In this document: positions 1 through 64,000 of the stretch, in pieces
Layout of the letters: each line of letters begins with the position of its first letter
How positions within the stretch are numbered: position 1 is the stretch's first letter
Assembly: GCA_027619225.1 (NCBI GenBank)
Contig: JAQCFW010000005.1
Coordinates: 1-64,000 of the forward strand
DNA length: 64,000 nucleotides
Reading direction: 5' to 3'
Source of the DNA: Bacteroidota bacterium
Lineage (GTDB): Bacteria > Bacteroidota > Bacteroidia > Flavobacteriales_D > Sanyastnellaceae
Notes under the pieces: generated by a model
Database searches by the model: none
What the model saw: the letters and a program-made list of their open reading frames with translations, nothing else
Told to the model about the DNA's origin: nothing
Made by a program: the position numbers and the translations under genes

Positions 1-2
1 AG

Positions 3-191
3 TCAAGGTGTTTTACCCTCAGCTTTTGCTTTTGCTACATATCCATTTAACACTTTAAGCCAAATCACAAGGGAAACAAGGCCTAGAATTAGAACACCCG
101 CGTTAAACGGATCAGCAATAGGTTCGTAAACGTTTACAAATGTCCATTCTATGAACTTTCCTATGGGCCTGATTATTTCCTGTGTATTCAT
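3..191 (-). CDS. small single-span membrane protein, 62 aa
   Basis: A 62-residue protein of unknown function. It has one clear hydrophobic span at about residues 31-46 (GVLILGLVSLVIWLKV), followed by a basic tail rich in Lys and Ala, so it probably sits in the inner membrane with the C-terminus in the cytoplasm. It vaguely resembles small Bacteroidota membrane proteins that end their span in WLK, but I cannot name a family. I chose the ATG at 189-191. A longer frame could begin at a TTG at 210-212, but that TTG lies inside a perfect -7 promoter element (210-217) and so should not be transcribed. Divergent from purQ. Confidence 0.6.
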   Translation of the reverse strand: MNTQEIIRPIGKFIEWTFVNVYEPIADPFNAGVLILGLVSLVIWLKVLNGYVAKAKAEGKTP

Positions 192-209
192 ATCGAGTTG
201 ATTCGGATG

Positions 210-217
210 CAAATCTA
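210..217 (-). promoter_or_regulatory. -7 promoter element of the small membrane protein
   Basis: The minus strand reads TAGATTTG, an exact match to the Bacteroidota -7 consensus TAnnTTTG. It lies 18 nt upstream of the ATG at 191. No convincing -33 TTG was found at the usual spacing. Confidence 0.55.
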
Positions 218-292
218 ATACGCAACTTCTTATTAACGTAAGGCACAGGTAATCTTTTAAAAAAGAAATACAAAAACAAAGAGTTTGATCCT

Positions 293-300
293 TAGATTTC
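293..300 (+). promoter_or_regulatory. possible -7 element of purQ
   Basis: TAGATTTC matches seven of eight positions of TAnnTTTG and ends 14 nt before the purQ ATG. No -33 element is visible, so this is a weak call. Confidence 0.3.
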
Positions 301-314
301 CCGAACTTAGCAAG

Positions 315-1007
315 ATGAAAATAGGTGTAGTAACATTTCCAGGATCAAACTGTAATATGGACATTGTCCACGCATTGAGAAACAATCTTCAATATGAGGT
401 TGTAGAGCTTTGGCATAAAGATTCTGACCTGCAAGGCGTTGATGCAGTGGTGCTTCCAGGCGGATTCAGCTATGGGGATTATCTCAGAAGTGGTGCTATA
501 GCTCGCTTTTCCCCCATTATGGAAGAGGTAATTAAATACGCCAATGACGGGGGTAAAGTTCTAGGTATTTGCAACGGATTTCAAATACTTTGTGAAGCAG
601 GACTTTTACCAGGAACTTTAATGCACAATGAAAGTCGCAAGTTCATTTGTAAAAATGTTTACCTTTTACCTGTTTCACGTACAGCATCTATCTCTGCTGA
701 TCTAGACGATAAAGCGGCTTTGAAAATCCCTATTGCTCATGGAGAAGGTAATTACTTCCTGCACGAAGCAGAATTATCTGAACTTGAATCCAATGATCAG
801 GTTATTTTCCGATACTGTGATGAGAATGGGAAAGTGAATAATTCTTCAAACCCCAATGGGTCTGCTAACAATATTGCAGGCGTTTGTAATGTAGGTAAAA
901 ATGTATTTGGTATGATGCCACACCCTGAAAGAGCTTGTTCTGAGGACTTGGGAAACACCGATGGATTAGCTATCTTACGAGGATTAGAAACACTTATTAA
1001 AGCCTAA
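315..1007 (+). CDS. purQ: phosphoribosylformylglycinamidine synthase, glutaminase subunit PurQ
   Basis: Glutamine amidotransferase subunit that supplies ammonia to PurL for the conversion of FGAR to FGAM, the fourth step of purine synthesis (cytoplasm). The class I triad is visible: nucleophile Cys86 in GICNGFQ, His203 and Glu205 in MPHPER. The length of 230 aa is typical of stand-alone PurQ. PurL and PurS are not in the window. The ATG at 315 gives the canonical MKIGVVTFPGSN start; a ten-residue TTG-initiated extension from 285 is unlikely because it has no family counterpart. dxs follows after 18 nt, suggesting co-transcription. Confidence 0.93.
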   Translation: MKIGVVTFPGSNCNMDIVHALRNNLQYEVVELWHKDSDLQGVDAVVLPGGFSYGDYLRSGAIARFSPIMEEVIKYANDGGKVLGICNGFQILCEAGLLPGTLMHNESRKFICKNVYLLPVSRTASISADLDDKAALKIPIAHGEGNYFLHEAELSELESNDQVIFRYCDENGKVNNSSNPNGSANNIAGVCNVGKNVFGMMPHPERACSEDLGNTDGLAILRGLETLIKA

Positions 1008-1025
1008 TAATATTAAGATCAACCT

Positions 1026-3002
1026 ATGAAGCCTTTTCCAGCCGGTTCTTCTTTAAATAAAATTAAAATCCCCTCTGATTTACGGGATAAATTCACTCCA
1101 AATGATTTAGAACAAGTTTGTACCGAACTTCGTCAATTCATTGTTGATGTGGTCTCTGAAAAAGGAGGTCACTTTGGGGCTAGCCTAGGTGTTGTGGAGC
1201 TTACAGTTGCCCTACACTATGTGTTTAACACACCTGATGACCAAATAGTTTGGGACGTAGGTCACCAAGCTTACGGTCATAAAATCCTTACTGGAAGACG
1301 TGATAAATTTCACACAAACAGGGTGTACAAGGGCTTAAGTGGTTTCCCAAAACGTTCAGAAAGCGAGTACGATACATTCGGAGTAGGCCACAGCAGCACC
1401 AGTATTTCAGCTGCTCTGGGTATGGCCGTGGGGTCTAGGTTGAATGGTGACACGAAAAGGAATCACATAGCTGTGATAGGTGATGGCGCAATGACAGCTG
1501 GATTGGCTTTTGAAGGGCTAAATCACGCGGGGATCGAAGACAGTAACATGCTCGTGATCTTAAATGACAACTGTATGTCTATCGATCCAAATGTTGGTGC
1601 GCTGAAAGAGTATCTCACTGATATCACCACTTCTCACACTTACAATAAGGTCAAGGATGAAGTTTGGAAGCTATTAGGTCAAATATCAAAATTTGGTCCC
1701 AACGCTCAAGCCATTGCTAAAAAAGTAGAAAACGCCGTTAAGTCAGCAGTACTTAAGCAAAGCAATCTTTTTGAATCTCTAAACTTTAGGTATTTCGGGC
1801 CTGTCGATGGTCACGATGTTGAACATCTCACAAAAGTTTTGGCTGATTTAAAAGACATTCCCGGACCTAAGTTATTACACTGTGTGACTAGAAAAGGAGC
1901 TATGTATGAACCCGCTGAATCGGGCAGCTCAACGAAATGGCATGCCCCGGGTTTATTCAATAAAGAAACAGGTGAGATTCACGGAGCGGATAAGAATGAC
2001 ACAACTCCTAAGCCCCCTAAGTTCCAAGATGTTTTCGGACAAACAATTATCGATCTTGCAAAACTTGACAAACGGATAGTAGGGGTTACTCCAGCTATGC
2101 CTTCTGGCTGTTCTCTAAAAATGATGATGGAACAAATGCCAGATAGAGCATTTGATGTGGGGATAGCTGAACAGCACGCCGTGACTTTTAGTGCAGGCAT
2201 GGCTACACGTGGGCTCGTACCTTTTTGTAATATTTACTCGAGCTTTATGCAACGAGCTTACGACCAGGTGATTCATGACGTGGCCTTACAAAATTTGCAT
2301 GTTGTATTTTGCTTAGACCGTGGAGGTTTAGCCGGTGCAGATGGACCTACACACCATGGAGTGTTTGATTTGGCCTTTATGAGAATCATCCCAAACATGG
2401 TGGTTGCTGCACCTATGGATGAAACTGATCTCCGCAATATGATGTTTACCGCATCTGAAAAACATGTCGGACCTTTTTCCATCCGTTATCCAAGAGGTAC
2501 AGGAACGATTGTTAATTGGAGAAACGACTTCGAAGAAGTTCCCGTGGGAAAAGGTAGGAAACTCAGAAAAGGAAAGACTGTTGCAGTTTTAAGTGTTGGA
2601 GCTATCGGAACTGAGGCGGTAAAAGCGCTGGATAGTCTTAACAAAAAAGGTGTTTTGATCGCGCATTACGATATGCGTTACATTAAACCTCTAGACGACG
2701 TTATGCTACATGAGATTTTCAGCAAATTTAAAGGAGTTATTACACTAGAAGACGGTGTCATCCAAGGTGGCTTTGGTTCAGCTGTGATAGAATGGATGAT
2801 GGAGCATGGATATAACACAGCTGTCACGAGAATGGGGATAGATGATAAGTGGATTGAACATGGAACACAAGCAGAATTATATGCTGAATGCGGCTACAAT
2901 GCTGAGGCGATAGAAATAAAAATTGAGGAAGAATTGGACCGGATAAATACAATTATCAACTCCGCTGTAAATTCCGCTGTAAATAAGACTCAATCTGCAT
3001 AA
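1026..3002 (+). CDS. dxs: 1-deoxy-D-xylulose-5-phosphate synthase
   Basis: Condenses pyruvate and glyceraldehyde-3-phosphate to DXP, the first step of the MEP isoprenoid pathway, using thiamine diphosphate. Conserved His49 (GGHFGASLG), the ThDP motif from GDG (152-154) to ND (180-181), and the catalytic-Glu segment GIAEQHAVT are all present, followed by the transketolase pyrimidine-binding and C-terminal domains. At 658 aa it is about 40 residues longer than E. coli Dxs, partly from a longer N-terminus and C-terminal tail. The tail contains a tandem SAVN SAVN repeat encoded by a 12-bp duplication. ispG, the sixth enzyme of the pathway, is encoded elsewhere in the window. Confidence 0.95.
   Translation: MKPFPAGSSLNKIKIPSDLRDKFTPNDLEQVCTELRQFIVDVVSEKGGHFGASLGVVELTVALHYVFNTPDDQIVWDVGHQAYGHKILTGRRDKFHTNRVYKGLSGFPKRSESEYDTFGVGHSSTSISAALGMAVGSRLNGDTKRNHIAVIGDGAMTAGLAFEGLNHAGIEDSNMLVILNDNCMSIDPNVGALKEYLTDITTSHTYNKVKDEVWKLLGQISKFGPNAQAIAKKVENAVKSAVLKQSNLFESLNFRYFGPVDGHDVEHLTKVLADLKDIPGPKLLHCVTRKGAMYEPAESGSSTKWHAPGLFNKETGEIHGADKNDTTPKPPKFQDVFGQTIIDLAKLDKRIVGVTPAMPSGCSLKMMMEQMPDRAFDVGIAEQHAVTFSAGMATRGLVPFCNIYSSFMQRAYDQVIHDVALQNLHVVFCLDRGGLAGADGPTHHGVFDLAFMRIIPNMVVAAPMDETDLRNMMFTASEKHVGPFSIRYPRGTGTIVNWRNDFEEVPVGKGRKLRKGKTVAVLSVGAIGTEAVKALDSLNKKGVLIAHYDMRYIKPLDDVMLHEIFSKFKGVITLEDGVIQGGFGSAVIEWMMEHGYNTAVTRMGIDDKWIEHGTQAELYAECGYNAEAIEIKIEEELDRINTIINSAVNSAVNKTQSA
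2961..2984 (+). repeat. 12-bp tandem duplication near the end of dxs
   Basis: TCCGCTGTAAAT occurs twice head to tail (2961-2972 and 2973-2984). The copies are in frame and encode SAVN twice, just before the stop codon. Confidence 0.9.
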
Positions 3003-3035
3003 AAATTCCTCCGTTTTTCCATAGATTAGTATTTC

Positions 3036-3566
3036 ATGGCAACTGAAAAAAATAACATGGAGGAAGGCATCGTTAATCTTGTTGATAAAAGTGGATTGAT
3101 CCAAATAGAGCTCGATACGATTGCTTCAATAAGGTGTGTAGAGCTAGATTTTACTGATTGGCTATGGAGTGGTGTTGTCGTGAAGGAAAAAGAGTTTCGC
3201 ACAGCAATCCAAGCTTTAGACACTGAAATTTATAAGGGAGTGGGCGTAGGTCTAACATGTAGTGAAGATGCAATTGTACCAGATTGGGCTTGGATGCTGA
3301 TCTCATCGAAATTAAACAATGCAACATTTGTTGTTGTAGGTGGGATTGTGGCTGCACGGGCTGAGGCAACTAGACTAGCTATTGTCAACCTTAACTTAGA
3401 CGACTACGTAGATAAGAGGGTTGTAATTAAGGGGTGTTCTAACAGTGGAGGCGCTGATTATTTAGTCCAAATTCAACAAAAACTACAACCTGTAGTAAAG
3501 AGTCTTATGTTCGGTGAGGCTTGCAGTACGGTTCCTGTATATAAAAAGCCTGCTGTAAAAAGGTGA
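3036..3566 (+). CDS. DUF2480 family protein
   Basis: A 176-aa soluble protein of the Bacteroidota-specific DUF2480 family, recognised from memory by the conserved stretches DWLW.G.V..EK.FR, LTCS.DAIVP.WA.MLI, VVIKGCS and the C-terminal MFGEACSTVPVYKK. Function unknown; two cysteines (in GCS and EACS) are conserved in relatives and could be catalytic or metal-binding, which is inference. It starts 33 nt after dxs and ends 4 nt before polA, so it is probably in the purQ-dxs-polA operon. I chose the ATG at 3036; a second Met seven codons later is also possible. Confidence 0.85.
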   Translation: MATEKNNMEEGIVNLVDKSGLIQIELDTIASIRCVELDFTDWLWSGVVVKEKEFRTAIQALDTEIYKGVGVGLTCSEDAIVPDWAWMLISSKLNNATFVVVGGIVAARAEATRLAIVNLNLDDYVDKRVVIKGCSNSGGADYLVQIQQKLQPVVKSLMFGEACSTVPVYKKPAVKR

Positions 3567-3570
3567 ATAA

Positions 3571-6402
3571 ATGCTGACATCTCAATCCGATAAAAAACTC
3601 TTCTTAATAGACGCATTTGCTTTAATCTTTAGGGCTTATTACGCGTTTATTAAAAACCCACGAATTAACTCTAAAGGTTTAAATACTTCTGCCGTATTCG
3701 GTTTTACAAATGCAATTTTAGAAGTTATAAGAATTGAGAAACCCACTCACTTTGCAGTGGTGTTCGATCCTCCAGGCGGGTCTTTTAGAAGTGAAATATA
3801 TCCAGAGTATAAAGCTCACAGAGATACTACACCAGAAGATATTATACTTAGCGTTCCTTTAATTAAACAAGTTTTAGAAGCCCTCAAAATCCCGTACCGC
3901 ATGGAGATGGGGTACGAGGCTGATGATTTAATTGGATTTCTTGCGAAAAAGGCAGAGGTAGAGGGGTTTGACGTTTATATGATGACGCCAGATAAAGATT
4001 TTGGACAACTTGTCACTGACAAGGTTAGAATGTACAGGCCAGGAAGGGGGCGAAATCCAGCTGAGATTTGGGGGCCAGAAGAAGTCTGTGCGAAATTTGG
4101 CCTAAATAGAACAGATCAGGTAATTGACTATCTAGGACTTATGGGAGATCCCTCTGACAATATCCCAGGAGTTCCTGGGGTGGGAGCGAAAACTGCTGCA
4201 AAACTTCTTTGCGAATTCGACAGCATTGATGGATTGTATGAAAATACGGATAAATTGAATGGGAAGATGAGGGAAAAGGTTGAAGCAAATCACGATTTAG
4301 CAATCTTATCTAGAAAACTCGCCACCATAGAACTCAATATAGATGCGGAGATAAATATCGAAGGGATGATTCGTCAGGATCTAGATGAACCCTTGTTAAG
4401 AGATATTCTTGAAGATTTAGAATTTAGAACACTTTTAAACAAGTTAGTTTCAACGCCCACTATGGCACATGCAGTGGTAACTGAACCTGAAGAACCCAAA
4501 GAGGAACCTGCGTCGGAATCCGGCGGGCAACTCGATATGTTCAATATTAGCACACCTGACCCTACGCCTACACCCTCTCCAGAAGTTCCCAAAGAGGCCG
4601 TTTATCAAAACATTAAAGTAAATGACAAATACCATTTAATTGGCAATGATTCTGAGCTAGACGATTTAATTTCTCAGCTTATAAAAGCCAAGGGATGGGG
4701 TTTTCACACGATTACTGATGGCTTCAACCCTATGAAGGACAAGTTGTTAGGTCTTGCTTTTTCCCTAGGATCAGGAAATGCTAGCTATGTTCATTTAAGC
4801 AATTTTACAAATGACGCTCTTGGTAAACTGAAGCCCGTTCTCGAAGATTGCTCTAAAAAAATAACTGCCACCAACTACAAATTTGCCATCAAAGTTCTAG
4901 CCATGCACGGGATAAAATTATCTCCAAACATTTTTGATTGCATGGTTGCCCATTATCTTTTAGATCCAGACCAAACCCACAAACTTCAAGATTTAGCTAA
5001 AATTTTCTTAGGCTACGATGCAATTTCACTTGAGGGACTAGTGGGGAAAGGTAAAAACCGCAAAACATTAGGCGAAATTGATATACCTATACTTCAACAC
5101 TATGCTTGTGAATCAGCTGATTTAGTCCTTCAGCTAAAGAAAAAGTTTATTGTTGAGATTGAAAATGATGGACTTACATCGCTTCTTGAAGATGTTGAGT
5201 TTCCGTTAATTTCAATCCTTGCAGATATGGAGCTTACGGGTGTGAAAATTGATGATGAAATGCTCGGTGAGTACAACATTGATTTAAGCGATCAGCTTGA
5301 AAAGCTTCAAATAAAAATTATCGAAGAAGCTGGTGTTGAATTCAATCTAGATTCTCCGAAACAGCTTGGCTCTTTACTTTTTGAAACTCTTGTAATTACT
5401 GACAAAGCTAAGAGAACAAAAACAGGCCAATATCAAACCGGAGAAGATGTCCTTAAAAAACTTGCGGAGTCGCATCCCATAGTTCCACTGATCATTGAAT
5501 ACCGGAAACTAAAGAAATTAAAGAGCACATATGTTGAGCCTCTCCCTAAATTAATTCACCCTAAAACCGGTAGAATTCACACCTCGTATATGCAGACTGT
5601 GGCCTCTACTGGACGCTTGAGTTCCAAGGATCCTAATCTTCAGAATATCCCCATCAGGACTGAAGCTGGAAGGCAAATTAGAAAAGCATTTATTCCAAGA
5701 GATTCGAACCACATACTTTTAGGTGCAGACTATAGCCAAATTGAACTTCGCGTAGCAGCTGCCATGAGTAAAGACCCAGGGCTTTGTGATGCCTTTCTAA
5801 ATAATCAAGACGTTCACACAGCAACTGCATCGAAAGTGTTTGATGTCAATTTAGAAGATGTTACAAGTGAACAAAGGTCTCAAGCTAAGGCGGTCAATTT
5901 CGGAATATTATACGGCCAAGGTGTGTTTGGTCTGGCTGAAGAACTCGGAATAAAACGACAACGTGCAAAAGAAATAATTGCCTCATATAACGAGCAGTTT
6001 AACACGCTTGAAGCGTTTACAAAATCGTGTATTGAACTGGCGCGTGAAAAGGAATATGCCGAGACAATTATGGGGCGGCGCAGAAAACTACCTGGAATAA
6101 ATTCAAATAACGGCATGGTGAAAGCATTTGCTGAGAGAAATGCTGTAAATGCCCCGATTCAAGGTTCTGCAGCTGATATCATAAAAGTGGCCATGGTGAA
6201 GCTCTTTAATGAATTAGAAAAAGGCAATTGGAAAGCGAAAATGATAATGCAGGTACACGATGAACTCGTTCTAGACGTCCCTAAAGAAGAGTTAGAATCA
6301 TTAAAACTGATCGTGAGGGAGTGTATGGAAAGTGCCGTTGAAATAAACGTACCATTGATCGTAGATATGAAATCTGGAGAAGATTGGTTAGCCGCTCATT
6401 AA
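3571..6402 (+). CDS. polA: DNA polymerase I (proofreading site degenerate)
   Basis: Replaces Okazaki primers and fills repair gaps. Three domains are seen: an intact 5' nuclease (about 1-290, with EADDLIG, TPDKDFGQLV and GDPSDNIPGVPG), an acidic and Pro-rich linker (about 305-345), a 3'-5' exonuclease fold (about 350-540), and a family A polymerase (about 560-943, with DYSQIELR, the KAVNFGILYG O-helix and MQVHDEL). In the exonuclease fold the E. coli D355-x-E357 pair is His379 and Ile381, and D501 is Ser515, while D424 (Asp456) and Y497 (Tyr511) are retained. Loss of three of four metal ligands predicts no proofreading. Confidence 0.95.
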   Translation: MLTSQSDKKLFLIDAFALIFRAYYAFIKNPRINSKGLNTSAVFGFTNAILEVIRIEKPTHFAVVFDPPGGSFRSEIYPEYKAHRDTTPEDIILSVPLIKQVLEALKIPYRMEMGYEADDLIGFLAKKAEVEGFDVYMMTPDKDFGQLVTDKVRMYRPGRGRNPAEIWGPEEVCAKFGLNRTDQVIDYLGLMGDPSDNIPGVPGVGAKTAAKLLCEFDSIDGLYENTDKLNGKMREKVEANHDLAILSRKLATIELNIDAEINIEGMIRQDLDEPLLRDILEDLEFRTLLNKLVSTPTMAHAVVTEPEEPKEEPASESGGQLDMFNISTPDPTPTPSPEVPKEAVYQNIKVNDKYHLIGNDSELDDLISQLIKAKGWGFHTITDGFNPMKDKLLGLAFSLGSGNASYVHLSNFTNDALGKLKPVLEDCSKKITATNYKFAIKVLAMHGIKLSPNIFDCMVAHYLLDPDQTHKLQDLAKIFLGYDAISLEGLVGKGKNRKTLGEIDIPILQHYACESADLVLQLKKKFIVEIENDGLTSLLEDVEFPLISILADMELTGVKIDDEMLGEYNIDLSDQLEKLQIKIIEEAGVEFNLDSPKQLGSLLFETLVITDKAKRTKTGQYQTGEDVLKKLAESHPIVPLIIEYRKLKKLKSTYVEPLPKLIHPKTGRIHTSYMQTVASTGRLSSKDPNLQNIPIRTEAGRQIRKAFIPRDSNHILLGADYSQIELRVAAAMSKDPGLCDAFLNNQDVHTATASKVFDVNLEDVTSEQRSQAKAVNFGILYGQGVFGLAEELGIKRQRAKEIIASYNEQFNTLEAFTKSCIELAREKEYAETIMGRRRKLPGINSNNGMVKAFAERNAVNAPIQGSAADIIKVAMVKLFNELEKGNWKAKMIMQVHDELVLDVPKEELESLKLIVRECMESAVEINVPLIVDMKSGEDWLAAH

Positions 6403-6411
6403 TTAAACATC

Positions 6412-6441
6412 TTGTTATGTAGAACTTTTTTTATATGTTTG
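6412..6441 (+). promoter_or_regulatory. promoter of the 6.5-kb lipoprotein gene
   Basis: TTG at 6412-6414, a 19-nt spacer, then TATGTTTG at 6434-6441: both elements of the Bacteroidota -33/-7 promoter at normal spacing. It predicts a transcript starting near 6445 with a leader of about 55 nt. This is the only complete two-element promoter I found. Confidence 0.65.
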
Positions 6442-6451
6442 CGTATACTGA

Positions 6452-6470
6452 GAAAGTTTGGTCAACTTTC
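6452..6470 (+). repeat. inverted repeat in the predicted leader
   Basis: GAAAGTT, a 5-nt loop, then AACTTTC: a perfect 7-bp stem just downstream of the predicted start point. It lacks a U tract, so it is more likely a leader hairpin or operator than a terminator. Confidence 0.4.
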
Positions 6471-6499
6471 CATAACATACATCCATACAAAAAATTAAT

Positions 6500-7414
6500 A
6501 TGAGCATACATAAACAAATTCGTCTAACGCTGACTTTTGCAATAGCCTTGGCGACACTCTCAGTGGTGTCAATTGGATGTGGTGAAGCTGATTCAACAAA
6601 CAATCAGAATGTTGAAAACAGTGACCAAGCAACCAGCAAAATTGAAGTAGCCCAACGCACTAAAACTCTGAAGAAGATATTCCGAGCTGCCCCTTCTCCA
6701 ATGGAAACAGCTCGTATTATTCAAAAGGAGGGTGTGAGTTTTAATCCTGAAAACCTTTGTGGGGTTGAGCTTGCTTCTAAAGATGGCTTGAGTTCTGACC
6801 ACGCAATAAGTTTAGGGTTATTGGGGGCTGATTTGAGTTACGCTTCTATCTACAGAAAAAATTCTATTGCACTATCCTACTTAGAGGCTGTGAAAACTTT
6901 AAGTCAGGAACTCGGCGTAGGTTCAGTTCTCAACAACGAGTTAATTGGTCGAGCTGAAACAAATAGAGCAAATAGAGATTCTGTGGTTACACTCGTTTCT
7001 CGTGCTTTTTACGATTTAAATGAAAAACTAAAATCTGTTGGCCACGAAGATCTTTCTGGATTGGTCGTTGCATCAGGTTGGATTGAAGGCCTTTATTTAG
7101 CTACAAGAGAAATCGAAGGGTCTTCTGACAACTACAAGAAACTCATCGCTGAGCAAAAATTGATTCTTGTAGATGTACTGTCTCTGATTGAGAGTTACAA
7201 AGAGTCACCGGCTATAGAAGGTATGATTCAGCAACTTCAGCCTGTAGTTACCGCATTTGAAGGCGTTACTTATGGAGAGAGTGCTGAGATTACAGCTAAG
7301 AAGAAAGATGGGGTAATTTATATTGGGGGTGGTAAAGAATACTTCGCAGATGAAAATACCATCCAAGCGATAACGACTGCAATAACAACATTGAGAAATA
7401 ACCTAGTTCAGTAA
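6500..7414 (+). CDS. conserved Bacteroidota lipoprotein of unknown function
   Basis: A 304-aa predicted lipoprotein: basic N-terminus, hydrophobic core, and a lipobox with Cys27 (VVSIGCGEA), followed by an Asn/Gln/Ser-rich spacer. The mature part appears mainly alpha-helical. Stretches such as SPMETARIIQKEGV and ISLGLLGADLSYASIY resemble a widespread but unnamed Bacteroidota family, which I recall without a function. There are no recognisable catalytic motifs. The gene has its own promoter, and the next gene, also for a secreted protein, starts 10 nt later, so the two are probably co-expressed. Confidence 0.75.
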   Translation: MSIHKQIRLTLTFAIALATLSVVSIGCGEADSTNNQNVENSDQATSKIEVAQRTKTLKKIFRAAPSPMETARIIQKEGVSFNPENLCGVELASKDGLSSDHAISLGLLGADLSYASIYRKNSIALSYLEAVKTLSQELGVGSVLNNELIGRAETNRANRDSVVTLVSRAFYDLNEKLKSVGHEDLSGLVVASGWIEGLYLATREIEGSSDNYKKLIAEQKLILVDVLSLIESYKESPAIEGMIQQLQPVVTAFEGVTYGESAEITAKKKDGVIYIGGGKEYFADENTIQAITTAITTLRNNLVQ

Positions 7415-7424
7415 AAAATCAAAG

Positions 7425-7841
7425 ATGAAATATACTATCCTACTCCTAGCTTCATTCGCGTTTTTTACAGTTGAAGCATCAAGCCTGTGTCGATCATTTA
7501 CCAAGCGCAATTGTGTCCCCATCTTAGAGGATTATTTACAAAACGACAATTACAACGCAGCTGTGTTAATACCCGGTGACGAAGCTGAATTAGACATGGC
7601 CTTTTACGGCGGTGTTAGCTATAGAATCGTTGTTTGTTCTCACGCTATACTTGGTGAGGTCGAGTTCAGTCTCAACGACCATAACGGCAATGTTTTATGG
7701 ACCAACGCGGATGGTGAAAACCACCTCGATTTACAAGTTGCTACAACACAGCAACTCTCGGTTAAAATTAAAGTGCCTATAAGTGAAAGCTCACTTATTC
7801 ATGAAGGGTGTGTGTCTATCATGCTCGGATCTATAGAGTAA
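7425..7841 (+). CDS. secreted protein of unknown function, 138 aa
   Basis: It has a signal peptide (MKYTILLLASFAFFTVEA, likely cut after Ala18) and a mature domain of about 120 residues that looks beta-rich, with alternating hydrophobic residues and conserved-looking cysteines that could form disulfides in the periplasm. I do not recognise the family; a jelly-roll or Ig-like carbohydrate-binding fold is possible but unproven. It probably forms a unit with the preceding lipoprotein gene. Its stop codon directly abuts the stop of the convergent protease gene with no base between. Confidence 0.65.
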   Translation: MKYTILLLASFAFFTVEASSLCRSFTKRNCVPILEDYLQNDNYNAAVLIPGDEAELDMAFYGGVSYRIVVCSHAILGEVEFSLNDHNGNVLWTNADGENHLDLQVATTQQLSVKIKVPISESSLIHEGCVSIMLGSIE

Positions 7842-9974
7842 TTATTTTATTACCCAGGATATAGATCTTGATTTGCCTTCCGTAAGTATTACTACAAAGT
7901 ATATACCCTCACTTTTCATAGAAGCATCAAGCGTGAAGTCGTTTATCCCAATGGGCAGAATCCCTTCATGAACAAATTCAATTTCTCTACCTAAAGCATC
8001 GTAGACAGAAATTTTTGTGAATTCCGACCGAAAGCTCTTACAAGACAAGGTCGCTTCACCTTCCGATGGGTTAGGGAAGAGATTCCAGTCTGCTCCTAAT
8101 TGCCACTCATGCACTGAGAGCAAGGAACTGTCATAAGCAGTAATATTAATATTGTCGAGGTAGATGTCGTTCCCCAAGCGGCTTTCAAACTCAAACTGGA
8201 CTCGGAAGTGGGGAGTGAGATATTTGGGTTGGTCTAAAACTAAAATATATTCATTCCACTCCTCAGGCCCTGAAGGCACAAAAGGGTAATAATGTGGAGG
8301 AGCGGAAGGAAGGGTGGTAAACCCACGGTGCATCTTGCGCAGGTCCCAGTCATTGCCACAATCACCAGTAACGCTAACGCGCAAACGATCATCTGTATCG
8401 TCATCTTCTGAGGTCCCTTTGAAGCAGTATGCCCATTTATAGCTCACCGCAACTTGGTATGCCTCGGAAAGATCCATGGTGCTAGATCTAAGAAAATCCT
8501 TATTAAACTCAATGTCATTGCTCCAGTTGTTAAGGTGAAGTGAGTGTGATCCTGAATATGACGCCACAGTTGTCGCCTCCCAACCCCCATCAGAAATGGG
8601 GTCTTCTACAAACCACTCCGCAGAAGGGAATTCTGTAGATTCAAAACCTTGTACAGCTGGACTGTCCATCACTCCAGCTGGAAGCACTGTGATTAAAATT
8701 GGAGAAGAGGAAAGGGTTGAGTTGTTATTGCTTACGGTAAGAACCACTTCAAACACTCCCTCGGTATTAAAAGTATGATAGGTTATGTTATTTACTCCTT
8801 CTTCAGAACCAAAAAACACTGTGCCATCTGCAAAATCCCACTCCCATGTAATTACATCATGATAACTTTCATCTGTAAATAAAATACTGTCGCCCTTACA
8901 GATAACTTTTTCATCTACCGTGAATAACGACTCACACAGTATCATGTCGCCTTCAACACCTGTCGCAGCTAGATTTGAAGGTGTAGAAAGTTGATTCCGT
9001 TGGGCCACGGAAGAAAGGGCGGCGGTGCGAAGGCGAGACTTTTGGCCTTCAGTAAACATCTTACCACAGTAAGAGTACTCCATATAATTCTGAACATTAT
9101 CTAAAGAGCCACATGACTCTCCCTCCAAGCTACAAGAAGTCCATCCTTTACTATTCGGTGTGTCAGACACGTTGTCATCCTGATCACAGTTCTCCTGATC
9201 GCCGGGAGTATTAGAATTGCCCCAAAGGTGACGGAGGTTCAGCCAATGTCCAATTTCGTGTGTCAAGACCCTAGAACGGTAGTTGTTGCTGGTTCCTATC
9301 GAGCCAGTATACGAATCCTGAATTACAATACCATCAAGGTAAGCATCGTTAGAACTATTCACTGATCCGGGGTAATAGCTATAACCTGCTGCTCCACCAG
9401 CATCAGCGCAAACCCAAATATTTAAATATCTATTCCTCGGCCACTGAATGAGGAACTTCACTGCCTCATCACCAACGTATGTCTCCTGGCTAACAATTCT
9501 GTTAATTCCAGAATGGCACTCTCCATCTGGGTCTTTTCGCGCTAACTTAAACTCAATCTGAACGTCACCCGTTATATCGGAAAATGCACTTACAATTTCA
9601 TTTAAATCTGCATTAAGAGCATTGAAGTCACGGTTGACAACTTCGAGAGCATCGTGGATTTGGGCAGATGAGATATTCTCAACTCCGTTATTGTGAATCA
9701 CATGGAATACGACGGGTATCGTAATCACCTCATCTCTCTCACCTCCTCTATTTCGCTCTGCTATATACTGCGCTGTCTCTCTTTCTAATTGCTGGTCAGC
9801 TGCGGAGATATGTTGAAGCCTTTCTGGAGTCATTCCGAAAGCGCGCACGGTAGCCTCATAAATACCACATTTTTTAACCTCTTGAGCCGAGTTTAGAAAA
9901 GACGTAAATAAGAATAAACTTGCTAATAAAAATCGGCTCACAAAGTTGCGCGCTGTGAATATTGTGTCTGACAT
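7842..9974 (-). CDS. secreted M43 (cytophagalysin-like) zinc metalloprotease with PKD and type IX sorting domains
   Basis: A 710-aa exported protease. In order: signal peptide (about 1-30), propeptide-like region, M43 catalytic domain with zinc motif HEIGHWLNLRH (His239, Glu240, His243, His249) and Met-turn NYMEY (Met298), a PKD domain (about 350-435, with WEWDFADG), a galactose-binding or jelly-roll-like region (about 440-620), and a C-terminal type IX secretion sorting domain (about 630-710, with LFPNPSEGEATL and a final ISWVIK). It should be secreted or surface-attached and degrade extracellular protein. Metzincins often have Gly where this has Asn246, but Asn is common in Bacteroidota members. 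Its promoter element lies at 10006-10013. Confidence 0.93.
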   Translation of the reverse strand: MSDTIFTARNFVSRFLLASLFLFTSFLNSAQEVKKCGIYEATVRAFGMTPERLQHISAADQQLERETAQYIAERNRGGERDEVITIPVVFHVIHNNGVENISSAQIHDALEVVNRDFNALNADLNEIVSAFSDITGDVQIEFKLARKDPDGECHSGINRIVSQETYVGDEAVKFLIQWPRNRYLNIWVCADAGGAAGYSYYPGSVNSSNDAYLDGIVIQDSYTGSIGTSNNYRSRVLTHEIGHWLNLRHLWGNSNTPGDQENCDQDDNVSDTPNSKGWTSCSLEGESCGSLDNVQNYMEYSYCGKMFTEGQKSRLRTAALSSVAQRNQLSTPSNLAATGVEGDMILCESLFTVDEKVICKGDSILFTDESYHDVITWEWDFADGTVFFGSEEGVNNITYHTFNTEGVFEVVLTVSNNNSTLSSSPILITVLPAGVMDSPAVQGFESTEFPSAEWFVEDPISDGGWEATTVASYSGSHSLHLNNWSNDIEFNKDFLRSSTMDLSEAYQVAVSYKWAYCFKGTSEDDDTDDRLRVSVTGDCGNDWDLRKMHRGFTTLPSAPPHYYPFVPSGPEEWNEYILVLDQPKYLTPHFRVQFEFESRLGNDIYLDNINITAYDSSLLSVHEWQLGADWNLFPNPSEGEATLSCKSFRSEFTKISVYDALGREIEFVHEGILPIGINDFTLDASMKSEGIYFVVILTEGKSRSISWVIK

Positions 9975-10005
9975 GATTAAGCTATATAGGTTTTTCTTGC
10001 GGTGG

Positions 10006-10013
10006 CAAATCTA
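10006..10013 (-). promoter_or_regulatory. -7 element of the M43 protease gene
   Basis: The minus strand reads TAGATTTG, an exact TAnnTTTG match, 31 nt upstream of the ATG at 9974 and downstream of the gldH stop. It implies transcription independent of holB-ricT-gldH. Confidence 0.55.
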
Positions 10014-10037
10014 CAACATAGAAGCGCACTTGAAAAA

Positions 10038-10505
10038 TTAGTCGACTGTAGTCTCAAGTCTGAATCCTATATCTGTTACACCCTGTAATGGGTCTTGCCT
10101 CATTCCTTGAGTAACCCTCAAATTGTACCTCCCATCTATAGGGAACTCAAAATCCTCTTTGAAGGAAATTCTGTGATCTATCACAGTGCCTATTCCTGAG
10201 CCAAACCAGTTTCCTCTCTCATCAGCAAGGGTGCAACCTAGAGTGTCTCTTCTAGTCTTACCATTGGGAAATGTAAAGTCAAGAAACAAGTATAAATTGG
10301 AAAACGGGTAGATCTGGTTATGCCTTAAATCGACAAAAATAGAGTATCTAGAGTCCGTGTCTTTAACAGTCCATTCAAAGGATTTAGTGTCATCAGAGTA
10401 CCAACCCTCAGGATTCACTTCATGCGAATCGCTTGCTACAGGAAACTGACCACAAGATGCAATTAAAACTAAAATGAAGAGAAAAGCTCCAACACGAAAA
10501 ATCAT
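10038..10505 (-). CDS. gldH: gliding motility lipoprotein GldH
   Basis: A 155-aa lipoprotein (signal sequence and lipobox at Cys18, LIASCGQ) matching GldH, with the conserved YSIFVDLRHNQIYPFSNLYLF, RRDTLGCTLADERGNWFGSG and IDHRISFK segments (described here piecewise). GldH is needed for flavobacterial gliding and works with the GldK-N/type IX machinery at the cell envelope, though its exact role is unclear. Its presence agrees with the type IX signal on the adjacent protease. The start overlaps the ricT stop by 4 nt (ATGA), showing translational coupling in holB-ricT-gldH, a gene order usual in flavobacteria. Confidence 0.9.
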   Translation of the reverse strand: MIFRVGAFLFILVLIASCGQFPVASDSHEVNPEGWYSDDTKSFEWTVKDTDSRYSIFVDLRHNQIYPFSNLYLFLDFTFPNGKTRRDTLGCTLADERGNWFGSGIGTVIDHRISFKEDFEFPIDGRYNLRVTQGMRQDPLQGVTDIGFRLETTVD

Positions 10506-11704
10506 GAACTAGATTTTTGACTTTTTACTTTTCTCGGTCCCTTATGTCTATTCTGTCTATTCTGTTGCCCCTTTTTACTTTTACCGTCTGACCTTCTCCC
10601 CTGCATTTTATTTTTATCAAATCTAGTAAGATCATCTTGGGCATCAACATTGCTGTAGGTCTTAGAAACCTCATCGGGAAGGTCTTGTATCGAATACTGA
10701 GAAATTGATGCTATTTTCTCACCATTTTCAGATGCTTTAATTAGATTATTCGCTACTTCCAGAGATAAAGGCTGAGGACCTCCAGTAGTTTCTCCAAGTT
10801 CTAAGAAATAGACTATTTTTTTAAAAATATCCATTTTAAAGATAACAGCATTCCCCTTTGAAGTACGAATCTTAGTGTTCGCAGATGGGAATTCTTTCAA
10901 CGCTTCAACGTACTGATCTAATTCAAAGTTTAAACAACATTTGAGCTTACCACACTGACCAGCTAACTTAACAGGGTTCAATGCCAATTGCTGATATCTT
11001 GCCGCACCTGTTGATACTGACCTGAAATCTGTTAGCCAAGTTGAGCAGCAAAGTTCTCTCCCACATGATCCTATCCCACCTACTCTTGCAGCCTCTTGAC
11101 GAGCCCCAATTTGGCGCATATCAATCCTCAAATTAAAGGTCGTAGCAAATTCACGAACAAGCTCTCTAAAGTCTACTCTTTGTTCTGCGATATAGAAGAA
11201 AGTGGCTTTTTTTTCATCGCCTTGGAACTCTACATCTGTGAGTTTCATGTTGATTTTCAGGCGCTTAATGATCTCTCGGGCTTTTAACCTGGTAGCTTCC
11301 TCCCTCGTTCTTGCTCTATGCCAAACTTCGATTTCTTCAGCTGACGATTTATGTAGAATCCGCTTAACCTCATGGTCATCTTTCACTTTTCTAAGAGACA
11401 TCTGAGTTCTAACAAGTTCTCCAGTTAATGAAACAACTCCAACATCAGTACCTGGATTTAAATCCAAAGACACAACATCCCCAACGTAATAACTATCTGT
11501 TGACTTACGTCTGAAGAAGCCCTTTCTGTTGTTTTTAAATCGAACTTCAACAATATCAAAAGCAGACATTCCCGAAGGCAATGCTATTCCTTCAAGCCAA
11601 TCATAGGTTGTTTTACCACCACTACCACACGTTCCACAACTTCCATTGTTTTTACAACCTCTCGGTGCGTCACCGGTTCCATTACTACAGCTATTACATC
11701 CCAT
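10502..11704 (-). CDS. ricT: PSP1-domain protein RicT-like
   Basis: A 400-aa cytoplasmic protein with a Cys-rich N-terminus (about eight cysteines in the first 30 residues), a PSP1 domain (about 45-270) carrying the hallmark CGRELCCS and CGKLKCCL cysteine clusters, and a highly basic, low-complexity tail (Lys/Arg/Gln/Ser). In Bacillus the RicT/RicA/RicF complex binds iron-sulfur clusters and affects mRNA maturation; in Bacteroidota the role is untested and RicA/RicF partners are not seen here. It lies between holB (52 nt) and gldH (4-nt overlap). Confidence 0.88.
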   Translation of the reverse strand: MGCNSCSNGTGDAPRGCKNNGSCGTCGSGGKTTYDWLEGIALPSGMSAFDIVEVRFKNNRKGFFRRKSTDSYYVGDVVSLDLNPGTDVGVVSLTGELVRTQMSLRKVKDDHEVKRILHKSSAEEIEVWHRARTREEATRLKAREIIKRLKINMKLTDVEFQGDEKKATFFYIAEQRVDFRELVREFATTFNLRIDMRQIGARQEAARVGGIGSCGRELCCSTWLTDFRSVSTGAARYQQLALNPVKLAGQCGKLKCCLNFELDQYVEALKEFPSANTKIRTSKGNAVIFKMDIFKKIVYFLELGETTGGPQPLSLEVANNLIKASENGEKIASISQYSIQDLPDEVSKTYSNVDAQDDLTRFDKNKMQGRRSDGKSKKGQQNRQNRHKGPRKVKSQKSSS

Positions 11705-11756
11705 TGTGCCACGAAGATACGTTTTTCACAGCCAGCAATTCGGCTCTGGTAAATGT

Positions 11757-12887
11757 TTATTCCGACTCCTTTCTAAGGAGCATATGCACCCGCACGCTTA
11801 AGTCGAAAAAAACAACTTTAGCATTTACATTTCCTGAAATATCTGTAAAGGCATCCTCGATCAACCTTGATAAATCAACCACATTTTTATGATGGATAAA
11901 ACGACTGAATTTTGAAACAAAAGCCTTTTCGCCTTCAGTTAGCCGTACCAAGTCTTTGGCACCATAATTCCCTATAATACATTGCCTTACCATATGAAGA
12001 GCGTAAGTTAAAAAGCGTTTTTGAGACTCTCGTCCAGGAGAAGCAAAGTCATTCGCTCCAGTCATAAATGCTTCCCCATCTCTAGACCAACATGCGCGCA
12101 TCCAAAAAGAAAACAGTCCCAAATCGGGAGTCTCAACTCCTGAAGAAGACATTCTAATAGCTGCAGAAATGTTCCCCTCAGTGATATGAGCAAAGCTCAG
12201 AGCTGCGTCTGCAGAAAGTCCTGTTTTCGCGCTTATTCCAAGAGCTGCCTCAGAGTCTGACAACCTTGGAACATGAACTCTTTGCAAGCGAGATAACATT
12301 GTGGGAAGTAGCGTGTCTGCATTTTGAGAAACGAAAATAATTATCGTTTTATCAGTGGGCTCTTCAATTAATTTAAGGAATTTATTTGCAGTGTCAATCC
12401 TCATCGTTTCTGGCAGCCAAAGAATCAGAACCTTGTAGCTGCCGTGAAAGGATTTAAGACCCAGCTTTCTATTTACTTCCAAGGCTTCATCAACAGAAAT
12501 AAAAAGTTGTTTTTTATCCGCACCTATTTTTGAAAGCCAATCATCTATCCCAATATATTCAGATTCCAGCATTAACTGCCTCCAAGCAATTTGGAACGGT
12601 TCCGAAAGTGATTTTCCTGAACCCTCTTTTTTAAAAAAAGGAAACGTCCAATGTAAATCTGGGTGCTGGACTTTTTTATGTGCCAAACAAGACGTGCACA
12701 CACCACAAGAATCTTCTTCAGATCTATCAGTACAATGAAGATATTGTGCATAAGCCCTCGCTAAAGCAAGTCCACCAGAACCTTTAGGACCTTCGAACAA
12801 TTGAGCGTGGGCTATCCTTCCTGAAAGAACTCCATCGCGAAGACGAGTGGAAAGGACGGTTTGGCCTATGACATCTACAAATTGCAT
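11757..12887 (-). CDS. holB: DNA polymerase III delta' subunit
   Basis: A clamp-loader subunit of the replicative polymerase. The 376-aa protein has an AAA+ fold with a degenerate P-loop (EGPKGSGG, about 32-39, no Lys-Ser/Thr pair), as expected for a non-hydrolysing delta' subunit. It also has a four-cysteine zinc module (Cys52, Cys61, Cys64, Cys67) and the sensor-like KFLKLIEEPTDKTI and MLSRLQR segments. The usual SRC arginine-finger motif is only partly conserved (SRLQ). It begins the holB-ricT-gldH unit; a -7-like element ends 4 nt before its ATG. Confidence 0.9.
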   Translation of the reverse strand: MQFVDVIGQTVLSTRLRDGVLSGRIAHAQLFEGPKGSGGLALARAYAQYLHCTDRSEEDSCGVCTSCLAHKKVQHPDLHWTFPFFKKEGSGKSLSEPFQIAWRQLMLESEYIGIDDWLSKIGADKKQLFISVDEALEVNRKLGLKSFHGSYKVLILWLPETMRIDTANKFLKLIEEPTDKTIIIFVSQNADTLLPTMLSRLQRVHVPRLSDSEAALGISAKTGLSADAALSFAHITEGNISAAIRMSSSGVETPDLGLFSFWMRACWSRDGEAFMTGANDFASPGRESQKRFLTYALHMVRQCIIGNYGAKDLVRLTEGEKAFVSKFSRFIHHKNVVDLSRLIEDAFTDISGNVNAKVVFFDLSVRVHMLLRKESE

Positions 12888-12891
12888 GGCA

Positions 12892-12899
12892 GCAAGGTA
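12892..12899 (-). promoter_or_regulatory. possible -7 element of holB
   Basis: The minus strand reads TACCTTGC, a degenerate match to TAnnTTTG, ending 4 nt before the holB ATG. If used, the mRNA would have essentially no leader. Confidence 0.35.
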
Positions 12900-12914
12900 A
12901 GGACTGGATGTCTA

Positions 12915-15392
12915 TTAGAGGGTCGCGTGAATCGCAATAAAAGCACCTCTACCCGGAGCCGAAATACCTGAAGAAAAGGTTTTATAATGCATGTCTAACA
13001 GATTCGTTAAGCCTATCTGTGCATGTATGTTCTTATAAATTTCGAAATGAGACTCTATGTTTAAGGTCCACCATGAAGGCGTGCCGGTTAACAATGCCTC
13101 TTGAGGATTGTCTGTACCGCCTGGACCATAGTCCTCAATACTTTTAACTCCATTGAATAAGACAAACCCTTCAATTGACCAATCCTTTTTGTAATATTCT
13201 AATGAGGTTCTACCAAACATAGGTGGAATATGTGAAATTGGATCCTGTGAAATAAGACGTGTGCCCTTCGTGAAATTAGCTACGCCATGGAAATTAAGAT
13301 TCGTTAATATTTGAGCGTTGATTTCAAATCTTGCGCCTTTAACAATGGCATTCCCTAAATTTTCATTTCGCTGAATTATCGCGTCTTCTCCATCAATAAA
13401 AATTTGCGATTCATTGTTTAATGTTGCAGCTACAGGTGAAATAAAATCTGCCCACAAACTTAAGAAAACGGCTGAATTTACGGATAGTCTTGGGGTAATG
13501 TCCCATGAAATACTCTCATCAAAACTGTAAATATATTCAGGCCTTAATGAGTCATTTGGGATGATAACATACCCTCCTTTTTCTCTGATTTTTGCTGCGT
13601 CATCTATGTTCGGGTGTCTAAATCCTGAAGACAGCGATGTGGTTGTTTTTGTTTTCAAAGAAAGTGGGACTTCGGCAGCAATGCTTCCGGTTAAGGCTCC
13701 GTTCGATGAATACAATTCATCAAATGGAAGCTCCAAGGCAGATGTTGGGATATAGGATGCGTTAATCGCTGAATGACTATACCGAACACCAAAATGATAA
13801 ATGTTTTCACCTAAGTTTCTTTTTGCAGAGGCAAATGAAGCCCAAGACAACATGTTGCTTCCTGCATTGGGATACCGGGTTAACAACTCTCCTCCAAATC
13901 CAGAATCAGCAACGGTCATGCCGCTAGGGTCTTCAGCACGCACCATTGATGTTACATCATTCCACTGACCATCTACACCCGCTTCGAACTTCCAACCATC
14001 TCCTCTAAAAGGCGAGGAAACCCAAACAGAAGACAGCGAAATCACGTCAACCAGCTCCTCCTGTATTTCTCTTAATGCTTCGCCAAATTGCCTTTTCTTT
14101 CTTGACTCACTTATGTTTTGGTATGCAAATGTTGTGTGGAGAGACCCAGGTATGCCTAGGTATTGCTCCCACCTAACAGCGGTCATCAACCTTTCCTGAG
14201 GGCCATAGTTCCACTCAGCCCATTTGAAACCTGAAGCTGATGTGTCATTTAGTTTATCCAACCTTGGAATATCTGAGCTTATGCTGTATTGGAAATTCGT
14301 TTCAATGGCTCCACCTGGGATGCCTACTCTTAACTTATGTAAAAAGTCCTTTTGCGAATACCCAGAGGGTGTTTGGACTGATGGATTCGGATTTTCTACA
14401 ATTGAATCCACACCATTTATTCTGTCCACATAAGAATAGATACCACCCCAAAGAGAATCACCATGGGCTCGCCATTCACCCATCTTTAAATCTCCAAAAC
14501 TACTTGAACTTATTGCTACTACAGAAGCCCATCGCTCCCCTCCTGCTTCAGCTGTGCCGTGAATATTAACGGAATTATTCACGCTTTTATATTGGGTAGA
14601 GACAAGGGCTGAAGAGTTGTATTCCGACTGTTTACTTCTAAATCTAGGTCTGAGAGTTGTAAAATGAACCACACCTCCTAAAGCATCACTACCAAATCTC
14701 ACACTACTTGGACCTAAGATAACTTGTACTTTTTCAAGAGAATTGGGGTCTATGGTAATGGCATTTTGAAGATGACCCGATCTATAAATCGCGTTATTCA
14801 TCCTTACTCCATCAATGACTAAAAGGATTCTGTTTGCCTCAAATCCTCTAAGAACTGGAGACCCTCCCCCTTGCTGACTTTGCTGAACGTGAACTTGTCC
14901 AGATTTCTGTAATAGCTCTGCAGTATTTCCAGGTGCCACTCCCTTACCAATTGATTCAACACCTAACAACTTTAACCCATGCGTATTACCAACATCAGGC
15001 ACAACATTCGAAATTATTTGGACCTCCTCTAACGAAAAAGGGCTTTCCTCCATTGCTATTGTTTGTGCTATTTGCTGGCCATGGATAATGAATACATCTT
15101 CATACCCCATGCTCCTAAGAAGCAATGTATCGCCTTTAGCAAACGTCGGGAAAATCACAAAGCCATCAAAATCTGAGATCACAGATTGTGACGTTGTCAA
15201 ATTGGTGACTGAAACAAAAGGAATTGGAATGGACCCATTCACTACTCTAATACTCGGTAAATGAAGAGTGTCCTTTTGGGCAAAGCAATAAAAAGTCGAC
15301 GAAAAAAAAGACATCAGAAAGATGACTAAACTTACAAGAACATTGATATTGATGTCTTTTTTAGGTTGCAAAAATTGTCTCCAGAACATCAT
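12915..15392 (-). CDS. TonB-dependent outer-membrane receptor
   Basis: An 825-aa outer-membrane transporter. It has a signal peptide (basic KK at 11-12, hydrophobic core, cut near Ala38), a carboxypeptidase-regulatory-like domain (about 45-125), a plug domain (about 140-255, with VLRGFEANRILLVIDGVRMNN and VRFGSDALGGVV segments) and a beta-barrel ending in an aromatic-rich terminal strand. The substrate is unknown; the plug resembles receptors often annotated as hemoglobin/siderophore type, which is only suggestive. The start lies 32 nt inside recO; later Met codons would lose the basic part of the signal peptide, so the overlap is probably real. Confidence 0.92.
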   Translation of the reverse strand: MMFWRQFLQPKKDININVLVSLVIFLMSFFSSTFYCFAQKDTLHLPSIRVVNGSIPIPFVSVTNLTTSQSVISDFDGFVIFPTFAKGDTLLLRSMGYEDVFIIHGQQIAQTIAMEESPFSLEEVQIISNVVPDVGNTHGLKLLGVESIGKGVAPGNTAELLQKSGQVHVQQSQQGGGSPVLRGFEANRILLVIDGVRMNNAIYRSGHLQNAITIDPNSLEKVQVILGPSSVRFGSDALGGVVHFTTLRPRFRSKQSEYNSSALVSTQYKSVNNSVNIHGTAEAGGERWASVVAISSSSFGDLKMGEWRAHGDSLWGGIYSYVDRINGVDSIVENPNPSVQTPSGYSQKDFLHKLRVGIPGGAIETNFQYSISSDIPRLDKLNDTSASGFKWAEWNYGPQERLMTAVRWEQYLGIPGSLHTTFAYQNISESRKKRQFGEALREIQEELVDVISLSSVWVSSPFRGDGWKFEAGVDGQWNDVTSMVRAEDPSGMTVADSGFGGELLTRYPNAGSNMLSWASFASAKRNLGENIYHFGVRYSHSAINASYIPTSALELPFDELYSSNGALTGSIAAEVPLSLKTKTTTSLSSGFRHPNIDDAAKIREKGGYVIIPNDSLRPEYIYSFDESISWDITPRLSVNSAVFLSLWADFISPVAATLNNESQIFIDGEDAIIQRNENLGNAIVKGARFEINAQILTNLNFHGVANFTKGTRLISQDPISHIPPMFGRTSLEYYKKDWSIEGFVLFNGVKSIEDYGPGGTDNPQEALLTGTPSWWTLNIESHFEIYKNIHAQIGLTNLLDMHYKTFSSGISAPGRGAFIAIHATL

Positions 15393-16098
15393 AACTTTTT
15401 ATTTCTCTTAAACCAGAATGATGAAGTTGAACGAACATGACCATGCCAAGAAGCAGTTCCTTTTTGTCTGACTTGGTTAACGATATGCCTTGCAATTGGT
15501 CAAAATCCATGCCAGATATAGCCATCAACAAAGACGCCAACTCAAAATTTAAGTAATGATCCTTCGCGGTCAAACTCATCTTAATTTCAGACCACTCTCC
15601 CGTATCTAAATTTAAACTATTTACGGCTCCCATATTTGTTCTATCGTACTCTTCTGGCATTAACCCCAAGGCATCAACCAGTCGAGACATGAAAAAAATA
15701 TGCAAGTTCGATACTGAAGTTTCCAACTCAATTAGATTTATGATGTCTATCATTAAGTCAAATACCTCAGGTAACGGGACCTCATCCTCTAATGACTTGT
15801 CCAATACTTCAGCTATAAAAAACGCTACGGAAGATCTCTTCGCATCGTTGAGTAAATTATTCGCCGGCAAACAGCGAGCGGCTTCTTTAAAGTTAGCCAA
15901 TCCGCCAGATTTTTTCCTTGTAAATCCAGACAACTCTACCACAGATAGTGGATGCCAGAGTGCTTTTTTAGATTTTTTTCCCGTCCTAACCCAAATCGGA
16001 ATTACTCCGTTTTCTTTGGTTAACACCTTTACCACCCTACTCGAGTCACTGTAGGTTACACTACCTATTACAACCGCTTGAATATCTACAGGTTCCAA
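15361..16098 (-). CDS. recO: DNA repair protein RecO
   Basis: A recombination mediator that helps RecR load RecA on SSB-coated DNA. The 245-aa protein has the N-terminal OB fold (VVIGSVTYSDSSRVVKVLT, LWHPLSVVEL) and a helical C-terminal domain (LHIFFMSRLVDALGLMP). The CxxC zinc finger of many RecO proteins is absent, as in Bacteroidota relatives. There is no ATG near the start; the only plausible start is TTG at 16096-16098, which directly follows the TAA of lspA-ispG in the same frame. Translation probably depends on reinitiation from that upstream gene. Confidence 0.88.
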   Translation of the reverse strand: MEPVDIQAVVIGSVTYSDSSRVVKVLTKENGVIPIWVRTGKKSKKALWHPLSVVELSGFTRKKSGGLANFKEAARCLPANNLLNDAKRSSVAFFIAEVLDKSLEDEVPLPEVFDLMIDIINLIELETSVSNLHIFFMSRLVDALGLMPEEYDRTNMGAVNSLNLDTGEWSEIKMSLTAKDHYLNFELASLLMAISGMDFDQLQGISLTKSDKKELLLGMVMFVQLHHSGLREIKSYDVLETIFAT

Positions 16099-18609
16099 TT
16101 ACGATAGCGATTCAGAAACATCAATCCAATCGCCCTCCTTTTTAATTAAATCTATCAGCGCTTCAACTCCTTCGATCTCGGGCACATTCTTCCTTACAAC
16201 CTCTTTTTCTTTATAAAGTGTAATCTTACCCACTCCTGTTCCTACATAACCGTAATCAGCATCCGCCATTTCTCCTGGGCCATTAACGATGCATCCCATA
16301 ATTCCAATCTTCAGACCTTTCAAATGACCTGTCGCCAATCTAATTTTTGCAGTTGTTTCCTCTAGGTCAAACAGTGTTCTTCCACAACTCGGGCAAGAAA
16401 TATATTCAGTCTGAGAAATCCTTGTTCTTGTCGCCTGCAAGATCCCGAAAGCAAGGTTAGTCCTATCTGAAAGACTTACTCCTTCACCTTCTACCCAAAC
16501 CCCATCTCCAAGACCATCAATCAATACACCTCCTAAATCCGTTGATTGATAAAGCGTAAATTCTTCCTTGGCCACGTTCTGCAGGTCCCTCTTTAATACA
16601 ACAGGCAGTCCTTCTCCCCCATTGTTTTCCACCTCCTCAACTGCCATTCTAAGATCCATCATCGCGTTCTCAGATGTGGTCTCTAAAATTAAAACCACGT
16701 CCTGTCTTACCACCAATCCTTCTAAAAACTGCTTAGATAAATCTGCTCTTCCCACCTTAATAAAATTCACTTTAGCGAAAGACTTTACGCCTTCCCACTC
16801 CGCTTTATCCCAAACAGGATAATGCCGCTCCACACCATCTGTACCCATTGCTTGAGACAACCAATCACCTCCATTCATCAACACCATTAAAGTTCCGGGC
16901 AGTGGAAAAGGTACAATTCTTGATCCTGAGAAAAGAACATCACAAGCTCTATCAGCAATATTCCATTTGTCATCTACTATAGAGTATCGATACCCCGCGC
17001 CTACAAGATTTGCATGAGTTATTTCTCCCTTTACTCTCAAACTAGAAATTACAACAGGTACGTTTTTAGCTCCAATTTTGCCAATCCCAAATGTTTTTCG
17101 CTTCGTGTACGTATATGGATCAATCGAGCTCACAAATTTACCATCTCCCAATTCTAATTCACTACGTTTTTTATATCTATCAACCAAAGCTCGAGCAACA
17201 GGAATCTCCGCTTCTGGAGATTCTGTTAACGACACCCTGATCGTATCTCCCACTCCTTCTTCAAGCAATGTTCCTATACCTACAGCAGATTTAATTCTAC
17301 CATCTTCTCCATCTCCAGCTTCCGTTACGCCAAGGTGAAGAGGATAGTTCATTCCTTCTTCATCCATTCTACTTACTAAAAGTCTATAAGCCTGCACCAT
17401 TACAAGTGTGTTCGAGGACTTCATAGAAATGACTAAGTCATAAAACTCACATCCCTCTGCGATGCGTAAAAATTCTATTGCACTTTCCACCATTCCAAGT
17501 GGAGAATCCCCATATCTGCTGGTAATTCTATCTGAAAGCGAACCGTGATTTGTCCCAATTCTTATTGTTCTTCCAAGTTCCTTACACTTTATTACTAAAG
17601 GAGTAAACTTTTCCTTTATTCTAATTAATTCCTCAGCGTAAGATTCGTCTGTGTACTCGTGAAAGGCGAACTTCTTTTTATCAGCATAATTACCTGGGTT
17701 CACCCTTACTTTTTCAACAAAATCCGCCGCTCTCAACGCGGCATTTGGCGTGAAGTGTATGTCAGCAACAATGGGTGTGTCTTTGCCCATTGCTCGAACT
17801 CCTTTAACAATATGCTCTAACGCGTCAGAGTCTTTAATACTTGGAGCGGTAAGGCGAACGAGTTCACTCCCCACATTAATCAAGCTTAAAGTTTGGTCAA
17901 TGCTCGCCTTAATATTCAGTGTATCTGTAGTCGTCATAGATTGAATACGTATGGGTGCATCACCCCCTAAGCTGAGGTTACCAACTTGTATTTTTCTAGA
18001 TTTTCTTCGCTGATGTCTTTTCTTGCGTTCTTGGAAAAATTTCTTTTGGTGTAAAATAATCCAAATAACTCCTATAGAAATAGCAGCATCAGCTATATTC
18101 CAAATCGGAGGAAAAACTTCTAATCCTCCTAAATGAAAAGGCATCCAAGATGGCCATTGGATCGTAAAATGAAACATGTCAACCACGTGCGCCATAAGCC
18201 AAGGTGCATAGCCATTTTCTACGTTAAAATCCGCGACAGTTCCCCAGCCAGAGTGTGAAAATAGTCGCCCGTAAACAGCACTGTCAATTATATTTCCTAT
18301 CGCACCAGCCCATATTAGAGCAACAGATCTAAGAAGTCCTGAATGCGCCTTTTCCCTTGTGAGTTTAAATAAGTAAATACCTATTCCAACAGATGCTATG
18401 AGACGGAAAGTTGTTAGAACTAATTTTCCAGCTACTCCTGGCAATGCCCAACCGAAGGCCATGCCTTCGTTTTCAATAAACTGTAATTCTAGTAAACCAG
18501 GAATAAACTCAACTCTCTCACCAATAGTGAAATTGAGCTTTATATAAATCTTTATGATTTGGTCTGCCAACAAAAGGGGCATGACCCACTCTAAAATGAG
18601 CTTTCGCAT
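16099..18609 (-). CDS. lspA-ispG: fused lipoprotein signal peptidase (LspA) and 4-hydroxy-3-methylbut-2-enyl diphosphate synthase (IspG)
   Basis: One 836-aa frame covers two usually separate enzymes. Residues 1 to about 190 are signal peptidase II: about four membrane spans and both catalytic aspartates, Asp109 (GNIIDS) and Asp174 (NIADA). Residues about 204-836 are IspG of the long, three-domain type: TIM barrel starting at QVGNLSLGGDAP, an inserted domain, and the [4Fe-4S] ligands Cys739, Cys742, Cys773 and Glu780. The linker (about 188-207) is very basic. LspA cleaves prolipoproteins in the inner membrane; IspG makes HMBPP from MEcPP in the cytoplasm, so the IspG half would be membrane-tethered. 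I see no internal frame break or obvious internal Met start at the junction. Confidence 0.9.
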   Translation of the reverse strand: MRKLILEWVMPLLLADQIIKIYIKLNFTIGERVEFIPGLLELQFIENEGMAFGWALPGVAGKLVLTTFRLIASVGIGIYLFKLTREKAHSGLLRSVALIWAGAIGNIIDSAVYGRLFSHSGWGTVADFNVENGYAPWLMAHVVDMFHFTIQWPSWMPFHLGGLEVFPPIWNIADAAISIGVIWIILHQKKFFQERKKRHQRRKSRKIQVGNLSLGGDAPIRIQSMTTTDTLNIKASIDQTLSLINVGSELVRLTAPSIKDSDALEHIVKGVRAMGKDTPIVADIHFTPNAALRAADFVEKVRVNPGNYADKKKFAFHEYTDESYAEELIRIKEKFTPLVIKCKELGRTIRIGTNHGSLSDRITSRYGDSPLGMVESAIEFLRIAEGCEFYDLVISMKSSNTLVMVQAYRLLVSRMDEEGMNYPLHLGVTEAGDGEDGRIKSAVGIGTLLEEGVGDTIRVSLTESPEAEIPVARALVDRYKKRSELELGDGKFVSSIDPYTYTKRKTFGIGKIGAKNVPVVISSLRVKGEITHANLVGAGYRYSIVDDKWNIADRACDVLFSGSRIVPFPLPGTLMVLMNGGDWLSQAMGTDGVERHYPVWDKAEWEGVKSFAKVNFIKVGRADLSKQFLEGLVVRQDVVLILETTSENAMMDLRMAVEEVENNGGEGLPVVLKRDLQNVAKEEFTLYQSTDLGGVLIDGLGDGVWVEGEGVSLSDRTNLAFGILQATRTRISQTEYISCPSCGRTLFDLEETTAKIRLATGHLKGLKIGIMGCIVNGPGEMADADYGYVGTGVGKITLYKEKEVVRKNVPEIEGVEALIDLIKKEGDWIDVSESLS

Positions 18610-18626
18610 AATTTTATTAAAACGGT

Positions 18627-18998
18627 TTACTGTCTCTCTTTGGCCTCCATTGACAGAGTCGCATGAGGGACAAGACGCAAACGAGCTTTTGGAATTAATT
18701 TTCCTGTGACTCTACAAATTCCGTAAGTTTTATTCTTAATTCTTAAGAGAGCATTTTCCAGATTTTGAATAAACTTCTCCTGCCGTCCTGCCAATGCAGA
18801 CGTTTCTTCACGACTCATCGTCTCAGAACCATCTTCCATCATCTTAAATGTTGGAGATGTATCCTCGGTTGTGTTGTCGTCTTTGTGAGACAATGAAGCT
18901 TGCAATTGGTCTAAATCTTCGCGTGCGATTTCCAATTTCTTCTCAATGAGTTCCATGAATTCCTTGAGATCTGATTCTGAATATTTTGTTTCTGCCAT
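18627..18998 (-). CDS. DksA/TraR-family protein with only one cysteine
   Basis: A 123-aa protein with an N-terminal helical hairpin (about 1-85) and a C-terminal DksA-like globular end (YGICRVTGKLIPKARL). It matches the Bacteroidota DksA/TraR family. The canonical four-cysteine zinc finger is reduced to a single Cys, so it probably does not bind zinc through the usual site. DksA relatives enter the RNA polymerase secondary channel and modulate transcription; that role here is inferred. It lies between ileS (10 nt upstream) and lspA-ispG (17 nt downstream) on the same strand, a gene order common in this phylum. Confidence 0.88.
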   Translation of the reverse strand: MAETKYSESDLKEFMELIEKKLEIAREDLDQLQASLSHKDDNTTEDTSPTFKMMEDGSETMSREETSALAGRQEKFIQNLENALLRIKNKTYGICRVTGKLIPKARLRLVPHATLSMEAKERQ

Positions 18999-19008
18999 GA
19001 CTGCGTTT

Positions 19009-22000
19009 TTAATATTTTACAACTTGAACCGTGACGAACAAGCCGTCTTCTAATTCAATTTTAACTCCCTTAGCGCCATTCTTCCACTCGACGCTCTCTG
19101 CTAAGGTTTGAGTTCGAATATAGGCCAAATTTTCTTGTAATTGACTACTTATTTTCTCTTCTGCATTTATCACAAGACTTATTCTATCTGTGACTTCTAA
19201 ACCTATGTCTTTCCTCACGTTTTGAACTCTATTCACAAGCTCTCTCGACAGACCCTCCGCCCTTAAGTGAGCATCAATTGTAATGTCAAGAGCAACCGTT
19301 AACCCGCCTTCACTGGACACGATCCAACCGGGGATGTCTTCTGTGGAGATTTGTACGTCCGTAACAACAATATCTACTTCACCCTGACCATCATCCGGAG
19401 TGATTGTAAGTTTCCCTTCTCTCTCTAATTCATCTGTAGCTTCAACAGGTAAGGCATTTATTGCTGCTGCAATTGACTTCATGCGTTTCCCATATCTTGG
19501 TCCGAGAGCTTTGAAGTCTGGCTTAATACTCTTTACGATTCCACCTCCATCACGGATGATTTCAAGCTCTTTTACATTGACTTCCGAACGTATTAAATCT
19601 TCAATTGCAGATAACCTTTCCGCATAGATATCATCCAATACAGGAACCATAATTCTTCTTAAAGGCTGTCTAACACGAATTCTCTCACGCTTTCTAAGAC
19701 TTAAAACTTGAGAGCACAATTTCCTAGCTAGCTCCATTCTGATTTCGAGTTCCGAATCGACAATTGAAATATCTGAATTCGGGAAGTTCGCGAGGTGAAC
19801 AGAATTTTCAGCGCCGTCTCTAGATCCTCCAAGGCCTTCGTTTAAATCTCGGTACAATCTATCCATAAAAAATGGAGCAATGGGTGAGCCCAATATTGCC
19901 GTTGTTCTAAGACAAGTAACAAGAGTTTGGTATGCTGAAAGCTTATCCTCATTCATTGAACCCTTCCAAAATCTCTGTCTGTTTAGACGAACGTACCAGT
20001 TACTTAGCTCATCAATAACGAAGCTTTGTAACAATCTCGCAGCACGGGTCGGCTCTAATTCCTCATATGCTTTATTCACTTCTTGCGTTACTGTATGCAT
20101 CCGTGAAAGAATCCATCGATCAATTTCTGGAAGCGCTTGGTGAGGAATTGTTGATTCATCCCCTTTCAATCCATCAATATTTGCGTAAAGCGCAAAGAAG
20201 TTGAATGTATTGTGAAGTGTCCCGAAAAATTTTCTTGTTACTTCAGCTATTCCCTCTAAATCGAATTTTAAATTATCCCATGGTTGGGCATTGCTGATCA
20301 TATACCAACGTGTAGCATCAGGACCAAACTTTTCTAGTGTAGAAAATGGATCAACTGCGTTGCCCAATCGCTTAGACATCTTCACACCATTTTTATCTAA
20401 AACCAACCCATTTGAAACTACATTTTTATATGCAACTTTATCGAATACCATCGTAGAAATGGCATGTAGAGTATAGAACCAGCCTCTTGTTTGGTCTACT
20501 CCTTCAGCAATAAAATCAGCTGGATACGCTTCTTCATTATCGACTTGCTCTTTGTTTTCGAACGGATAGTGCCATTGCGCGTATGGCATTGACCCAGAAT
20601 CAAACCAAACGTCAATCAAATCACTCTCACGCATCATCGCAGAACCATTATCCGACTTCAAAATAATGGTGTCTACAACGTGTTTGTGGAGGTCGAAGAA
20701 TTCATAGTTGGACTTTGACATGTCACCCGGCTTGAAATCAGCCAGAGGGTTTTCTTTCATTAACCCAGCTTCCACAGCTTCAGCGCATCGAATGGACAAC
20801 TCTTCAACAGAACCTATACAGACTTCCTCAGAACCGTCTTCAGTTCGCCAAATAGGAATTGGAATCCCCCAGAAACGCGAGCGGCTTAAATTCCAATCAT
20901 TCAGGTTTTCAAGCCATTTCCCAAATCTTCCACTGCCCGTACTTTCTGGCTTCCAGTTAATCGTTTTATTTAGCTCAGTCATTCTCTCTTTCTTAGCTGT
21001 TGCTTTAACAAACCAAGAATCAAGTGGAAAGTATAAAATAGGTTTATCGGTTCTCCAACAATGGGGGTAAGAGTGAGAATACTTTTCTACTTTAAAGGCC
21101 AGTCCACGAGTTTTTAAATCTATCGCAATCTCAACATCAACCGATTTCTCGGGAGCCTCACCATCTTTATAGTATTCATTCTTCACGAAACGACCAGGAA
21201 ATGGACCGTACCCTTCGCGCAATCTGCCTTGCATATCTACAAGTGGCACACCGTGACCCGATCCATCATCAACGAGCATTGGCGGAACCCCTGCGGCTTT
21301 AGCAACCAAGGCATCATCTGCTCCAAATGTTGGTGCTGTGTGTACTATTCCCGTACCGTCCTCTGTTGTAACAAAGTCTCCAGAAATAACTCTAAACGCT
21401 TGGTCAGGGTCTGCCATAGGCTGAGCCCAATCAATCAACTGCGCATACTTCATCCCCACCAATTCGGCCCCCTTACACTTTCCTAACACTTCGTAATCGG
21501 GACCTTTGTGGAACTGTTTCTCTACAAGTTTTTCAGCAAGCACAACTAGACCATCAGTCCCTGTGTATTTGTTCGTTGTTCTAACAATTCTATAATCGAT
21601 TTTTGCTCCGACAGTTAACGCCGTATTTGAAGGCAATGTCCAAGGTGTTGTCGTCCATGCAAGGAAGTATAGAGGCAATTCCGAAGGCAAATTAGCGCCC
21701 TTGCACATCGCTTTTAACTTCATCGAACTCACATCATCAGCTTTGAATTGGGCAACAATCGTTGTGTCCATAACATCGCGATAAGTCCCCGGCTGATTCA
21801 GTTCATGTGAACTTAACCCCGTTCCAGCCATAGGACTATAGGGCTGGATTGTATACCCCTTATAAATAAGATCTTTCTTATACAATTGAGATAACAGCCA
21901 CCAAACAGATTCGATATATTTATTCTCGTAAGTAACATATGGAGCTTCCATATCTACCCAATAGCCCATTTTTTTAGTTAAGCTATTCCAAACTCCAGTG

Positions 22001-22386
22001 TGTTTCATCACCGCTTTCCTGCAGGCGTTGTTATACTCTTCAACTGAGATCTTAGTCCCAATATCTTCTTTCGTAATCCCCAGTTCTTTTTCAACCCCGA
22101 GTTCAACAGGTAGTCCGTGAGTATCCCATCCCGCTTTTCTTTCTACTCTTTTTCCTTTAAGAGTAGCATACCTACAGAAAATATCCTTAATGGCACGGCC
22201 CATTACATGGTGAATACCAGGCATCCCGTTTGCTGAAGGCGGACCTTCGTAGAAAACATATGTGTTGTCTACGGGGCGAGAATCTATGCTCGCCTGAAAT
22301 GTGTTTTCGCGCTCCCACACCTCCAGGGTTTCTTTAGCTAAACCAGGAAGATCTAATGGGCCGCGTTCTGGGAATCCGTTCGACAT
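19009..22386 (-). CDS. ileS: isoleucyl-tRNA synthetase
   Basis: Charges tRNA-Ile in the cytoplasm. At 1125 aa it is the long form, with the HIGH-type signature in GMPGIHHVMG, GWDTHGLPVE, the editing (CP1) domain including TTPWTLPSNTAL, the GVDQTRGWFYTL segment, KMSKR, and an anticodon-binding C-terminus. GWDTHGLPVE and KMSKR resemble the eukaryote-like type 2 enzymes; that class is often less mupirocin-sensitive, which is family knowledge rather than something visible here. I chose the ATG at 22386; a TTG one codon earlier is less likely. First gene of a probable ileS-dksA-lspA/ispG-recO unit. Confidence 0.96.
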   Translation of the reverse strand: MSNGFPERGPLDLPGLAKETLEVWERENTFQASIDSRPVDNTYVFYEGPPSANGMPGIHHVMGRAIKDIFCRYATLKGKRVERKAGWDTHGLPVELGVEKELGITKEDIGTKISVEEYNNACRKAVMKHTGVWNSLTKKMGYWVDMEAPYVTYENKYIESVWWLLSQLYKKDLIYKGYTIQPYSPMAGTGLSSHELNQPGTYRDVMDTTIVAQFKADDVSSMKLKAMCKGANLPSELPLYFLAWTTTPWTLPSNTALTVGAKIDYRIVRTTNKYTGTDGLVVLAEKLVEKQFHKGPDYEVLGKCKGAELVGMKYAQLIDWAQPMADPDQAFRVISGDFVTTEDGTGIVHTAPTFGADDALVAKAAGVPPMLVDDGSGHGVPLVDMQGRLREGYGPFPGRFVKNEYYKDGEAPEKSVDVEIAIDLKTRGLAFKVEKYSHSYPHCWRTDKPILYFPLDSWFVKATAKKERMTELNKTINWKPESTGSGRFGKWLENLNDWNLSRSRFWGIPIPIWRTEDGSEEVCIGSVEELSIRCAEAVEAGLMKENPLADFKPGDMSKSNYEFFDLHKHVVDTIILKSDNGSAMMRESDLIDVWFDSGSMPYAQWHYPFENKEQVDNEEAYPADFIAEGVDQTRGWFYTLHAISTMVFDKVAYKNVVSNGLVLDKNGVKMSKRLGNAVDPFSTLEKFGPDATRWYMISNAQPWDNLKFDLEGIAEVTRKFFGTLHNTFNFFALYANIDGLKGDESTIPHQALPEIDRWILSRMHTVTQEVNKAYEELEPTRAARLLQSFVIDELSNWYVRLNRQRFWKGSMNEDKLSAYQTLVTCLRTTAILGSPIAPFFMDRLYRDLNEGLGGSRDGAENSVHLANFPNSDISIVDSELEIRMELARKLCSQVLSLRKRERIRVRQPLRRIMVPVLDDIYAERLSAIEDLIRSEVNVKELEIIRDGGGIVKSIKPDFKALGPRYGKRMKSIAAAINALPVEATDELEREGKLTITPDDGQGEVDIVVTDVQISTEDIPGWIVSSEGGLTVALDITIDAHLRAEGLSRELVNRVQNVRKDIGLEVTDRISLVINAEEKISSQLQENLAYIRTQTLAESVEWKNGAKGVKIELEDGLFVTVQVVKY

Positions 22387-22408
22387 CAAAATCTACAATT
22401 TAATGTCG

Positions 22409-22416
22409 CGAAGATA
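22409..22416 (-). promoter_or_regulatory. possible -7 element of ileS
   Basis: The minus strand reads TATCTTCG, seven of eight matches to TAnnTTTG, 22 nt upstream of the ileS ATG. Confidence 0.4.
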
Positions 22417-22441
22417 ACACGCTCAAGGGTGAGAATCGCCC

Positions 22442-23884
22442 TTAGATACGGCTGAGTTTAAGCATATTCGTCATTCCCATATCTGCAATCGGCATTGATG
22501 CTGTGTGGATTACAAAATCACCTTTATTCACTCTACCTTCTTTAATAAGCAGCTGCTTAATTTCCGCTATTGTGTGGTCTGTGCTAACTATTTTTGAGTA
22601 AAAGATTGTCCTTACTCCCCAAACAAGATTCATTTGGCCTAAAACATTGCGATTAGAAGTCAACATGAAAATATTTGCCTTGGGCCTTTGACTACTCACC
22701 ATTTGAGCAGTGTAGCCCGAAAACGTCATCGTGACAATCGCTTTCGCCTTCGTCCTTCTGGCAAGCCTGCAGGCATTGTAGCAGACTGAATCAGTGATAA
22801 ATCTCTTATCCTCAGGATTGTATGGAGGGCGCTCATTGAAAAGCTTTTTGTTGCCAGCCTCCATTGATTGGATGATTTTCGTCATTGCATCAACAGCGAC
22901 AATTGGATGCTTACCTACACTTGTCTCAGCAGATAACATGACCGCATCAGCGCCATCTAAAACAGCGTTTGCGACATCGTTAACCTCTGCTCGAGTAGGT
23001 GTTGTACTTTCTATCATACTCTCCATCATCTGAGTGGCAACAATCACTGGTTTGCCAGATGAAAGACATTTTGAAATAATATCTTTCTGAATAAGAGGAA
23101 CATCCTGCATAGGAACTTCAACACCTAAATCTCCCCTTGCAATCATTACCGCATCAGTAGCTTGTATGATCTCATCAATATCTTCAACCGCTTCAGGTTT
23201 TTCAATTTTGGCTACCACCTTGGCATGCTTATCACGGCTTTTTATCAGGGTCTGCAATTGCTCAATGTCCTTTGAGCTTCTCACGAATGAAAGACCTATC
23301 CAGTCAACATTTTCTTCAAGAGCAAAGTCCAAATCTACTTTGTCCTTTTCCGTTATACAGGGCAGTGATATCTTTGTTGTAGGGAGATTTAGTCCTTTTC
23401 TGGGCTTGAGAATTCCTCCATTAATTACCCTGCAAACAACTTCTGACTTGTTGTCGGACGAAAGAACTTCTAACCTAATCTTTCCGTCATCTAAAAGAAC
23501 AGGCTCCCCCTTTTGCACATCAACTGCAAAATTGACATAGTTGGTGAAAATCTTCCCATTACACCCAGCCTCATTGCCAACAACTATCTTAATTTCACTG
23601 TTGTCATCTAACATCATCTCTCCCCCTACAATCTCTCCAACTCTTAATTTAGGTCCTTGTAAATCAACTAAAATTGCAGTTTTTACACCTAAATTTATAT
23701 CTACTATTCTACAGTTTTTGATAACCTCCCGATGGCTTTCTATATCCCCATGAGAAGAGTTAATCCTTAAAACATTCATCCCTGCAAGCACTAACTTTTC
23801 AATCATCTCAATCGAAGAAGTAGCTGGCCCTATTGTAGCAATGATTTTTGTTTGCTTTTCTGGTAATGTAATCCCTTTTTTCAT
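22442..23884 (-). CDS. pyk: pyruvate kinase
   Basis: Last step of glycolysis: converts phosphoenolpyruvate and ADP to pyruvate and ATP. The 480-aa protein has the N-terminal barrel signatures (TKIIATIGPATSS, MNVLRINSSHG), the active-site segment with catalytic Lys and metal-binding Glu/Asp (VVAKIEKPEAV, MIARGDLGVEVP), VATQMMESM and the C-terminal regulatory domain. The start MKKGITLPEKQTKI is on a clear ATG. It follows the IPExxxVDY gene by 8 nt, at the end of acpP-fabF-rnc-IPExxxVDY-pyk, an order typical of flavobacteria. Confidence 0.96.
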   Translation of the reverse strand: MKKGITLPEKQTKIIATIGPATSSIEMIEKLVLAGMNVLRINSSHGDIESHREVIKNCRIVDINLGVKTAILVDLQGPKLRVGEIVGGEMMLDDNSEIKIVVGNEAGCNGKIFTNYVNFAVDVQKGEPVLLDDGKIRLEVLSSDNKSEVVCRVINGGILKPRKGLNLPTTKISLPCITEKDKVDLDFALEENVDWIGLSFVRSSKDIEQLQTLIKSRDKHAKVVAKIEKPEAVEDIDEIIQATDAVMIARGDLGVEVPMQDVPLIQKDIISKCLSSGKPVIVATQMMESMIESTTPTRAEVNDVANAVLDGADAVMLSAETSVGKHPIVAVDAMTKIIQSMEAGNKKLFNERPPYNPEDKRFITDSVCYNACRLARRTKAKAIVTMTFSGYTAQMVSSQRPKANIFMLTSNRNVLGQMNLVWGVRTIFYSKIVSTDHTIAEIKQLLIKEGRVNKGDFVIHTASMPIADMGMTNMLKLSRI

Positions 23885-23892
23885 TTCTATTT

Positions 23893-24321
23893 CTATTCTA
23901 ATTCCAACATCGCCTCAAGAACTCCTGATTTCTCAGGATCTAAAAAAGTCACTAAAGTAACGAGCTTAGAAGTTCTAATTGTCTGAATAACACGGTCTAC
24001 ATCTACATTTCCTGAATTCACCTTTAGAAGGTAATCTAAAGAGTTTGGCCCTTGCCCCACTGTTAAACATCCTTCAGGAACCCTATTTAAAACTAAACTA
24101 ACGTCTATTTCTTCTTCTATTTTTCTATAACTATATACAGTATGCTTAGAAATAAGTTCGCCTTTATTTCTACAAAACGACAATAATTCTCTATCATAAA
24201 CTAACTCCCAACTAAATAATCTGTTAAGCTCCCAAGCAAGCCTGTGGCCTCCTATGTGTGTCCCGATACCATAAAGTTCGAAATCACACTCCAAATCCAT
24301 ATCAAGGTGAAGCTTAGCCAT
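23893..24321 (-). CDS. IPExxxVDY family protein
   Basis: A 142-aa cytoplasmic protein of a Bacteroidota-only family named after its IPExxxVDY motif. Here the motif has drifted to GPNSLDY (in GPNSLDYLLKV), but length, position and flanking pattern fit. Function unknown. Its ATG overlaps the rnc stop by 1 nt, and pyk follows after 8 nt, so it is co-translated with both; the constant link with rnc and pyk is the only functional hint. Confidence 0.82.
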   Translation of the reverse strand: MAKLHLDMDLECDFELYGIGTHIGGHRLAWELNRLFSWELVYDRELLSFCRNKGELISKHTVYSYRKIEEEIDVSLVLNRVPEGCLTVGQGPNSLDYLLKVNSGNVDVDRVIQTIRTSKLVTLVTFLDPEKSGVLEAMLELE

Positions 24322-25049
24322 TATAACGAAGATACCCCTTTATCAAATACTTTTTTCCAACCTTTTCTTGCTGCATTTTTTTCAGCAATTTTTTTTGAGC
24401 TGCCCTCTCCACTACCGAGGCTCTCTTCTCCTGCAAAAACTTCAACTTCAAAGGCATTTTCTCCATCCTGCATATATTCTCTAATGACTTTGAATGACAA
24501 AGTCAAGAGTTCTTTCTGCGCCCAGTGGTGAAGCTTACTTTTAAAATCTGTGGTCTCGTAAATCTTTTCATCTAAGCCAAACCGCTTCATCAATTTTATC
24601 AATGAAGTATTCGTTCTACGATATCCATGATCTAAATAAATCGCGCCGATTAATGCCTCCATTGCATTTCCCAACATATTTTGCCTGATATCCTCTCGCC
24701 TCATCTTAACATCCAGGATGTCCTCAAGTCCGATTTGTTCGCCGAGTAGATTTAGGTATTTCCTACTAACAACTTTTGACTTTCTCTGAGTTAGTAATCC
24801 TTCTGCCGCCTTTCTGTCTTTATTATACAAATAAGCTGCAATACTTAGATCTAAAACGGCATCACCTAAAAACTCTAACCGCTCGTTGCTATTCTTTCCA
24901 GAAGTGTCCCCGTCAAGCACAGATGAATGGCGCATCGCTTCTTCATAGTAGACTATATTTCTAACTTTAAGTCTGAAATGAGTTCGCACAATTGTACGGA
25001 TTTTACCTGAGGATGGATCTTTTCTAAATAAACGATGTAAGAACTGCAT
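24321..25049 (-). CDS. rnc: ribonuclease III
   Basis: A double-strand-specific endoribonuclease for rRNA and mRNA processing. The 242-aa protein has the catalytic signature NERLEFLGDAVL (55-66), the second catalytic acidic cluster (GNAMEALIGAIYLDHG) and a C-terminal dsRNA-binding domain (about 170-240, ending in GSSKKIAEKNAARKGW). It is 22 nt downstream of fabF and overlaps the next gene by 1 nt. Confidence 0.95.
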   Translation of the reverse strand: MQFLHRLFRKDPSSGKIRTIVRTHFRLKVRNIVYYEEAMRHSSVLDGDTSGKNSNERLEFLGDAVLDLSIAAYLYNKDRKAAEGLLTQRKSKVVSRKYLNLLGEQIGLEDILDVKMRREDIRQNMLGNAMEALIGAIYLDHGYRRTNTSLIKLMKRFGLDEKIYETTDFKSKLHHWAQKELLTLSFKVIREYMQDGENAFEVEVFAGEESLGSGEGSSKKIAEKNAARKGWKKVFDKGVSSL

Positions 25050-25070
25050 TAAAAATATCTCCTGTATTTT

Positions 25071-26351
25071 CTATTTAGAGTATTTCCTAAACAAAACTGA
25101 AGCGTTGTGTCCTCCGAATCCGAAGGTGTTAGAAAGTGCTGCATTCACCTCTCTCTTACGAGCTTTATTGAAAGTGAAATCCAATTCTGGGTCAAGAGCC
25201 TCATCGTCATGTACGTGATTTATTGTGGGGGGGATCGTTCCGTTCACAATAGCAAGGATACATGCCATAGCTTCAACTGCTCCAGCCGCACCAAGCAGGT
25301 GACCTGTCATTGACTTTGTAGAGGAAATGCTGAGTTTGTATGCTGACTCACCGAATACCTTCAGTATAGCCTGTGTCTCCGCTATATCTCCAAGAGGAGT
25401 ACTCGTTCCGTGAACGTTAACGTAATCCACCTCTTCAGGGCTCATTCCAGCATCTTCAAGAGTAACCTTCATAACGTTCGTCGCTCCAAGACCATCAGGG
25501 TGTGGTGCGGTAATGTGATGAGCATCTGCGCTCATACCACCCCCTACCATCTCACAGTAAATCTTAGCGCCTCGCGCCTCGGCATGCTCAAGGGACTCGA
25601 GGATAATTGCCCCGGCTCCCTCACCTAGAACGAAACCATCACGGGTTTTATCGAAAGGTCTAGAAGCTCGTTTGGGGTCTTCATTGCGAGTCGAAAGAGC
25701 TTTGAGAGCATTGAATCCACCAATTGCTCCTTCTGTTACTGCAGCTTCTGATCCACCTGAAACAATAACATCCGCTTTTCCCAGTCTAATTAAATTAAAA
25801 GAATCAATTAGAGCGTGAGTAGAACTAGCACAGGCGCTTACGGTTGCGTAGTTAGGCCCTCTAAATCCATTTCTGATACTTATTTGTCCAGCTGCAATGT
25901 CAGGAATCATCATAGGAATAAAGAAAGGAGAAAACTTCGGCGTTCCATCACCTTGGTAAAAGTTCTTTGCCTCATCCATAAAACTCTGGAAACCTCCGAT
26001 TCCACAACCCCAAACAACTCCTGCTCGGTCAGGATCTACATTTCCTTCTTCACCTTCACCCTCAAAACCTTTGGCAATTAGGCCAGCATCTTTTAGAGCT
26101 TGGTCAGAACTTACAACAGCAAATTGAGTAAAGAGATCCATCCTTCTGGCCTCGCGGCGATGTATGTGATCTAGCACATTAAAGTTCTTTACTTCACATG
26201 CAAACTGGGTCTTGAACTTAGATGGGTCAAACCGAGTGATTTCTGCCGCTCCACTTACTCCACGAACTAAGTTCTTCCAGAAAGTTTCTGGATCATTACC
26301 TAGAGGTGTTAAAGCACCAAGGCCAGTTACAACTACGCGCTTAAGCTCCAT
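25071..26351 (-). CDS. fabF: 3-oxoacyl-ACP synthase II (KAS II)
   Basis: Elongates acyl-ACP with malonyl-ACP in type II fatty acid synthesis. The thiolase-fold protein of 426 aa shows nucleophile Cys174 (TVSACASSTHA) and both active-site histidines (VHGTSTPLGD and SMTGHLLGAAG). It follows acpP by 29 nt, as in most bacteria, and the two probably share the promoter upstream of acpP. Confidence 0.96.
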   Translation of the reverse strand: MELKRVVVTGLGALTPLGNDPETFWKNLVRGVSGAAEITRFDPSKFKTQFACEVKNFNVLDHIHRREARRMDLFTQFAVVSSDQALKDAGLIAKGFEGEGEEGNVDPDRAGVVWGCGIGGFQSFMDEAKNFYQGDGTPKFSPFFIPMMIPDIAAGQISIRNGFRGPNYATVSACASSTHALIDSFNLIRLGKADVIVSGGSEAAVTEGAIGGFNALKALSTRNEDPKRASRPFDKTRDGFVLGEGAGAIILESLEHAEARGAKIYCEMVGGGMSADAHHITAPHPDGLGATNVMKVTLEDAGMSPEEVDYVNVHGTSTPLGDIAETQAILKVFGESAYKLSISSTKSMTGHLLGAAGAVEAMACILAIVNGTIPPTINHVHDDEALDPELDFTFNKARKREVNAALSNTFGFGGHNASVLFRKYSK

Positions 26352-26380
26352 ATAAGAATCAAATAAATAAACACTAAGGC

Positions 26381-26617
26381 TTACTTAGTTGCCTTTTCGA
26401 TGTGTTCAATTGCTTGTCCTACAGTGCTGATATTCTCAGCCTGATCGTCAGGTATAGCAATGTTAAATTCCTTTTCGAACTCCATAATAAGCTCTACAGT
26501 GTCGAGCGAATCGGCACCTAAATCGTTAGTGAAGCTTGCCTCTGGCTTAACCTCTCCTTCATCCACTCCTAGCTTATCCACAATGATAGCTGTTACTTTT
26601 ACGCTGATATCAGACAT
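26381..26617 (-). CDS. acpP: acyl carrier protein
   Basis: A 78-aa acidic carrier of growing fatty acyl chains. The phosphopantetheine site is Ser37 in [10 protein letters not shown]. Length, acidity and the four-helix pattern are standard. It begins the fabF-rnc operon; an exact -7 element lies 22 nt upstream. Confidence 0.96.
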
Positions 26618-26639
26618 GATAATCGTATTGAATTTAGTG

Positions 26640-26647
26640 CAAAATTA
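26640..26647 (-). promoter_or_regulatory. -7 element of the acpP operon
   Basis: The minus strand reads TAATTTTG, an exact TAnnTTTG match, 22 nt upstream of the acpP ATG. The flanking gap (26648-26703) is A/T-rich and holds nothing else I can name. Confidence 0.55.
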
Positions 26648-26703
26648 ATCCAAACCTCTAAGTTCACGTAAAAAAACCAAAGAAAGTTTTAACAAAAGGT
26701 TTG

Positions 26704-27348
26704 CTAATACTCTTTTAGGATCTCGTAAATAGGCTTTCTTTCGAGGTCAGGCACCTCACAATCTGAGCTTGGAAATCCAAATGGAATATTTAAGTAGGCC
26801 CTCTCATTGTCAGGTCTACTAAGGATTTCCGTTAAAAATTTCATTGGTGATGGGGTGTGAGTTAATGCAACAAGTCCTAGATCATGCAGTGCTGTTAAGA
26901 GCATTCCAACTGCAATTCCGACGCTCTCATTTACGTAATAATTCTGAGTTTTTCCTGTTGAATCTTTGCCAAAAGCATGCTTAAAAACGACAATTAATCC
27001 AGGAGCATCTTCTATAAAAGGTTTAATATGATCCGTTCCAAAAGGTTCTAAATCCTTCAACCACTCCTCACTCATTCGGCCATTATAATTCCGGTACTCC
27101 TCCTCTTGTGCAGCAGCCCTGATCTTACTCCTGATTTCAGGATTTGTTATAAGACAGAAAGTCCAAGGCTGTTTATGTGCCCCTGAGGGAGCTGTTCCAG
27201 CTGTGGCAATACAGTTGCGCACAGCTTCCATCGGAACTGGTTCTGGCGAAAAATGTCTTACACTTCTTCGCTCTTGCATTTTCTTCAAAAACTTAGAACT
27301 GCGGTCTATCATCTCCTTAGAAGAGTATTTATGCAGCTCGTACTTCAT
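26704..27348 (-). CDS. iodotyrosine deiodinase-like flavoprotein (nitroreductase fold)
   Basis: A 214-aa FMN protein of the nitroreductase fold. It has the phosphate-binding RRSVRHFS (27-34) and TAPSGAHKQPWTF, which closely match the iodotyrosine deiodinase (IYD) branch. The three residues that grip the halotyrosine zwitterion in human IYD (Glu157, Tyr161, Lys182) align without gaps to Glu84, Tyr88 and Lys109. The expected reaction is reductive dehalogenation of mono- and diiodotyrosine or bromotyrosine. Unlike the animal enzyme it has no membrane anchor. It overlaps mlaF by 4 nt (ATGA). The natural substrate in this bacterium is not shown by the sequence. Confidence 0.85.
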   Translation of the reverse strand: MKYELHKYSSKEMIDRSSKFLKKMQERRSVRHFSPEPVPMEAVRNCIATAGTAPSGAHKQPWTFCLITNPEIRSKIRAAAQEEEYRNYNGRMSEEWLKDLEPFGTDHIKPFIEDAPGLIVVFKHAFGKDSTGKTQNYYVNESVGIAVGMLLTALHDLGLVALTHTPSPMKFLTEILSRPDNERAYLNIPFGFPSSDCEVPDLERKPIYEILKEY

Positions 27349-28094
27349 CTATCTCTCAGTTTCTGCATGAGTTTAGACGCATAAATAAATTCGTTGAGGG
27401 TCTCTGACTTCGAAACCATCATTTCGGCGTTATTTCCTTCAAAAGCAATCTCACCCTCGTGAATAAAATGAATCGTATCTGAAGCCTCAATTACACTGTT
27501 CATGTCATGGCTGACTACCACAGTTGTCATGCCGTATTCTCTTGTAATATCAATGATTAGATTGTCAATCACGATCGCTGTTTGTGGGTCCAAACCGGAA
27601 TTCGGCTCATCACAAAACAAATATTTGGGATTCATTGAAATCGCACGAGCTATCCCCACGCGCTTCTGCATTCCCCCACTGAGTTCTCCTGTAAACTTAT
27701 CGCCATGTCCCTCTAACATGACTCTTTTCAAGCAATCCACTACCCTCACATCCATTTCTTGATCAGTCATTTCGCTAAACATCTTCAGTGGGAACTTGAT
27801 GTTCTCAGAAACTGTCATAGAATCAAATAGAGCCCCTCCCTGAAATAACATCCCAATCTCCTTATGAACTTCTTTTCTCTTTCGCTGATTCATCAAGGTG
27901 AAATCACGACCATCAAATAGAACTTGACCTTCATCTGGTTCTAAAAGCCCCACTGTACATTTCGTCATAACACTCTTTCCTGAGCCTGAACGACCGATAA
28001 TAAAATTGACCTTGCCTTTGTGGAACTTAGCGCTCACATTCTTTAAAACACGATGCTCCCCGAAAGATTTAGAAATGTTTTTAAGCTCTATCAT
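27345..28094 (-). CDS. mlaF: MlaF-like ABC transporter ATPase
   Basis: The ATP-binding subunit of an Mla-type (lipid/organic-solvent tolerance) transporter that moves phospholipids between inner and outer membrane. The 249-aa protein has Walker A GRSGSGKS (34-41), signature LSGGMQKRVGIARA, Walker B YLFCDEPNSGLDP and a switch histidine in VVSHDM. It follows the permease gene mlaE by 7 nt. The MCE-domain (MlaD) and periplasmic partners are not in the window. Confidence 0.92.
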   Translation of the reverse strand: MIELKNISKSFGEHRVLKNVSAKFHKGKVNFIIGRSGSGKSVMTKCTVGLLEPDEGQVLFDGRDFTLMNQRKRKEVHKEIGMLFQGGALFDSMTVSENIKFPLKMFSEMTDQEMDVRVVDCLKRVMLEGHGDKFTGELSGGMQKRVGIARAISMNPKYLFCDEPNSGLDPQTAIVIDNLIIDITREYGMTTVVVSHDMNSVIEASDTIHFIHEGEIAFEGNNAEMMVSKSETLNEFIYASKLMQKLRDR

Positions 28095-28101
28095 TCTTCT
28101 A

Positions 28102-28839
28102 TCAGGTTAAAAGAAGCTTCGTTAATATAAGGTTAGACATCATAATTATCACGACACTGTATACAACTGCTTTTGTGCTTGATTTGGCAACTTCTAGAGC
28201 TCCTCCATGAGTATGGTACCCATGATATGCCGAGACGGAAGTAATAATTATTGAGAAAATTGTCGTTTTAATGAGAGCGTATATCACATCGTAAGAAACG
28301 AAATCGACCTGAAGACCATATTGAAAGTCTGCCATGCTGCTCACCCCTGTAACATAAGCAATCCCAGCGCCTGAGGCGAGCCCTAAAAACATGCTCATAA
28401 TAACGAGCAATGGCAAGCAAATAATACCTGCAAGAATCTTAGGTAGGGTAAGGAATCCAGCACTGTTTATCCCCATGATTTCAAGAGCGTCTATTTGTTC
28501 GGTAACCCTCATTGTTCCAAGCTGTGAAGCGATATTTGAACCAATCTTACCTGCGAGAATCACGGGGATTAGGGTGGGGGAAAATTCAAGGATCATGGTT
28601 TGGCGTACAGTAAATCCTATGGTGTAAACGGGAATCCAACCACTTACCTGGTGTGCCGTCTGAAGACACATAACTGCACCCATAAATAAACTCAGCAACG
28701 CTACAATCCCTACACTATTGGTGCCAATGGTGGTCATTTCATTCACAAGGGAACGACGAAAGACCGGCCCGTTTTCAGGTTTACGAAAAACCCTCAATAT
28801 AAATCTCGTATACCTACCGATATGAAAGATGATGCCCAT
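28102..28839 (-). CDS. mlaE: MlaE-like ABC transporter permease
   Basis: A 245-aa integral inner-membrane permease of the MlaE family with about five membrane segments; conserved features include PVILAGKIGSNIASQLG, MRVTEQIDALE and the GYHTHGGALEVA loop. It works with MlaF in the same unit. A -7-like element ends 5 nt before the ATG, so the mRNA may be leaderless. Confidence 0.92.
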   Translation of the reverse strand: MGIIFHIGRYTRFILRVFRKPENGPVFRRSLVNEMTTIGTNSVGIVALLSLFMGAVMCLQTAHQVSGWIPVYTIGFTVRQTMILEFSPTLIPVILAGKIGSNIASQLGTMRVTEQIDALEIMGINSAGFLTLPKILAGIICLPLLVIMSMFLGLASGAGIAYVTGVSSMADFQYGLQVDFVSYDVIYALIKTTIFSIIITSVSAYHGYHTHGGALEVAKSSTKAVVYSVVIIMMSNLILTKLLLT

Positions 28840-28844
28840 TACTG

Positions 28845-28852
28845 CGAAGGTA
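28845..28852 (-). promoter_or_regulatory. -7 element of mlaE, abutting the start codon
   Basis: The minus strand reads TACCTTCG (seven of eight matches to TAnnTTTG), 5 nt before the mlaE ATG. The predicted start point is at or next to the start codon. Confidence 0.45.
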
Positions 28853-28866
28853 GACGTAACAATTGC

Positions 28867-28874
28867 TAACTTTA
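28867..28874 (+). promoter_or_regulatory. possible -7 element of the small lipoprotein-manC unit
   Basis: TAACTTTA matches seven of eight positions of TAnnTTTG and ends 4 nt before the ATG at 28879. It is divergent from, and 14 nt away from, the mlaE element. Confidence 0.4.
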
Positions 28875-28878
28875 CACC

Positions 28879-29013
28879 ATGATGAAACGAATTGTCACAC
28901 CTATTTTGTTATGCCTTTGCATTGGCACGTTTTTAAGCGGGTGCGCCTCTTCTCATAGCAGTTGTGGAACCTGTGATGCGTATAATTGTGTTCATCTTGA
29001 TGCAAATAAGTAA
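28879..29013 (+). CDS. small Cys-rich lipoprotein, 44 aa
   Basis: A complete frame of 44 codons: MMKR, a hydrophobic core, and the lipobox LSGC (Cys22), followed by a mature peptide of only 23 residues with a CGTCDAYNC core. The classical lipoprotein signal, the divergent promoter-like element and the 4-nt spacing to the ATG argue that it is real. Short Bacteroidota envelope peptides with a similar C-DAY pattern exist, as I recall, with no known function. A second ATG at 28882 is an equally possible start. The last 14 nt overlap the manC start, suggesting translational coupling. Confidence 0.6.
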   Translation: MMKRIVTPILLCLCIGTFLSGCASSHSSCGTCDAYNCVHLDANK

Positions 29014-30097
29014 GACTGTGGAAAAATTTGCTGTTATAATGGCCGGAGGTGTTGGCACGAGGTTTTGGCCCATGTCGCGTACGTCTAAGCCCAAACAATT
29101 TCTCGACATCCTCGGCACAGGCCGCTCCCTGATCCAGATGACATTTGACCGATTAAGTTCAGTCGTCCCCCCATCTAATATACTCGTTGTAACAAATGAG
29201 CTTTACCGCTCTGATGTCGCCTCCCACATCCCATCTATCCCGCCTGAGAATATTCTTTGCGAACCCTGCATGCGCAATACCGCTCCTTGCATCGCCTATG
29301 CAAATGCCGTTATATCTCGTCGAGTTGCTTCCTCTGGCATTGACGCTAGCGACGTCGGGATCATTGTCGCTCCGTCAGACCATCTCATCCTCAAAGAGCC
29401 CGAGTTCGACCGTATAATCTCGCTCGCCCTCCTAGAAGCGACCTCAACTTCCTCGCTTGTCACCCTAGGTATTAAACCCACCCGCCCCGATACCGGATAT
29501 GGGTATATCAAGTTCTCTGAATCGAGTTCGTCTGTAGATGGCGCTGGCGAAATCTCAACTGTAGACCGCTTTACAGAAAAACCAGATTTAGAAACCGCCC
29601 GTGAATTTTTGAGCGAAGGTGGGTATTGCTGGAACAGCGGGATTTTTGTTTGGTCACTCGCAAATATTTCAAGTGAGTTTTCTAAGCACCTTTCAGAGAT
29701 GTCATCTGCTTTTGAGGACGCTGAACTTTGTGGGAATGCTGGCGAAGTTGATGATATTTACACCTCTTGTGAGTCTATTTCTATAGACTACGGAATTCTC
29801 GAACGTGCTTCTTCTGTCTCAGTCATTCCTTGTGATTTCGGCTGGTCAGACCTCGGAACCTGGACTTCGCTTGCGACTCACCTGCCTCAAGATTCGTCCG
29901 GAAACAGATCCTCAGGAGTAGATTTAGTCGTTTCAGAAAGCGCAAACAACATTGTGGTTGGTGCGGATTCTGAAAAAATTATAGCCCTTCGTGGCCTAAA
30001 TGACTTCATTGTTGTCGACACTCAAGACGCCTTACTTGTTTGTCCTAAATCCGACGAACAATGGGTGAAAGTTTTGGTGGGGAAACTAGAAAAATAA
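29000..30097 (+). CDS. manC: mannose-1-phosphate guanylyltransferase
   Basis: Makes GDP-mannose from mannose-1-phosphate and GTP for polysaccharide or glycan synthesis. A 365-aa single-domain enzyme with the nucleotidyltransferase signature MAGGVGTRFWPMSRTSKPKQ (14-33), CEPCMRNTAP, and the F-EKPD (RFTEKPDLETA) and CWNSGIFVW segments; no C-terminal isomerase domain. I chose ATG at 29000 because earlier in-frame codons lie inside the small lipoprotein gene and add no conserved sequence. Base composition is unusual for the window: C-rich sense strand and higher GC, shared with the next three genes. Confidence 0.92.
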   Translation: MQISKTVEKFAVIMAGGVGTRFWPMSRTSKPKQFLDILGTGRSLIQMTFDRLSSVVPPSNILVVTNELYRSDVASHIPSIPPENILCEPCMRNTAPCIAYANAVISRRVASSGIDASDVGIIVAPSDHLILKEPEFDRIISLALLEATSTSSLVTLGIKPTRPDTGYGYIKFSESSSSVDGAGEISTVDRFTEKPDLETAREFLSEGGYCWNSGIFVWSLANISSEFSKHLSEMSSAFEDAELCGNAGEVDDIYTSCESISIDYGILERASSVSVIPCDFGWSDLGTWTSLATHLPQDSSGNRSSGVDLVVSESANNIVVGADSEKIIALRGLNDFIVVDTQDALLVCPKSDEQWVKVLVGKLEK

Positions 30098-30107
30098 CTT
30101 ATTAGAC

Positions 30108-31502
30108 CTACCTCCCGATCATATTTCTTGGGACAACCCAAGCGTCGTATTCTTCCGCGGTGACGTATCCAAGAGATAAAGCGGCTTCGCGAAGAGTTGT
30201 GCCTTCTGTATGAGCTTTACCTGCTATTTCTGCTGATTTGTAATAACCTATTTTCGTATTGAGAGCGGTAACTAACATGAGACTGTTGTCGACAAGGTCC
30301 TTGATGCGTGGCTCGTTCGCTTTAATCCCATCGACGCAGTTTTTTGCGAACGAGAGTGAGCCTTCGCCGAGAAGGCGAGCAGACTCAAGGATGTTTTTTG
30401 CCATCATGGGTTTAAATACGTTAAGCTCGTAATGGCCTTGGGTTCCTCCTACTGCTATAGCTACGTCGTTTCCCATTACCTGAGCACAAACCATCGTTAG
30501 AGCTTCGCACTGAGTGGGGTTGACTTTTCCTGGCATGATTGACGAACCGGGCTCGTTAGCGGGGAGCTGAAGTTCCCCGATTGCAGATCGGGGGCCCGAG
30601 CCCATCATTCTGATGTCGTTAGCAATCTTGTTAAGGGCGACAGCGAGTTGACGTAAAGCTCCATGGGATTCCACAATGGCATCGTGAGCGGCAAGGGCTT
30701 CGAACTTGTTAGGGGCCGTTACAAATGGATGTCCGGTCGAAGATGCTATGTGGGCAGCTACAATTTCAGAATATCCTTTAGGGGTGTTGATGCCTGTTCC
30801 TACAGCAGTGCCGCCTAGGGCGAGTTCAGAAAGATGATCTAGGGAATGACGAAGGGAGCGGAGGCCATAGTTTAATTGGGCTACGTAGCCAGAAAACTCT
30901 TGACCCAGGGTGAGGGGGGTAGCGTCCATGAGGTGGGTGCGCCCGATTTTTACAATGCTCTCGAACTCGGAAGATTTCGAGGCGAGAGAGTCGCGAAGGG
31001 TCTCTATGCCGGGAATGGTATTCTCGACGATGAGTGTGTAGGCGGCAATGTGCATGGCCGTCGGAAATGTGTCGTTCGAAGATTGACTCTTATTTACATC
31101 ATCGTTAGGGTGGACGGGGCGAGTTCCTTCACCAAGGGTTCCTCCTGAGAGCTGATGGCAGCGGTTAGCGACCACTTCATTGACGTTCATGTTAGACTGG
31201 GTTCCGGAACCCGTTTGCCAAATAACGAGGGGGAATTGAGCATCGTGGATTCCCTCGAGAATTTCTGAACAGGCCGTAGATATTAGGTCGCACGTTTCCG
31301 ATGGAAGAATGCCACACTCACAGTTCGTTTTTGCTGCGGCACGCTTGAGATGCGCGAAGGCGTGAACGATTTCGAGTGGCATAGAGGAGGCTGGTCCGAT
31401 GCGAAAATTGTTGCGAGAGCGCTCTGTTTGGGCTCCCCAAAGGACGTTAGACGGGACTTTTACTTCTCCTAAGGTGTCTTTTTCAATTCGGAAATCTGAC
31501 AT
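30108..31502 (-). CDS. fumC: class II fumarate hydratase
   Basis: An iron-independent fumarase of the TCA cycle, converting fumarate to malate. A 464-aa homotetrameric-type enzyme with the superfamily signature [13 protein letters not shown], the [14 protein letters not shown] region, and [10 protein letters not shown]. The C-terminus is complete. It is convergent with manC (10 nt between stops) and shares the C-rich sense-strand composition. Confidence 0.95.
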
Positions 31503-31525
31503 GGTGTGATGATTTAAAACGCGTG

Positions 31526-32632
31526 TTAATCTTGAGGGTTGTTTGAAGCGGCGCCGGCCTCCATAAGGTAGGCTTTGAGGAATCCGTCGATTTCTCCGTT
31601 CATAACGGCATCTACATTGGAGGTTTCGTGGCCGGTGCGGACGTCCTTGACCATTTTATATGGCTGCATGACGTAGGATCGGATTTGAGAACCCCACTCT
31701 ATTTTCATTTTCCCCGCTTCAATTTCATCACGTGCTTCGTTGAGACGGGCGCGTTCGAGTTCGAAGAGTTGAGATTTTAAGAGCTGCATCGCTTTCTCAC
31801 GGTTGCCGAGTTGAGATCGGGTTTCCGTATTTTCGATAACGATACCAGTGGGGGCGTGACGTACACGCACTCCAGTTTCAACTTTGTTGACGTTTTGGCC
31901 TCCAGCTCCGCCAGAACGGAAAGTGTCCCAAGAAATATCGGCGGGGTTCACCGTGATTTCAATGGAATCGTCCACAAGTGGGTAGACGTAAACAGAGGCA
32001 AAAGAGGTGTGGCGACGAGCTTGAGAGTCGAATGGGGAGATTCTGACCAATCGGTGGACGCCGTTTTCCCCTTTGAGCATTCCGTATGCGAATTCGCCTT
32101 CGAACTCAAGGGTGACTTGTTTTATTCCTGCGGGATCGCCCTCTTGAAGGTGGAGTTCGCGGACTTTAAAATCTGCTTTATCACCATACATCCTGTACAT
32201 GCGCATAAGCATTGCAGCCCAGTCACAGGATTCTGTTCCTCCGGCTCCGGAAGTGATTTGCATTACGGCATTGAGGGAATCCTCTTCTGCAGAAAGCATG
32301 TTTTGAAACTCTAAGTCCTCAACGGTTTCTGTCGCTTCCGAGTAGGCAGAATCAACCTCGGCGGGATCTTCTTCCCCAGCTTTCATAAAATCGAAAAGGA
32401 CTGTGAGGTCCTCAACCTTTGATGCGCAATCGTCAAATTTCGTTACCCAAGATTTCTTAGATCTAATGAGTTTCATTACTTGCTCTGCATTTTTAGAGTC
32501 ATTCCAAAACTCCGGATCGTGGGTTTGCTTTTCTTCCTCCATCACCTCCATTCGCTTCTGTTCAATGTTCAGATAGCCTCTCAAGGCTTCAAGACGAGAA
32601 GAAAGGGTTTCGATAGAGTCAACTGTAAGCAT
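31526..32632 (-). CDS. prfB: peptide chain release factor 2
   Basis: Recognises UAA and UGA stops and triggers peptide release. 368 aa with the SPF tripeptide ([11 protein letters not shown]) and the catalytic GGQ ([10 protein letters not shown]). In E. coli and many bacteria a programmed +1 frameshift lies before the LRGYL segment; here the corresponding codons read GCC TTG AGA GGC without interruption, so there is no frameshift site and autoregulation by that route is absent. An exact -7 element ends 4 nt before the ATG, which predicts a leaderless mRNA. Confidence 0.95.
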
Positions 32633-32636
32633 GAGA

Positions 32637-32644
32637 CAAAAGTA
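32637..32644 (-). promoter_or_regulatory. -7 element of prfB, abutting the start codon
   Basis: The minus strand reads TACTTTTG, an exact TAnnTTTG match, then TCTC and the ATG. It lies between prfB and the recX stop, so prfB has its own promoter. Confidence 0.5.
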
Positions 32645-32650
32645 AAGAAG

Positions 32651-33094
32651 TTAAATCGACTTGATAGATGATAGTATCATTTCTAAAGAAAATCCTCGCG
32701 ATTGAAGGTAGCGGATTAAGCGAGGGCGGTTAGAAGTGAGGTCAGAAGGGTGGGTTTTCAGTCGAGAATTTAAGACGTGAGTGAGCTTTTCCAATACTAT
32801 GTCTGGCGTGAGTACAGAAAGTGCAGAAGAAATCTCTGAGGAGGAACAGCCTTTAGCACTTAGACCATCACCGATCTTGTAGGGTCCCCATTGCTTTAAA
32901 TGAAAGTGATCGTGGGTGAAGGCTGAGAGAAAACGCAGTTGGTTTACAAAATCAAGCCCCTCTAACTTAAGTAGAAACGAATTCGCTTCTGAATTTGGAA
33001 CTTCCCACTCCTTTAAGCGCTTAAGCACCTCAGCCTGAGAACGCTCACTTAGTGCACACCACCGAGTTATTTTTTCCTGCCAATTCACAACCAA
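32651..33094 (-). CDS. recX: RecX-family regulatory protein
   Basis: A small (147 aa) helical protein of the RecX family, which modulates RecA filaments. Recognised by the repeated three-helix pattern and conserved segments RFLSAFTHDHFHLKQWG, IGDGLSAKG and the C-terminal RLIRYLQSRGFSLEMI. recA is not in the window. It lies 18 nt upstream of prfB on the same strand and also has a C-rich sense strand. Confidence 0.8.
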   Translation of the reverse strand: MVVNWQEKITRWCALSERSQAEVLKRLKEWEVPNSEANSFLLKLEGLDFVNQLRFLSAFTHDHFHLKQWGPYKIGDGLSAKGCSSSEISSALSVLTPDIVLEKLTHVLNSRLKTHPSDLTSNRPRLIRYLQSRGFSLEMILSSIKSI

Positions 33095-33111
33095 TTACGT
33101 AATAATAATTT

Positions 33112-33119
33112 TAGATTTG
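33112..33119 (+). promoter_or_regulatory. -7 element upstream of the DUF349 gene
   Basis: TAGATTTG, an exact TAnnTTTG match, 70 nt upstream of the ATG. A weaker match (GATATTTG) follows near 33152, so the active start point is uncertain. Confidence 0.45.
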
Positions 33120-33189
33120 TTTCTAAGTCGCAAGGTGGGTTGAGATACCCGATATTTGCAAAACTAATAACATCCATTTTATAACCGTA

Positions 33190-34908
33190 ATGCGGTCTGA
33201 ACTTTTGCAACGTATCCATGATCTACTAGGGAACGAAGATCTGGAAGCCATCCGAAAAGATGTGCGCAGTGCTATACAATCCTTCCACGCCCTCACACAA
33301 GATGAGGTACGTCGCCAACGCGATGCTTGGGAAAAGGAAGAACACGAGCCTGATGAAACTTTTATTTACAAACCTTCTGAAGATGAAGCTGTAGTCGAAG
33401 AACTTACAAATTTATTTAAAGAAAGAGAGAAAGCTTGGAAGGCTCGTATCGCGGAGGAACAGAAGGCCAATTTGGTCACAAAAGAAGGTCTTCTAGAAAG
33501 GTTGAGAAATACAATCCAAGAAGAAGAAAATATAGGGAAGGCTTTCAGCGCTTTTAATGAAGTGCGCGAAGAGTGGGAAAAGATTGGAGATGTTCCTGGA
33601 AATAGCTACAAGGATATTCATGACGAATACCACCGCTTGCGCGATGAGTTCTTCTACAACATTAATATCTACAAGCAACTTCAGGATCACGACTTAAAGA
33701 AAAATCATACCGCAAAACTTGAATTAACTGAGAAAGCTAAGGGTCTTGCAGCTGTTGAAGATTTAAAGGAGCGGGAAAAAATAGCACGTGAGCTTCAAAA
33801 ACAATGGCTCGATATAGGGCCATCTCCGAGGGAGACTTATCAAGAAATGGCAGACACGTTTTTCGGAATTACGCGTCCAGTTTTTGAAGAGGTAAAAGTT
33901 CAATACGATAAACTCCGAGAGAGTTTTGTTGAGAATAAAGTTTTAAAAGACGCACTGATCGAGGAGTTAAGGGGTTTGATGACAGAGGATATCGAAGAAG
34001 GTCATAAGGTTTGGCAAACTTTGACAACCAAGGTTATTGATATGCAGAAAAGGTGGAAGGAAATCGGTTTTTCTGGAAAGGAGCACAACGAAAATTTGTG
34101 GCAGCAATTCCGTGAATTATCTGATGTCTTCTTCGAAAAAAAGCAGGTTTTCTACGATAAAATGAAGGAGGAGGGGAAAGGTGCTAAGAAAGAGAAAATC
34201 ATTCTTTGTGAAAAGGCTGAGGCAATACAGGACAGCACCGATTGGAAAGATACAACCGCTGTAATGCTACAAATTCAAAAGGATTGGAAGACCGCTGGGT
34301 CATGCCCTCCAGGAGAGGAACATAAATTATGGAGGCGTTTTAACAAAGCTCAGGATGTTTTCTTTAAAGCGAAGAAAGCTCAGTTCGCAGATCGAAATAA
34401 AGAGGAGAAAGTAAATCTAGGATTGAAGAACGTGCTGCTTGAAAAAGTAGAAGCGTTTAAAATTACTGATAACAGAATCGCTGATTTAAACACGCTAAAA
34501 GAGTTCTCAGGTGATTGGCGTAAAATTGGGTTCGTTCCCAGGAAAAACTTTGAGAATTTGTCTGATCGCTATACAAAGGCGATGGACAAGCACTACGATG
34601 CTTTAAGTGCTCAAAGATCTGAGCGTTCTGTCGCAAGCTATCAAAATCGCGTTGAACGCCTGTCAAAAGGTGGAGATAGTGGAAGAGGTGGTGGCACTGA
34701 CATCCGTCGTGAGCAAGCTGTGTTAAGAGATAAGATTAATCGTCTTAATACTCGTGTAATCCAAACGGAAGAGAACATGGAGCGCTTTACAGGAAAAGGT
34801 GCACAATCAATTCGTGACCACGCTGAAAAATCTATCAAATCTTACAAGCGTGAGGTTGAAGAAATTAAGGCGAAACTCAAGATGTTAAGGGACGCAGCGG
34901 ACAAGTAA
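33190..34908 (+). CDS. DUF349 repeat protein
   Basis: A 572-aa, highly charged, mostly helical cytoplasmic protein with about five DUF349 repeats of roughly 70-75 residues, each with a W..IG.VP/SP......W..F.....FF core (for example WEKIGDVPG, WLDIGPSPRE, WKEIGFSGK, WKTAGSCPPGEE, WRKIGFVPRKN). The ends are coiled-coil-like. Function unknown in Bacteroidota; other DUF349 proteins have been linked loosely to stress or RNA-related roles. The last codons and stop are part of a 13-nt tandem repeat. Confidence 0.88.
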   Translation: MRSELLQRIHDLLGNEDLEAIRKDVRSAIQSFHALTQDEVRRQRDAWEKEEHEPDETFIYKPSEDEAVVEELTNLFKEREKAWKARIAEEQKANLVTKEGLLERLRNTIQEEENIGKAFSAFNEVREEWEKIGDVPGNSYKDIHDEYHRLRDEFFYNINIYKQLQDHDLKKNHTAKLELTEKAKGLAAVEDLKEREKIARELQKQWLDIGPSPRETYQEMADTFFGITRPVFEEVKVQYDKLRESFVENKVLKDALIEELRGLMTEDIEEGHKVWQTLTTKVIDMQKRWKEIGFSGKEHNENLWQQFRELSDVFFEKKQVFYDKMKEEGKGAKKEKIILCEKAEAIQDSTDWKDTTAVMLQIQKDWKTAGSCPPGEEHKLWRRFNKAQDVFFKAKKAQFADRNKEEKVNLGLKNVLLEKVEAFKITDNRIADLNTLKEFSGDWRKIGFVPRKNFENLSDRYTKAMDKHYDALSAQRSERSVASYQNRVERLSKGGDSGRGGGTDIRREQAVLRDKINRLNTRVIQTEENMERFTGKGAQSIRDHAEKSIKSYKREVEEIKAKLKMLRDAADK

Positions 34909-34934
34909 AGCGGACAAGTAACGCGGACAAGTAA
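34897..34934 (+). repeat. three copies of a 12-nt unit with 13-nt period at a gene end
   Basis: GCGGACAAGTAA occurs at 34897-34908, 34910-34921 and 34923-34934. The first copy ends in the DUF349 stop codon; because the period is 13, the three TAA triplets fall in three different frames. Confidence 0.92.
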
Positions 34935-34948
34935 GGCCACCCGCCCAC

Positions 34949-35599
34949 TTAAGAATGTGATTTTTTAGATCTATTCTCGGGAAGAGGCTGAACGGTATAC
35001 CCAGTATCTGCTAACCATTTTAGATATTTCGGTAGGGCGTAAAGAAGTCTAGGAGCTGCTTTTTCGCTGTCGTGAAATACGATAATCGACCCAGATCTTG
35101 TAAGCTTTTTAAGTGTGTTTAAGCAATCTTTTCCTGAAAGAGATCTGTCGAAATCCCCGGAAAGGACATCCCACATAACAACCTGAGTTCTTTTCGAAAT
35201 AGCGCGAGCTTGTCGAGGTGTAATCCTGCCATAAGGGGGTCTGAATCTTGTTGTTGAACCAAGTTCTTCTTCGCATTGAAGATAGCTTCTTAAATAAGAT
35301 GCCCGAGGGGTTGACCATCCACTTTCGTGACCCTGGCTGTGGTTAGCAACTTCATGACCTGCCGCTCTTAAATCGTCTATCATTTCTGGATGGCGAGCTG
35401 CCTGCTCCCCAACACAGAAAAACGTCGCTTTTAAATCCCCAGCCTCTTTCAATTGCTCCATCACCCAAGGCGTTAAATGTGGGTGTGGACCGTCATCAAA
35501 TGTTAGATATACATTCTTTGACGCATCAATCGATGGTACTCGCCAGAGAACTGACTTTATCATATTGTGTATCGAAAGGGGGGTGCGACTGATAATCAT
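34949..35599 (-). CDS. polysaccharide deacetylase (NodB/CE4 family)
   Basis: A 216-aa CE4 deacetylase with the five NodB motifs: TFDDGPHPH, the metal-binding NHSQGHE, RFRPPYG, a DVLSGDF segment and IVFHDS. It probably removes acetyl groups from an N- or O-acetylated glycan such as peptidoglycan. There is no strong signal peptide; the N-terminus (MIISRTPLSIHNMIKSVLWR) resembles relatives that may be loosely membrane-associated, and the start is consistent with them. Convergent with the DUF349 gene. Confidence 0.9.
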   Translation of the reverse strand: MIISRTPLSIHNMIKSVLWRVPSIDASKNVYLTFDDGPHPHLTPWVMEQLKEAGDLKATFFCVGEQAARHPEMIDDLRAAGHEVANHSQGHESGWSTPRASYLRSYLQCEEELGSTTRFRPPYGRITPRQARAISKRTQVVMWDVLSGDFDRSLSGKDCLNTLKKLTRSGSIIVFHDSEKAAPRLLYALPKYLKWLADTGYTVQPLPENRSKKSHS

Positions 35600-35644
35600 A
35601 CACTAAATTGACGTATTTCACAAACAAGGGTTGCCCGAGAGAGA

Positions 35645-35652
35645 TAAATTTG
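35645..35652 (+). promoter_or_regulatory. -7 element of leuS
   Basis: TAAATTTG, an exact TAnnTTTG match, 28 nt upstream of the leuS ATG. No -33 TTG at 19 nt was found. Confidence 0.5.
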
Positions 35653-35680
35653 ATTTCGAATAACTAACTTTACCGGTCAT

Positions 35681-38488
35681 ATGGAATACGATTTTCGCAG
35701 TATTGAAAAGCATTGGCAAGAGGTTTGGTCTAGAGAAAAATCTTACCAAGTAAAAGAATTAAAGGACAAACCTAAGTTCTACGCCTTGGATATGTTCCCT
35801 TACCCTTCCGGGGCGGGTCTTCACGTAGGGCACCCTCTAGGATACATCGCCTCAGATGTTATTTCTAGGTACAAAAGGCATTGCGGCTTTAACGTTTTGC
35901 ATCCGATGGGGTTTGACAGCTTTGGGCTTCCGGCAGAACAATATGCGATTGCCACAGGACAACATCCTGCGATTACCACTGAAACGAATATCAATCGCTA
36001 CAGAACCCAAATGCAACAGATTGGGTTTTCATTTGACTGGAGCAGAGAAGTGATGACTTCTGACCCCTCATATTACAGATGGACACAATGGATTTTCGGA
36101 AAATTATTCGAAAGTTGGTATGATCTTGAAAGTGGGGGGGCAAAACCGTTACAATTTTTAATTGATGCTTTTGAAAAGAATGGGAATTACTCCATTGAAG
36201 CTGCCTGCGAAGAGGACTGGTGGAAAAATTTAGATTTGACTTTGTTCCCTCATTTCGGTAAGCACTTTGAGGGAGATTTTACTTCTACTGATTGGAAATC
36301 GATGAGTAAGCAGGCGAAGAACGCCATCCTAATGCAGTTTCGACTTGCGTACTTGGCGGATTCAGAGGTGAACTGGTGCCCTCAACTTGGGACGGTGCTC
36401 GCAAATGATGAGGTGAAGGACGGACTTTCTGAGAGAGGTGGCCATCCCGTTGAGCGCAAACGTATGCGCCAGTGGATGATGAGAATCACAGCCTATTCCG
36501 ACAGGCTTATCGAAGGGTTAGACGATCTGAATTGGACTGAAAGTATCAAAGAAGCCCAAAGAAACTGGGTAGGCAGATCGGAAGGTGCAACAGTCCGTTT
36601 TAAAGGAGGTGGAAGCGCTTCTGGGTGCGAAGTGGAGGTGTTTACAACCAGACCTGATACATTATACGGTGTGAGTTTTGTGGTACTCGCCCCAGAACAT
36701 AAATTGGTGAGTGGGTTTACCTCTCAAGAGAGGCTAAGGGAGGTGAATGACTACATCCTGACGGCCTCTAAAAAAAGCGAACGAGAAAGACAAGGAGAAA
36801 AGGGCATTTCTGGGGTTGAGTTGGGGGGGCATGTTGTCCATCCATTTACTGGAGAGGAAATCCCGGTTTACATCTCTGATTACGTGCTCGCTGGTTATGG
36901 TACAGGAGCGATCATGGCCGTGCCTGCTGGAGATGAGAGAGATTGGAAATTTGCCAAGTATTTTAACATAGACATTCCTTCAATTTTTAAAGGTCATGAC
37001 TCTGATGGGTCTGTAAATTCTGACGAAAAAGCCATTCTACAAAATTCAGAAGAACTAAATGGGCTCTCTAAACATGAAGCAATATCTACCGCTTTAGATT
37101 TGTTAGAGTCGAGAGGATATGGAGAGAGGATGATAAATTATAGATTGCGGGATGCCGTTTTCTCAAGACAACGTTACTGGGGTGAGCCATTCCCCATTTG
37201 TTATGAGAATGAAATTCCGCAACTTATCGAAAACGAAACCGTAACTCTACCCACTGTTGACGAGTACCTTCCTACAGCTGATGGTGAGCCGCCACTTGCG
37301 CGTGCGAGGCGTGAAGATTGGCCTGTCTTCCGAGGTGATAGAATGGAGACCAACACCATGCCTGGATGGGCTGGATCGTCTTGGTATTTCCTGCGTTACA
37401 TGGATCCCCACAACGAAAAGGAGTTCTGCGCTCGTGAAAAATCGGATTACTGGGGTCAGGTAGATCTTTATGTCGGAGGAGCTGAGCATACTACTGGGCA
37501 CTTGTTGTATTCAAGGTTTTGGACTAAGTTTTTATACGATATAGACCAAATCTCATTTGACGAACCCTTTAAAACCATGATCAACCAGGGTATGATTTTA
37601 GGTCGGTCAAGCTTTGTATACAGAATTCAAGGAACCTCTAAATTTGTGACATACGAGGAGAGAGAAGCACATAAAACTCAGCGTTTACACGTTGACATCT
37701 CACTTGTTGAAAACGACAAGCTCGACATCGATGGTTTTAAATCTTGGAGGTCTGAGTTCGAAAATGCTGAATTTATTACATGTGCTGATGGAACTTACAC
37801 CTGTGGAAACGAGGTCGAAAAGATGTCTAAATCCAAGTACAACGTTCAGACTCCAGATGATCTTGTAGAGAAATACGGAGCTGACACGTTAAGGTGTTAC
37901 GAAATGTTTTTAGGCCCCCTCACGCAATCTAAACCTTGGGATACTCAGGGGATTTCAGGGGTTCATAATTTCCTAAGGAAGTTCTCAAAACTCGCTTTGG
38001 CTTCAGAAAATTGCGAAGCTTCTAACACAGAGCTTAGAATTGTCCACAAAACGATTGAGAAAGTAACATCTGACTTAGATCGTCATGCTTTCAACACAGT
38101 CGTCAGTGCCCTCATGATTGCAGTCAATGATTTAAACAATCTGAAGCCTGTTAAATCTAATGTAGGTCTGCGTCCTTTGGTAACGCTTTTAAGCCCATAC
38201 GCTCCACACCTTGCTGAGGAGCTTTGGAAAGTCCTTGGCGGTGAGGGTTTGGTGATCGATTCTGTTTGGCCTAAAGCGGAAAAATCATATTTAGTAGAAG
38301 ACGAGGTGAACTACCCAGTGTCGTTTAACGGAAAAGTTCGATTCAAATTACTTCTTCCCGCGTCTACCGATATAGAGGAAGTTGAATCCATCGTGGTGGC
38401 TGACGAGCGGACCCTCAAACAACTCGCCGGCAAAGAGATCAGAAAAGTAATCGTTGTAAAAGGCCGAATCGTTAACATTGTAAGCTAA
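35681..38488 (+). CDS. leuS: leucyl-tRNA synthetase
   Basis: Charges tRNA-Leu. A 935-aa bacterial-type class I synthetase: HIGH-type motif in PYPSGAGLHVGHPLGY (about 38-53), CP1 editing domain with TTRPDTLYG, KMSKS-type EKMSKSKYN, and an anticodon/C-terminal domain ending in VVKGRIVNIVS. The segment between the catalytic core halves has a flavobacterial-type insertion. Own promoter upstream. Confidence 0.96.
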   Translation: MEYDFRSIEKHWQEVWSREKSYQVKELKDKPKFYALDMFPYPSGAGLHVGHPLGYIASDVISRYKRHCGFNVLHPMGFDSFGLPAEQYAIATGQHPAITTETNINRYRTQMQQIGFSFDWSREVMTSDPSYYRWTQWIFGKLFESWYDLESGGAKPLQFLIDAFEKNGNYSIEAACEEDWWKNLDLTLFPHFGKHFEGDFTSTDWKSMSKQAKNAILMQFRLAYLADSEVNWCPQLGTVLANDEVKDGLSERGGHPVERKRMRQWMMRITAYSDRLIEGLDDLNWTESIKEAQRNWVGRSEGATVRFKGGGSASGCEVEVFTTRPDTLYGVSFVVLAPEHKLVSGFTSQERLREVNDYILTASKKSERERQGEKGISGVELGGHVVHPFTGEEIPVYISDYVLAGYGTGAIMAVPAGDERDWKFAKYFNIDIPSIFKGHDSDGSVNSDEKAILQNSEELNGLSKHEAISTALDLLESRGYGERMINYRLRDAVFSRQRYWGEPFPICYENEIPQLIENETVTLPTVDEYLPTADGEPPLARARREDWPVFRGDRMETNTMPGWAGSSWYFLRYMDPHNEKEFCAREKSDYWGQVDLYVGGAEHTTGHLLYSRFWTKFLYDIDQISFDEPFKTMINQGMILGRSSFVYRIQGTSKFVTYEEREAHKTQRLHVDISLVENDKLDIDGFKSWRSEFENAEFITCADGTYTCGNEVEKMSKSKYNVQTPDDLVEKYGADTLRCYEMFLGPLTQSKPWDTQGISGVHNFLRKFSKLALASENCEASNTELRIVHKTIEKVTSDLDRHAFNTVVSALMIAVNDLNNLKPVKSNVGLRPLVTLLSPYAPHLAEELWKVLGGEGLVIDSVWPKAEKSYLVEDEVNYPVSFNGKVRFKLLLPASTDIEEVESIVVADERTLKQLAGKEIRKVIVVKGRIVNIVS

Positions 38489-38491
38489 CTT

Positions 38492-38499
38492 TATTTTCG
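38492..38499 (+). promoter_or_regulatory. possible -7 element of the YadA-head-like gene
   Basis: TATTTTCG matches seven of eight positions of TAnnTTTG, 18 nt before the ATG at 38518. Confidence 0.35.
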
Positions 38500-38517
38500 A
38501 AAATTAAATTATTTATT

Positions 38518-39585
38518 ATGCATATATCTTATTTCAAGCAAATTACAAGTGTGTTTTCAATGCTTTTCTTTGTTGTATCTCTTGGGTTTTCGCAATCAAC
38601 TGAAAATCCCATGCCATACAATCCAGACTCAGATGGCAGTGGGGCTATTACAGTGATTGACTTGGTGGGTTTTCTCATTTTTTATGGAAGTCCTTTTGTA
38701 GTTGAAGGTGCTATACCGATAGAAAATGGTGGTACTGGAGCAATTACAGCAGAAGATGCCCGCCTTGCTCTCGCGATATCTCTTTTCTCTGACATCACTG
38801 CTTTGGGAGAAGAAAATCCCTCAGCCCAAATCACAGGTGATCTCACTCTTACCGGGAAACTTCAACAGGGAAGCGCAACAATCGCAGATGGAGATTACTC
38901 TTCCGCTCTAGGAGTGTCAACTTCTGCAACAGGTTACGCTTCATACGCTGAAGGGCAAAATTCTATAGCGTCTAATACTACAGCTCACGCTGAGGGCTAC
39001 GGAACGCTTGCCAGCGGGCTATTCTCACATGCAGAAAACCGCAATTCGACCGCCACTGCTACCTGCGCTCATGCAGAAGGGGAAAACACGAGTGCTACTG
39101 CAGACGCATCGCACTCGGAAGGCATGAACACTTTGTCAAGTGGTTTCACTGCCCACGCTGAAGGATATGGTAGTATCGCATCTGCCGCTTATTCGCACGC
39201 AGGCGGGAGATATTCTACCGCCTCTGCTACTGGCTCGTTTGCGCATGGTTTTCAGCTTATCTCAGACCAAAACTACTCCACTGCATTGGGCCAATACAAT
39301 CTCTCAAATCGAACAGGAACAATCCTAGTTGTAGGAAATGGGACAGCTGATTCGTTGAGATCTAACATCTTTGAAATAGACGCTGTTGGAGGTCTTATAA
39401 ATGGTGATTTCGCCATCTCAGGGTCCATAACTGCAAATGGAGTTGATCTTGTAGATGAAAACGCAGCTCTTTCAAATAGTATGATCGCCCTTGAAACTGA
39501 GATTTCTACTTTAGATACTTTGATTTTTAATTTACAAGGAATCGTTGCCGACCTTCAAACCCAAATCAATCTGCTCACACCGTAA
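38518..39585 (+). CDS. secreted mosaic protein: EF-hand/dockerin-like loop, tail-fibre-like segment and YadA-type head repeats
   Basis: A 355-aa exported protein (signal peptide about 1-25). In order: a dockerin- or EF-hand-like calcium loop (Asp37, Asp39, Ser41, Ala43, Asp48 in NPDSDGSGAITVIDLVGF), a PIENGGTGAITAEDARLAL stretch as in phage tail-fibre proteins, about nine YadA/Hia-type head repeats of 14 residues (SALG, YAEGQNS, HAEGYGTLASG patterns, about 125-270), a tail-fibre-like LRSNIFEIDAVGGLINGD segment, and a terminal heptad-like coiled coil (about 318-352). It suggests a trimeric fibre. There is no type IX sorting domain and no autotransporter barrel, so its export and anchoring route are unclear. 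Confidence 0.75.
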   Translation: MHISYFKQITSVFSMLFFVVSLGFSQSTENPMPYNPDSDGSGAITVIDLVGFLIFYGSPFVVEGAIPIENGGTGAITAEDARLALAISLFSDITALGEENPSAQITGDLTLTGKLQQGSATIADGDYSSALGVSTSATGYASYAEGQNSIASNTTAHAEGYGTLASGLFSHAENRNSTATATCAHAEGENTSATADASHSEGMNTLSSGFTAHAEGYGSIASAAYSHAGGRYSTASATGSFAHGFQLISDQNYSTALGQYNLSNRTGTILVVGNGTADSLRSNIFEIDAVGGLINGDFAISGSITANGVDLVDENAALSNSMIALETEISTLDTLIFNLQGIVADLQTQINLLTP

Positions 39586-39594
39586 AGCCAACCA

Positions 39595-40767
39595 CTACGA
39601 ACCTTTTACTTCTTCACACCTCTCAAACTCTGCATCCGGATCAAATAGCAATCTATACGTGTTAAGTTTCTGGTAGGGTGTGTCTGAAAGAATATTAACG
39701 ATGTGCATCATTTTAGGATTGAAATCTCCAATCCAAGTAATAATCATTTTCTTGTATTGAACTGTATGGTTTTTTAGAGCCTTCTTTATCTCCTTCATCA
39801 TCAAGCTCTCCACTCCATTTTTTTGGTGTTTGGGAACTACCCCAAAAACGACAGCAAATGCGTTTTGAGGTTTTCTAAATCTTTTGTAAATCAAGAATTT
39901 TATCTTACCTAACAGGTTTAAATTCCCATTTACATATTTAAAAATCTCATTTAATTCAGGCAAGGACACCATAAAAGCAACCGGTTCTGAATTGTGATAT
40001 ACAAACCAAACCAACTTCTCATCAATGACCATCTTCATTTTCTTAAAGATGAGAAGCGCTCTTTCTGAACTAATACCTTTAAAACTTGAGTGTGTTTGCC
40101 AGGCGGCATTGTAAACCGTTCTGAAATCTTCTGCGTATTCGCTCAATTTGGTCAACTCAATATGACGAAAGCTATATTCCCCTTTGGCATTCATATGCTT
40201 GATCTTTCTACTAAAGACCTCTTTCATGGGGTCTTGAATCACCACTTCATACATATGCTGCGTGAAAAAAACTTTAAAGCCATATTCCTCAAAAAGTTCA
40301 CGATAGTAAGAAGGTTGATAAGCATTCCCATAAATGGGCGGTTTATCATACCCATCAATTAACAGTCCCCAATACTTATTTCGCTCACCGAAATTAATGG
40401 GACCATCCATTGCTTGTACATCTAAATCCTCAAGCCACTTCCTCGCTGTATCAAACAAAGTGAATGCAGCAGATTTGTCATTTATGGACTCGAAAAATCC
40501 AAAACCTCCTGTTGGTTGCTTTTCTTTTTTAGATTGTCTGTAATCTATAAAAGCCGATATTCTTCCAATATCTTCACCTGAATCACTTATTAATATCCAT
40601 CTTCTGGCTACCCCTTTTCTAAACAAGTGATTTTTCTTCTCATCGAAAACATCTTCCACCTCTTGCTTAATATGAGGGATCCAATTTTCATCATTTTTAT
40701 AAACTGTGAATGGAACTTTGTGAAATCTTTTAATCTCTCTTTTCGATAAAACAGGTATTGTTTTCAT
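39595..40767 (-). CDS. acyl-CoA N-acyltransferase-like protein
   Basis: A 390-aa cytoplasmic protein with no signal peptide. The first half has an N-acyltransferase-like pattern (FRKGVARRWILIS, GRISAFIDY, GPINFGERNKYWGLLIDGYD), and the second half a GNAT-like core (VWFVYHNSEPVAFMVSLP, VVPKHQKNGVESLMM). It resembles a Bacteroidota family often annotated as hypothetical or GNAT; substrate unknown. The region is AT- and Lys-rich. Nine nt separate its stop from the convergent upstream gene. Confidence 0.65.
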   Translation of the reverse strand: MKTIPVLSKREIKRFHKVPFTVYKNDENWIPHIKQEVEDVFDEKKNHLFRKGVARRWILISDSGEDIGRISAFIDYRQSKKEKQPTGGFGFFESINDKSAAFTLFDTARKWLEDLDVQAMDGPINFGERNKYWGLLIDGYDKPPIYGNAYQPSYYRELFEEYGFKVFFTQHMYEVVIQDPMKEVFSRKIKHMNAKGEYSFRHIELTKLSEYAEDFRTVYNAAWQTHSSFKGISSERALLIFKKMKMVIDEKLVWFVYHNSEPVAFMVSLPELNEIFKYVNGNLNLLGKIKFLIYKRFRKPQNAFAVVFGVVPKHQKNGVESLMMKEIKKALKNHTVQYKKMIITWIGDFNPKMMHIVNILSDTPYQKLNTYRLLFDPDAEFERCEEVKGS

Positions 40768-40796
40768 TCTTTAATCTCTCCAGAAATATTGGTTGA

Positions 40797-40804
40797 TAAA
40801 GATA
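40797..40804 (-). promoter_or_regulatory. possible -7 element of the acyltransferase-like gene
   Basis: The minus strand reads TATCTTTA, seven of eight matches to TAnnTTTG, 29 nt upstream of the ATG at 40767. The rest of the 118-nt gap to 40886 is AT-rich with no further signal. Confidence 0.35.
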
Positions 40805-40885
40805 TTGAAAAACACAGATCATCTATACTTATTTTAGCAAAAAAAATGTTCATTTACAGGAATGCTTAAATCTCTAATTATTTAG

Positions 40886-41701
40886 ATGGAAAACAAGGTC
40901 GTGGTTATAACTGGAGGAAGCTCTGGTATTGGCAGAGCTTTATGCGATTGTTTTATCGACGCAGGTTATAAAGTTGCCATTGCATCTAGATCAGAACAAA
41001 TGCTTGAACAAGTTCACGCTGACCTTAAGTCAGAAGGGCATGACATCTTCACCGTAAAAACTGATATTAGGATAGAAAACGATTGTAAGAATCTGGTTGA
41101 CAAGGTAATTGAGAAGTACGGCAGAATTGATGTTTTCATTAACAATGCGGGCATTACTTGGTATGAGAGTGATGAGGATGGGATCAACATTGAAAAACAC
41201 AAAGAGATCCTGGACACCAACCATTTTGGCACTGTTCAATGTACCAAATACGCCTTACCTCATTTACTTAAGACCAAAGGAAGTCTCGTGGGGGTGTGCT
41301 CAATCGCTGGTGAAGTTGGGTTGCCAAATCGTTCAGCATATTGTGCTTCTAAGTTTGCGATGAATGGTTTTCTGGGTTCGCTGAGAGTGCAATACTTAAA
41401 CAGAGGTCTTCACGTATTACTTACATACGTTGGATACACCTCAACCAACATTAGAAAAATAGCAAAGGATGACTCTAAATCAAATCACTTCCCTCCTGGC
41501 TATGGAGAAACTGTGAAAGAAAAGGGCATGATGACCGCCGAAGAGGCTGCTAGGCATATTTTCAACGGAGTAAAAAAGAGAAAAAGATCTGTTAGACCTT
41601 CTGCTGTTGGACAGCTCACCGTTTGGTTAAATAAGTTGTTTCCCAAACTCAACGACAAGCTCGCTGCCAAGTATTACAATAATAAAAAAAGCAGTCTCTA
41701 G
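40886..41701 (+). CDS. short-chain dehydrogenase/reductase
   Basis: A 271-aa classical SDR: cofactor-binding GGSSGIGRAL (10-19), NNAG segment (FINNAGITW), catalytic Ser in CSIAGEVG and YCASK (Tyr-x-x-x-Lys). The Rossmann sequence with Ala-Ser-Arg after the second strand (AIASRSEQ) suggests NADP(H). Substrate unknown; the family includes sphinganine-type and steroid-type reductases. The C-terminus is basic and rather hydrophobic. Ends just before a bidirectional terminator. Confidence 0.88.
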   Translation: MENKVVVITGGSSGIGRALCDCFIDAGYKVAIASRSEQMLEQVHADLKSEGHDIFTVKTDIRIENDCKNLVDKVIEKYGRIDVFINNAGITWYESDEDGINIEKHKEILDTNHFGTVQCTKYALPHLLKTKGSLVGVCSIAGEVGLPNRSAYCASKFAMNGFLGSLRVQYLNRGLHVLLTYVGYTSTNIRKIAKDDSKSNHFPPGYGETVKEKGMMTAEEAARHIFNGVKKRKRSVRPSAVGQLTVWLNKLFPKLNDKLAAKYYNNKKSSL

Positions 41702-41721
41702 GATAGGCACAGTAAAAAAAC

Positions 41722-41754
41722 AAAACCTCGCTATCTCAATGATAACGAGGTTTT
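41722..41754. terminator. bidirectional intrinsic terminator
   Basis: An AAAACCTCG / CGAGGTTTT stem extended by a TATC/GATA inner stem, with a 5-nt loop. On the minus strand, after the tRNA, it is followed by TTTTGTTTTTTT, an excellent U tract; on the plus strand it has TTTT after the stem, so it can also stop the SDR transcript. It is the clearest terminator in the window. Confidence 0.85.
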
Positions 41755-41765
41755 AAAATGTTGAG

Positions 41766-41839
41766 TGGTTGCCCCACCAGGACTCGAACCTGAAACGTCT
41801 GCACCAAAAGCAGATGTGTTGCCATTACACCATGGGGCA
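41766..41839 (-). tRNA. trnQ: tRNA-Gln (anticodon TTG)
   Basis: A 74-nt cloverleaf on the minus strand: acceptor TGCCCCA pairs with TGGGGCA, the anticodon loop contains CTTTTGG giving anticodon TTG (reads CAA and CAG), the T arm has GGTTCGAGTCC, and the 3' CCA is encoded (41766-41768). A -7 element lies 10 nt upstream. Confidence 0.96.
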
Positions 41840-41849
41840 AAAACGTGTG

Positions 41850-41857
41850 CAAAGATA
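41850..41857 (-). promoter_or_regulatory. -7 element of tRNA-Gln
   Basis: The minus strand reads TATCTTTG, an exact TAnnTTTG match, 10 nt before the mature 5' end, implying a very short precursor leader. Confidence 0.6.
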
Positions 41858-41897
41858 GTAAAGTTAGACTAATTTATTAAGTAAATTGCAGTCATAA

Positions 41898-43343
41898 ATG
41901 GAAGTGTTAAATCTCATTCAAGGCGAGCTCGTTTCTGCCAAAGGCGGTGAATGGCTTGACCTGACTGATCCCAGCAAAGGTAGTATCTACGGTCGCTTGC
42001 CTAGATCTGGGGCTGAAGATGTAAATCTTGCTGTAGAATCTGCTGACAAAGCATTTAAAAGCTGGTCAGACACACCTCATAACGAACGAGCTGCTTGCTT
42101 GAATCGACTTGCCGATTTGGTTTCAAAAAACGCAAACCTACTATCTGCTGCAGAGTCAACTGACAATGGCAAACCTATATCGTTAGCGAGCTCGGTTGAT
42201 ATTCCAAGAGCTGAATCAAATCTTCGATTCTATGCATCAGCAATACAGCATTTTGCTTCTGAGTCACACTCTATGGAAGGGGTTGCAATCAATTACACAC
42301 TTAGGAAGCCATTGGGCGTAGTTGCATGTATCTCACCGTGGAATCTTCCACTTTACCTATTTACTTGGAAGGTCGCCCCCGCATTAGCTGCTGGGAACTG
42401 CGTCGTTGCCAAACCCTCTGAAATTACTCCTGTCACAGCATACTTATTGAGTACATGGGTGAAGGAAGCTGGTTTTCCAGATGGCGTCTTTAACATCATA
42501 CACGGATTGGGAACAGAGGTGGGAGACGCTTTAGTTCGTCACCCAAAAATAGCGGCAGTTAGCTTTACGGGTGGCACGGCAACCGGGGCTCATATCGCTT
42601 CTGTCACGGCTCCGCGTTTTAAGAAATTGAGCTTGGAGTTGGGCGGAAAGAATGCTGCCATCATATTTGATGATTGTGATTTCGAGGATGCGCTAGCAAC
42701 TACCCTGCGTTCATCTTTCTCAAATCAAGGCCAAATCTGTCTTTGCGGTTCGAGGATACTTGTCGAGAAATCTCTCTACCCGAAATTTCGTGATTTGCTG
42801 GTCGAGAAAGCGAAGAAGATGAAGGTCGGAGACCCTCAAAACCCTGCGACAAAAATGGGTGCCGTTGTCTCTAAAGATCACCGTGATAAAATTCTTTCGT
42901 ACATAGAGTTGGCGCGCTCTGAAGGTGGGAAAATCTTATGTGGAGGTTCGTCAACAACGCCCGAAAACGAACCACATTTGTCAGAAGGATATTACATCCA
43001 ACCTACCATTATAGAAGGGCTCAATTTTGATTGTCGGGTAAATCAAGAAGAGATATTCGGTCCTGTAGTGACCATTCAACCTTTTGAGTCAGATGAAGAA
43101 GCTGTGTATTTTGCAAATAGCACAGAGTTTGGACTGGCGGCTACCGTTTGGACTAAAGATTTAAAAAGAGCACACAACATGGCGGCGGCATTAGACACCG
43201 GAATTGTTTGGGTAAACTGCTGGCTATTGAGAGACTTAAGAACGCCATTTGGAGGCGTTAAAAACTCAGGCGTGGGGCGAGAAGGTGGGTTCGAAGCACT
43301 GCAGTTCTTTACGGAACCTCAAAACGTCTGTATCAAGCTTTAG
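41898..43343 (+). CDS. NAD-dependent aldehyde dehydrogenase
   Basis: A 481-aa ALDH with the fold's catalytic residues: Asn149 (SPWNLP), Glu247 (LELGGK) and nucleophile Cys281 (NQGQIC), plus the cofactor segment SFTGGTATG. It most resembles the ALDH8 group (2-aminomuconate or hydroxymuconate semialdehyde type), but no neighbours support that pathway, so substrate remains open. The stop overlaps the end of the convergent OmpA-like gene by 4 nt. A TAAATTGC element 8 nt before the ATG may be a degenerate promoter. Confidence 0.88.
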   Translation: MEVLNLIQGELVSAKGGEWLDLTDPSKGSIYGRLPRSGAEDVNLAVESADKAFKSWSDTPHNERAACLNRLADLVSKNANLLSAAESTDNGKPISLASSVDIPRAESNLRFYASAIQHFASESHSMEGVAINYTLRKPLGVVACISPWNLPLYLFTWKVAPALAAGNCVVAKPSEITPVTAYLLSTWVKEAGFPDGVFNIIHGLGTEVGDALVRHPKIAAVSFTGGTATGAHIASVTAPRFKKLSLELGGKNAAIIFDDCDFEDALATTLRSSFSNQGQICLCGSRILVEKSLYPKFRDLLVEKAKKMKVGDPQNPATKMGAVVSKDHRDKILSYIELARSEGGKILCGGSSTTPENEPHLSEGYYIQPTIIEGLNFDCRVNQEEIFGPVVTIQPFESDEEAVYFANSTEFGLAATVWTKDLKRAHNMAAALDTGIVWVNCWLLRDLRTPFGGVKNSGVGREGGFEALQFFTEPQNVCIKL

Positions 43344-44308
43344 TCCTCTAAGAGGTCAAATAAAGCATCAAGTTTCGGGGCTAGGATAACTTCAATTCTA
43401 CGGTTTCTCGATTTATCCTCTGGGTCAATGGGATGAAACTCTCCACGACCGGATGCAGTGAGCACTGATGGATCAACCCCTGGTTGGTCACTAATAATCT
43501 CGAGGACTGAGGTTGCGCGAAGTACAGACAATTCCCAATTGTTATGAGGGAAGCTGGGGGAAACTAACTTGTCAGAATCCGTGTGTCCTTCGATAACTAT
43601 TTCCAAGTCTTCTTGCTCAGCGATCACTGAACCGAGGGAAGCTAAAAGCTCTCTTCCTCCTACATCCACAACTGCAGAGCCTGAAGCAAATAACAATTCT
43701 GCATCTAGGCTTACATAAACTTTTCCGTTTCTTTGTTCAACAGTTAAACCACTTCCTTCAAAACCTAGGAGAGCCCTTTCTAAACGGTTACGCAAGGCTT
43801 TAGCAGCTTTATCCCGTGAATCAAGAAGGTTTTCTAATTCTTCAACTCTCGCACTCCTAGACTCGAGGGCTGCGCTTCTGTCCGCTAAATCTTTTTCTAG
43901 TTCGAGGAGGGCGTCTTCTCTAATTTGAAGTTGTTTTCTGATTCTATTGACATCTTCAAGGAGTGCTCTATTTTCAGCATTCAGGGATGATAAACGACCT
44001 CCGCTTTGGTCTGTAAGCGCATCATTTAATTGACGAAGACGATTGATTTCATCTGTTGATTCCGCTACAAATCGTCCCATTCGGGAAGTATCCGCTGAAA
44101 GTTCTTCCCTTGCATCTGTAAGTGTCTCTACTTGTCCTCTCAGCTCTACAACTTCAATTTCAACATCTTGACTACTCAGCCTTAGAACAGTATTTTCCTT
44201 GTCTATTTGTTCGCAATTATCCTGTAATTCATCGAACTGCTTAGCTGTTACACAACCAGAAAGCAGAATTATTGCAATTAATATTGCGGGAAATGTAGAT
44301 GTCCTCAT
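43340..44308 (-). CDS. OmpA-family lipoprotein with coiled coil
   Basis: A 322-aa lipoprotein (lipobox with Cys19, LLSGCV) whose middle (about 25-190) is a long predicted coiled coil of charged heptads, followed by an OmpA/MotB peptidoglycan-binding domain (about 200-320: LLFASGSAVVD, IEGHTDSD, ELSVLRATSVL, RNRRIEVIL). It probably links the outer membrane to peptidoglycan across the periplasm. An 89-nt gap follows upstream, with no promoter I trust. Confidence 0.9.
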   Translation of the reverse strand: MRTSTFPAILIAIILLSGCVTAKQFDELQDNCEQIDKENTVLRLSSQDVEIEVVELRGQVETLTDAREELSADTSRMGRFVAESTDEINRLRQLNDALTDQSGGRLSSLNAENRALLEDVNRIRKQLQIREDALLELEKDLADRSAALESRSARVEELENLLDSRDKAAKALRNRLERALLGFEGSGLTVEQRNGKVYVSLDAELLFASGSAVVDVGGRELLASLGSVIAEQEDLEIVIEGHTDSDKLVSPSFPHNNWELSVLRATSVLEIISDQPGVDPSVLTASGRGEFHPIDPEDKSRNRRIEVILAPKLDALFDLLED

Positions 44309-44396
44309 AACCGTGCAAGTTCTACACGTTTTGAGCTAATTTGACATTTATCCAAGCGTCTTGTTCACACTAAAATGTCAATCTCTAAGATAAATT

Positions 44397-45362
44397 CTAG
44401 TTAATTGGAATCGCGAAGTTTCCCTGAGAAATTGTAACCCCAGCTCCTGCTGTGCTTTGCATATTTCCAGAAAAAGTACCCGTTACATATCCTCCTGAAC
44501 CTGAAACTATGTAAATAAGTTCCATCGTAATGTTTCCTCCATTAGAGGTTGCATATGTCACAGCAGCTCCTATAGATTCGTATGCGCCTGCTGTTCCAGG
44601 TGCAGTAGCTAAGTTCATAGGGATCACAACTCCGTTCTCCCATCCAGTTGCGGGTTCAGCCATAATAAAGACAATCTGAGCAGTGGTTACAGACACTCCT
44701 GCAATAGCTATACTTGTTCCATCCATCATCGCTGAGGCCGTTGCATCGCCATAAAACTGTTGGCCATTTGCTTTCCAAGCGATAGCTCCTTCACAAGACT
44801 CGCAAGATGAACCACCACAGTCTATGTATAATTCGTCTCCATCTTGAAGACCATTTGTACAATCTCCTGTCGTTGGACAAGCATCACAATCAGAACCTCC
44901 ACAGTCGACACCAATTTCAGAGCCATTCATTTCGCCATCTGTGCATGTTGGACATGGGTCACAGTTAGGTCCTCCACAATCAACACCTTCTTCAAATCCG
45001 TTAGGCAAACCATCACCACATAACTCAGGGCAAGCTGGACAACCATCGCAACCACAGTCAATTCCGAGCTCACCAGGATCAAGCTGACCATTGAAAGAAG
45101 GGTCGCAGGGACCACATTCTCCTCCACAATCAACCCATTGCTCACCTAAAAGAGCATCCCACAGGTCATTTTCACATGGGTCGCAAGGGTCGCAAATAGT
45201 TCCACCGCAATCGATGAGTTCCTCACCGTTATTTAACTCGCCATCGTAACAGTTCTCACCGATAAGATTGTCATCATTTAAACATCCACTACAAGACGCT
45301 AAAAACGAGACAGCGAAGAGGAAAGTAACAAAAGTATTGAAAGAAGATAGGTGCGGTTTCAT
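44397..45362 (-). CDS. lipoprotein with six Cys-rich repeats
   Basis: A 321-aa lipoprotein (Cys24 in LASCSG). Residues about 36-192 form six repeats of 22-27 residues with the pattern C.(D/N)G..(N/D)G.E..(V/I)DCGG..C..C; a few copies are degenerate. Such repeats occur, as I recall, in other marine Bacteroidota and myxobacterial surface proteins, where the many acidic residues suggest calcium binding and the cysteines disulfides. The C-terminal 130 residues (from WKANGQQFYGD) look like a Bacteroidota lipoprotein domain of the DUF6252 sort, uncertain. Function unknown. Confidence 0.78.
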   Translation of the reverse strand: MKPHLSSFNTFVTFLFAVSFLASCSGCLNDDNLIGENCYDGELNNGEELIDCGGTICDPCDPCENDLWDALLGEQWVDCGGECGPCDPSFNGQLDPGELGIDCGCDGCPACPELCGDGLPNGFEEGVDCGGPNCDPCPTCTDGEMNGSEIGVDCGGSDCDACPTTGDCTNGLQDGDELYIDCGGSSCESCEGAIAWKANGQQFYGDATASAMMDGTSIAIAGVSVTTAQIVFIMAEPATGWENGVVIPMNLATAPGTAGAYESIGAAVTYATSNGGNITMELIYIVSGSGGYVTGTFSGNMQSTAGAGVTISQGNFAIPIN

Positions 45363-45411
45363 TGTAGGTGTTTTCTATGCGTATTTTCGACGTGCCGTAA
45401 AAACATGTGCT

Positions 45412-45419
45412 CAAAGATA
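45412..45419 (-). promoter_or_regulatory. -7 element of the Cys-repeat lipoprotein gene
   Basis: The minus strand reads TATCTTTG, an exact TAnnTTTG match, about 49 nt upstream of the ATG at 45362. It is divergent from recJ. Confidence 0.55.
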
Positions 45420-45436
45420 GGAATAGAATCATATAG

Positions 45437-47158
45437 ATGGATAATCTCAAATGGAAAGCGGCTGAATCTCCTAAAAAAAAGGCTGTAAAAGACTTGTGTG
45501 AGGAGACTGGGTTAACTTATATGGTTGCACAAATCCTTGTGCAGCGTGGGGTTACCACTCTAGTTAAGGCGGAAAATTTCATGCGGCCCAAGCTTGAAGA
45601 CTTGCACGACCCGGAGACCATGCTTAACATGGAGAAAGCTGTAAAAAGGATAGAGAAGGCTATAAATAGAGGTGAGCGCATCATGGTTTATGGTGATTAT
45701 GATGTTGACGGCACGACATCCGTTGCGATGGTTTCCACTTTTTTAGAAGGTTTAAACGTCCAGATAGTTCCCTATATCCCCATGAGGTATCAAGAAGGAT
45801 ATGGGGTGTCGAAAGACGGTGTGGATAGGGCTAGAAAGTCTGGATGTACAATGCTCATCACATTAGATTGTGGAACGAAAGATTTTGAAGCTTTAGAATA
45901 TGCCGCAAGCTTCGGGATAGATACCATCGTCTGTGATCACCATCTCCCAGATGAGCAACTTCCCAATTGTTATGCCCTACTTAACCCAAAACAACCGGGG
46001 TGTGAATATCCTTTTAAAGAACTTTCTGGTGCGGGTGTTGCTTTTAAAATGTTATCTGCTCTTGTGCCTTACTTAGGGCTGACGATGGATTCCGTCTATG
46101 ATCATTTAGATCTATTGGCATTAAGCATAGGGGCAGATTTAGTAGATATTACTGGTGAGAATAGGATTATGGCGTACCACGGAATGCTCAACTTAAGAGA
46201 GCATATGCGACCGGGGATTAGGGCTATGCTTCAAGTAGCGGGAATTGAAGAAGCTCCTAAAACCGTCAGAGACATGAGTTTCAGCTTAGGCCCCAGAATC
46301 AATGCTGCGGGACGCGTAGGTCACGCATTAACAGCGGCCAAACTTCTCATGGCCAACGATGAAGGGAGAGCTCTGGAACTGGCGAGTCAGTTAGAAACGA
46401 TGAATCAAGCAAGGCGAGACATCGATGAGGATTTAACTGTGGAAGCGATTGCTCTCATGGTAGAACAGCCTCCTGGCAGGTCTTGCACAATTGTACATGG
46501 TGAGGGTTGGCACAGAGGAGTGTTGGGGATTGTCGCAAGCAGGCTTGTTGAACAGCGGTACTGTCCTACAATTGTGCTTTCTGAGGAGAATGAAGTCCTA
46601 ACAGGTAGTGCGCGTAGTGTGCCCGGGATAGATATTCATGATGCTTTCGAAAAGTGCAGGCATCTTATAGAACAATTCGGAGGGCACCCTATGGCTGCAG
46701 GGTTAACTATTCGTAAGGAAAATATGGATGCGTTTACCACAGAGCTAAATGCCGCAATCGCTGCCCAAACTGAAGGCAATATCCCCAAGCCCACAATCTC
46801 CTTCCACATGCCTATTAACCTGAACGAATTAAACCCTACAATGTATAAGGAGTTTGAGCGATTGGGGCCATTTGGACCGTGTAATGAGGTTCCTGTATTT
46901 ATGGCTGAAGGGGTGGTAACTGCTATTCCTCCCAGAACGGTCGGTCATGGGGGTAGGCACTTAAAACTTGTTGTTCAAACTGCCGAAAACCCACTGCACA
47001 GATTTGAGGCTATCGGATTTGGAATGGGAGATCGGATAGATGAGGTGAGGGCTTGGAGATCCTTTGATTTGGTTTTCACTCTTGCTAGAAACACTTTCCG
47101 AGGGAAATCGACTTTGAATTTACACCTGCGAGATATTCGAGTTCACAAATTCGTGTGA
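45437..47158 (+). CDS. recJ: single-stranded-DNA exonuclease RecJ
   Basis: 5'-3' exonuclease of RecF-type recombination and mismatch repair. A 573-aa DHH/DHHA1 protein with the metal ligands in YGDYDVDGTTS (Asp87, Asp89, Asp91) and the DHH motif Asp167-His168-His169 (CDHHLPDEQ). It also has the DHHA1 GGHPMAAGL segment and a C-terminal OB-like domain. The final 16 nt overlap the convergent mscS gene. Confidence 0.95.
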   Translation: MDNLKWKAAESPKKKAVKDLCEETGLTYMVAQILVQRGVTTLVKAENFMRPKLEDLHDPETMLNMEKAVKRIEKAINRGERIMVYGDYDVDGTTSVAMVSTFLEGLNVQIVPYIPMRYQEGYGVSKDGVDRARKSGCTMLITLDCGTKDFEALEYAASFGIDTIVCDHHLPDEQLPNCYALLNPKQPGCEYPFKELSGAGVAFKMLSALVPYLGLTMDSVYDHLDLLALSIGADLVDITGENRIMAYHGMLNLREHMRPGIRAMLQVAGIEEAPKTVRDMSFSLGPRINAAGRVGHALTAAKLLMANDEGRALELASQLETMNQARRDIDEDLTVEAIALMVEQPPGRSCTIVHGEGWHRGVLGIVASRLVEQRYCPTIVLSEENEVLTGSARSVPGIDIHDAFEKCRHLIEQFGGHPMAAGLTIRKENMDAFTTELNAAIAAQTEGNIPKPTISFHMPINLNELNPTMYKEFERLGPFGPCNEVPVFMAEGVVTAIPPRTVGHGGRHLKLVVQTAENPLHRFEAIGFGMGDRIDEVRAWRSFDLVFTLARNTFRGKSTLNLHLRDIRVHKFV

Positions 47159-47967
47159 ACGTGAACGTCTCTTTGAGGGAATGGTATCGTAATGTTATTT
47201 TCTCTGAAAGCAGCATCGATTTTAAAGCGAACATCACTCTCAATTAATTTTCTATCCCAAGGAGATTTTACCCATCCACGTACTTCAAAAACCAAGGAAG
47301 AATCGCCAAATGATTTAAAGATAACTTGAGGCTTGGGGGTTTGAACGACTTGGGTTTGGACTTGCATAGAATAAAAAAGGATGTCTGAAACAACCGTAAC
47401 ATCACTCCCGTAAGCCACGCCGACTTCCACACTAATACGGGTGGTGCTTTGCCCCTGAGTGAGGTTGCGAACCGAGTCGCCCGCAATCTTAGAGTTAGGT
47501 ATAACGACAAGATCTCCGCTCACCGTTTCCACACTCGTGGCTCGCAATGCAATTTTTTTTACCTTCACTAAATCACCTCCAACTTCTAACTCATCTCCCA
47601 CCCTGACACCTCCCTCAAATAGGAGAACGAAACCTGAAATGACGTCGTTAAAGAAGCTTTGAAGACCTATACCCACTCCCACCAATAGAGCCGCGGAACC
47701 AGCCCAAATTATGGTGAGGTTAAATCCAAAAATATCTGACACAATGAAAATCGTCATGATGTAGATAAATGTTCTCGCTAGACGGAAAATTAAGAACCTA
47801 AGGCCCTCGTCTATTCGTCTTTTTTTCACGACTTTATCAAGCGTTTTCTTGGTCAGAAAAATCAAGAATTTTCCCGCTAAAATTGCAAGAATTACCTCTA
47901 AAACTGCTTGAACACTTAAATCATGGGTTCCGAATTGTATGCTTTTTGAAAGAAATTCGTTTATCAT
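47143..47967 (-). CDS. MscS-family mechanosensitive channel
   Basis: A 274-aa small-conductance channel with about three membrane spans (15-35, 53-78 and a pore helix near 82-125), Ala/Gly-rich pore segment AALLVGVGIGLQSFFNDVISGF, and a C-terminal beta/alpha cytoplasmic domain. It protects cells from osmotic downshock. Its ATG overlaps the dnaG stop (ATGA), so both are translated together; the 3' end overlaps recJ. Confidence 0.92.
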   Translation of the reverse strand: MINEFLSKSIQFGTHDLSVQAVLEVILAILAGKFLIFLTKKTLDKVVKKRRIDEGLRFLIFRLARTFIYIMTIFIVSDIFGFNLTIIWAGSAALLVGVGIGLQSFFNDVISGFVLLFEGGVRVGDELEVGGDLVKVKKIALRATSVETVSGDLVVIPNSKIAGDSVRNLTQGQSTTRISVEVGVAYGSDVTVVSDILFYSMQVQTQVVQTPKPQVIFKSFGDSSLVFEVRGWVKSPWDRKLIESDVRFKIDAAFRENNITIPFPQRDVHVHTNL

Positions 47968-49994
47968 TTTGGAAGTATTACAACTCCAAGAGAAGAGTTT
48001 AGGTCTTTTACCATTCTATCAAGGGAGATTTTCTCTCTTAGAAGTCTTGTTGTTTCATCCTCCGAAACATTTTTTAATGCAAGGGCTTGGATTACTTTAT
48101 CTATGTTACGTTGCACATCAAACAAAAGCAATCTCGTTGTAGCGGACGACAATGATTCTTCGAGAACGTCTTTTTCTACAACAGAAAAGATGTGGTGTTT
48201 GTTCTCCCAATTTTCGCTGAGGCTATATTTGTGAATTAGGCTGTTGGCTGCTTTACTTTGGACTGCAGGGGATGCATCGGTAAAAAACAAAGCGGAAGTT
48301 GGGAGGTCTCCATTATCTAAACTTTCAATATATTTAGATAAAATAAATTGTGTGGACTCTTCTTCCATAGCTAACTGATGGGTTTCCATTCGGTGAACGA
48401 AAAGCTCTGCAAAAGGAACTTTAGTGTAAACGGGTTCTGTCTCTTTTTTATCTTCCACCTCGATTTCTACTTCTACCATAGATTCACCATGTTCAAGCAG
48501 CAACCGTATAAGATTATCCTCTAAAATATCTCTCTTCGCGCGAACTCTAGCGGGAATCCCCGGTGCCAAATCATTTTCTACCTGAGTTGCAAAAGTATCA
48601 CCTGGAAATGATGTGCTGGAGGAAGATGTTTGGCGGGATATTGAGGGTTTTTGAAACTGTTTCGAGCGTTTAGAATCTTGGACTATTCGCTTTTGAAGCT
48701 CTTTCGCCACCTCTGTTTGGAGTAAATCCTCCGGTAGTTTTAATCGAGCGGCTATCGTTTGAATATAGACTGACCTTTGAATTGCATCTTGAACGCAGGC
48801 AATGGTCGTCACAATACTGTGAACCAGTTCCGATTTTTTTAGTGGGTCGTCACCCGCTTCCTCGCTAAGTAAGTCTGACTTAAAGGCCAGAAAATCTTGG
48901 GCGTCTTCACGTACATACTTCTGAAGCTCAGTTGAGCTAACCTTTTTAGAGTAGCTATCAGGATCATCACCATCAGGGAAGGTCACCACCTTGACGTTCA
49001 TACCCTCTGAAAGTAGAATATCTATTCCACGAAGAGCCGCGGCCATACCCGCTCTATCTCCATCAAAGAGAACGGTGACATTTTTTGTGAAACGGCGAAT
49101 GAGATGAATTTGACCTAATGTGAGAGCTGTTCCACTTGAAGAAACCACATTTTCAACACCACTTTGACTCATGGCCATCACGTCGGTATATCCCTCGACT
49201 AACAAGCACATATCCTCCTTACTAATGTGAGGCTTGGCAGCGTGGATCCCATACAATGCGCGCGATTTATCGTACAGCTCACTTTGAGGACTGTTGAAAT
49301 ATTTCGCTATATTCTTCTCTGTCTTTAGCGTCCTTCCACCGAATCCTATAACTCTCCCGGTAACGTCTTTAATTGGAAACATGACCCTTCCGTGGAAGAA
49401 GTCAAACAACTTCCCGTCACTGCTTTTCTCCTTTCCTAAGCCGGTGGCTATGAGGCGTTCCTTTGTGTACCCCGCCTCGAGCGCAGCGGCAGTCATGATC
49501 TCCCAACCATCGGGGCAGAATCCTATGTCGTATTTCTCGAGAGTTTCATCTCTGAACCCGCGATTCTTGAAGTAGCTAAGTCCTATCGCCTTCCCTTCTT
49601 CGGTATAATGTAGTTGGTCTTTAAGCCATTTTTGAGCCCAAACAACAAGCGCTCCCAAGCTGTCTTTTTCAGTTGCGGCCGCAATCTCTTCAGGACTTTG
49701 ATCTCTCTCCTCTATTTCTATATTATAGCGCTTGGCCATAATTCTAAGAGCTTCGGGGTAACTCACCTTTTCTTGCTCCATTAAAAATGTAGCGAGTGAC
49801 CCCCCCTTTCCCGAACTAAAACATTTAAAAATCCCCTTGCTTGGAACGACGTAAAAAGACGGTGTTTTCTCGTTCGTAAAGGGGCTAAGGCCTCTGTAGC
49901 TGCTGCCTTGTTTTTTTAACTCTACATATTCACCAATGACGTCTTCTATGACGGCGGTTTGGTGTATTAATTCAACTGTCTCTTTGGGTATCAC
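47964..49994 (-). CDS. dnaG: DNA primase (zinc ligands mostly lost)
   Basis: Synthesises RNA primers for replication. The 676-aa protein has an N-terminal zinc-ribbon-like domain, RNAP core with LLVEGYTDVMAM (TOPRIM), FDGDRAGMAA and PDGDDPDS, and a variable C-terminal helicase-binding domain. In the zinc ribbon the usual Cys, His, Cys, Cys ligands are Ser37, Thr40, Cys58 and Ser61, so it cannot bind zinc normally. I chose a GTG start at 49992-49994 (MIPKETVELIHQ is family-typical). A -7-like element ends 5 nt before it. Confidence 0.94.
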   Translation of the reverse strand: MIPKETVELIHQTAVIEDVIGEYVELKKQGSSYRGLSPFTNEKTPSFYVVPSKGIFKCFSSGKGGSLATFLMEQEKVSYPEALRIMAKRYNIEIEERDQSPEEIAAATEKDSLGALVVWAQKWLKDQLHYTEEGKAIGLSYFKNRGFRDETLEKYDIGFCPDGWEIMTAAALEAGYTKERLIATGLGKEKSSDGKLFDFFHGRVMFPIKDVTGRVIGFGGRTLKTEKNIAKYFNSPQSELYDKSRALYGIHAAKPHISKEDMCLLVEGYTDVMAMSQSGVENVVSSSGTALTLGQIHLIRRFTKNVTVLFDGDRAGMAAALRGIDILLSEGMNVKVVTFPDGDDPDSYSKKVSSTELQKYVREDAQDFLAFKSDLLSEEAGDDPLKKSELVHSIVTTIACVQDAIQRSVYIQTIAARLKLPEDLLQTEVAKELQKRIVQDSKRSKQFQKPSISRQTSSSSTSFPGDTFATQVENDLAPGIPARVRAKRDILEDNLIRLLLEHGESMVEVEIEVEDKKETEPVYTKVPFAELFVHRMETHQLAMEEESTQFILSKYIESLDNGDLPTSALFFTDASPAVQSKAANSLIHKYSLSENWENKHHIFSVVEKDVLEESLSSATTRLLLFDVQRNIDKVIQALALKNVSEDETTRLLREKISLDRMVKDLNSSLGVVILPK

Positions 49995-49999
49995 AAAAG

Positions 50000-50007
50000 C
50001 GAAGGTA
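50000..50007 (-). promoter_or_regulatory. -7 element of dnaG, abutting the start codon
   Basis: The minus strand reads TACCTTCG (seven of eight matches to TAnnTTTG), followed by five bases and the GTG start. Confidence 0.45.
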
Positions 50008-50095
50008 AGAAGCGTATTTGTTAATCCTTTCTAAAATTTAGGGTACTTTTAATTTAACACTGAATTATTGCTGATTGAAAGCGTAATTTGCGGCA

Positions 50096-51391
50096 ATGCG
50101 AGGGATTAAAATATCATGGCTAATTGGTGCAATTGCAGTTGCTGTATTGATTATCAGCCTTATACAGGTTAAGTGGTTAAAAACATCGTTGGACTTACAA
50201 AAAAAGATTTTTGACCAAAGTGTGGAGCAGTTGTTAAATACAGTTTCTCATTGGATCTTAGTTGAAGCCGATTTCGCGTCTCTCGAAATTGATCACGAAA
50301 CTGAGGATCTGGGAGATCCGCTCATCGCAGATGGTCTCCAGCGCCAATCCAGAGCTATCTTACTTAGAATGGAAACCATTCCAATGGATTCGCTTCTCTC
50401 GCTTTCTTTAAGAGAGCATGGAATCGAAACAAGTGTCGTGTTCGGGGCGTTCGACAGATATGGTCAACCCGCCTATCTAGACGAACGCAGCGAAGTTTAT
50501 CGCGAAGAGCTCCTTGAGAAAGGATACTCAGTAGGTCTCGGCCCGCTACAATTACGCGTGTACTTCCCCGATTTAGGTCGCCATCTCGTAAAATCTATAG
50601 TCGAAGCTTTTATGCTCTCTGGGGTGATGCTCCTTTTCATTGCAATAGGCTTGGCGTATGTAATGCGTTCCGTAATAAAATCCAAGGAGCTCGTTAGAAT
50701 AAGGAGAGAGTTAATGAATAACCTCACCCACGAATTAAAAACCCCTATATCAACAATAGGGCTTGCAAGTGAAGCGTTAGGTGATTCCGATTTACAACTT
50801 AATGAAGTGCAAAAGAACTATTACATTTCCATGATACGAGGCGAAAACAAAAGGCTTGGAGTTCTTGTAGAAAAGGTGCTTCAGGCAAGTCTCTCAGATT
50901 CCAAGTCGCTCAAACTTTACCCCGTTGAGATAAACATTCACGATGTCATCAAGGATGTTGTTCGAAATGTCGCAATGCAAGTGCGAAAGCAGGGTGGTAA
51001 AGTTGAACTTTCTCTAAAAGCCCCAAATCCTATAATCTATGCTGATAAAATTCATATCACGAACGTTATTTTCAATCTCTTAGACAATGCAATTAAGTAC
51101 TCTCCCAATGGAGCTCAGATTAAAATCATCTCTGACCAAACAGAAGATGGTGTCGAGCTACTCGTGAAAGACAACGGGGTGGGAATTCCCAAGGAATACA
51201 TTGGCAAGGTATTTGAAAGGTTGTTTCGAGTTCCTACAGGAAACGTTCACGATGTAAAAGGGTTTGGTCTAGGTCTGAGTTATGTGAAAACAGTAATTGA
51301 AAGACATGGAGGGCACATTTATGTCGAAAGCGAAGCTGACAAAGGAAGTACCTTCGTCTTGAAATTAAAATTTGATTCTAACTTAAAATGA
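50096..51391 (+). CDS. membrane sensor histidine kinase (RprX-like)
   Basis: A 431-aa inner-membrane kinase: two membrane spans (about 9-26 and 170-190) flanking a periplasmic sensor of about 140 residues, then the dimerisation/H-box with phospho-acceptor His212 (NNLTHELKTPIS) and an ATP-binding HATPase domain (N box DNAIKYSP, G1 DNGVGIP, G2 GFGLGLSYVK). Its stop overlaps the response regulator ATG by 4 nt. The layout resembles Bacteroides RprX-RprY. The signal is unknown. TAATTTG lies 5 nt before the ATG, a near-consensus -7 element. Confidence 0.92.
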   Translation: MRGIKISWLIGAIAVAVLIISLIQVKWLKTSLDLQKKIFDQSVEQLLNTVSHWILVEADFASLEIDHETEDLGDPLIADGLQRQSRAILLRMETIPMDSLLSLSLREHGIETSVVFGAFDRYGQPAYLDERSEVYREELLEKGYSVGLGPLQLRVYFPDLGRHLVKSIVEAFMLSGVMLLFIAIGLAYVMRSVIKSKELVRIRRELMNNLTHELKTPISTIGLASEALGDSDLQLNEVQKNYYISMIRGENKRLGVLVEKVLQASLSDSKSLKLYPVEINIHDVIKDVVRNVAMQVRKQGGKVELSLKAPNPIIYADKIHITNVIFNLLDNAIKYSPNGAQIKIISDQTEDGVELLVKDNGVGIPKEYIGKVFERLFRVPTGNVHDVKGFGLGLSYVKTVIERHGGHIYVESEADKGSTFVLKLKFDSNLK

Positions 51392-52092
51392 GCACATCAC
51401 CTATACGAGTCCTGCTTTGTGAGGACGACCCCAATCTAGGTAAATTACTTTCCGACTACCTCACAGCGAAAGGATACGAAACTACATGGGCACAAGATGG
51501 CGCAGAAGGAATCAAACAATTTCACAGAGGGACATTCGATTTCATCATCCTCGATGTAATGATGCCCAGAAAAGACGGCTTCGAAGTGGCTACTGAAATC
51601 AGACACGAAAGCAAGCATATTCCCATCTTATTTCTCTCAGCAAGAGGACAGAAAGAAGACACGCTTGAAGGTTTTAAAGTCGGGGCTGACGATTATATGA
51701 CTAAGCCGTTTTCAATGGAGGAACTCCTTGTGAGAATTCAGGCTATTTTAAGAAGGACTGCCTCTCTACCTCAAGAGGGAGAAGAGGTAACAAAATACAA
51801 AGTGGGAAAGTTTGATTTTGACTACAATATCCAGCAGTTAAATCTTGACGGGGAGACATATAGACTGACAACAAAAGAGAATGAACTTCTGTTTTTACTC
51901 GTTAGAAAGCGCAATGGCCTGTTAGAGAGAAACCATGCGCTTGCGGCAATTTGGGGTGATGCCAATTACTTTAATGGAAGAAGCATGGATGTTTACATTG
52001 CAAAGCTTCGCAAACACCTAAAAGAGGATGAGAGGATTGAAATACTAAATATTCATGGGAAAGGCTTTAAACTCATAGCTCCTGAGGGTTAA
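51388..52092 (+). CDS. OmpR-type response regulator (RprY-like)
   Basis: A 234-aa regulator with an N-terminal receiver domain (acidic pocket CEDDP, phospho-acceptor Asp56 in ILDVMMP, Thr/Ser and Lys of FLSARG and TKPF) and a C-terminal winged-helix DNA-binding domain (TTKENELLFLL, RSMDVYIAKLRKHL). It is the partner of the overlapping kinase. Confidence 0.94.
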   Translation: MSTSPIRVLLCEDDPNLGKLLSDYLTAKGYETTWAQDGAEGIKQFHRGTFDFIILDVMMPRKDGFEVATEIRHESKHIPILFLSARGQKEDTLEGFKVGADDYMTKPFSMEELLVRIQAILRRTASLPQEGEEVTKYKVGKFDFDYNIQQLNLDGETYRLTTKENELLFLLVRKRNGLLERNHALAAIWGDANYFNGRSMDVYIAKLRKHLKEDERIEILNIHGKGFKLIAPEG

Positions 52093-52110
52093 TTAGAACC
52101 TACTTAACCG

Positions 52111-52118
52111 TATATTTG
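52111..52118 (+). promoter_or_regulatory. -7 element of prs
   Basis: TATATTTG, an exact TAnnTTTG match, 30 nt upstream of the prs ATG at 52149. A longer prs frame would start at a TTG inside this element, so the ATG is preferred. Confidence 0.6.
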
Positions 52119-52148
52119 CGCCCCCTAATTAGGTCTCTCGTGTCAGAT

Positions 52149-53081
52149 ATGATTAAAATACTTGCAGGTACTGAATCTTTAGATTTCGGCAAACGTGTAG
52201 CCAAGGCTTACGGTTCTGAACTTATTGATTCAAAGACAACAAAGTTTTCTGATGGGGAATTCTCAGTAAGCATTGAGGAAACCGTACGCGGGAAAGTGGT
52301 TGTCATTGTTCAATCAACATTTCCACCTTCTGACAATCTTTTCGAGCTTTTACTTTTAATAGACGCCGCTAAAAGAGCCAGTGCTAAGAGTATTATCGCT
52401 GTTATGCCTTACTTCGGGATGGCGCGTCAGGATAGAAAAGATAAGCCAAGGGTTGCTATTGGAGCCAAACTCGTAGCCAATATGCTTATGGCAGCTGGCG
52501 TTGATCGTGTTATCACAATGGATCTCCACGCAGATCAAATCCAAGGATTCTTCGAAGTTCCAGTGGATCACCTATATGGCTCAACAGTTTTTCATAAGCA
52601 CATTAAGGACAACTTAGACATATCGAATATTTGCATCGCAACACCGGACACAGGGGGTACAAAGCGTGCAAGTTCTTACGCAAAGAAGTTGGGAGTGGAT
52701 ATGGCTATTTGTTACAAGCAAAGAAAAGTGGCAAATGAGGTGGCGGAAATGACTGTCATCGGAGATGTTAAAGGAAAAGACGTAATTATCGTCGACGATA
52801 TGTGTGACACTGCCGGCACTCTTACTAAGGCTGCGGAACTTATGATGGAACACGGTGCAATCTCTGTCCGCGCAATTTGTACTCACGCTGTTCTTAGTGG
52901 CCCCGCTTATGAACGAATTCAAGATAGCGTTCTAACAGAGTTAATCGTTACAGACACCATTCCTCTTAAGAAAGGTGTTCAAACAGAAAAAATTAAGGTC
53001 CTGCCCGTGCACGATCTATTTGCTCAGGTACTCAGATGCCTAATGAGCAACGAAAGTATTAGTACACATTTTAATTTTTAA
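52149..53081 (+). CDS. prs: ribose-phosphate pyrophosphokinase
   Basis: Makes PRPP from ribose-5-phosphate and ATP for nucleotide, histidine and NAD synthesis. 310 aa from the ATG at 52149, with class I features: FSDGEFSVSIEE, the flexible MARQDRKDKPR loop, DLHADQIQGFF, and the PRPP-binding VIIVDDMCDTAGTL. A TTG-started form from 52116 would begin inside the promoter and has no family support. rplY follows after 10 nt and pth after a further 5 nt. Confidence 0.95.
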   Translation: MIKILAGTESLDFGKRVAKAYGSELIDSKTTKFSDGEFSVSIEETVRGKVVVIVQSTFPPSDNLFELLLLIDAAKRASAKSIIAVMPYFGMARQDRKDKPRVAIGAKLVANMLMAAGVDRVITMDLHADQIQGFFEVPVDHLYGSTVFHKHIKDNLDISNICIATPDTGGTKRASSYAKKLGVDMAICYKQRKVANEVAEMTVIGDVKGKDVIIVDDMCDTAGTLTKAAELMMEHGAISVRAICTHAVLSGPAYERIQDSVLTELIVTDTIPLKKGVQTEKIKVLPVHDLFAQVLRCLMSNESISTHFNF

Positions 53082-53091
53082 ATAGACAATT

Positions 53092-53763
53092 ATGAAAATT
53101 GCATCATTGAGCGGTTCTTCTAGAAAGAACGTAGGAAAGAAAGGTGCCTCTGAATTGCGCACTGCGAATCAAGTCCCAGGTGTTCTTTACGGAGGTAAAA
53201 CCCAAACACACTTCGCGGTGGATGAGGTTAAACTGAGCAAACTCGTTATTAACCCTGACGTATTTGCTGTAGAACTTGATATTGACGGCACAACTATCAA
53301 GTGCATCATTCAAGAAGTACAGTTTCACCCAGTAACGGATCGCATCGTTCACATCGACCTTCTCGAGATACTAGATGGAAAAGAGATTAAGGTCAATCTT
53401 CCTCTTATTTCTGAAGGAACGGCTAAAGGTGTTATAAACGGTGGGCGCATGGAAACTCTTTTCCGTCGTGTTCCTGTTCAAGGTCTTTTCGAAAACCTTC
53501 CTAACGCTCTAACCGTTGACGTAAGCCCTCTTAAGATAGGAGACAACCTACGTGTAAGTGATTTGAGTATCGAGGGATGCCGAATTCTTTTAAACGATTC
53601 AGTTCTTCTATTTGCTTGTAGGCTTACTCGTGCTGCGATGTCAGAAGAAGAAGAAGAAGAAGAAGAAGAAGAAGCGGCAGAAGCAGCAGCAGAAGCAGGA
53701 GAAGGAGAAGGAGAAGAAGGGTCTTCTAAGGAAGGAGAGAAGTCTGAAGGCGGAAAAGAATAA
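53092..53763 (+). CDS. rplY: 50S ribosomal protein L25 (CTC form) with acidic tail
   Basis: Binds 5S rRNA. The 223-aa protein has the N-terminal L25 domain (MKIASLSGSSRKNVGKKGA, VPGVLYG, AVELDIDG) and the C-terminal CTC-type beta domain, then about 38 residues of Glu/Ala/Gly tail encoded partly by (GAA)10. Long acidic tails of this sort are common in Bacteroidota L25. It lies between prs and pth in one operon, a conserved order in the phylum. Confidence 0.92.
   Translation: MKIASLSGSSRKNVGKKGASELRTANQVPGVLYGGKTQTHFAVDEVKLSKLVINPDVFAVELDIDGTTIKCIIQEVQFHPVTDRIVHIDLLEILDGKEIKVNLPLISEGTAKGVINGGRMETLFRRVPVQGLFENLPNALTVDVSPLKIGDNLRVSDLSIEGCRILLNDSVLLFACRLTRAAMSEEEEEEEEEEAAEAAAEAGEGEGEEGSSKEGEKSEGGKE
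53644..53673 (+). repeat. (GAA)10 trinucleotide repeat in rplY
   Basis: Ten uninterrupted GAA codons encoding polyglutamate in the L25 tail, followed by impure GAA/GCA repeats. Slippage would change length in steps of one residue without frame loss. Confidence 0.93.
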
Positions 53764-53768
53764 TTAAG

Positions 53769-54335
53769 ATGAAATACCTCATTATCGGTCTAGGTAATCC
53801 CGGAGCGGAATATGAGGATACTCGACATAATATCGGGTTTAGAGTGGTGGACACCATCGCTGATGCACACGGTGGGGGGTTTTCCTCCGAACGTCACGGC
53901 GCGGTGTCCACCGTTCATTTTAAGGGCAGAACGATCATTCTGCTCAAGCCATCAACCTTTATGAATTTAAGTGGGAAGGCGGTACGGTATTGGATGGATT
54001 CCGAAAAAATCCCTGTAGAAAGAATCCTCGTAATCGCAGATGATTTAAACCTTCCTTTTGAAAAAATTAGAATTCGAGGGAAAGGAAGTGACGGTGGTCA
54101 CAATGGGCTAAAGGATATTCAATCAGTTTTAGGGTCGACTGTTTATCCAAGGTTAAGAATAGGCATAGGGGACAAATTCAGCGCTGGTCACCAAATAAAT
54201 CATGTTCTTGGAGAGTGGACAAAAGAGGAGGTGCTCCTCTTACAAGAAATTAGCGTTCGTTCTCAAAAAGCGGTTGAAAGTTTCTGCGCTATAGGACTTG
54301 AAAGATCTATGAATGCTTTCAATACAGACAAATAG
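53769..54335 (+). CDS. pth: peptidyl-tRNA hydrolase
   Basis: Releases peptides from peptidyl-tRNA that drops off ribosomes. The 188-aa enzyme shows catalytic His20 (DTRHNIGF), Asn and Asp in LKPSTFMNLSG and VIADDLNLPF, and the GSDGGHNGLK loop. Ends 5 nt before the stop of the convergent nadD. Confidence 0.95.
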   Translation: MKYLIIGLGNPGAEYEDTRHNIGFRVVDTIADAHGGGFSSERHGAVSTVHFKGRTIILLKPSTFMNLSGKAVRYWMDSEKIPVERILVIADDLNLPFEKIRIRGKGSDGGHNGLKDIQSVLGSTVYPRLRIGIGDKFSAGHQINHVLGEWTKEEVLLLQEISVRSQKAVESFCAIGLERSMNAFNTDK

Positions 54336-54340
54336 CAAAG

Positions 54341-54982
54341 CTATTCTATCTCGTAAAGATGGTTGTTTCCAATATATGAAATAACCGTATCTGGCAGTAA
54401 GTATTGTACATCCTGCTTTTCTAAAATCGCCTCTCTTATATAGGTTGAGGAAATCGCAATCATAGGAGCTTCAGTGAATATAACGGCTTTCGTGGAGTCT
54501 AGCCTCACAGGTTTATCATTATTTAATGCCTTTTCAGGAACCAAACTGCTCATCTTAGACAACCTTCTTGGATAAACAAGCAATCTGTGGTTTTCATGAA
54601 TTGACTTGTAATTCTTCCATCTGTGAAGGTTTTCATAGTTGTCCTCACCTAAAATTACCGAAAAATTTACTTCTGGAAACTTATCCCTTAGATGTTGCAA
54701 AGTATCTGCCGTGTAGCTTGGTCGTTCTAGCTTGAATTCGATATCAGAAGAAAAAATAAATGGATTGTCCGCAATCGCAAGTTTCACCATCTGAAGTCTA
54801 TGTTCCTCCGGAATCATCTCGTCTGACAGTTTGAAAGGACTCGTTGGGGTGACAACTATCCAAACTTGGTCTAACCCCCCCCTACTTACCATGTGATTGG
54901 CAATAACAAGGTGTCCTAAGTGAATGGGATTGAAGGACCCGAAGTAGAGACCCACCTTACCCTTATTGGTTCTTCCCGTCAT
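54341..54982 (-). CDS. nadD: nicotinate-nucleotide adenylyltransferase
   Basis: Adenylates nicotinate mononucleotide in NAD synthesis. A 213-aa nucleotidyltransferase with GSFNPIHLGHLVIA (the HxGH motif), a VTPTSPFK segment and the C-terminal ISSTYIREAI motif. The ATG overlaps the gmk stop by 4 nt, so yicC-gmk-nadD form one unit. Confidence 0.95.
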   Translation of the reverse strand: MTGRTNKGKVGLYFGSFNPIHLGHLVIANHMVSRGGLDQVWIVVTPTSPFKLSDEMIPEEHRLQMVKLAIADNPFIFSSDIEFKLERPSYTADTLQHLRDKFPEVNFSVILGEDNYENLHRWKNYKSIHENHRLLVYPRRLSKMSSLVPEKALNNDKPVRLDSTKAVIFTEAPMIAISSTYIREAILEKQDVQYLLPDTVISYIGNNHLYEIE

Positions 54983-55572
54983 GGCTTTAGAAATTCAACT
55001 ACTGTATTTATAATTGTTAAAATTGCCTTCTGTAAATCATTATTTACAAGTTTTACGTCAAAAGAGTCTGCCAACTGCATTTCATTGTCTGCCTTGGCTA
55101 ACCTACTCATTATATTTTTCTCTGATTCTGTCCCTCTACCTCTTAGTCTATGTTCAAGTGTTTCCATAGATGGAGGCATTACAAAAACAGAAATTGCTGA
55201 CGTGCCAAACACTTTTTTCAAGGCAAGTCCGCCCACAACATCCACATCAAAAACTGGATTAATTCCCTCAGACCACATTCTTTCTACCTCAGATCTGAGG
55301 GTTCCATAGCAAACCCCAGGATAAACCTCTTCCCATTCAATAAAATCACCATTTTTAACTCTAGAATCAAATTCCTTCTGAGTTAAATAATAATAAGCCT
55401 CTCCATCTTTCTCCTCTCCTCGTGGTGGTCTCGTGGTAGCGCTAATACTAAATCCAAGTGGCAGCGTGGAAGAAGCCATTAACCCCTTGACCATAGTGGT
55501 TTTACCCGCTCCTGAAGGTGCGGAGAAAATAATTGCTTTGCCATTTCCTTTAGGGGCTAATCCAGTAGGCAT
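54979..55572 (-). CDS. gmk: guanylate kinase
   Basis: Phosphorylates GMP to GDP. The 197-aa protein has Walker A SAPSGAGKTTM (17-27), the GMP-binding SATTRPPRGEEKDG segment and YYYLTQKEFDSRV. It is 2 nt downstream of yicC and overlaps nadD by 4 nt. The start MPTGLAPKGNGKAI precedes the P-loop by the usual margin. Confidence 0.95.
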   Translation of the reverse strand: MPTGLAPKGNGKAIIFSAPSGAGKTTMVKGLMASSTLPLGFSISATTRPPRGEEKDGEAYYYLTQKEFDSRVKNGDFIEWEEVYPGVCYGTLRSEVERMWSEGINPVFDVDVVGGLALKKVFGTSAISVFVMPPSMETLEHRLRGRGTESEKNIMSRLAKADNEMQLADSFDVKLVNNDLQKAILTIINTVVEFLKP

Positions 55573-55574
55573 CT

Positions 55575-56447
55575 TTAAAGTACGTTTAAAACTTGTTCTT
55601 TAATTTTCTCAAGCTCGTCCTTCATTCTCACCACAAGTCTTTGAATGTCCGCATCATTTGCCTTTGAGCCTAAGGTGTTGATTTCCCTTCCTATTTCTTG
55701 AGCAATAAACCCAAACTTCTTTCCTTGTCCCACTCCATTCTTCAAGACATCCTCAAAATGCTTACAGTGAGCAGCAAGTCTTGACCTCTCTTCAGCAACA
55801 TCCGTTTTCTCAATATAAAAAAGCACCTCCTGCTCAAATCTATTCTCATCAATTTTAGATCTGTCAATTACTTCTTCCAGATTTGCCTTAATCCGTGTTC
55901 GTATTCGTTTTAATCGATCATCTAAAAGTGGGTCGAGATTCTTAGATTCTTCGCTGATAATAAATATACCCGCCTTAAAATCTTTTTCTATTGACGCTCC
56001 TTCTACTTCTCTAAAATTGTCAAATGCATCGAGTGCGTCTCCTACTATTCCCTCTACTTTAGACCAAACATCCTCATCTAACTCTTCCCTTGGGTGCTGA
56101 AGTGCGTCGGGCATTTTAATCGCTATCGCGAGAAGATTATCCGCCTTTTGACCTGATTCTACAGCAATCTTTTCAAGCTGCGAAATATACGATTTAACAA
56201 GCTCCGTATTTATTTCATGCTTGGACTCCGAAGGATCGGTTTCATAACTAAGGAAAAAATCGCATTTCCCTCTAATTACCCTCGATCTCAAAAGCTTTCT
56301 AAGTTCCATTTCCTTCTCTCTGAAAACCGCAGGAATCCTAGCATTTAAGTCAAATTGCTTGCTGTTTAGTGAGCGTATCTCTACTGAATACTTGCGGTTA
56401 GTGACAACTCCCTCAGCCTTTCCGTAACCTGTCATAGATCGAATCAT
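55575..56447 (-). CDS. YicC-family endoribonuclease-like protein
   Basis: A 290-aa YicC family member with the hallmark start MIRSMTGYGKAE and a C-terminal DUF1732 domain (QEIGREINTLGSKANDADIQ). YicC proteins are reported endoribonucleases in some bacteria, and the gene commonly precedes gmk. I placed the start at the ATG at 56447; a longer frame from 56489 would run through its own promoter and into the divergent gene. An exact -7 element ends 4 nt before the ATG. Confidence 0.92.
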   Translation of the reverse strand: MIRSMTGYGKAEGVVTNRKYSVEIRSLNSKQFDLNARIPAVFREKEMELRKLLRSRVIRGKCDFFLSYETDPSESKHEINTELVKSYISQLEKIAVESGQKADNLLAIAIKMPDALQHPREELDEDVWSKVEGIVGDALDAFDNFREVEGASIEKDFKAGIFIISEESKNLDPLLDDRLKRIRTRIKANLEEVIDRSKIDENRFEQEVLFYIEKTDVAEERSRLAAHCKHFEDVLKNGVGQGKKFGFIAQEIGREINTLGSKANDADIQRLVVRMKDELEKIKEQVLNVL

Positions 56448-56451
56448 AGCC

Positions 56452-56459
56452 CAAAGATA
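56452..56459 (-). promoter_or_regulatory. -7 element of yicC-gmk-nadD, abutting the start codon
   Basis: The minus strand reads TATCTTTG, an exact TAnnTTTG match, then GGCT and the ATG. Confidence 0.6.
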
Positions 56460-56464
56460 AGCCG

Positions 56465-56472
56465 TACCTTTG
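56465..56472 (+). promoter_or_regulatory. -7 element of the polyprenyl synthase gene, abutting the start codon
   Basis: TACCTTTG, an exact TAnnTTTG match, then TCCTCT and the ATG at 56479. It is back to back with the yicC element, 5 nt apart. Confidence 0.6.
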
Positions 56473-56478
56473 TCCTCT

Positions 56479-57453
56479 ATGCCGAGCATAAAAGAAATTC
56501 AAGCCCCAGTAGGAAAAGATATGCAGGTTTTTTCCAGGCATTTTAGAGAAGTACTGAGATCTGACGTTCCATTGTTAGATACCATTATGCGCTACATCGT
56601 GAAGCGCAAGGGGAAACAAATGAGGCCGCTATTTGTGTTTTTAACTGCAAAACTTCACGGAGGGGTTGTGGAGAAAACACACACTGCAGCTTCGCTAATC
56701 GAACTTCTACATACAGCTACTTTAGTTCACGATGATGTTGTGGATGAGAGCGATAGAAGGAGGGGCTTCTTTTCGATACAAGCTTTGTGGAAAAAAAAAG
56801 TGGCTGTTTTAGTGGGAGATTATTTGCTTTCTAGAGGGCTGCTCACAGCTGTAGATGCTGAAGCGTTTGATCTCCTGAAACTAACATCTAGGGCGGTGAA
56901 GGAAATGAGTGAGGGGGAGCTTCTTCAGATTGAAAAAGCCAGGAGGTTAGATATTACTGAGGAGGTTTATTTTGAGATTATTAGACGTAAAACCGCATCC
57001 TTAATTGCTGCTTGTTGTGCATGTGGGGCGGCGTCAGCAGGGGGAGATGCTGATCAGGTTGATGTGATGTGGAAATTTGGGGAGAAAACTGGTTTGGCAT
57101 TTCAGATAAAAGATGATTTGCTTGATTTGGGAGATGGAAAGAGGACGGGGAAACCCACAGGGCAAGATATACGTGAGAAAAAACTAACTCTGCCACTGAT
57201 TCACTCGCTCCAAGTTGCCGATGGTAGCGCTCGAAGACGTCTGCTTAAACTTGTGAAAAGAGCTCCGAAAGATCCCGAGGCGGTGAGAGAGGTGATGGAT
57301 GCCATTTTAAACGGTCCTGGATTAAAATACGCGAGAGAAAAGATGATGCTGCTGCGAAATGAAGCTGTGGAAATCTTAAATGATTTCGAAGAGGGGGATG
57401 CTAAAAAGGCCCTCATTGACATGCTCGATTTTACGATCCAAAGGAGCAAATGA
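56479..57453 (+). CDS. polyprenyl diphosphate synthase
   Basis: A trans-prenyltransferase that extends allylic diphosphates with IPP, probably for the menaquinone side chain. 324 aa with both Asp-rich motifs: first LVHDDVVDESDRRRG (about 80-94), second FQIKDDLLDLGD. The chain length cannot be read from sequence; it is similar to IspB-like octaprenyl/solanesyl synthases. The start is the ATG at 56479; the alternative TTG at 56470 lies inside the promoter. YwqK-like gene overlaps the stop by 4 nt. Confidence 0.92.
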   Translation: MPSIKEIQAPVGKDMQVFSRHFREVLRSDVPLLDTIMRYIVKRKGKQMRPLFVFLTAKLHGGVVEKTHTAASLIELLHTATLVHDDVVDESDRRRGFFSIQALWKKKVAVLVGDYLLSRGLLTAVDAEAFDLLKLTSRAVKEMSEGELLQIEKARRLDITEEVYFEIIRRKTASLIAACCACGAASAGGDADQVDVMWKFGEKTGLAFQIKDDLLDLGDGKRTGKPTGQDIREKKLTLPLIHSLQVADGSARRRLLKLVKRAPKDPEAVREVMDAILNGPGLKYAREKMMLLRNEAVEILNDFEEGDAKKALIDMLDFTIQRSK

Positions 57454-57905
57454 AAAAGGTGTTTATATTCGGGGTAATTGCAGTGGTGATTTCACATTGT
57501 GGGGCAATCTCGCATGAGAAGATCGAGGAAAAACCAAATAGAGTTGAGGTAATTTCAAATTGGGGTGATGGGACAGTGAAGGAGGAGAGGATTTATCTTG
57601 ATGGTGATGTCGTAGAAATAATGACTTACTTCGAGAACTTTAAAGTAAACACAAAAGGAAGGGTGAAGATTGAGGGGGAGGAAGAGGTTAGAATTGGAAC
57701 TTGGCGCTCTTATTATAAAAACGGAACGCATTGGTCACAAGGTGAGTATTCAAGCGGGGTGAGTGATGGGGGTTATCAGACTTGGTACCCTAACGGAAAC
57801 CCTAATATTATAGGCTTTTACAGCAATGGAGTTGAGACAGGACAGTGGACGTTTTTCGACTCAACAGGCACAGTTGTAAAACAGTACGACCTTACACCTG
57901 GGTAA
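57450..57905 (+). CDS. YwqK/MORN-like repeat protein, probable lipoprotein
   Basis: A 151-aa exported protein with a hydrophobic N-terminus and a Cys17 in ISHCGA, an atypical lipobox because of His at -1. The mature part holds MORN/YwqK-type repeats (YKNGTHWSQGEYSSG, YPNGNPNIIGFYSNG, GQWTFFDSTGTV). Such repeats are often mis-described as toxin-antitoxin parts; no toxin is seen here. Overlaps the prenyl synthase stop by 4 nt. Confidence 0.75.
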   Translation: MKKVFIFGVIAVVISHCGAISHEKIEEKPNRVEVISNWGDGTVKEERIYLDGDVVEIMTYFENFKVNTKGRVKIEGEEEVRIGTWRSYYKNGTHWSQGEYSSGVSDGGYQTWYPNGNPNIIGFYSNGVETGQWTFFDSTGTVVKQYDLTPG

Positions 57906-57918
57906 TACGTCTGGGTAA
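57898..57918 (+). repeat. 8-nt repeat with 13-nt period at a gene end
   Basis: CTGGGTAA at 57898-57905 (containing the stop codon of the YwqK-like gene) recurs at 57911-57918. The second TAA is in the +1 frame. Confidence 0.7.
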
Positions 57919-58025
57919 CAAAATATTTTATACTGTTTTCCACATTTTCTCGTTGAGTGTTTAATGAAAAAAGGCTCAGTGAAAACTCTGGATTTTTAAC
58001 TTGCAGTACGTTAAGATTATACCTC

Positions 58026-59021
58026 ATGAAAACCTCTTTTGTCCGTTTGTTTCTTTTTACTTGTAGCTTTCTCACTCTACTAAGCGCTCAAGCAGAAAAC
58101 CTTGCTTCTGCAGAAGAATATATTTTAACCTGGAAAAGTGAGGCCGTAAGGCAGATGAATCTTTACAAAATACCAGCTAGTATTACCCTTGCTCAAGGAA
58201 TATTAGAGAGTGGAAACGGCGTAAGTGAACTCGCAAAAAAATCCAACAATCATTTTGGAATTAAATGTCACGCCGATTGGGAAGGGGGTCGAACGTACCA
58301 TGATGATGATGAAAAGGGAGAGTGTTTCAGAGTTTACGATCATCCCCGTGACAGTTATGAGGATCACAGTAAGTTTCTGTTGAGGAAAAGGTATGCCGAG
58401 CTGTTTGATTTGGACTTAAAAGATTATAAAGGATGGGCTATGGGTTTGAAAAAGTGCGGGTATGCCACCAACCCTGAGTATTCAAATTTACTAATCACAC
58501 TAATAGAACGTCATGATTTGCATCGTTTTGACTCTGAGGAGGGAGACGATGTCGCGGAGAATCCCGAAACAACAAATAACAGTCCATCTGCGTATATTGG
58601 AATTCAACGTCAAAGACGCGATATAAGAACTACTGACCACGGAGTTCAATATATTGTTGCTCGAAAAGGGGACTCTCCTAAAAGCCTAAGTCAAGATTTA
58701 GAAATGATGGCTTGGCAATTCACCAGATACAATGAGGTTTCTAAGGATTATCTCTTTTCTGAAGGCGAGAGGGTTTATTTACAGCCCAAGAAGAATTATG
58801 CAGCCTACTCTTGGTATGTCGTTCGTTCTGGCCAAACCCTTTGGGAAATTTCTCAGATATATGGAATTAAAACATCTGCTTTAGCGAGGAAAAACAACTT
58901 GTCGAAAAATGGGTCTTTAAGAACAGGGCAAAAGCTCAGTCTTAAATGGTCACTCACAAAGGAGGGAAATCTTCCATGGTATGCGAAAATGATAAAGTCA
59001 GATAAAACCAATTTGGAATAA
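58026..59021 (+). CDS. secreted N-acetylglucosaminidase with LysM domains
   Basis: A 331-aa cell-wall hydrolase: signal peptide (MKTSFVRLFLFTCSFLTLLS, cut after Ala23), GH73-type glucosaminidase domain (about 25-175) with likely catalytic Glu61 (AQGILESGNG) and NHFGIKCH, then two LysM modules (about 205-255 and 259-304) that bind peptidoglycan. It probably acts in cell separation or turnover. I chose ATG 58026 because it starts the signal peptide; upstream codons from 57957 add none. A TAACTTGC element at 57997-58004 may be the promoter. Confidence 0.9.
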   Translation: MKTSFVRLFLFTCSFLTLLSAQAENLASAEEYILTWKSEAVRQMNLYKIPASITLAQGILESGNGVSELAKKSNNHFGIKCHADWEGGRTYHDDDEKGECFRVYDHPRDSYEDHSKFLLRKRYAELFDLDLKDYKGWAMGLKKCGYATNPEYSNLLITLIERHDLHRFDSEEGDDVAENPETTNNSPSAYIGIQRQRRDIRTTDHGVQYIVARKGDSPKSLSQDLEMMAWQFTRYNEVSKDYLFSEGERVYLQPKKNYAAYSWYVVRSGQTLWEISQIYGIKTSALARKNNLSKNGSLRTGQKLSLKWSLTKEGNLPWYAKMIKSDKTNLE

Positions 59022-59054
59022 GTAACTTAGCGAAATATCTAATTAAGAGAAAAA

Positions 59055-60212
59055 ATGCCTTTTTACCAGAAATTAGGGGAAATTCCTCACAAGAGACATA
59101 CTCAGTTTCGAAGAGAAGACGGAGCGCTTTACAGCGAGCAGGTATTCGGCACAGCGGGCTTTACTGGCGTTACATCCATTTTATATCATTACAACAGCCC
59201 AACCATGGTAAAAGAAATCCTGGGCAGTATTGATGTGAAGCCTAAGATTGCCGTCGAATGTAATTTGAAATCTAGAAAATTAGAAGGATTTAATGTGAAG
59301 CCCGGGAAAGATTATCTCGATTCAAGAGTGCCTATTATGTTTAATGTTGATGTTGATATTGAACTCGCTTCGCCACCTAAAGTTGAAGAAGAAGTCTTCT
59401 ATAAAAATTCGGATCAAAATGAAACCATCTTTGTTCATCATGGCCATGGAGTTCTAGAAACCACTTTTGGCAATATGGATTTTAGTGAGGGTGACTACTT
59501 GGTAATTCCCAAAGGGATTATCTACCGATTTAAGTTTGAGTCGGTTGAAAACAGACTCCTAATCGTGGCTTCTGCTGCACCTGTTTTTACTCCCAAACGC
59601 TATAGAAACAACTTCGGACAGCTTTTAGAGCACAGTCCTTTTTGTGAACGTGATTTCAGGACTCCAAGCAAGCTCGTTGTCAACAACGAACTTGGTGACT
59701 ACTTGGTGAAAATTCGCAAAAATGGAATGATTCACGACTATGTCTATGCAAGCCATCCTTTCGATGTTGTGGGTTGGGATGGATATCTATTCCCCTATGC
59801 ATTTAACATCAAGGATTTTGAACCTATTACAGGACGGGTCCATCAACCGCCACCAGTACACCAAACTTTTGAATCTGCATGCTTTGTAATTTGCAGCTTT
59901 GTCCCTCGCCTATATGATTATCACCCCAAATCAATTCCAGCTCCTTATTTTCACAGCAACATAGATTCGGATGAGTTGCTTTACTATGTTAATGGTGATT
60001 TTATGAGTCGTGTGGGTGTACAACCCGGACAACTAACCCTTCACCCAGCTGGCATTCCACATGGACCGCATCCTGGAACCAGAGAAGCCAGCATAGGGGA
60101 AAAAGCTTCTCCTGAGACAGCTGTTATGGTGGACACTTTCAAACCACTACACCTCACTCAACAAGCACTAGACCTTGAATATCCTGAGTACTATAAATCT
60201 TGGGTTAAATAA
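59055..60212 (+). CDS. hmgA: homogentisate 1,2-dioxygenase
   Basis: Opens the homogentisate ring to maleylacetoacetate in tyrosine catabolism. A 385-aa cupin enzyme with non-heme iron ligands in the conserved C-terminal part: YFHSNIDSDELLYYVNG gives the His and Glu ligands, and HPAGIPHGPHPG the second His. This is shorter than the roughly 440-aa animal form, as in the Bacteroidota branch. hpd, for the preceding step, begins 8 nt later, so both are expressed together. Fumarylacetoacetase is not in the window. Confidence 0.94.
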   Translation: MPFYQKLGEIPHKRHTQFRREDGALYSEQVFGTAGFTGVTSILYHYNSPTMVKEILGSIDVKPKIAVECNLKSRKLEGFNVKPGKDYLDSRVPIMFNVDVDIELASPPKVEEEVFYKNSDQNETIFVHHGHGVLETTFGNMDFSEGDYLVIPKGIIYRFKFESVENRLLIVASAAPVFTPKRYRNNFGQLLEHSPFCERDFRTPSKLVVNNELGDYLVKIRKNGMIHDYVYASHPFDVVGWDGYLFPYAFNIKDFEPITGRVHQPPPVHQTFESACFVICSFVPRLYDYHPKSIPAPYFHSNIDSDELLYYVNGDFMSRVGVQPGQLTLHPAGIPHGPHPGTREASIGEKASPETAVMVDTFKPLHLTQQALDLEYPEYYKSWVK

Positions 60213-60220
60213 AAAACATT

Positions 60221-61357
60221 ATGTTACAGAATAAGATTCCCACCTTAGACAAAATTATTTCTGACGCTGAAGATTTTCTGCCAATTTTAGGAACTGATCA
60301 CGTAGAAATTATTGTCGGAAATGCCAAGCAAAGTGCGTTTTACTATATGACTGCATGGGGATTTCAGCCGCTAGCCTACAAAGGTCTTGAGACTGGAAGT
60401 AAGGACTCTGTTTCTTATGTTTTAAAGCAAGGTAAAATCATTCTTGTTCTATCTACCCCACTAAAATCAGGTGGCGTGTTAAACAACCATCTCAATGACC
60501 ATGGTGATGGAGTGAAGTGTATTTCACTTTGGGTTGAAGATGCTCGTAAAAGCTATGATGAGACCACGAAAAGAGGAGCAAAAAGTGCATTTGAACCTAA
60601 AGTTTTATCTGACGACAATGGTGAAGTTGTTTTAAGCGCTATTCACACTTACGGAGAAACTTTACACGTTTTTGTAGAGCGACATAATTACAAAGGAGTA
60701 TTTATGCCCGGATATCGCGCATGGAACCCTGAGTATGCTCCAAGTGAAACGGGTCTGCTTTTCATCGATCACATGGTGGGAAATGTCGACTGGGGACAAA
60801 TGAACAAATGGGTTGATTTTTATAACAAAATAATGGGGTTTGCTCAAATTATTTCTTTCGACGACAAGGATATTTCTACAGAATACACCGCCTTAATGTC
60901 TAAGGTGATGAGCAATGGAAATGGTCGGATTAAGTTCCCTATTAACGAACCGGCGAAGGGGCGAAAGAAATCTCAAATTGAGGAGTATATTGACTACTAT
61001 GAGGGTTCGGGATGCCAACACATTGCCGTGGCTAGTAATGACATCATAAAAACCGTAACGGCTTTAAAAGCCCGAGGGGTAGATTTCCTTTATGTTCCTG
61101 AGACATATTATGATACTGTCCAAGAGCGAGTGGGCGAAATCGACGAAGACCTTGAATCTTTAAAAAAACTAGGCATTTTAATCGATAGAGATGAAGAGGG
61201 CTACCTACTCCAAATCTTTACAAAACCCGTTTTAGATAGACCCACAATGTTTTTTGAAGTCATCCAAAGATGTGGGGCTACTTCATTCGGAAAAGGAAAC
61301 TTCCAAGCTCTTTTTGAAGCAATCGAAAAGGAGCAAGAGAGTAGAGGAACTCTGTAA
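60221..61357 (+). CDS. hpd: 4-hydroxyphenylpyruvate dioxygenase
   Basis: Converts 4-hydroxyphenylpyruvate to homogentisate, the substrate of the adjacent hmgA product. The 378-aa enzyme has two vicinal-oxygen-chelate domains; the iron ligands are His in LFIDHMVGNVD, His in GCQHIAVASND, and Glu in MFFEVIQRCG. The C-terminal helix (GNFQALFEAIEKEQE) is intact. Two nt separate it from the ABC ATPase gene. Confidence 0.95.
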   Translation: MLQNKIPTLDKIISDAEDFLPILGTDHVEIIVGNAKQSAFYYMTAWGFQPLAYKGLETGSKDSVSYVLKQGKIILVLSTPLKSGGVLNNHLNDHGDGVKCISLWVEDARKSYDETTKRGAKSAFEPKVLSDDNGEVVLSAIHTYGETLHVFVERHNYKGVFMPGYRAWNPEYAPSETGLLFIDHMVGNVDWGQMNKWVDFYNKIMGFAQIISFDDKDISTEYTALMSKVMSNGNGRIKFPINEPAKGRKKSQIEEYIDYYEGSGCQHIAVASNDIIKTVTALKARGVDFLYVPETYYDTVQERVGEIDEDLESLKKLGILIDRDEEGYLLQIFTKPVLDRPTMFFEVIQRCGATSFGKGNFQALFEAIEKEQESRGTL

Positions 61358-61359
61358 TT

Positions 61360-62949
61360 TTGAACCCCATCCTTCAAGTTAAAAATCTAACCGTTGCCTT
61401 CGACAAGGTTGTTGTTAAGGATGTGTGTTTTAGTGTCTATCCCGGGCAGACAACTGCAATTGTGGGTGAATCAGGATCGGGTAAAACTGTAACTTCTATG
61501 GCAGTTATGGGATTATTACCACCTTCAGGTAGGATAATTTCTGGGGAAATAACAGGGGTAAATCGTTTGGATTATATAAAAAACGGCTCCCCTGTAGGCA
61601 CGGAGATAAGCATGGTTTTCCAAGACCCGATGTCTTCACTAAACCCCTCTATGCGCGTGGGAAGTCAAGTGGGAGAGTCTCTGCGGGTACATTTGGGGTT
61701 GAATGCCCGGGAAGCGACTCAAAAGGTAATCGAGCTTTTTACGGAGGTTGAATTGCCATCGCCTAGAGAAACTTTAAATAAATATCCCCACGAGTTAAGC
61801 GGAGGCCAAAAACAAAGGGTTATGATCGCCATGGCTTTGGCTTGTGAACCCTCCGTTTTAGTTGCCGATGAGCCTACCACGGCACTCGATGTAACGGTAC
61901 AGGCTACAATACTAAATCTTCTTCAGAAACTACAAAAAGAACGCAATTTGGGCGTGCTGTTTATCTCACACGATCTAGAAGTTGTCAGGTCCATAGCACA
62001 ACACGTTATTGTTATGAGATTCGGGGAAATCGTTGAGCAGGGGCTATGTTTAGATGTGCTCGACAGTCCATCACACCCCTACACAATAGAGCTCATTAAC
62101 TCAAGGCCTAAAAAGATTTGTGAAGGTGGAGTTCGTAGTCATCAATCACTCATCGAGGTGAAAAACCTTGGCCTAGAGTTCACCACTTCTCGCAACTTTT
62201 GGGGAAATCCTACCAAACGTTTTAAAGCTGTTGATGACGTTTCTTTTATAATTAATACAGGTGAACGAGTAGGTATTGTAGGTGAAAGCGGTTGTGGTAA
62301 ATCAACTTTGGGACTGTTAATGCTCGGATTGGAAAAGCCAAGCAAAGGAGAGGTTGTTTGGAAAAACAAAGTGCTGAATGTTGAGGATGAAAAATCAATG
62401 AAGGAATTCCGAAGGGAAGCCCAACCCGTTTTTCAGGATCCCTTTAGCGCCTTAAACCCCAGAATGAAAATAGGGAAAGCCATTTGTGAAGCGATAAGAC
62501 AAACTGTCGAAGGCAAAAAACTGTCGAGTTCCCAACAACTCCAAGAAGCGAAGTCGCTGTTACTCGAAGTGGGATTACAAGAGGAAGATCTGGAAAAATT
62601 CCCGAGTTCTTTCAGTGGCGGAATGAGGCAAAGAATTGTCTTAGCCAGGGCACTCGCAGTTAAGCCCATATTTTTAATTTTAGATGAAAGTGTAGCTGCA
62701 CTTGACCTGCGGATACAATCACAGATCTTAGAACTTCTCTCAGAAATACAAAAAAATCGATCGTTAGCCTACTTATTTATATCTCACGATTTAGATGTTA
62801 TTCGAGCTGTTTGTGATCGGGTTCTTGTAATGAAAGATGGGCGGATCATCGAAGAGGGTTCAACAGACGAAGTCTTTAATTCTCCCGTTGATTCATATAC
62901 AAAACACCTTCTTGAAAGCCGACCAGGAAAGCTTAATTTCGCATCATGA
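61360..62949 (+). CDS. fused dual-domain peptide/nickel-type ABC transporter ATPase
   Basis: One 529-aa protein carries two ATP-binding domains of the DppD-DppF (oligopeptide) type. Domain 1: Walker A GESGSGKT (36-43), signature LSGGQKQRVMIA, Walker B VLVADEPTTALD. Domain 2: Walker A GESGCGKS (about 310), signature FSGGMRQRIVLARA, LILDESVAALD. Permease and binding-protein genes are not in the window. The start is a TTG at 61360, 2 nt after the hpd stop; no ATG occurs near. Substrate unknown. Overlaps the next gene by 4 nt. Confidence 0.92.
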   Translation: MNPILQVKNLTVAFDKVVVKDVCFSVYPGQTTAIVGESGSGKTVTSMAVMGLLPPSGRIISGEITGVNRLDYIKNGSPVGTEISMVFQDPMSSLNPSMRVGSQVGESLRVHLGLNAREATQKVIELFTEVELPSPRETLNKYPHELSGGQKQRVMIAMALACEPSVLVADEPTTALDVTVQATILNLLQKLQKERNLGVLFISHDLEVVRSIAQHVIVMRFGEIVEQGLCLDVLDSPSHPYTIELINSRPKKICEGGVRSHQSLIEVKNLGLEFTTSRNFWGNPTKRFKAVDDVSFIINTGERVGIVGESGCGKSTLGLLMLGLEKPSKGEVVWKNKVLNVEDEKSMKEFRREAQPVFQDPFSALNPRMKIGKAICEAIRQTVEGKKLSSSQQLQEAKSLLLEVGLQEEDLEKFPSSFSGGMRQRIVLARALAVKPIFLILDESVAALDLRIQSQILELLSEIQKNRSLAYLFISHDLDVIRAVCDRVLVMKDGRIIEEGSTDEVFNSPVDSYTKHLLESRPGKLNFAS

Positions 62950-63740
62950 ACGACACTAACCGCGAGACACTCATTCTTAAAAGTCTCGAAGAGGGGATAC
63001 TCACTCTTACTATTAACCGTCCCAAGCAACTGAATGCTCTAAACAGCGCTGTAATTGCTGAACTTTCTAATGAAATTGATTCTGCAGAAAAGGATGTCAA
63101 GGTCAAGGTCATTGTTCTAACTGGCTCTGGAGAAAAGGCGTTTGTAGCGGGTGCTGATATCGTGGAGTTTGCAGAATTTTCTCCTCAGGAGGCTAAGCAT
63201 TTAGCTTCTTTAGGCCAAACAAGTTTATTCAACAAAATTGAAACCGCTTCGAAACCTGTTATCGCGGCTGTAAATGGTTTTGCACTTGGAGGAGGTTTGG
63301 AGTTAGCAATGGCTGCCCACATTAGAATCGCATCTTTTAATGCAAAACTAGGATTGCCCGAAGTGAGCCTGGGTGTGATTCCTGGGTATGGGGGGACCCA
63401 AAGGCTTGCCCAATTGGTTGGAAAAGGAAAGGCTATGGAAATGATTCTTTCAGCCGGAATGATTGGTGCAGAAGAGGGCGCGGGGTGTGGGCTTATTAAC
63501 AAAGTTGTCGATCAAGAAATTCTGATGGAGACGGTTGTAAGTCTTGCTAAAAAAATAAAAAGAAATGCGCCTACTGCATTGTCCGCAGCTATTAAATGTG
63601 TTCTTGCCGGATATGTTGATGGTGTTGATGGATTTGAGGTTGAGGTTAATGAGTTCAGTCAGTGCTTCGGAACTGATGATTTCCGCGAAGGCACCACTGC
63701 TTTTATTGAAAAGCGTCACGCTAAATTTCCGGGAAAATGA
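62946..63740 (+). CDS. enoyl-CoA hydratase/isomerase family protein
   Basis: A 264-aa crotonase-fold protein: oxyanion-hole segment [25 protein letters not shown] and the catalytic-Glu segments ELAMA and [17 protein letters not shown]. Probably hydrates enoyl-CoA in beta-oxidation. The ATG overlaps the ABC ATPase stop (ATGA) and the stop overlaps the dut ATG, so three genes are tightly coupled. Confidence 0.92.
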
Positions 63741-64000
63741 AAGTCGAGGTTGTAAATTTAAGTTCGCACGAGTTGCCTAAATACAGCACGAACGAAAGTG
63801 CTGGGCTTGACTTACGTGCTGAATTACAAAGTCCCATTGTCCTGGAACCCGGCCAGCGTAGTCTTATCCCCACTGGATTGAAAATAGCTTTACCTACTGG
63901 ATATGAAGCTCAGGTGAGACCTCGTTCTGGGCTAGCATACAAACACGGGATCACCGTTTTAAACTCTCCAGGGACTATAGACGCAGATTATAGGGGTGAT
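63737..64000 (+). CDS. dut: dUTP diphosphatase, truncated by window end
   Basis: The first 88 codons of dUTPase, cut by the window edge. Motif 1 (AGLDLRA), motif 2 (PRSGLA) and motif 3 ([10 protein letters not shown]) are visible; motifs 4 and 5 lie beyond the end. It hydrolyses dUTP to dUMP, keeping uracil out of DNA. Its ATG overlaps the enoyl-CoA hydratase TGA (ATGA). Confidence 0.94.

Follow-up and report, generated by a model that had tools for sequence, protein, structure and literature searches.

The genes for lipoprotein signal peptidase (lspA) and the isoprenoid enzyme of the MEP pathway IspG (ispG) are joined in one uninterrupted frame of 836 codons plus stop, with an ATG start and a TAA stop, on the minus strand at positions 16099 to 18609 of the window, by which we mean the whole 64,000-nucleotide stretch of Bacteroidota DNA that was analysed. 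We think it quite probable that this is a genuine composite gene, limited to one lineage, which would give a single LspA-IspG protein with both enzymes at work and IspG tethered to the membrane, and that the join is tolerated and not required. One chain would hold two essential enzymes whose pathways and compartments are unrelated and which are both antibacterial targets; if it is made as one protein, IspG would work while anchored to the membrane.

The LspA part, residues 1 to about 187 (18049 to 18609, minus strand), is matched by Pfam Peptidase_A8 (PF01252) over residues 11-187 with 104.9 bits against a cut-off of 25 and by the NCBIfam lipoprotein signal peptidase profile PRK14788 with 202.3 bits, which passes the cut-off of 200, and the LspA structures 6ryo, 9emz and 5dir align with it; TIGR00077 (lspA) gives 52.4 bits and stays under its cut-off of 73.95. 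Asp109 in the motif GNIID and Asp174 in the motif NIAD, which we take to be the catalytic aspartates of LspA, are found in all six fused proteins of the genus described below. A Lys/Arg-rich linker of about residues 188-203 (18001 to 18048, minus strand), in which there is no in-frame ATG, GTG or TTG, leads into the IspG part, about residues 204-836 (16102 to 18000, minus strand), with its barrel, insert and Fe-S domains. This part is matched by Pfam GcpE (PF04551) with 398.1 bits against a cut-off of 32 in two stretches, the best being residues 205-483, and by NCBIfam TIGR00612 (ispG_gcpE) with 450.7 bits, which passes the cut-off of 280.25, and PRK02048, the profile of long IspG, matches residues 199-829 with 711.6 bits, under its cut-off of 886. 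The solved two-domain IspG 3noy aligns to residues 199-475 and 719-822 of the fused protein and therefore the stretch between them, about residues 484-718 (16456 to 17160, minus strand; the boundary is approximate), is the insert of the long form of IspG, which we take to be the A* domain of the three-domain enzyme. Three cysteines and one glutamate, Cys739, Cys742, Cys773 and Glu780, presumably the ligands of the Fe-S cluster, are present in the IspG part; this check of IspG residues gave an IspG for all but L031 and L109 of 80 loci. A sequence-only reading had claimed that LspA is joined to full-length IspG in one frame, with these aspartates, cysteines and glutamate in place and a basic linker between the halves, and the open reading frame list, Pfam and NCBIfam agree with it on the frame, the residues are all at the positions it gave and the linker is indeed basic and lies after the last membrane helix.

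In its profile, its two aspartates and its four long predicted helices the first half is like known LspA (signal peptidase II), and it is unlike known LspA in carrying a 650-residue enzyme on its C-terminus. The second half is like the long three-domain form of IspG/GcpE, the solved two-domain structures of which family include 3noy and 4s38, in its full length, its Fe-S ligands and its insert domain, and this long form is the usual one in Bacteroidota. Unlike known IspG, however, it has no start codon of its own, its N-terminus runs on from LspA and it falls below the PRK02048 cut-off. When the fused protein was searched against the assembly of the source genome (2.03 Mb, 97.3% complete), the single match for either gene was this locus. 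IspH and the C-terminal domain of Dxr each gave one match in the same assembly and therefore the MEP pathway appears to be present and in use in the source genome.

An AlphaFold2 model of the fused protein, built on an alignment of 36 sequences, had a mean pLDDT of 82.7 and a pTM of 0.75. The four transmembrane helices expected of LspA are matched by four long predicted helices at residues 2-26, 59-85, 90-119 and 172-186. The linker was modelled at low confidence, with pLDDT below 50 at residues 194-197, and the IspG part, for which pLDDT was mostly above 85, opens with predicted strands at 207-209, 212-214 and 221-225. LspA resides in the inner membrane and its C-terminus is known to face the cytoplasm, and because of this topology we infer that IspG would hang at the cytoplasmic face of the inner membrane on a short, basic and probably flexible linker.

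The genus of the source genome comprises 14 genomes, of which 13 gave a match to the fused protein. A single open frame of 805 to 862 codons runs through both parts in six of the 14 (G000, G009, G005, G004, G003 and G008), and the proteins of the five other fused species, each from its own assembly, are 86 to 63% identical to that of the window. The seven remaining genomes with a match are not cleanly fused. In G001, G002, G007, G011 and G013 the two genes are separate, on the same strand and in different frames, and overlap by 8 nt. In G006, whose IspG is 91% identical, a deletion of 1 nt together with substitutions at the junction, compared with G000 and G009, makes an ATGA stop/start with an overlap of 4 nt. 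In G012 an in-frame TAA (locus L006, 2098-2100) stands between the parts and there is no ATG, GTG or TTG before the conserved methionine of the motif IQSM, only near-cognate codons; this TAA could reflect a sequencing error, readthrough or near-cognate reinitiation. The genome without a match, G010, is 70% complete. Within the genus, then, what sets joined forms apart from split ones is either small indels or a stop codon, and neither the length nor the sequence of the linker is conserved between the fused groups. The split relatives resemble the stop/start-overlapping pairs treated in the accessible part of PMC10666635, according to which neighbouring bacterial genes often overlap by 4 nt and are thereby coupled in translation; unlike such pairs, lspA and ispG have become a single frame in six species.

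The search for the junction across Bacteroidota that had been proposed with the sequence-only reading was run, and outside the genus no fused form was found among the matches listed. In the family 109 of 114 genomes were matched and in the order 223 of 299 at a strict threshold, and among the matches listed none reaches into LspA; in the phylum 141 of 395 genomes were matched and no match outside the genus extends into LspA. The match lists were sorted by E-value, so that a fused protein should rank high. Long frames in G113 (1076 codons), G116 (943), G120 (943), G114 (816) and G015 (757) were considered as other fusions of ispG and rejected, the extra frame being antisense over a divergent recO. 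Upstream of ispG at loci L117, L118, L119 and L120, in G+C-rich relatives, very long frames run antisense to recO and mimic a fusion in stop-to-stop counts. The long ispG frames of G132, G300, G283 and G347 were likewise set aside, as no LspA was detected in the stretch by tblastn at E up to 0.01, and locus L090, where the match begins at query residue 124, carries a normal IspG and no LspA in its vicinity.

How the two genes came to lie head to tail can be read from the relatives. In all 38 of the genomes outside the genus with listed matches to both on one contig within 3 kb (counted by eye, and including G135), lspA and ispG are convergent, that is, tail to tail; in G030 they share a contig and a strand with about 7.7 kb between them, and in G026 they are on different contigs. 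Eight genomes of two genera (G034, G015, G113, G116, G120 and G114; G036 and G017) have, along the strand of lspA, ileS, dksA and lspA; ispG comes next in the opposite orientation, and after it recO and a TonB receptor gene, these two being ordered and oriented as they are in the window. The window and locus L031 have the order of these eight sister-genus genomes with ispG turned round. In a tree of IspG for which seven genomes from other families served as outgroup, the convergent genera g2, g6, g7, g13 and g16 branch deeper, outside the genus; several of the deep supports are only 54-63, and the split between those genera and the group that holds this genus has a support of 100. Since the convergent order is found in these deeper genera it is likely to be the older state, and since ispG occupies the same place on the opposite strand in the sister genera, its in-place inversion preceded any join. 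The loss of a stop as a sufficient origin is rejected on the same ground. The earlier account, of an ispG downstream of lspA followed by loss of the stop, was thus incomplete, as an in-place inversion came first and small indels and stop changes afterwards. Two loci outside the genus deserve mention in their own right. At about 3390-3440 of L019 (G015) the convergent tails are so close that the match of the fused query crosses the lspA stop into the antisense of ispG, and at 1-2694 of L122 (G135) the matches to lspA and to ispG are each spread over two or more frames, as though the draft held frameshift errors or decayed copies.

A four-gene tree of 1080 columns and 23 genomes, whose supports were read before re-rooting, gave 100/100 to the clades {G003, G008, G012}, {G004, G005}, the five split genomes and {G000, G006, G009}; the five split genomes are sister to {G000, G006, G009} with 96.7/97, and G000 groups with G006 with 93.8/94. 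At face value the joined or split state has changed at least four times on this tree. As G006 and G012 are draft genomes, sequencing errors could account for their states; the number of changes falls to three if the TAA of G012 is an error and to two if G006 is as well. The probability of the fused state at the ancestor of the genus was 0.49-0.79 depending on coding and model, and both histories stand, one early fusion that was split three times or several fusions. The sequence of events that we propose would begin with an ancestor that had ileS, dksA, lspA, ispG on the opposite strand, and recO; ispG would have been inverted in place to lie head to tail behind lspA in a very compact array, and, where the two ends touch, small indels and altered stops would then have switched the pair between joined and split several times. 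The genus lays out these steps from convergent neighbours through in-place inversion, head-to-tail overlap and join to a renewed split. The general process of gene fusion and fission in prokaryotes (PMC11237513 and PMC12803068, for instance) likewise involves adjacent genes that are joined, with relatives that are split; compared with gene fusion and fission in general, the inversion of a single gene before the join is clearly readable at lspA-ispG. Literature searches for an LspA-IspG fusion turned up no description of one, the paper they listed (PMC3814617) being unrelated, and we regard the pairing of these domains as new and the process behind it as known. The accessible parts of PMC8835842, in which YdfD inhibits IspG, and of PMC3711429, on frame transitions, have no bearing on this pair.

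Between the source genome and its nearest fused relative (G000-G009), dN/dS was 0.084 for LspA, 0.059 for IspG and 0.107 for the linker of 17 codons. For G004-G005 it was 0.057 for LspA and 0.076 for IspG, with the linker saturated, and for G003-G008 it was 0.25 for LspA, with IspG and the linker saturated. Judged from these ratios both halves are kept by purifying selection, in line with the claim of the sequence-only reading that both are intact. That the join itself is adaptive is a different matter and seems unlikely to us. Membrane anchoring might help IspG by holding it near its electron donor or the downstream prenyl-lipid enzymes, or the join might fix its amount to lipoprotein processing, and the frame is still open in species that are only 63-66% identical. 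A membrane link of IspG is also not absurd, given that in the accessible part of PMC12005517 the level of IspG in E. coli is dependent on FtsH as well as on the HflK-HflC complex of the membrane, although anchoring of IspG is not demonstrated there. However, five close relatives keep two overlapping genes, the species with the 91% identical IspG is split by one deleted base, the linkers of the fused groups vary, and among the matches listed for the family, order and phylum there is no fused form elsewhere. Because near relatives keep two genes and the linkers differ in length and sequence, we favour a composite gene whose join is tolerated and not needed; the join may be slightly convenient, in that it would give equal amounts of both enzymes and need no separate start. 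We are doubtful of the stronger proposal that a working membrane-anchored IspG has been kept by selection in several species and that the genus offers a natural experiment, the pair having been switched at least four times by one-base changes. If it were true, the fitness value of an enzyme fusion could be read by comparing sister species. Whether fusions are selected or merely tolerated in compact genomes becomes a testable question at this one locus.

Whether one protein or two would be made turns on the codons around the junction. In the window gene there is no in-frame ATG, GTG or TTG from residue 166 to Met225, which is the first methionine codon of the IspG part, and a start at Met225 would remove the predicted strands 207-209 and 212-214 and nearly all of 221-225. 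In G008 none is found from the last helix to the IQSM methionine and only ATA and ATT occur there, as in the window gene. The absence of an internal ATG, GTG or TTG start makes one tethered polypeptide likely for the window gene. Two proteins could still arise if translation began internally, at the near-cognate ATA207 in the window or, for certain relatives, at an ATG, GTG or TTG, or if the chain were cut in the basic linker, which is probably exposed given its low confidence in the model. In-frame starts do lie near the junction in G009 (ATG196), G005 (ATG218 and TTG222), G004 (TTG225) and G003 (GTG205 and GTG216), so that, from the codons, a separate IspG is possible in these four, and the TAA of G012 would demand reinitiation or readthrough. 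As the window gene and G008 have none of these starts between the last helix and the IQSM methionine, we think it improbable that two proteins are the product. A stop or frameshift missed in assembly is hardly credible, for although all the genomes compared are drafts and a single base can switch the state, the open frame recurs in six species that were assembled independently and whose linkers differ, five of them besides that of the window.

The single LspA-IspG gene that we favour lies in a tightly packed neighbourhood. Upstream of it on the minus strand are a dksA-like gene (18627 to 18998; PF01258) and, beyond that, ileS (19009 to 22389; PF00133 and others), and downstream is recO (15361 to 16098, minus strand; open reading frame list, Pfam and NCBIfam), with a TTG start as listed. 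Among 38 pairs of same-strand neighbours in the window the median gap is 10 nt and 7 overlap by 4 nt; these gaps were taken from 53 of 58 open reading frames, five opposite-strand frames nested in genes having been dropped by hand. That a fusion should arise from small changes where two genes touch is in keeping with so compact a genome. It was also observed that recO starts in the frame of ispG right after the ispG stop (window 16098-16101) with zero spacing, the TTG being its first listed start, and the loss of the stop at this boundary would bring a third gene into the fusion. Elsewhere in the window, positions 7842-9974 encode a secreted M43-type metalloprotease with a PKD domain and a type IX secretion sorting tail, which adjoins gldH (10038-10505).
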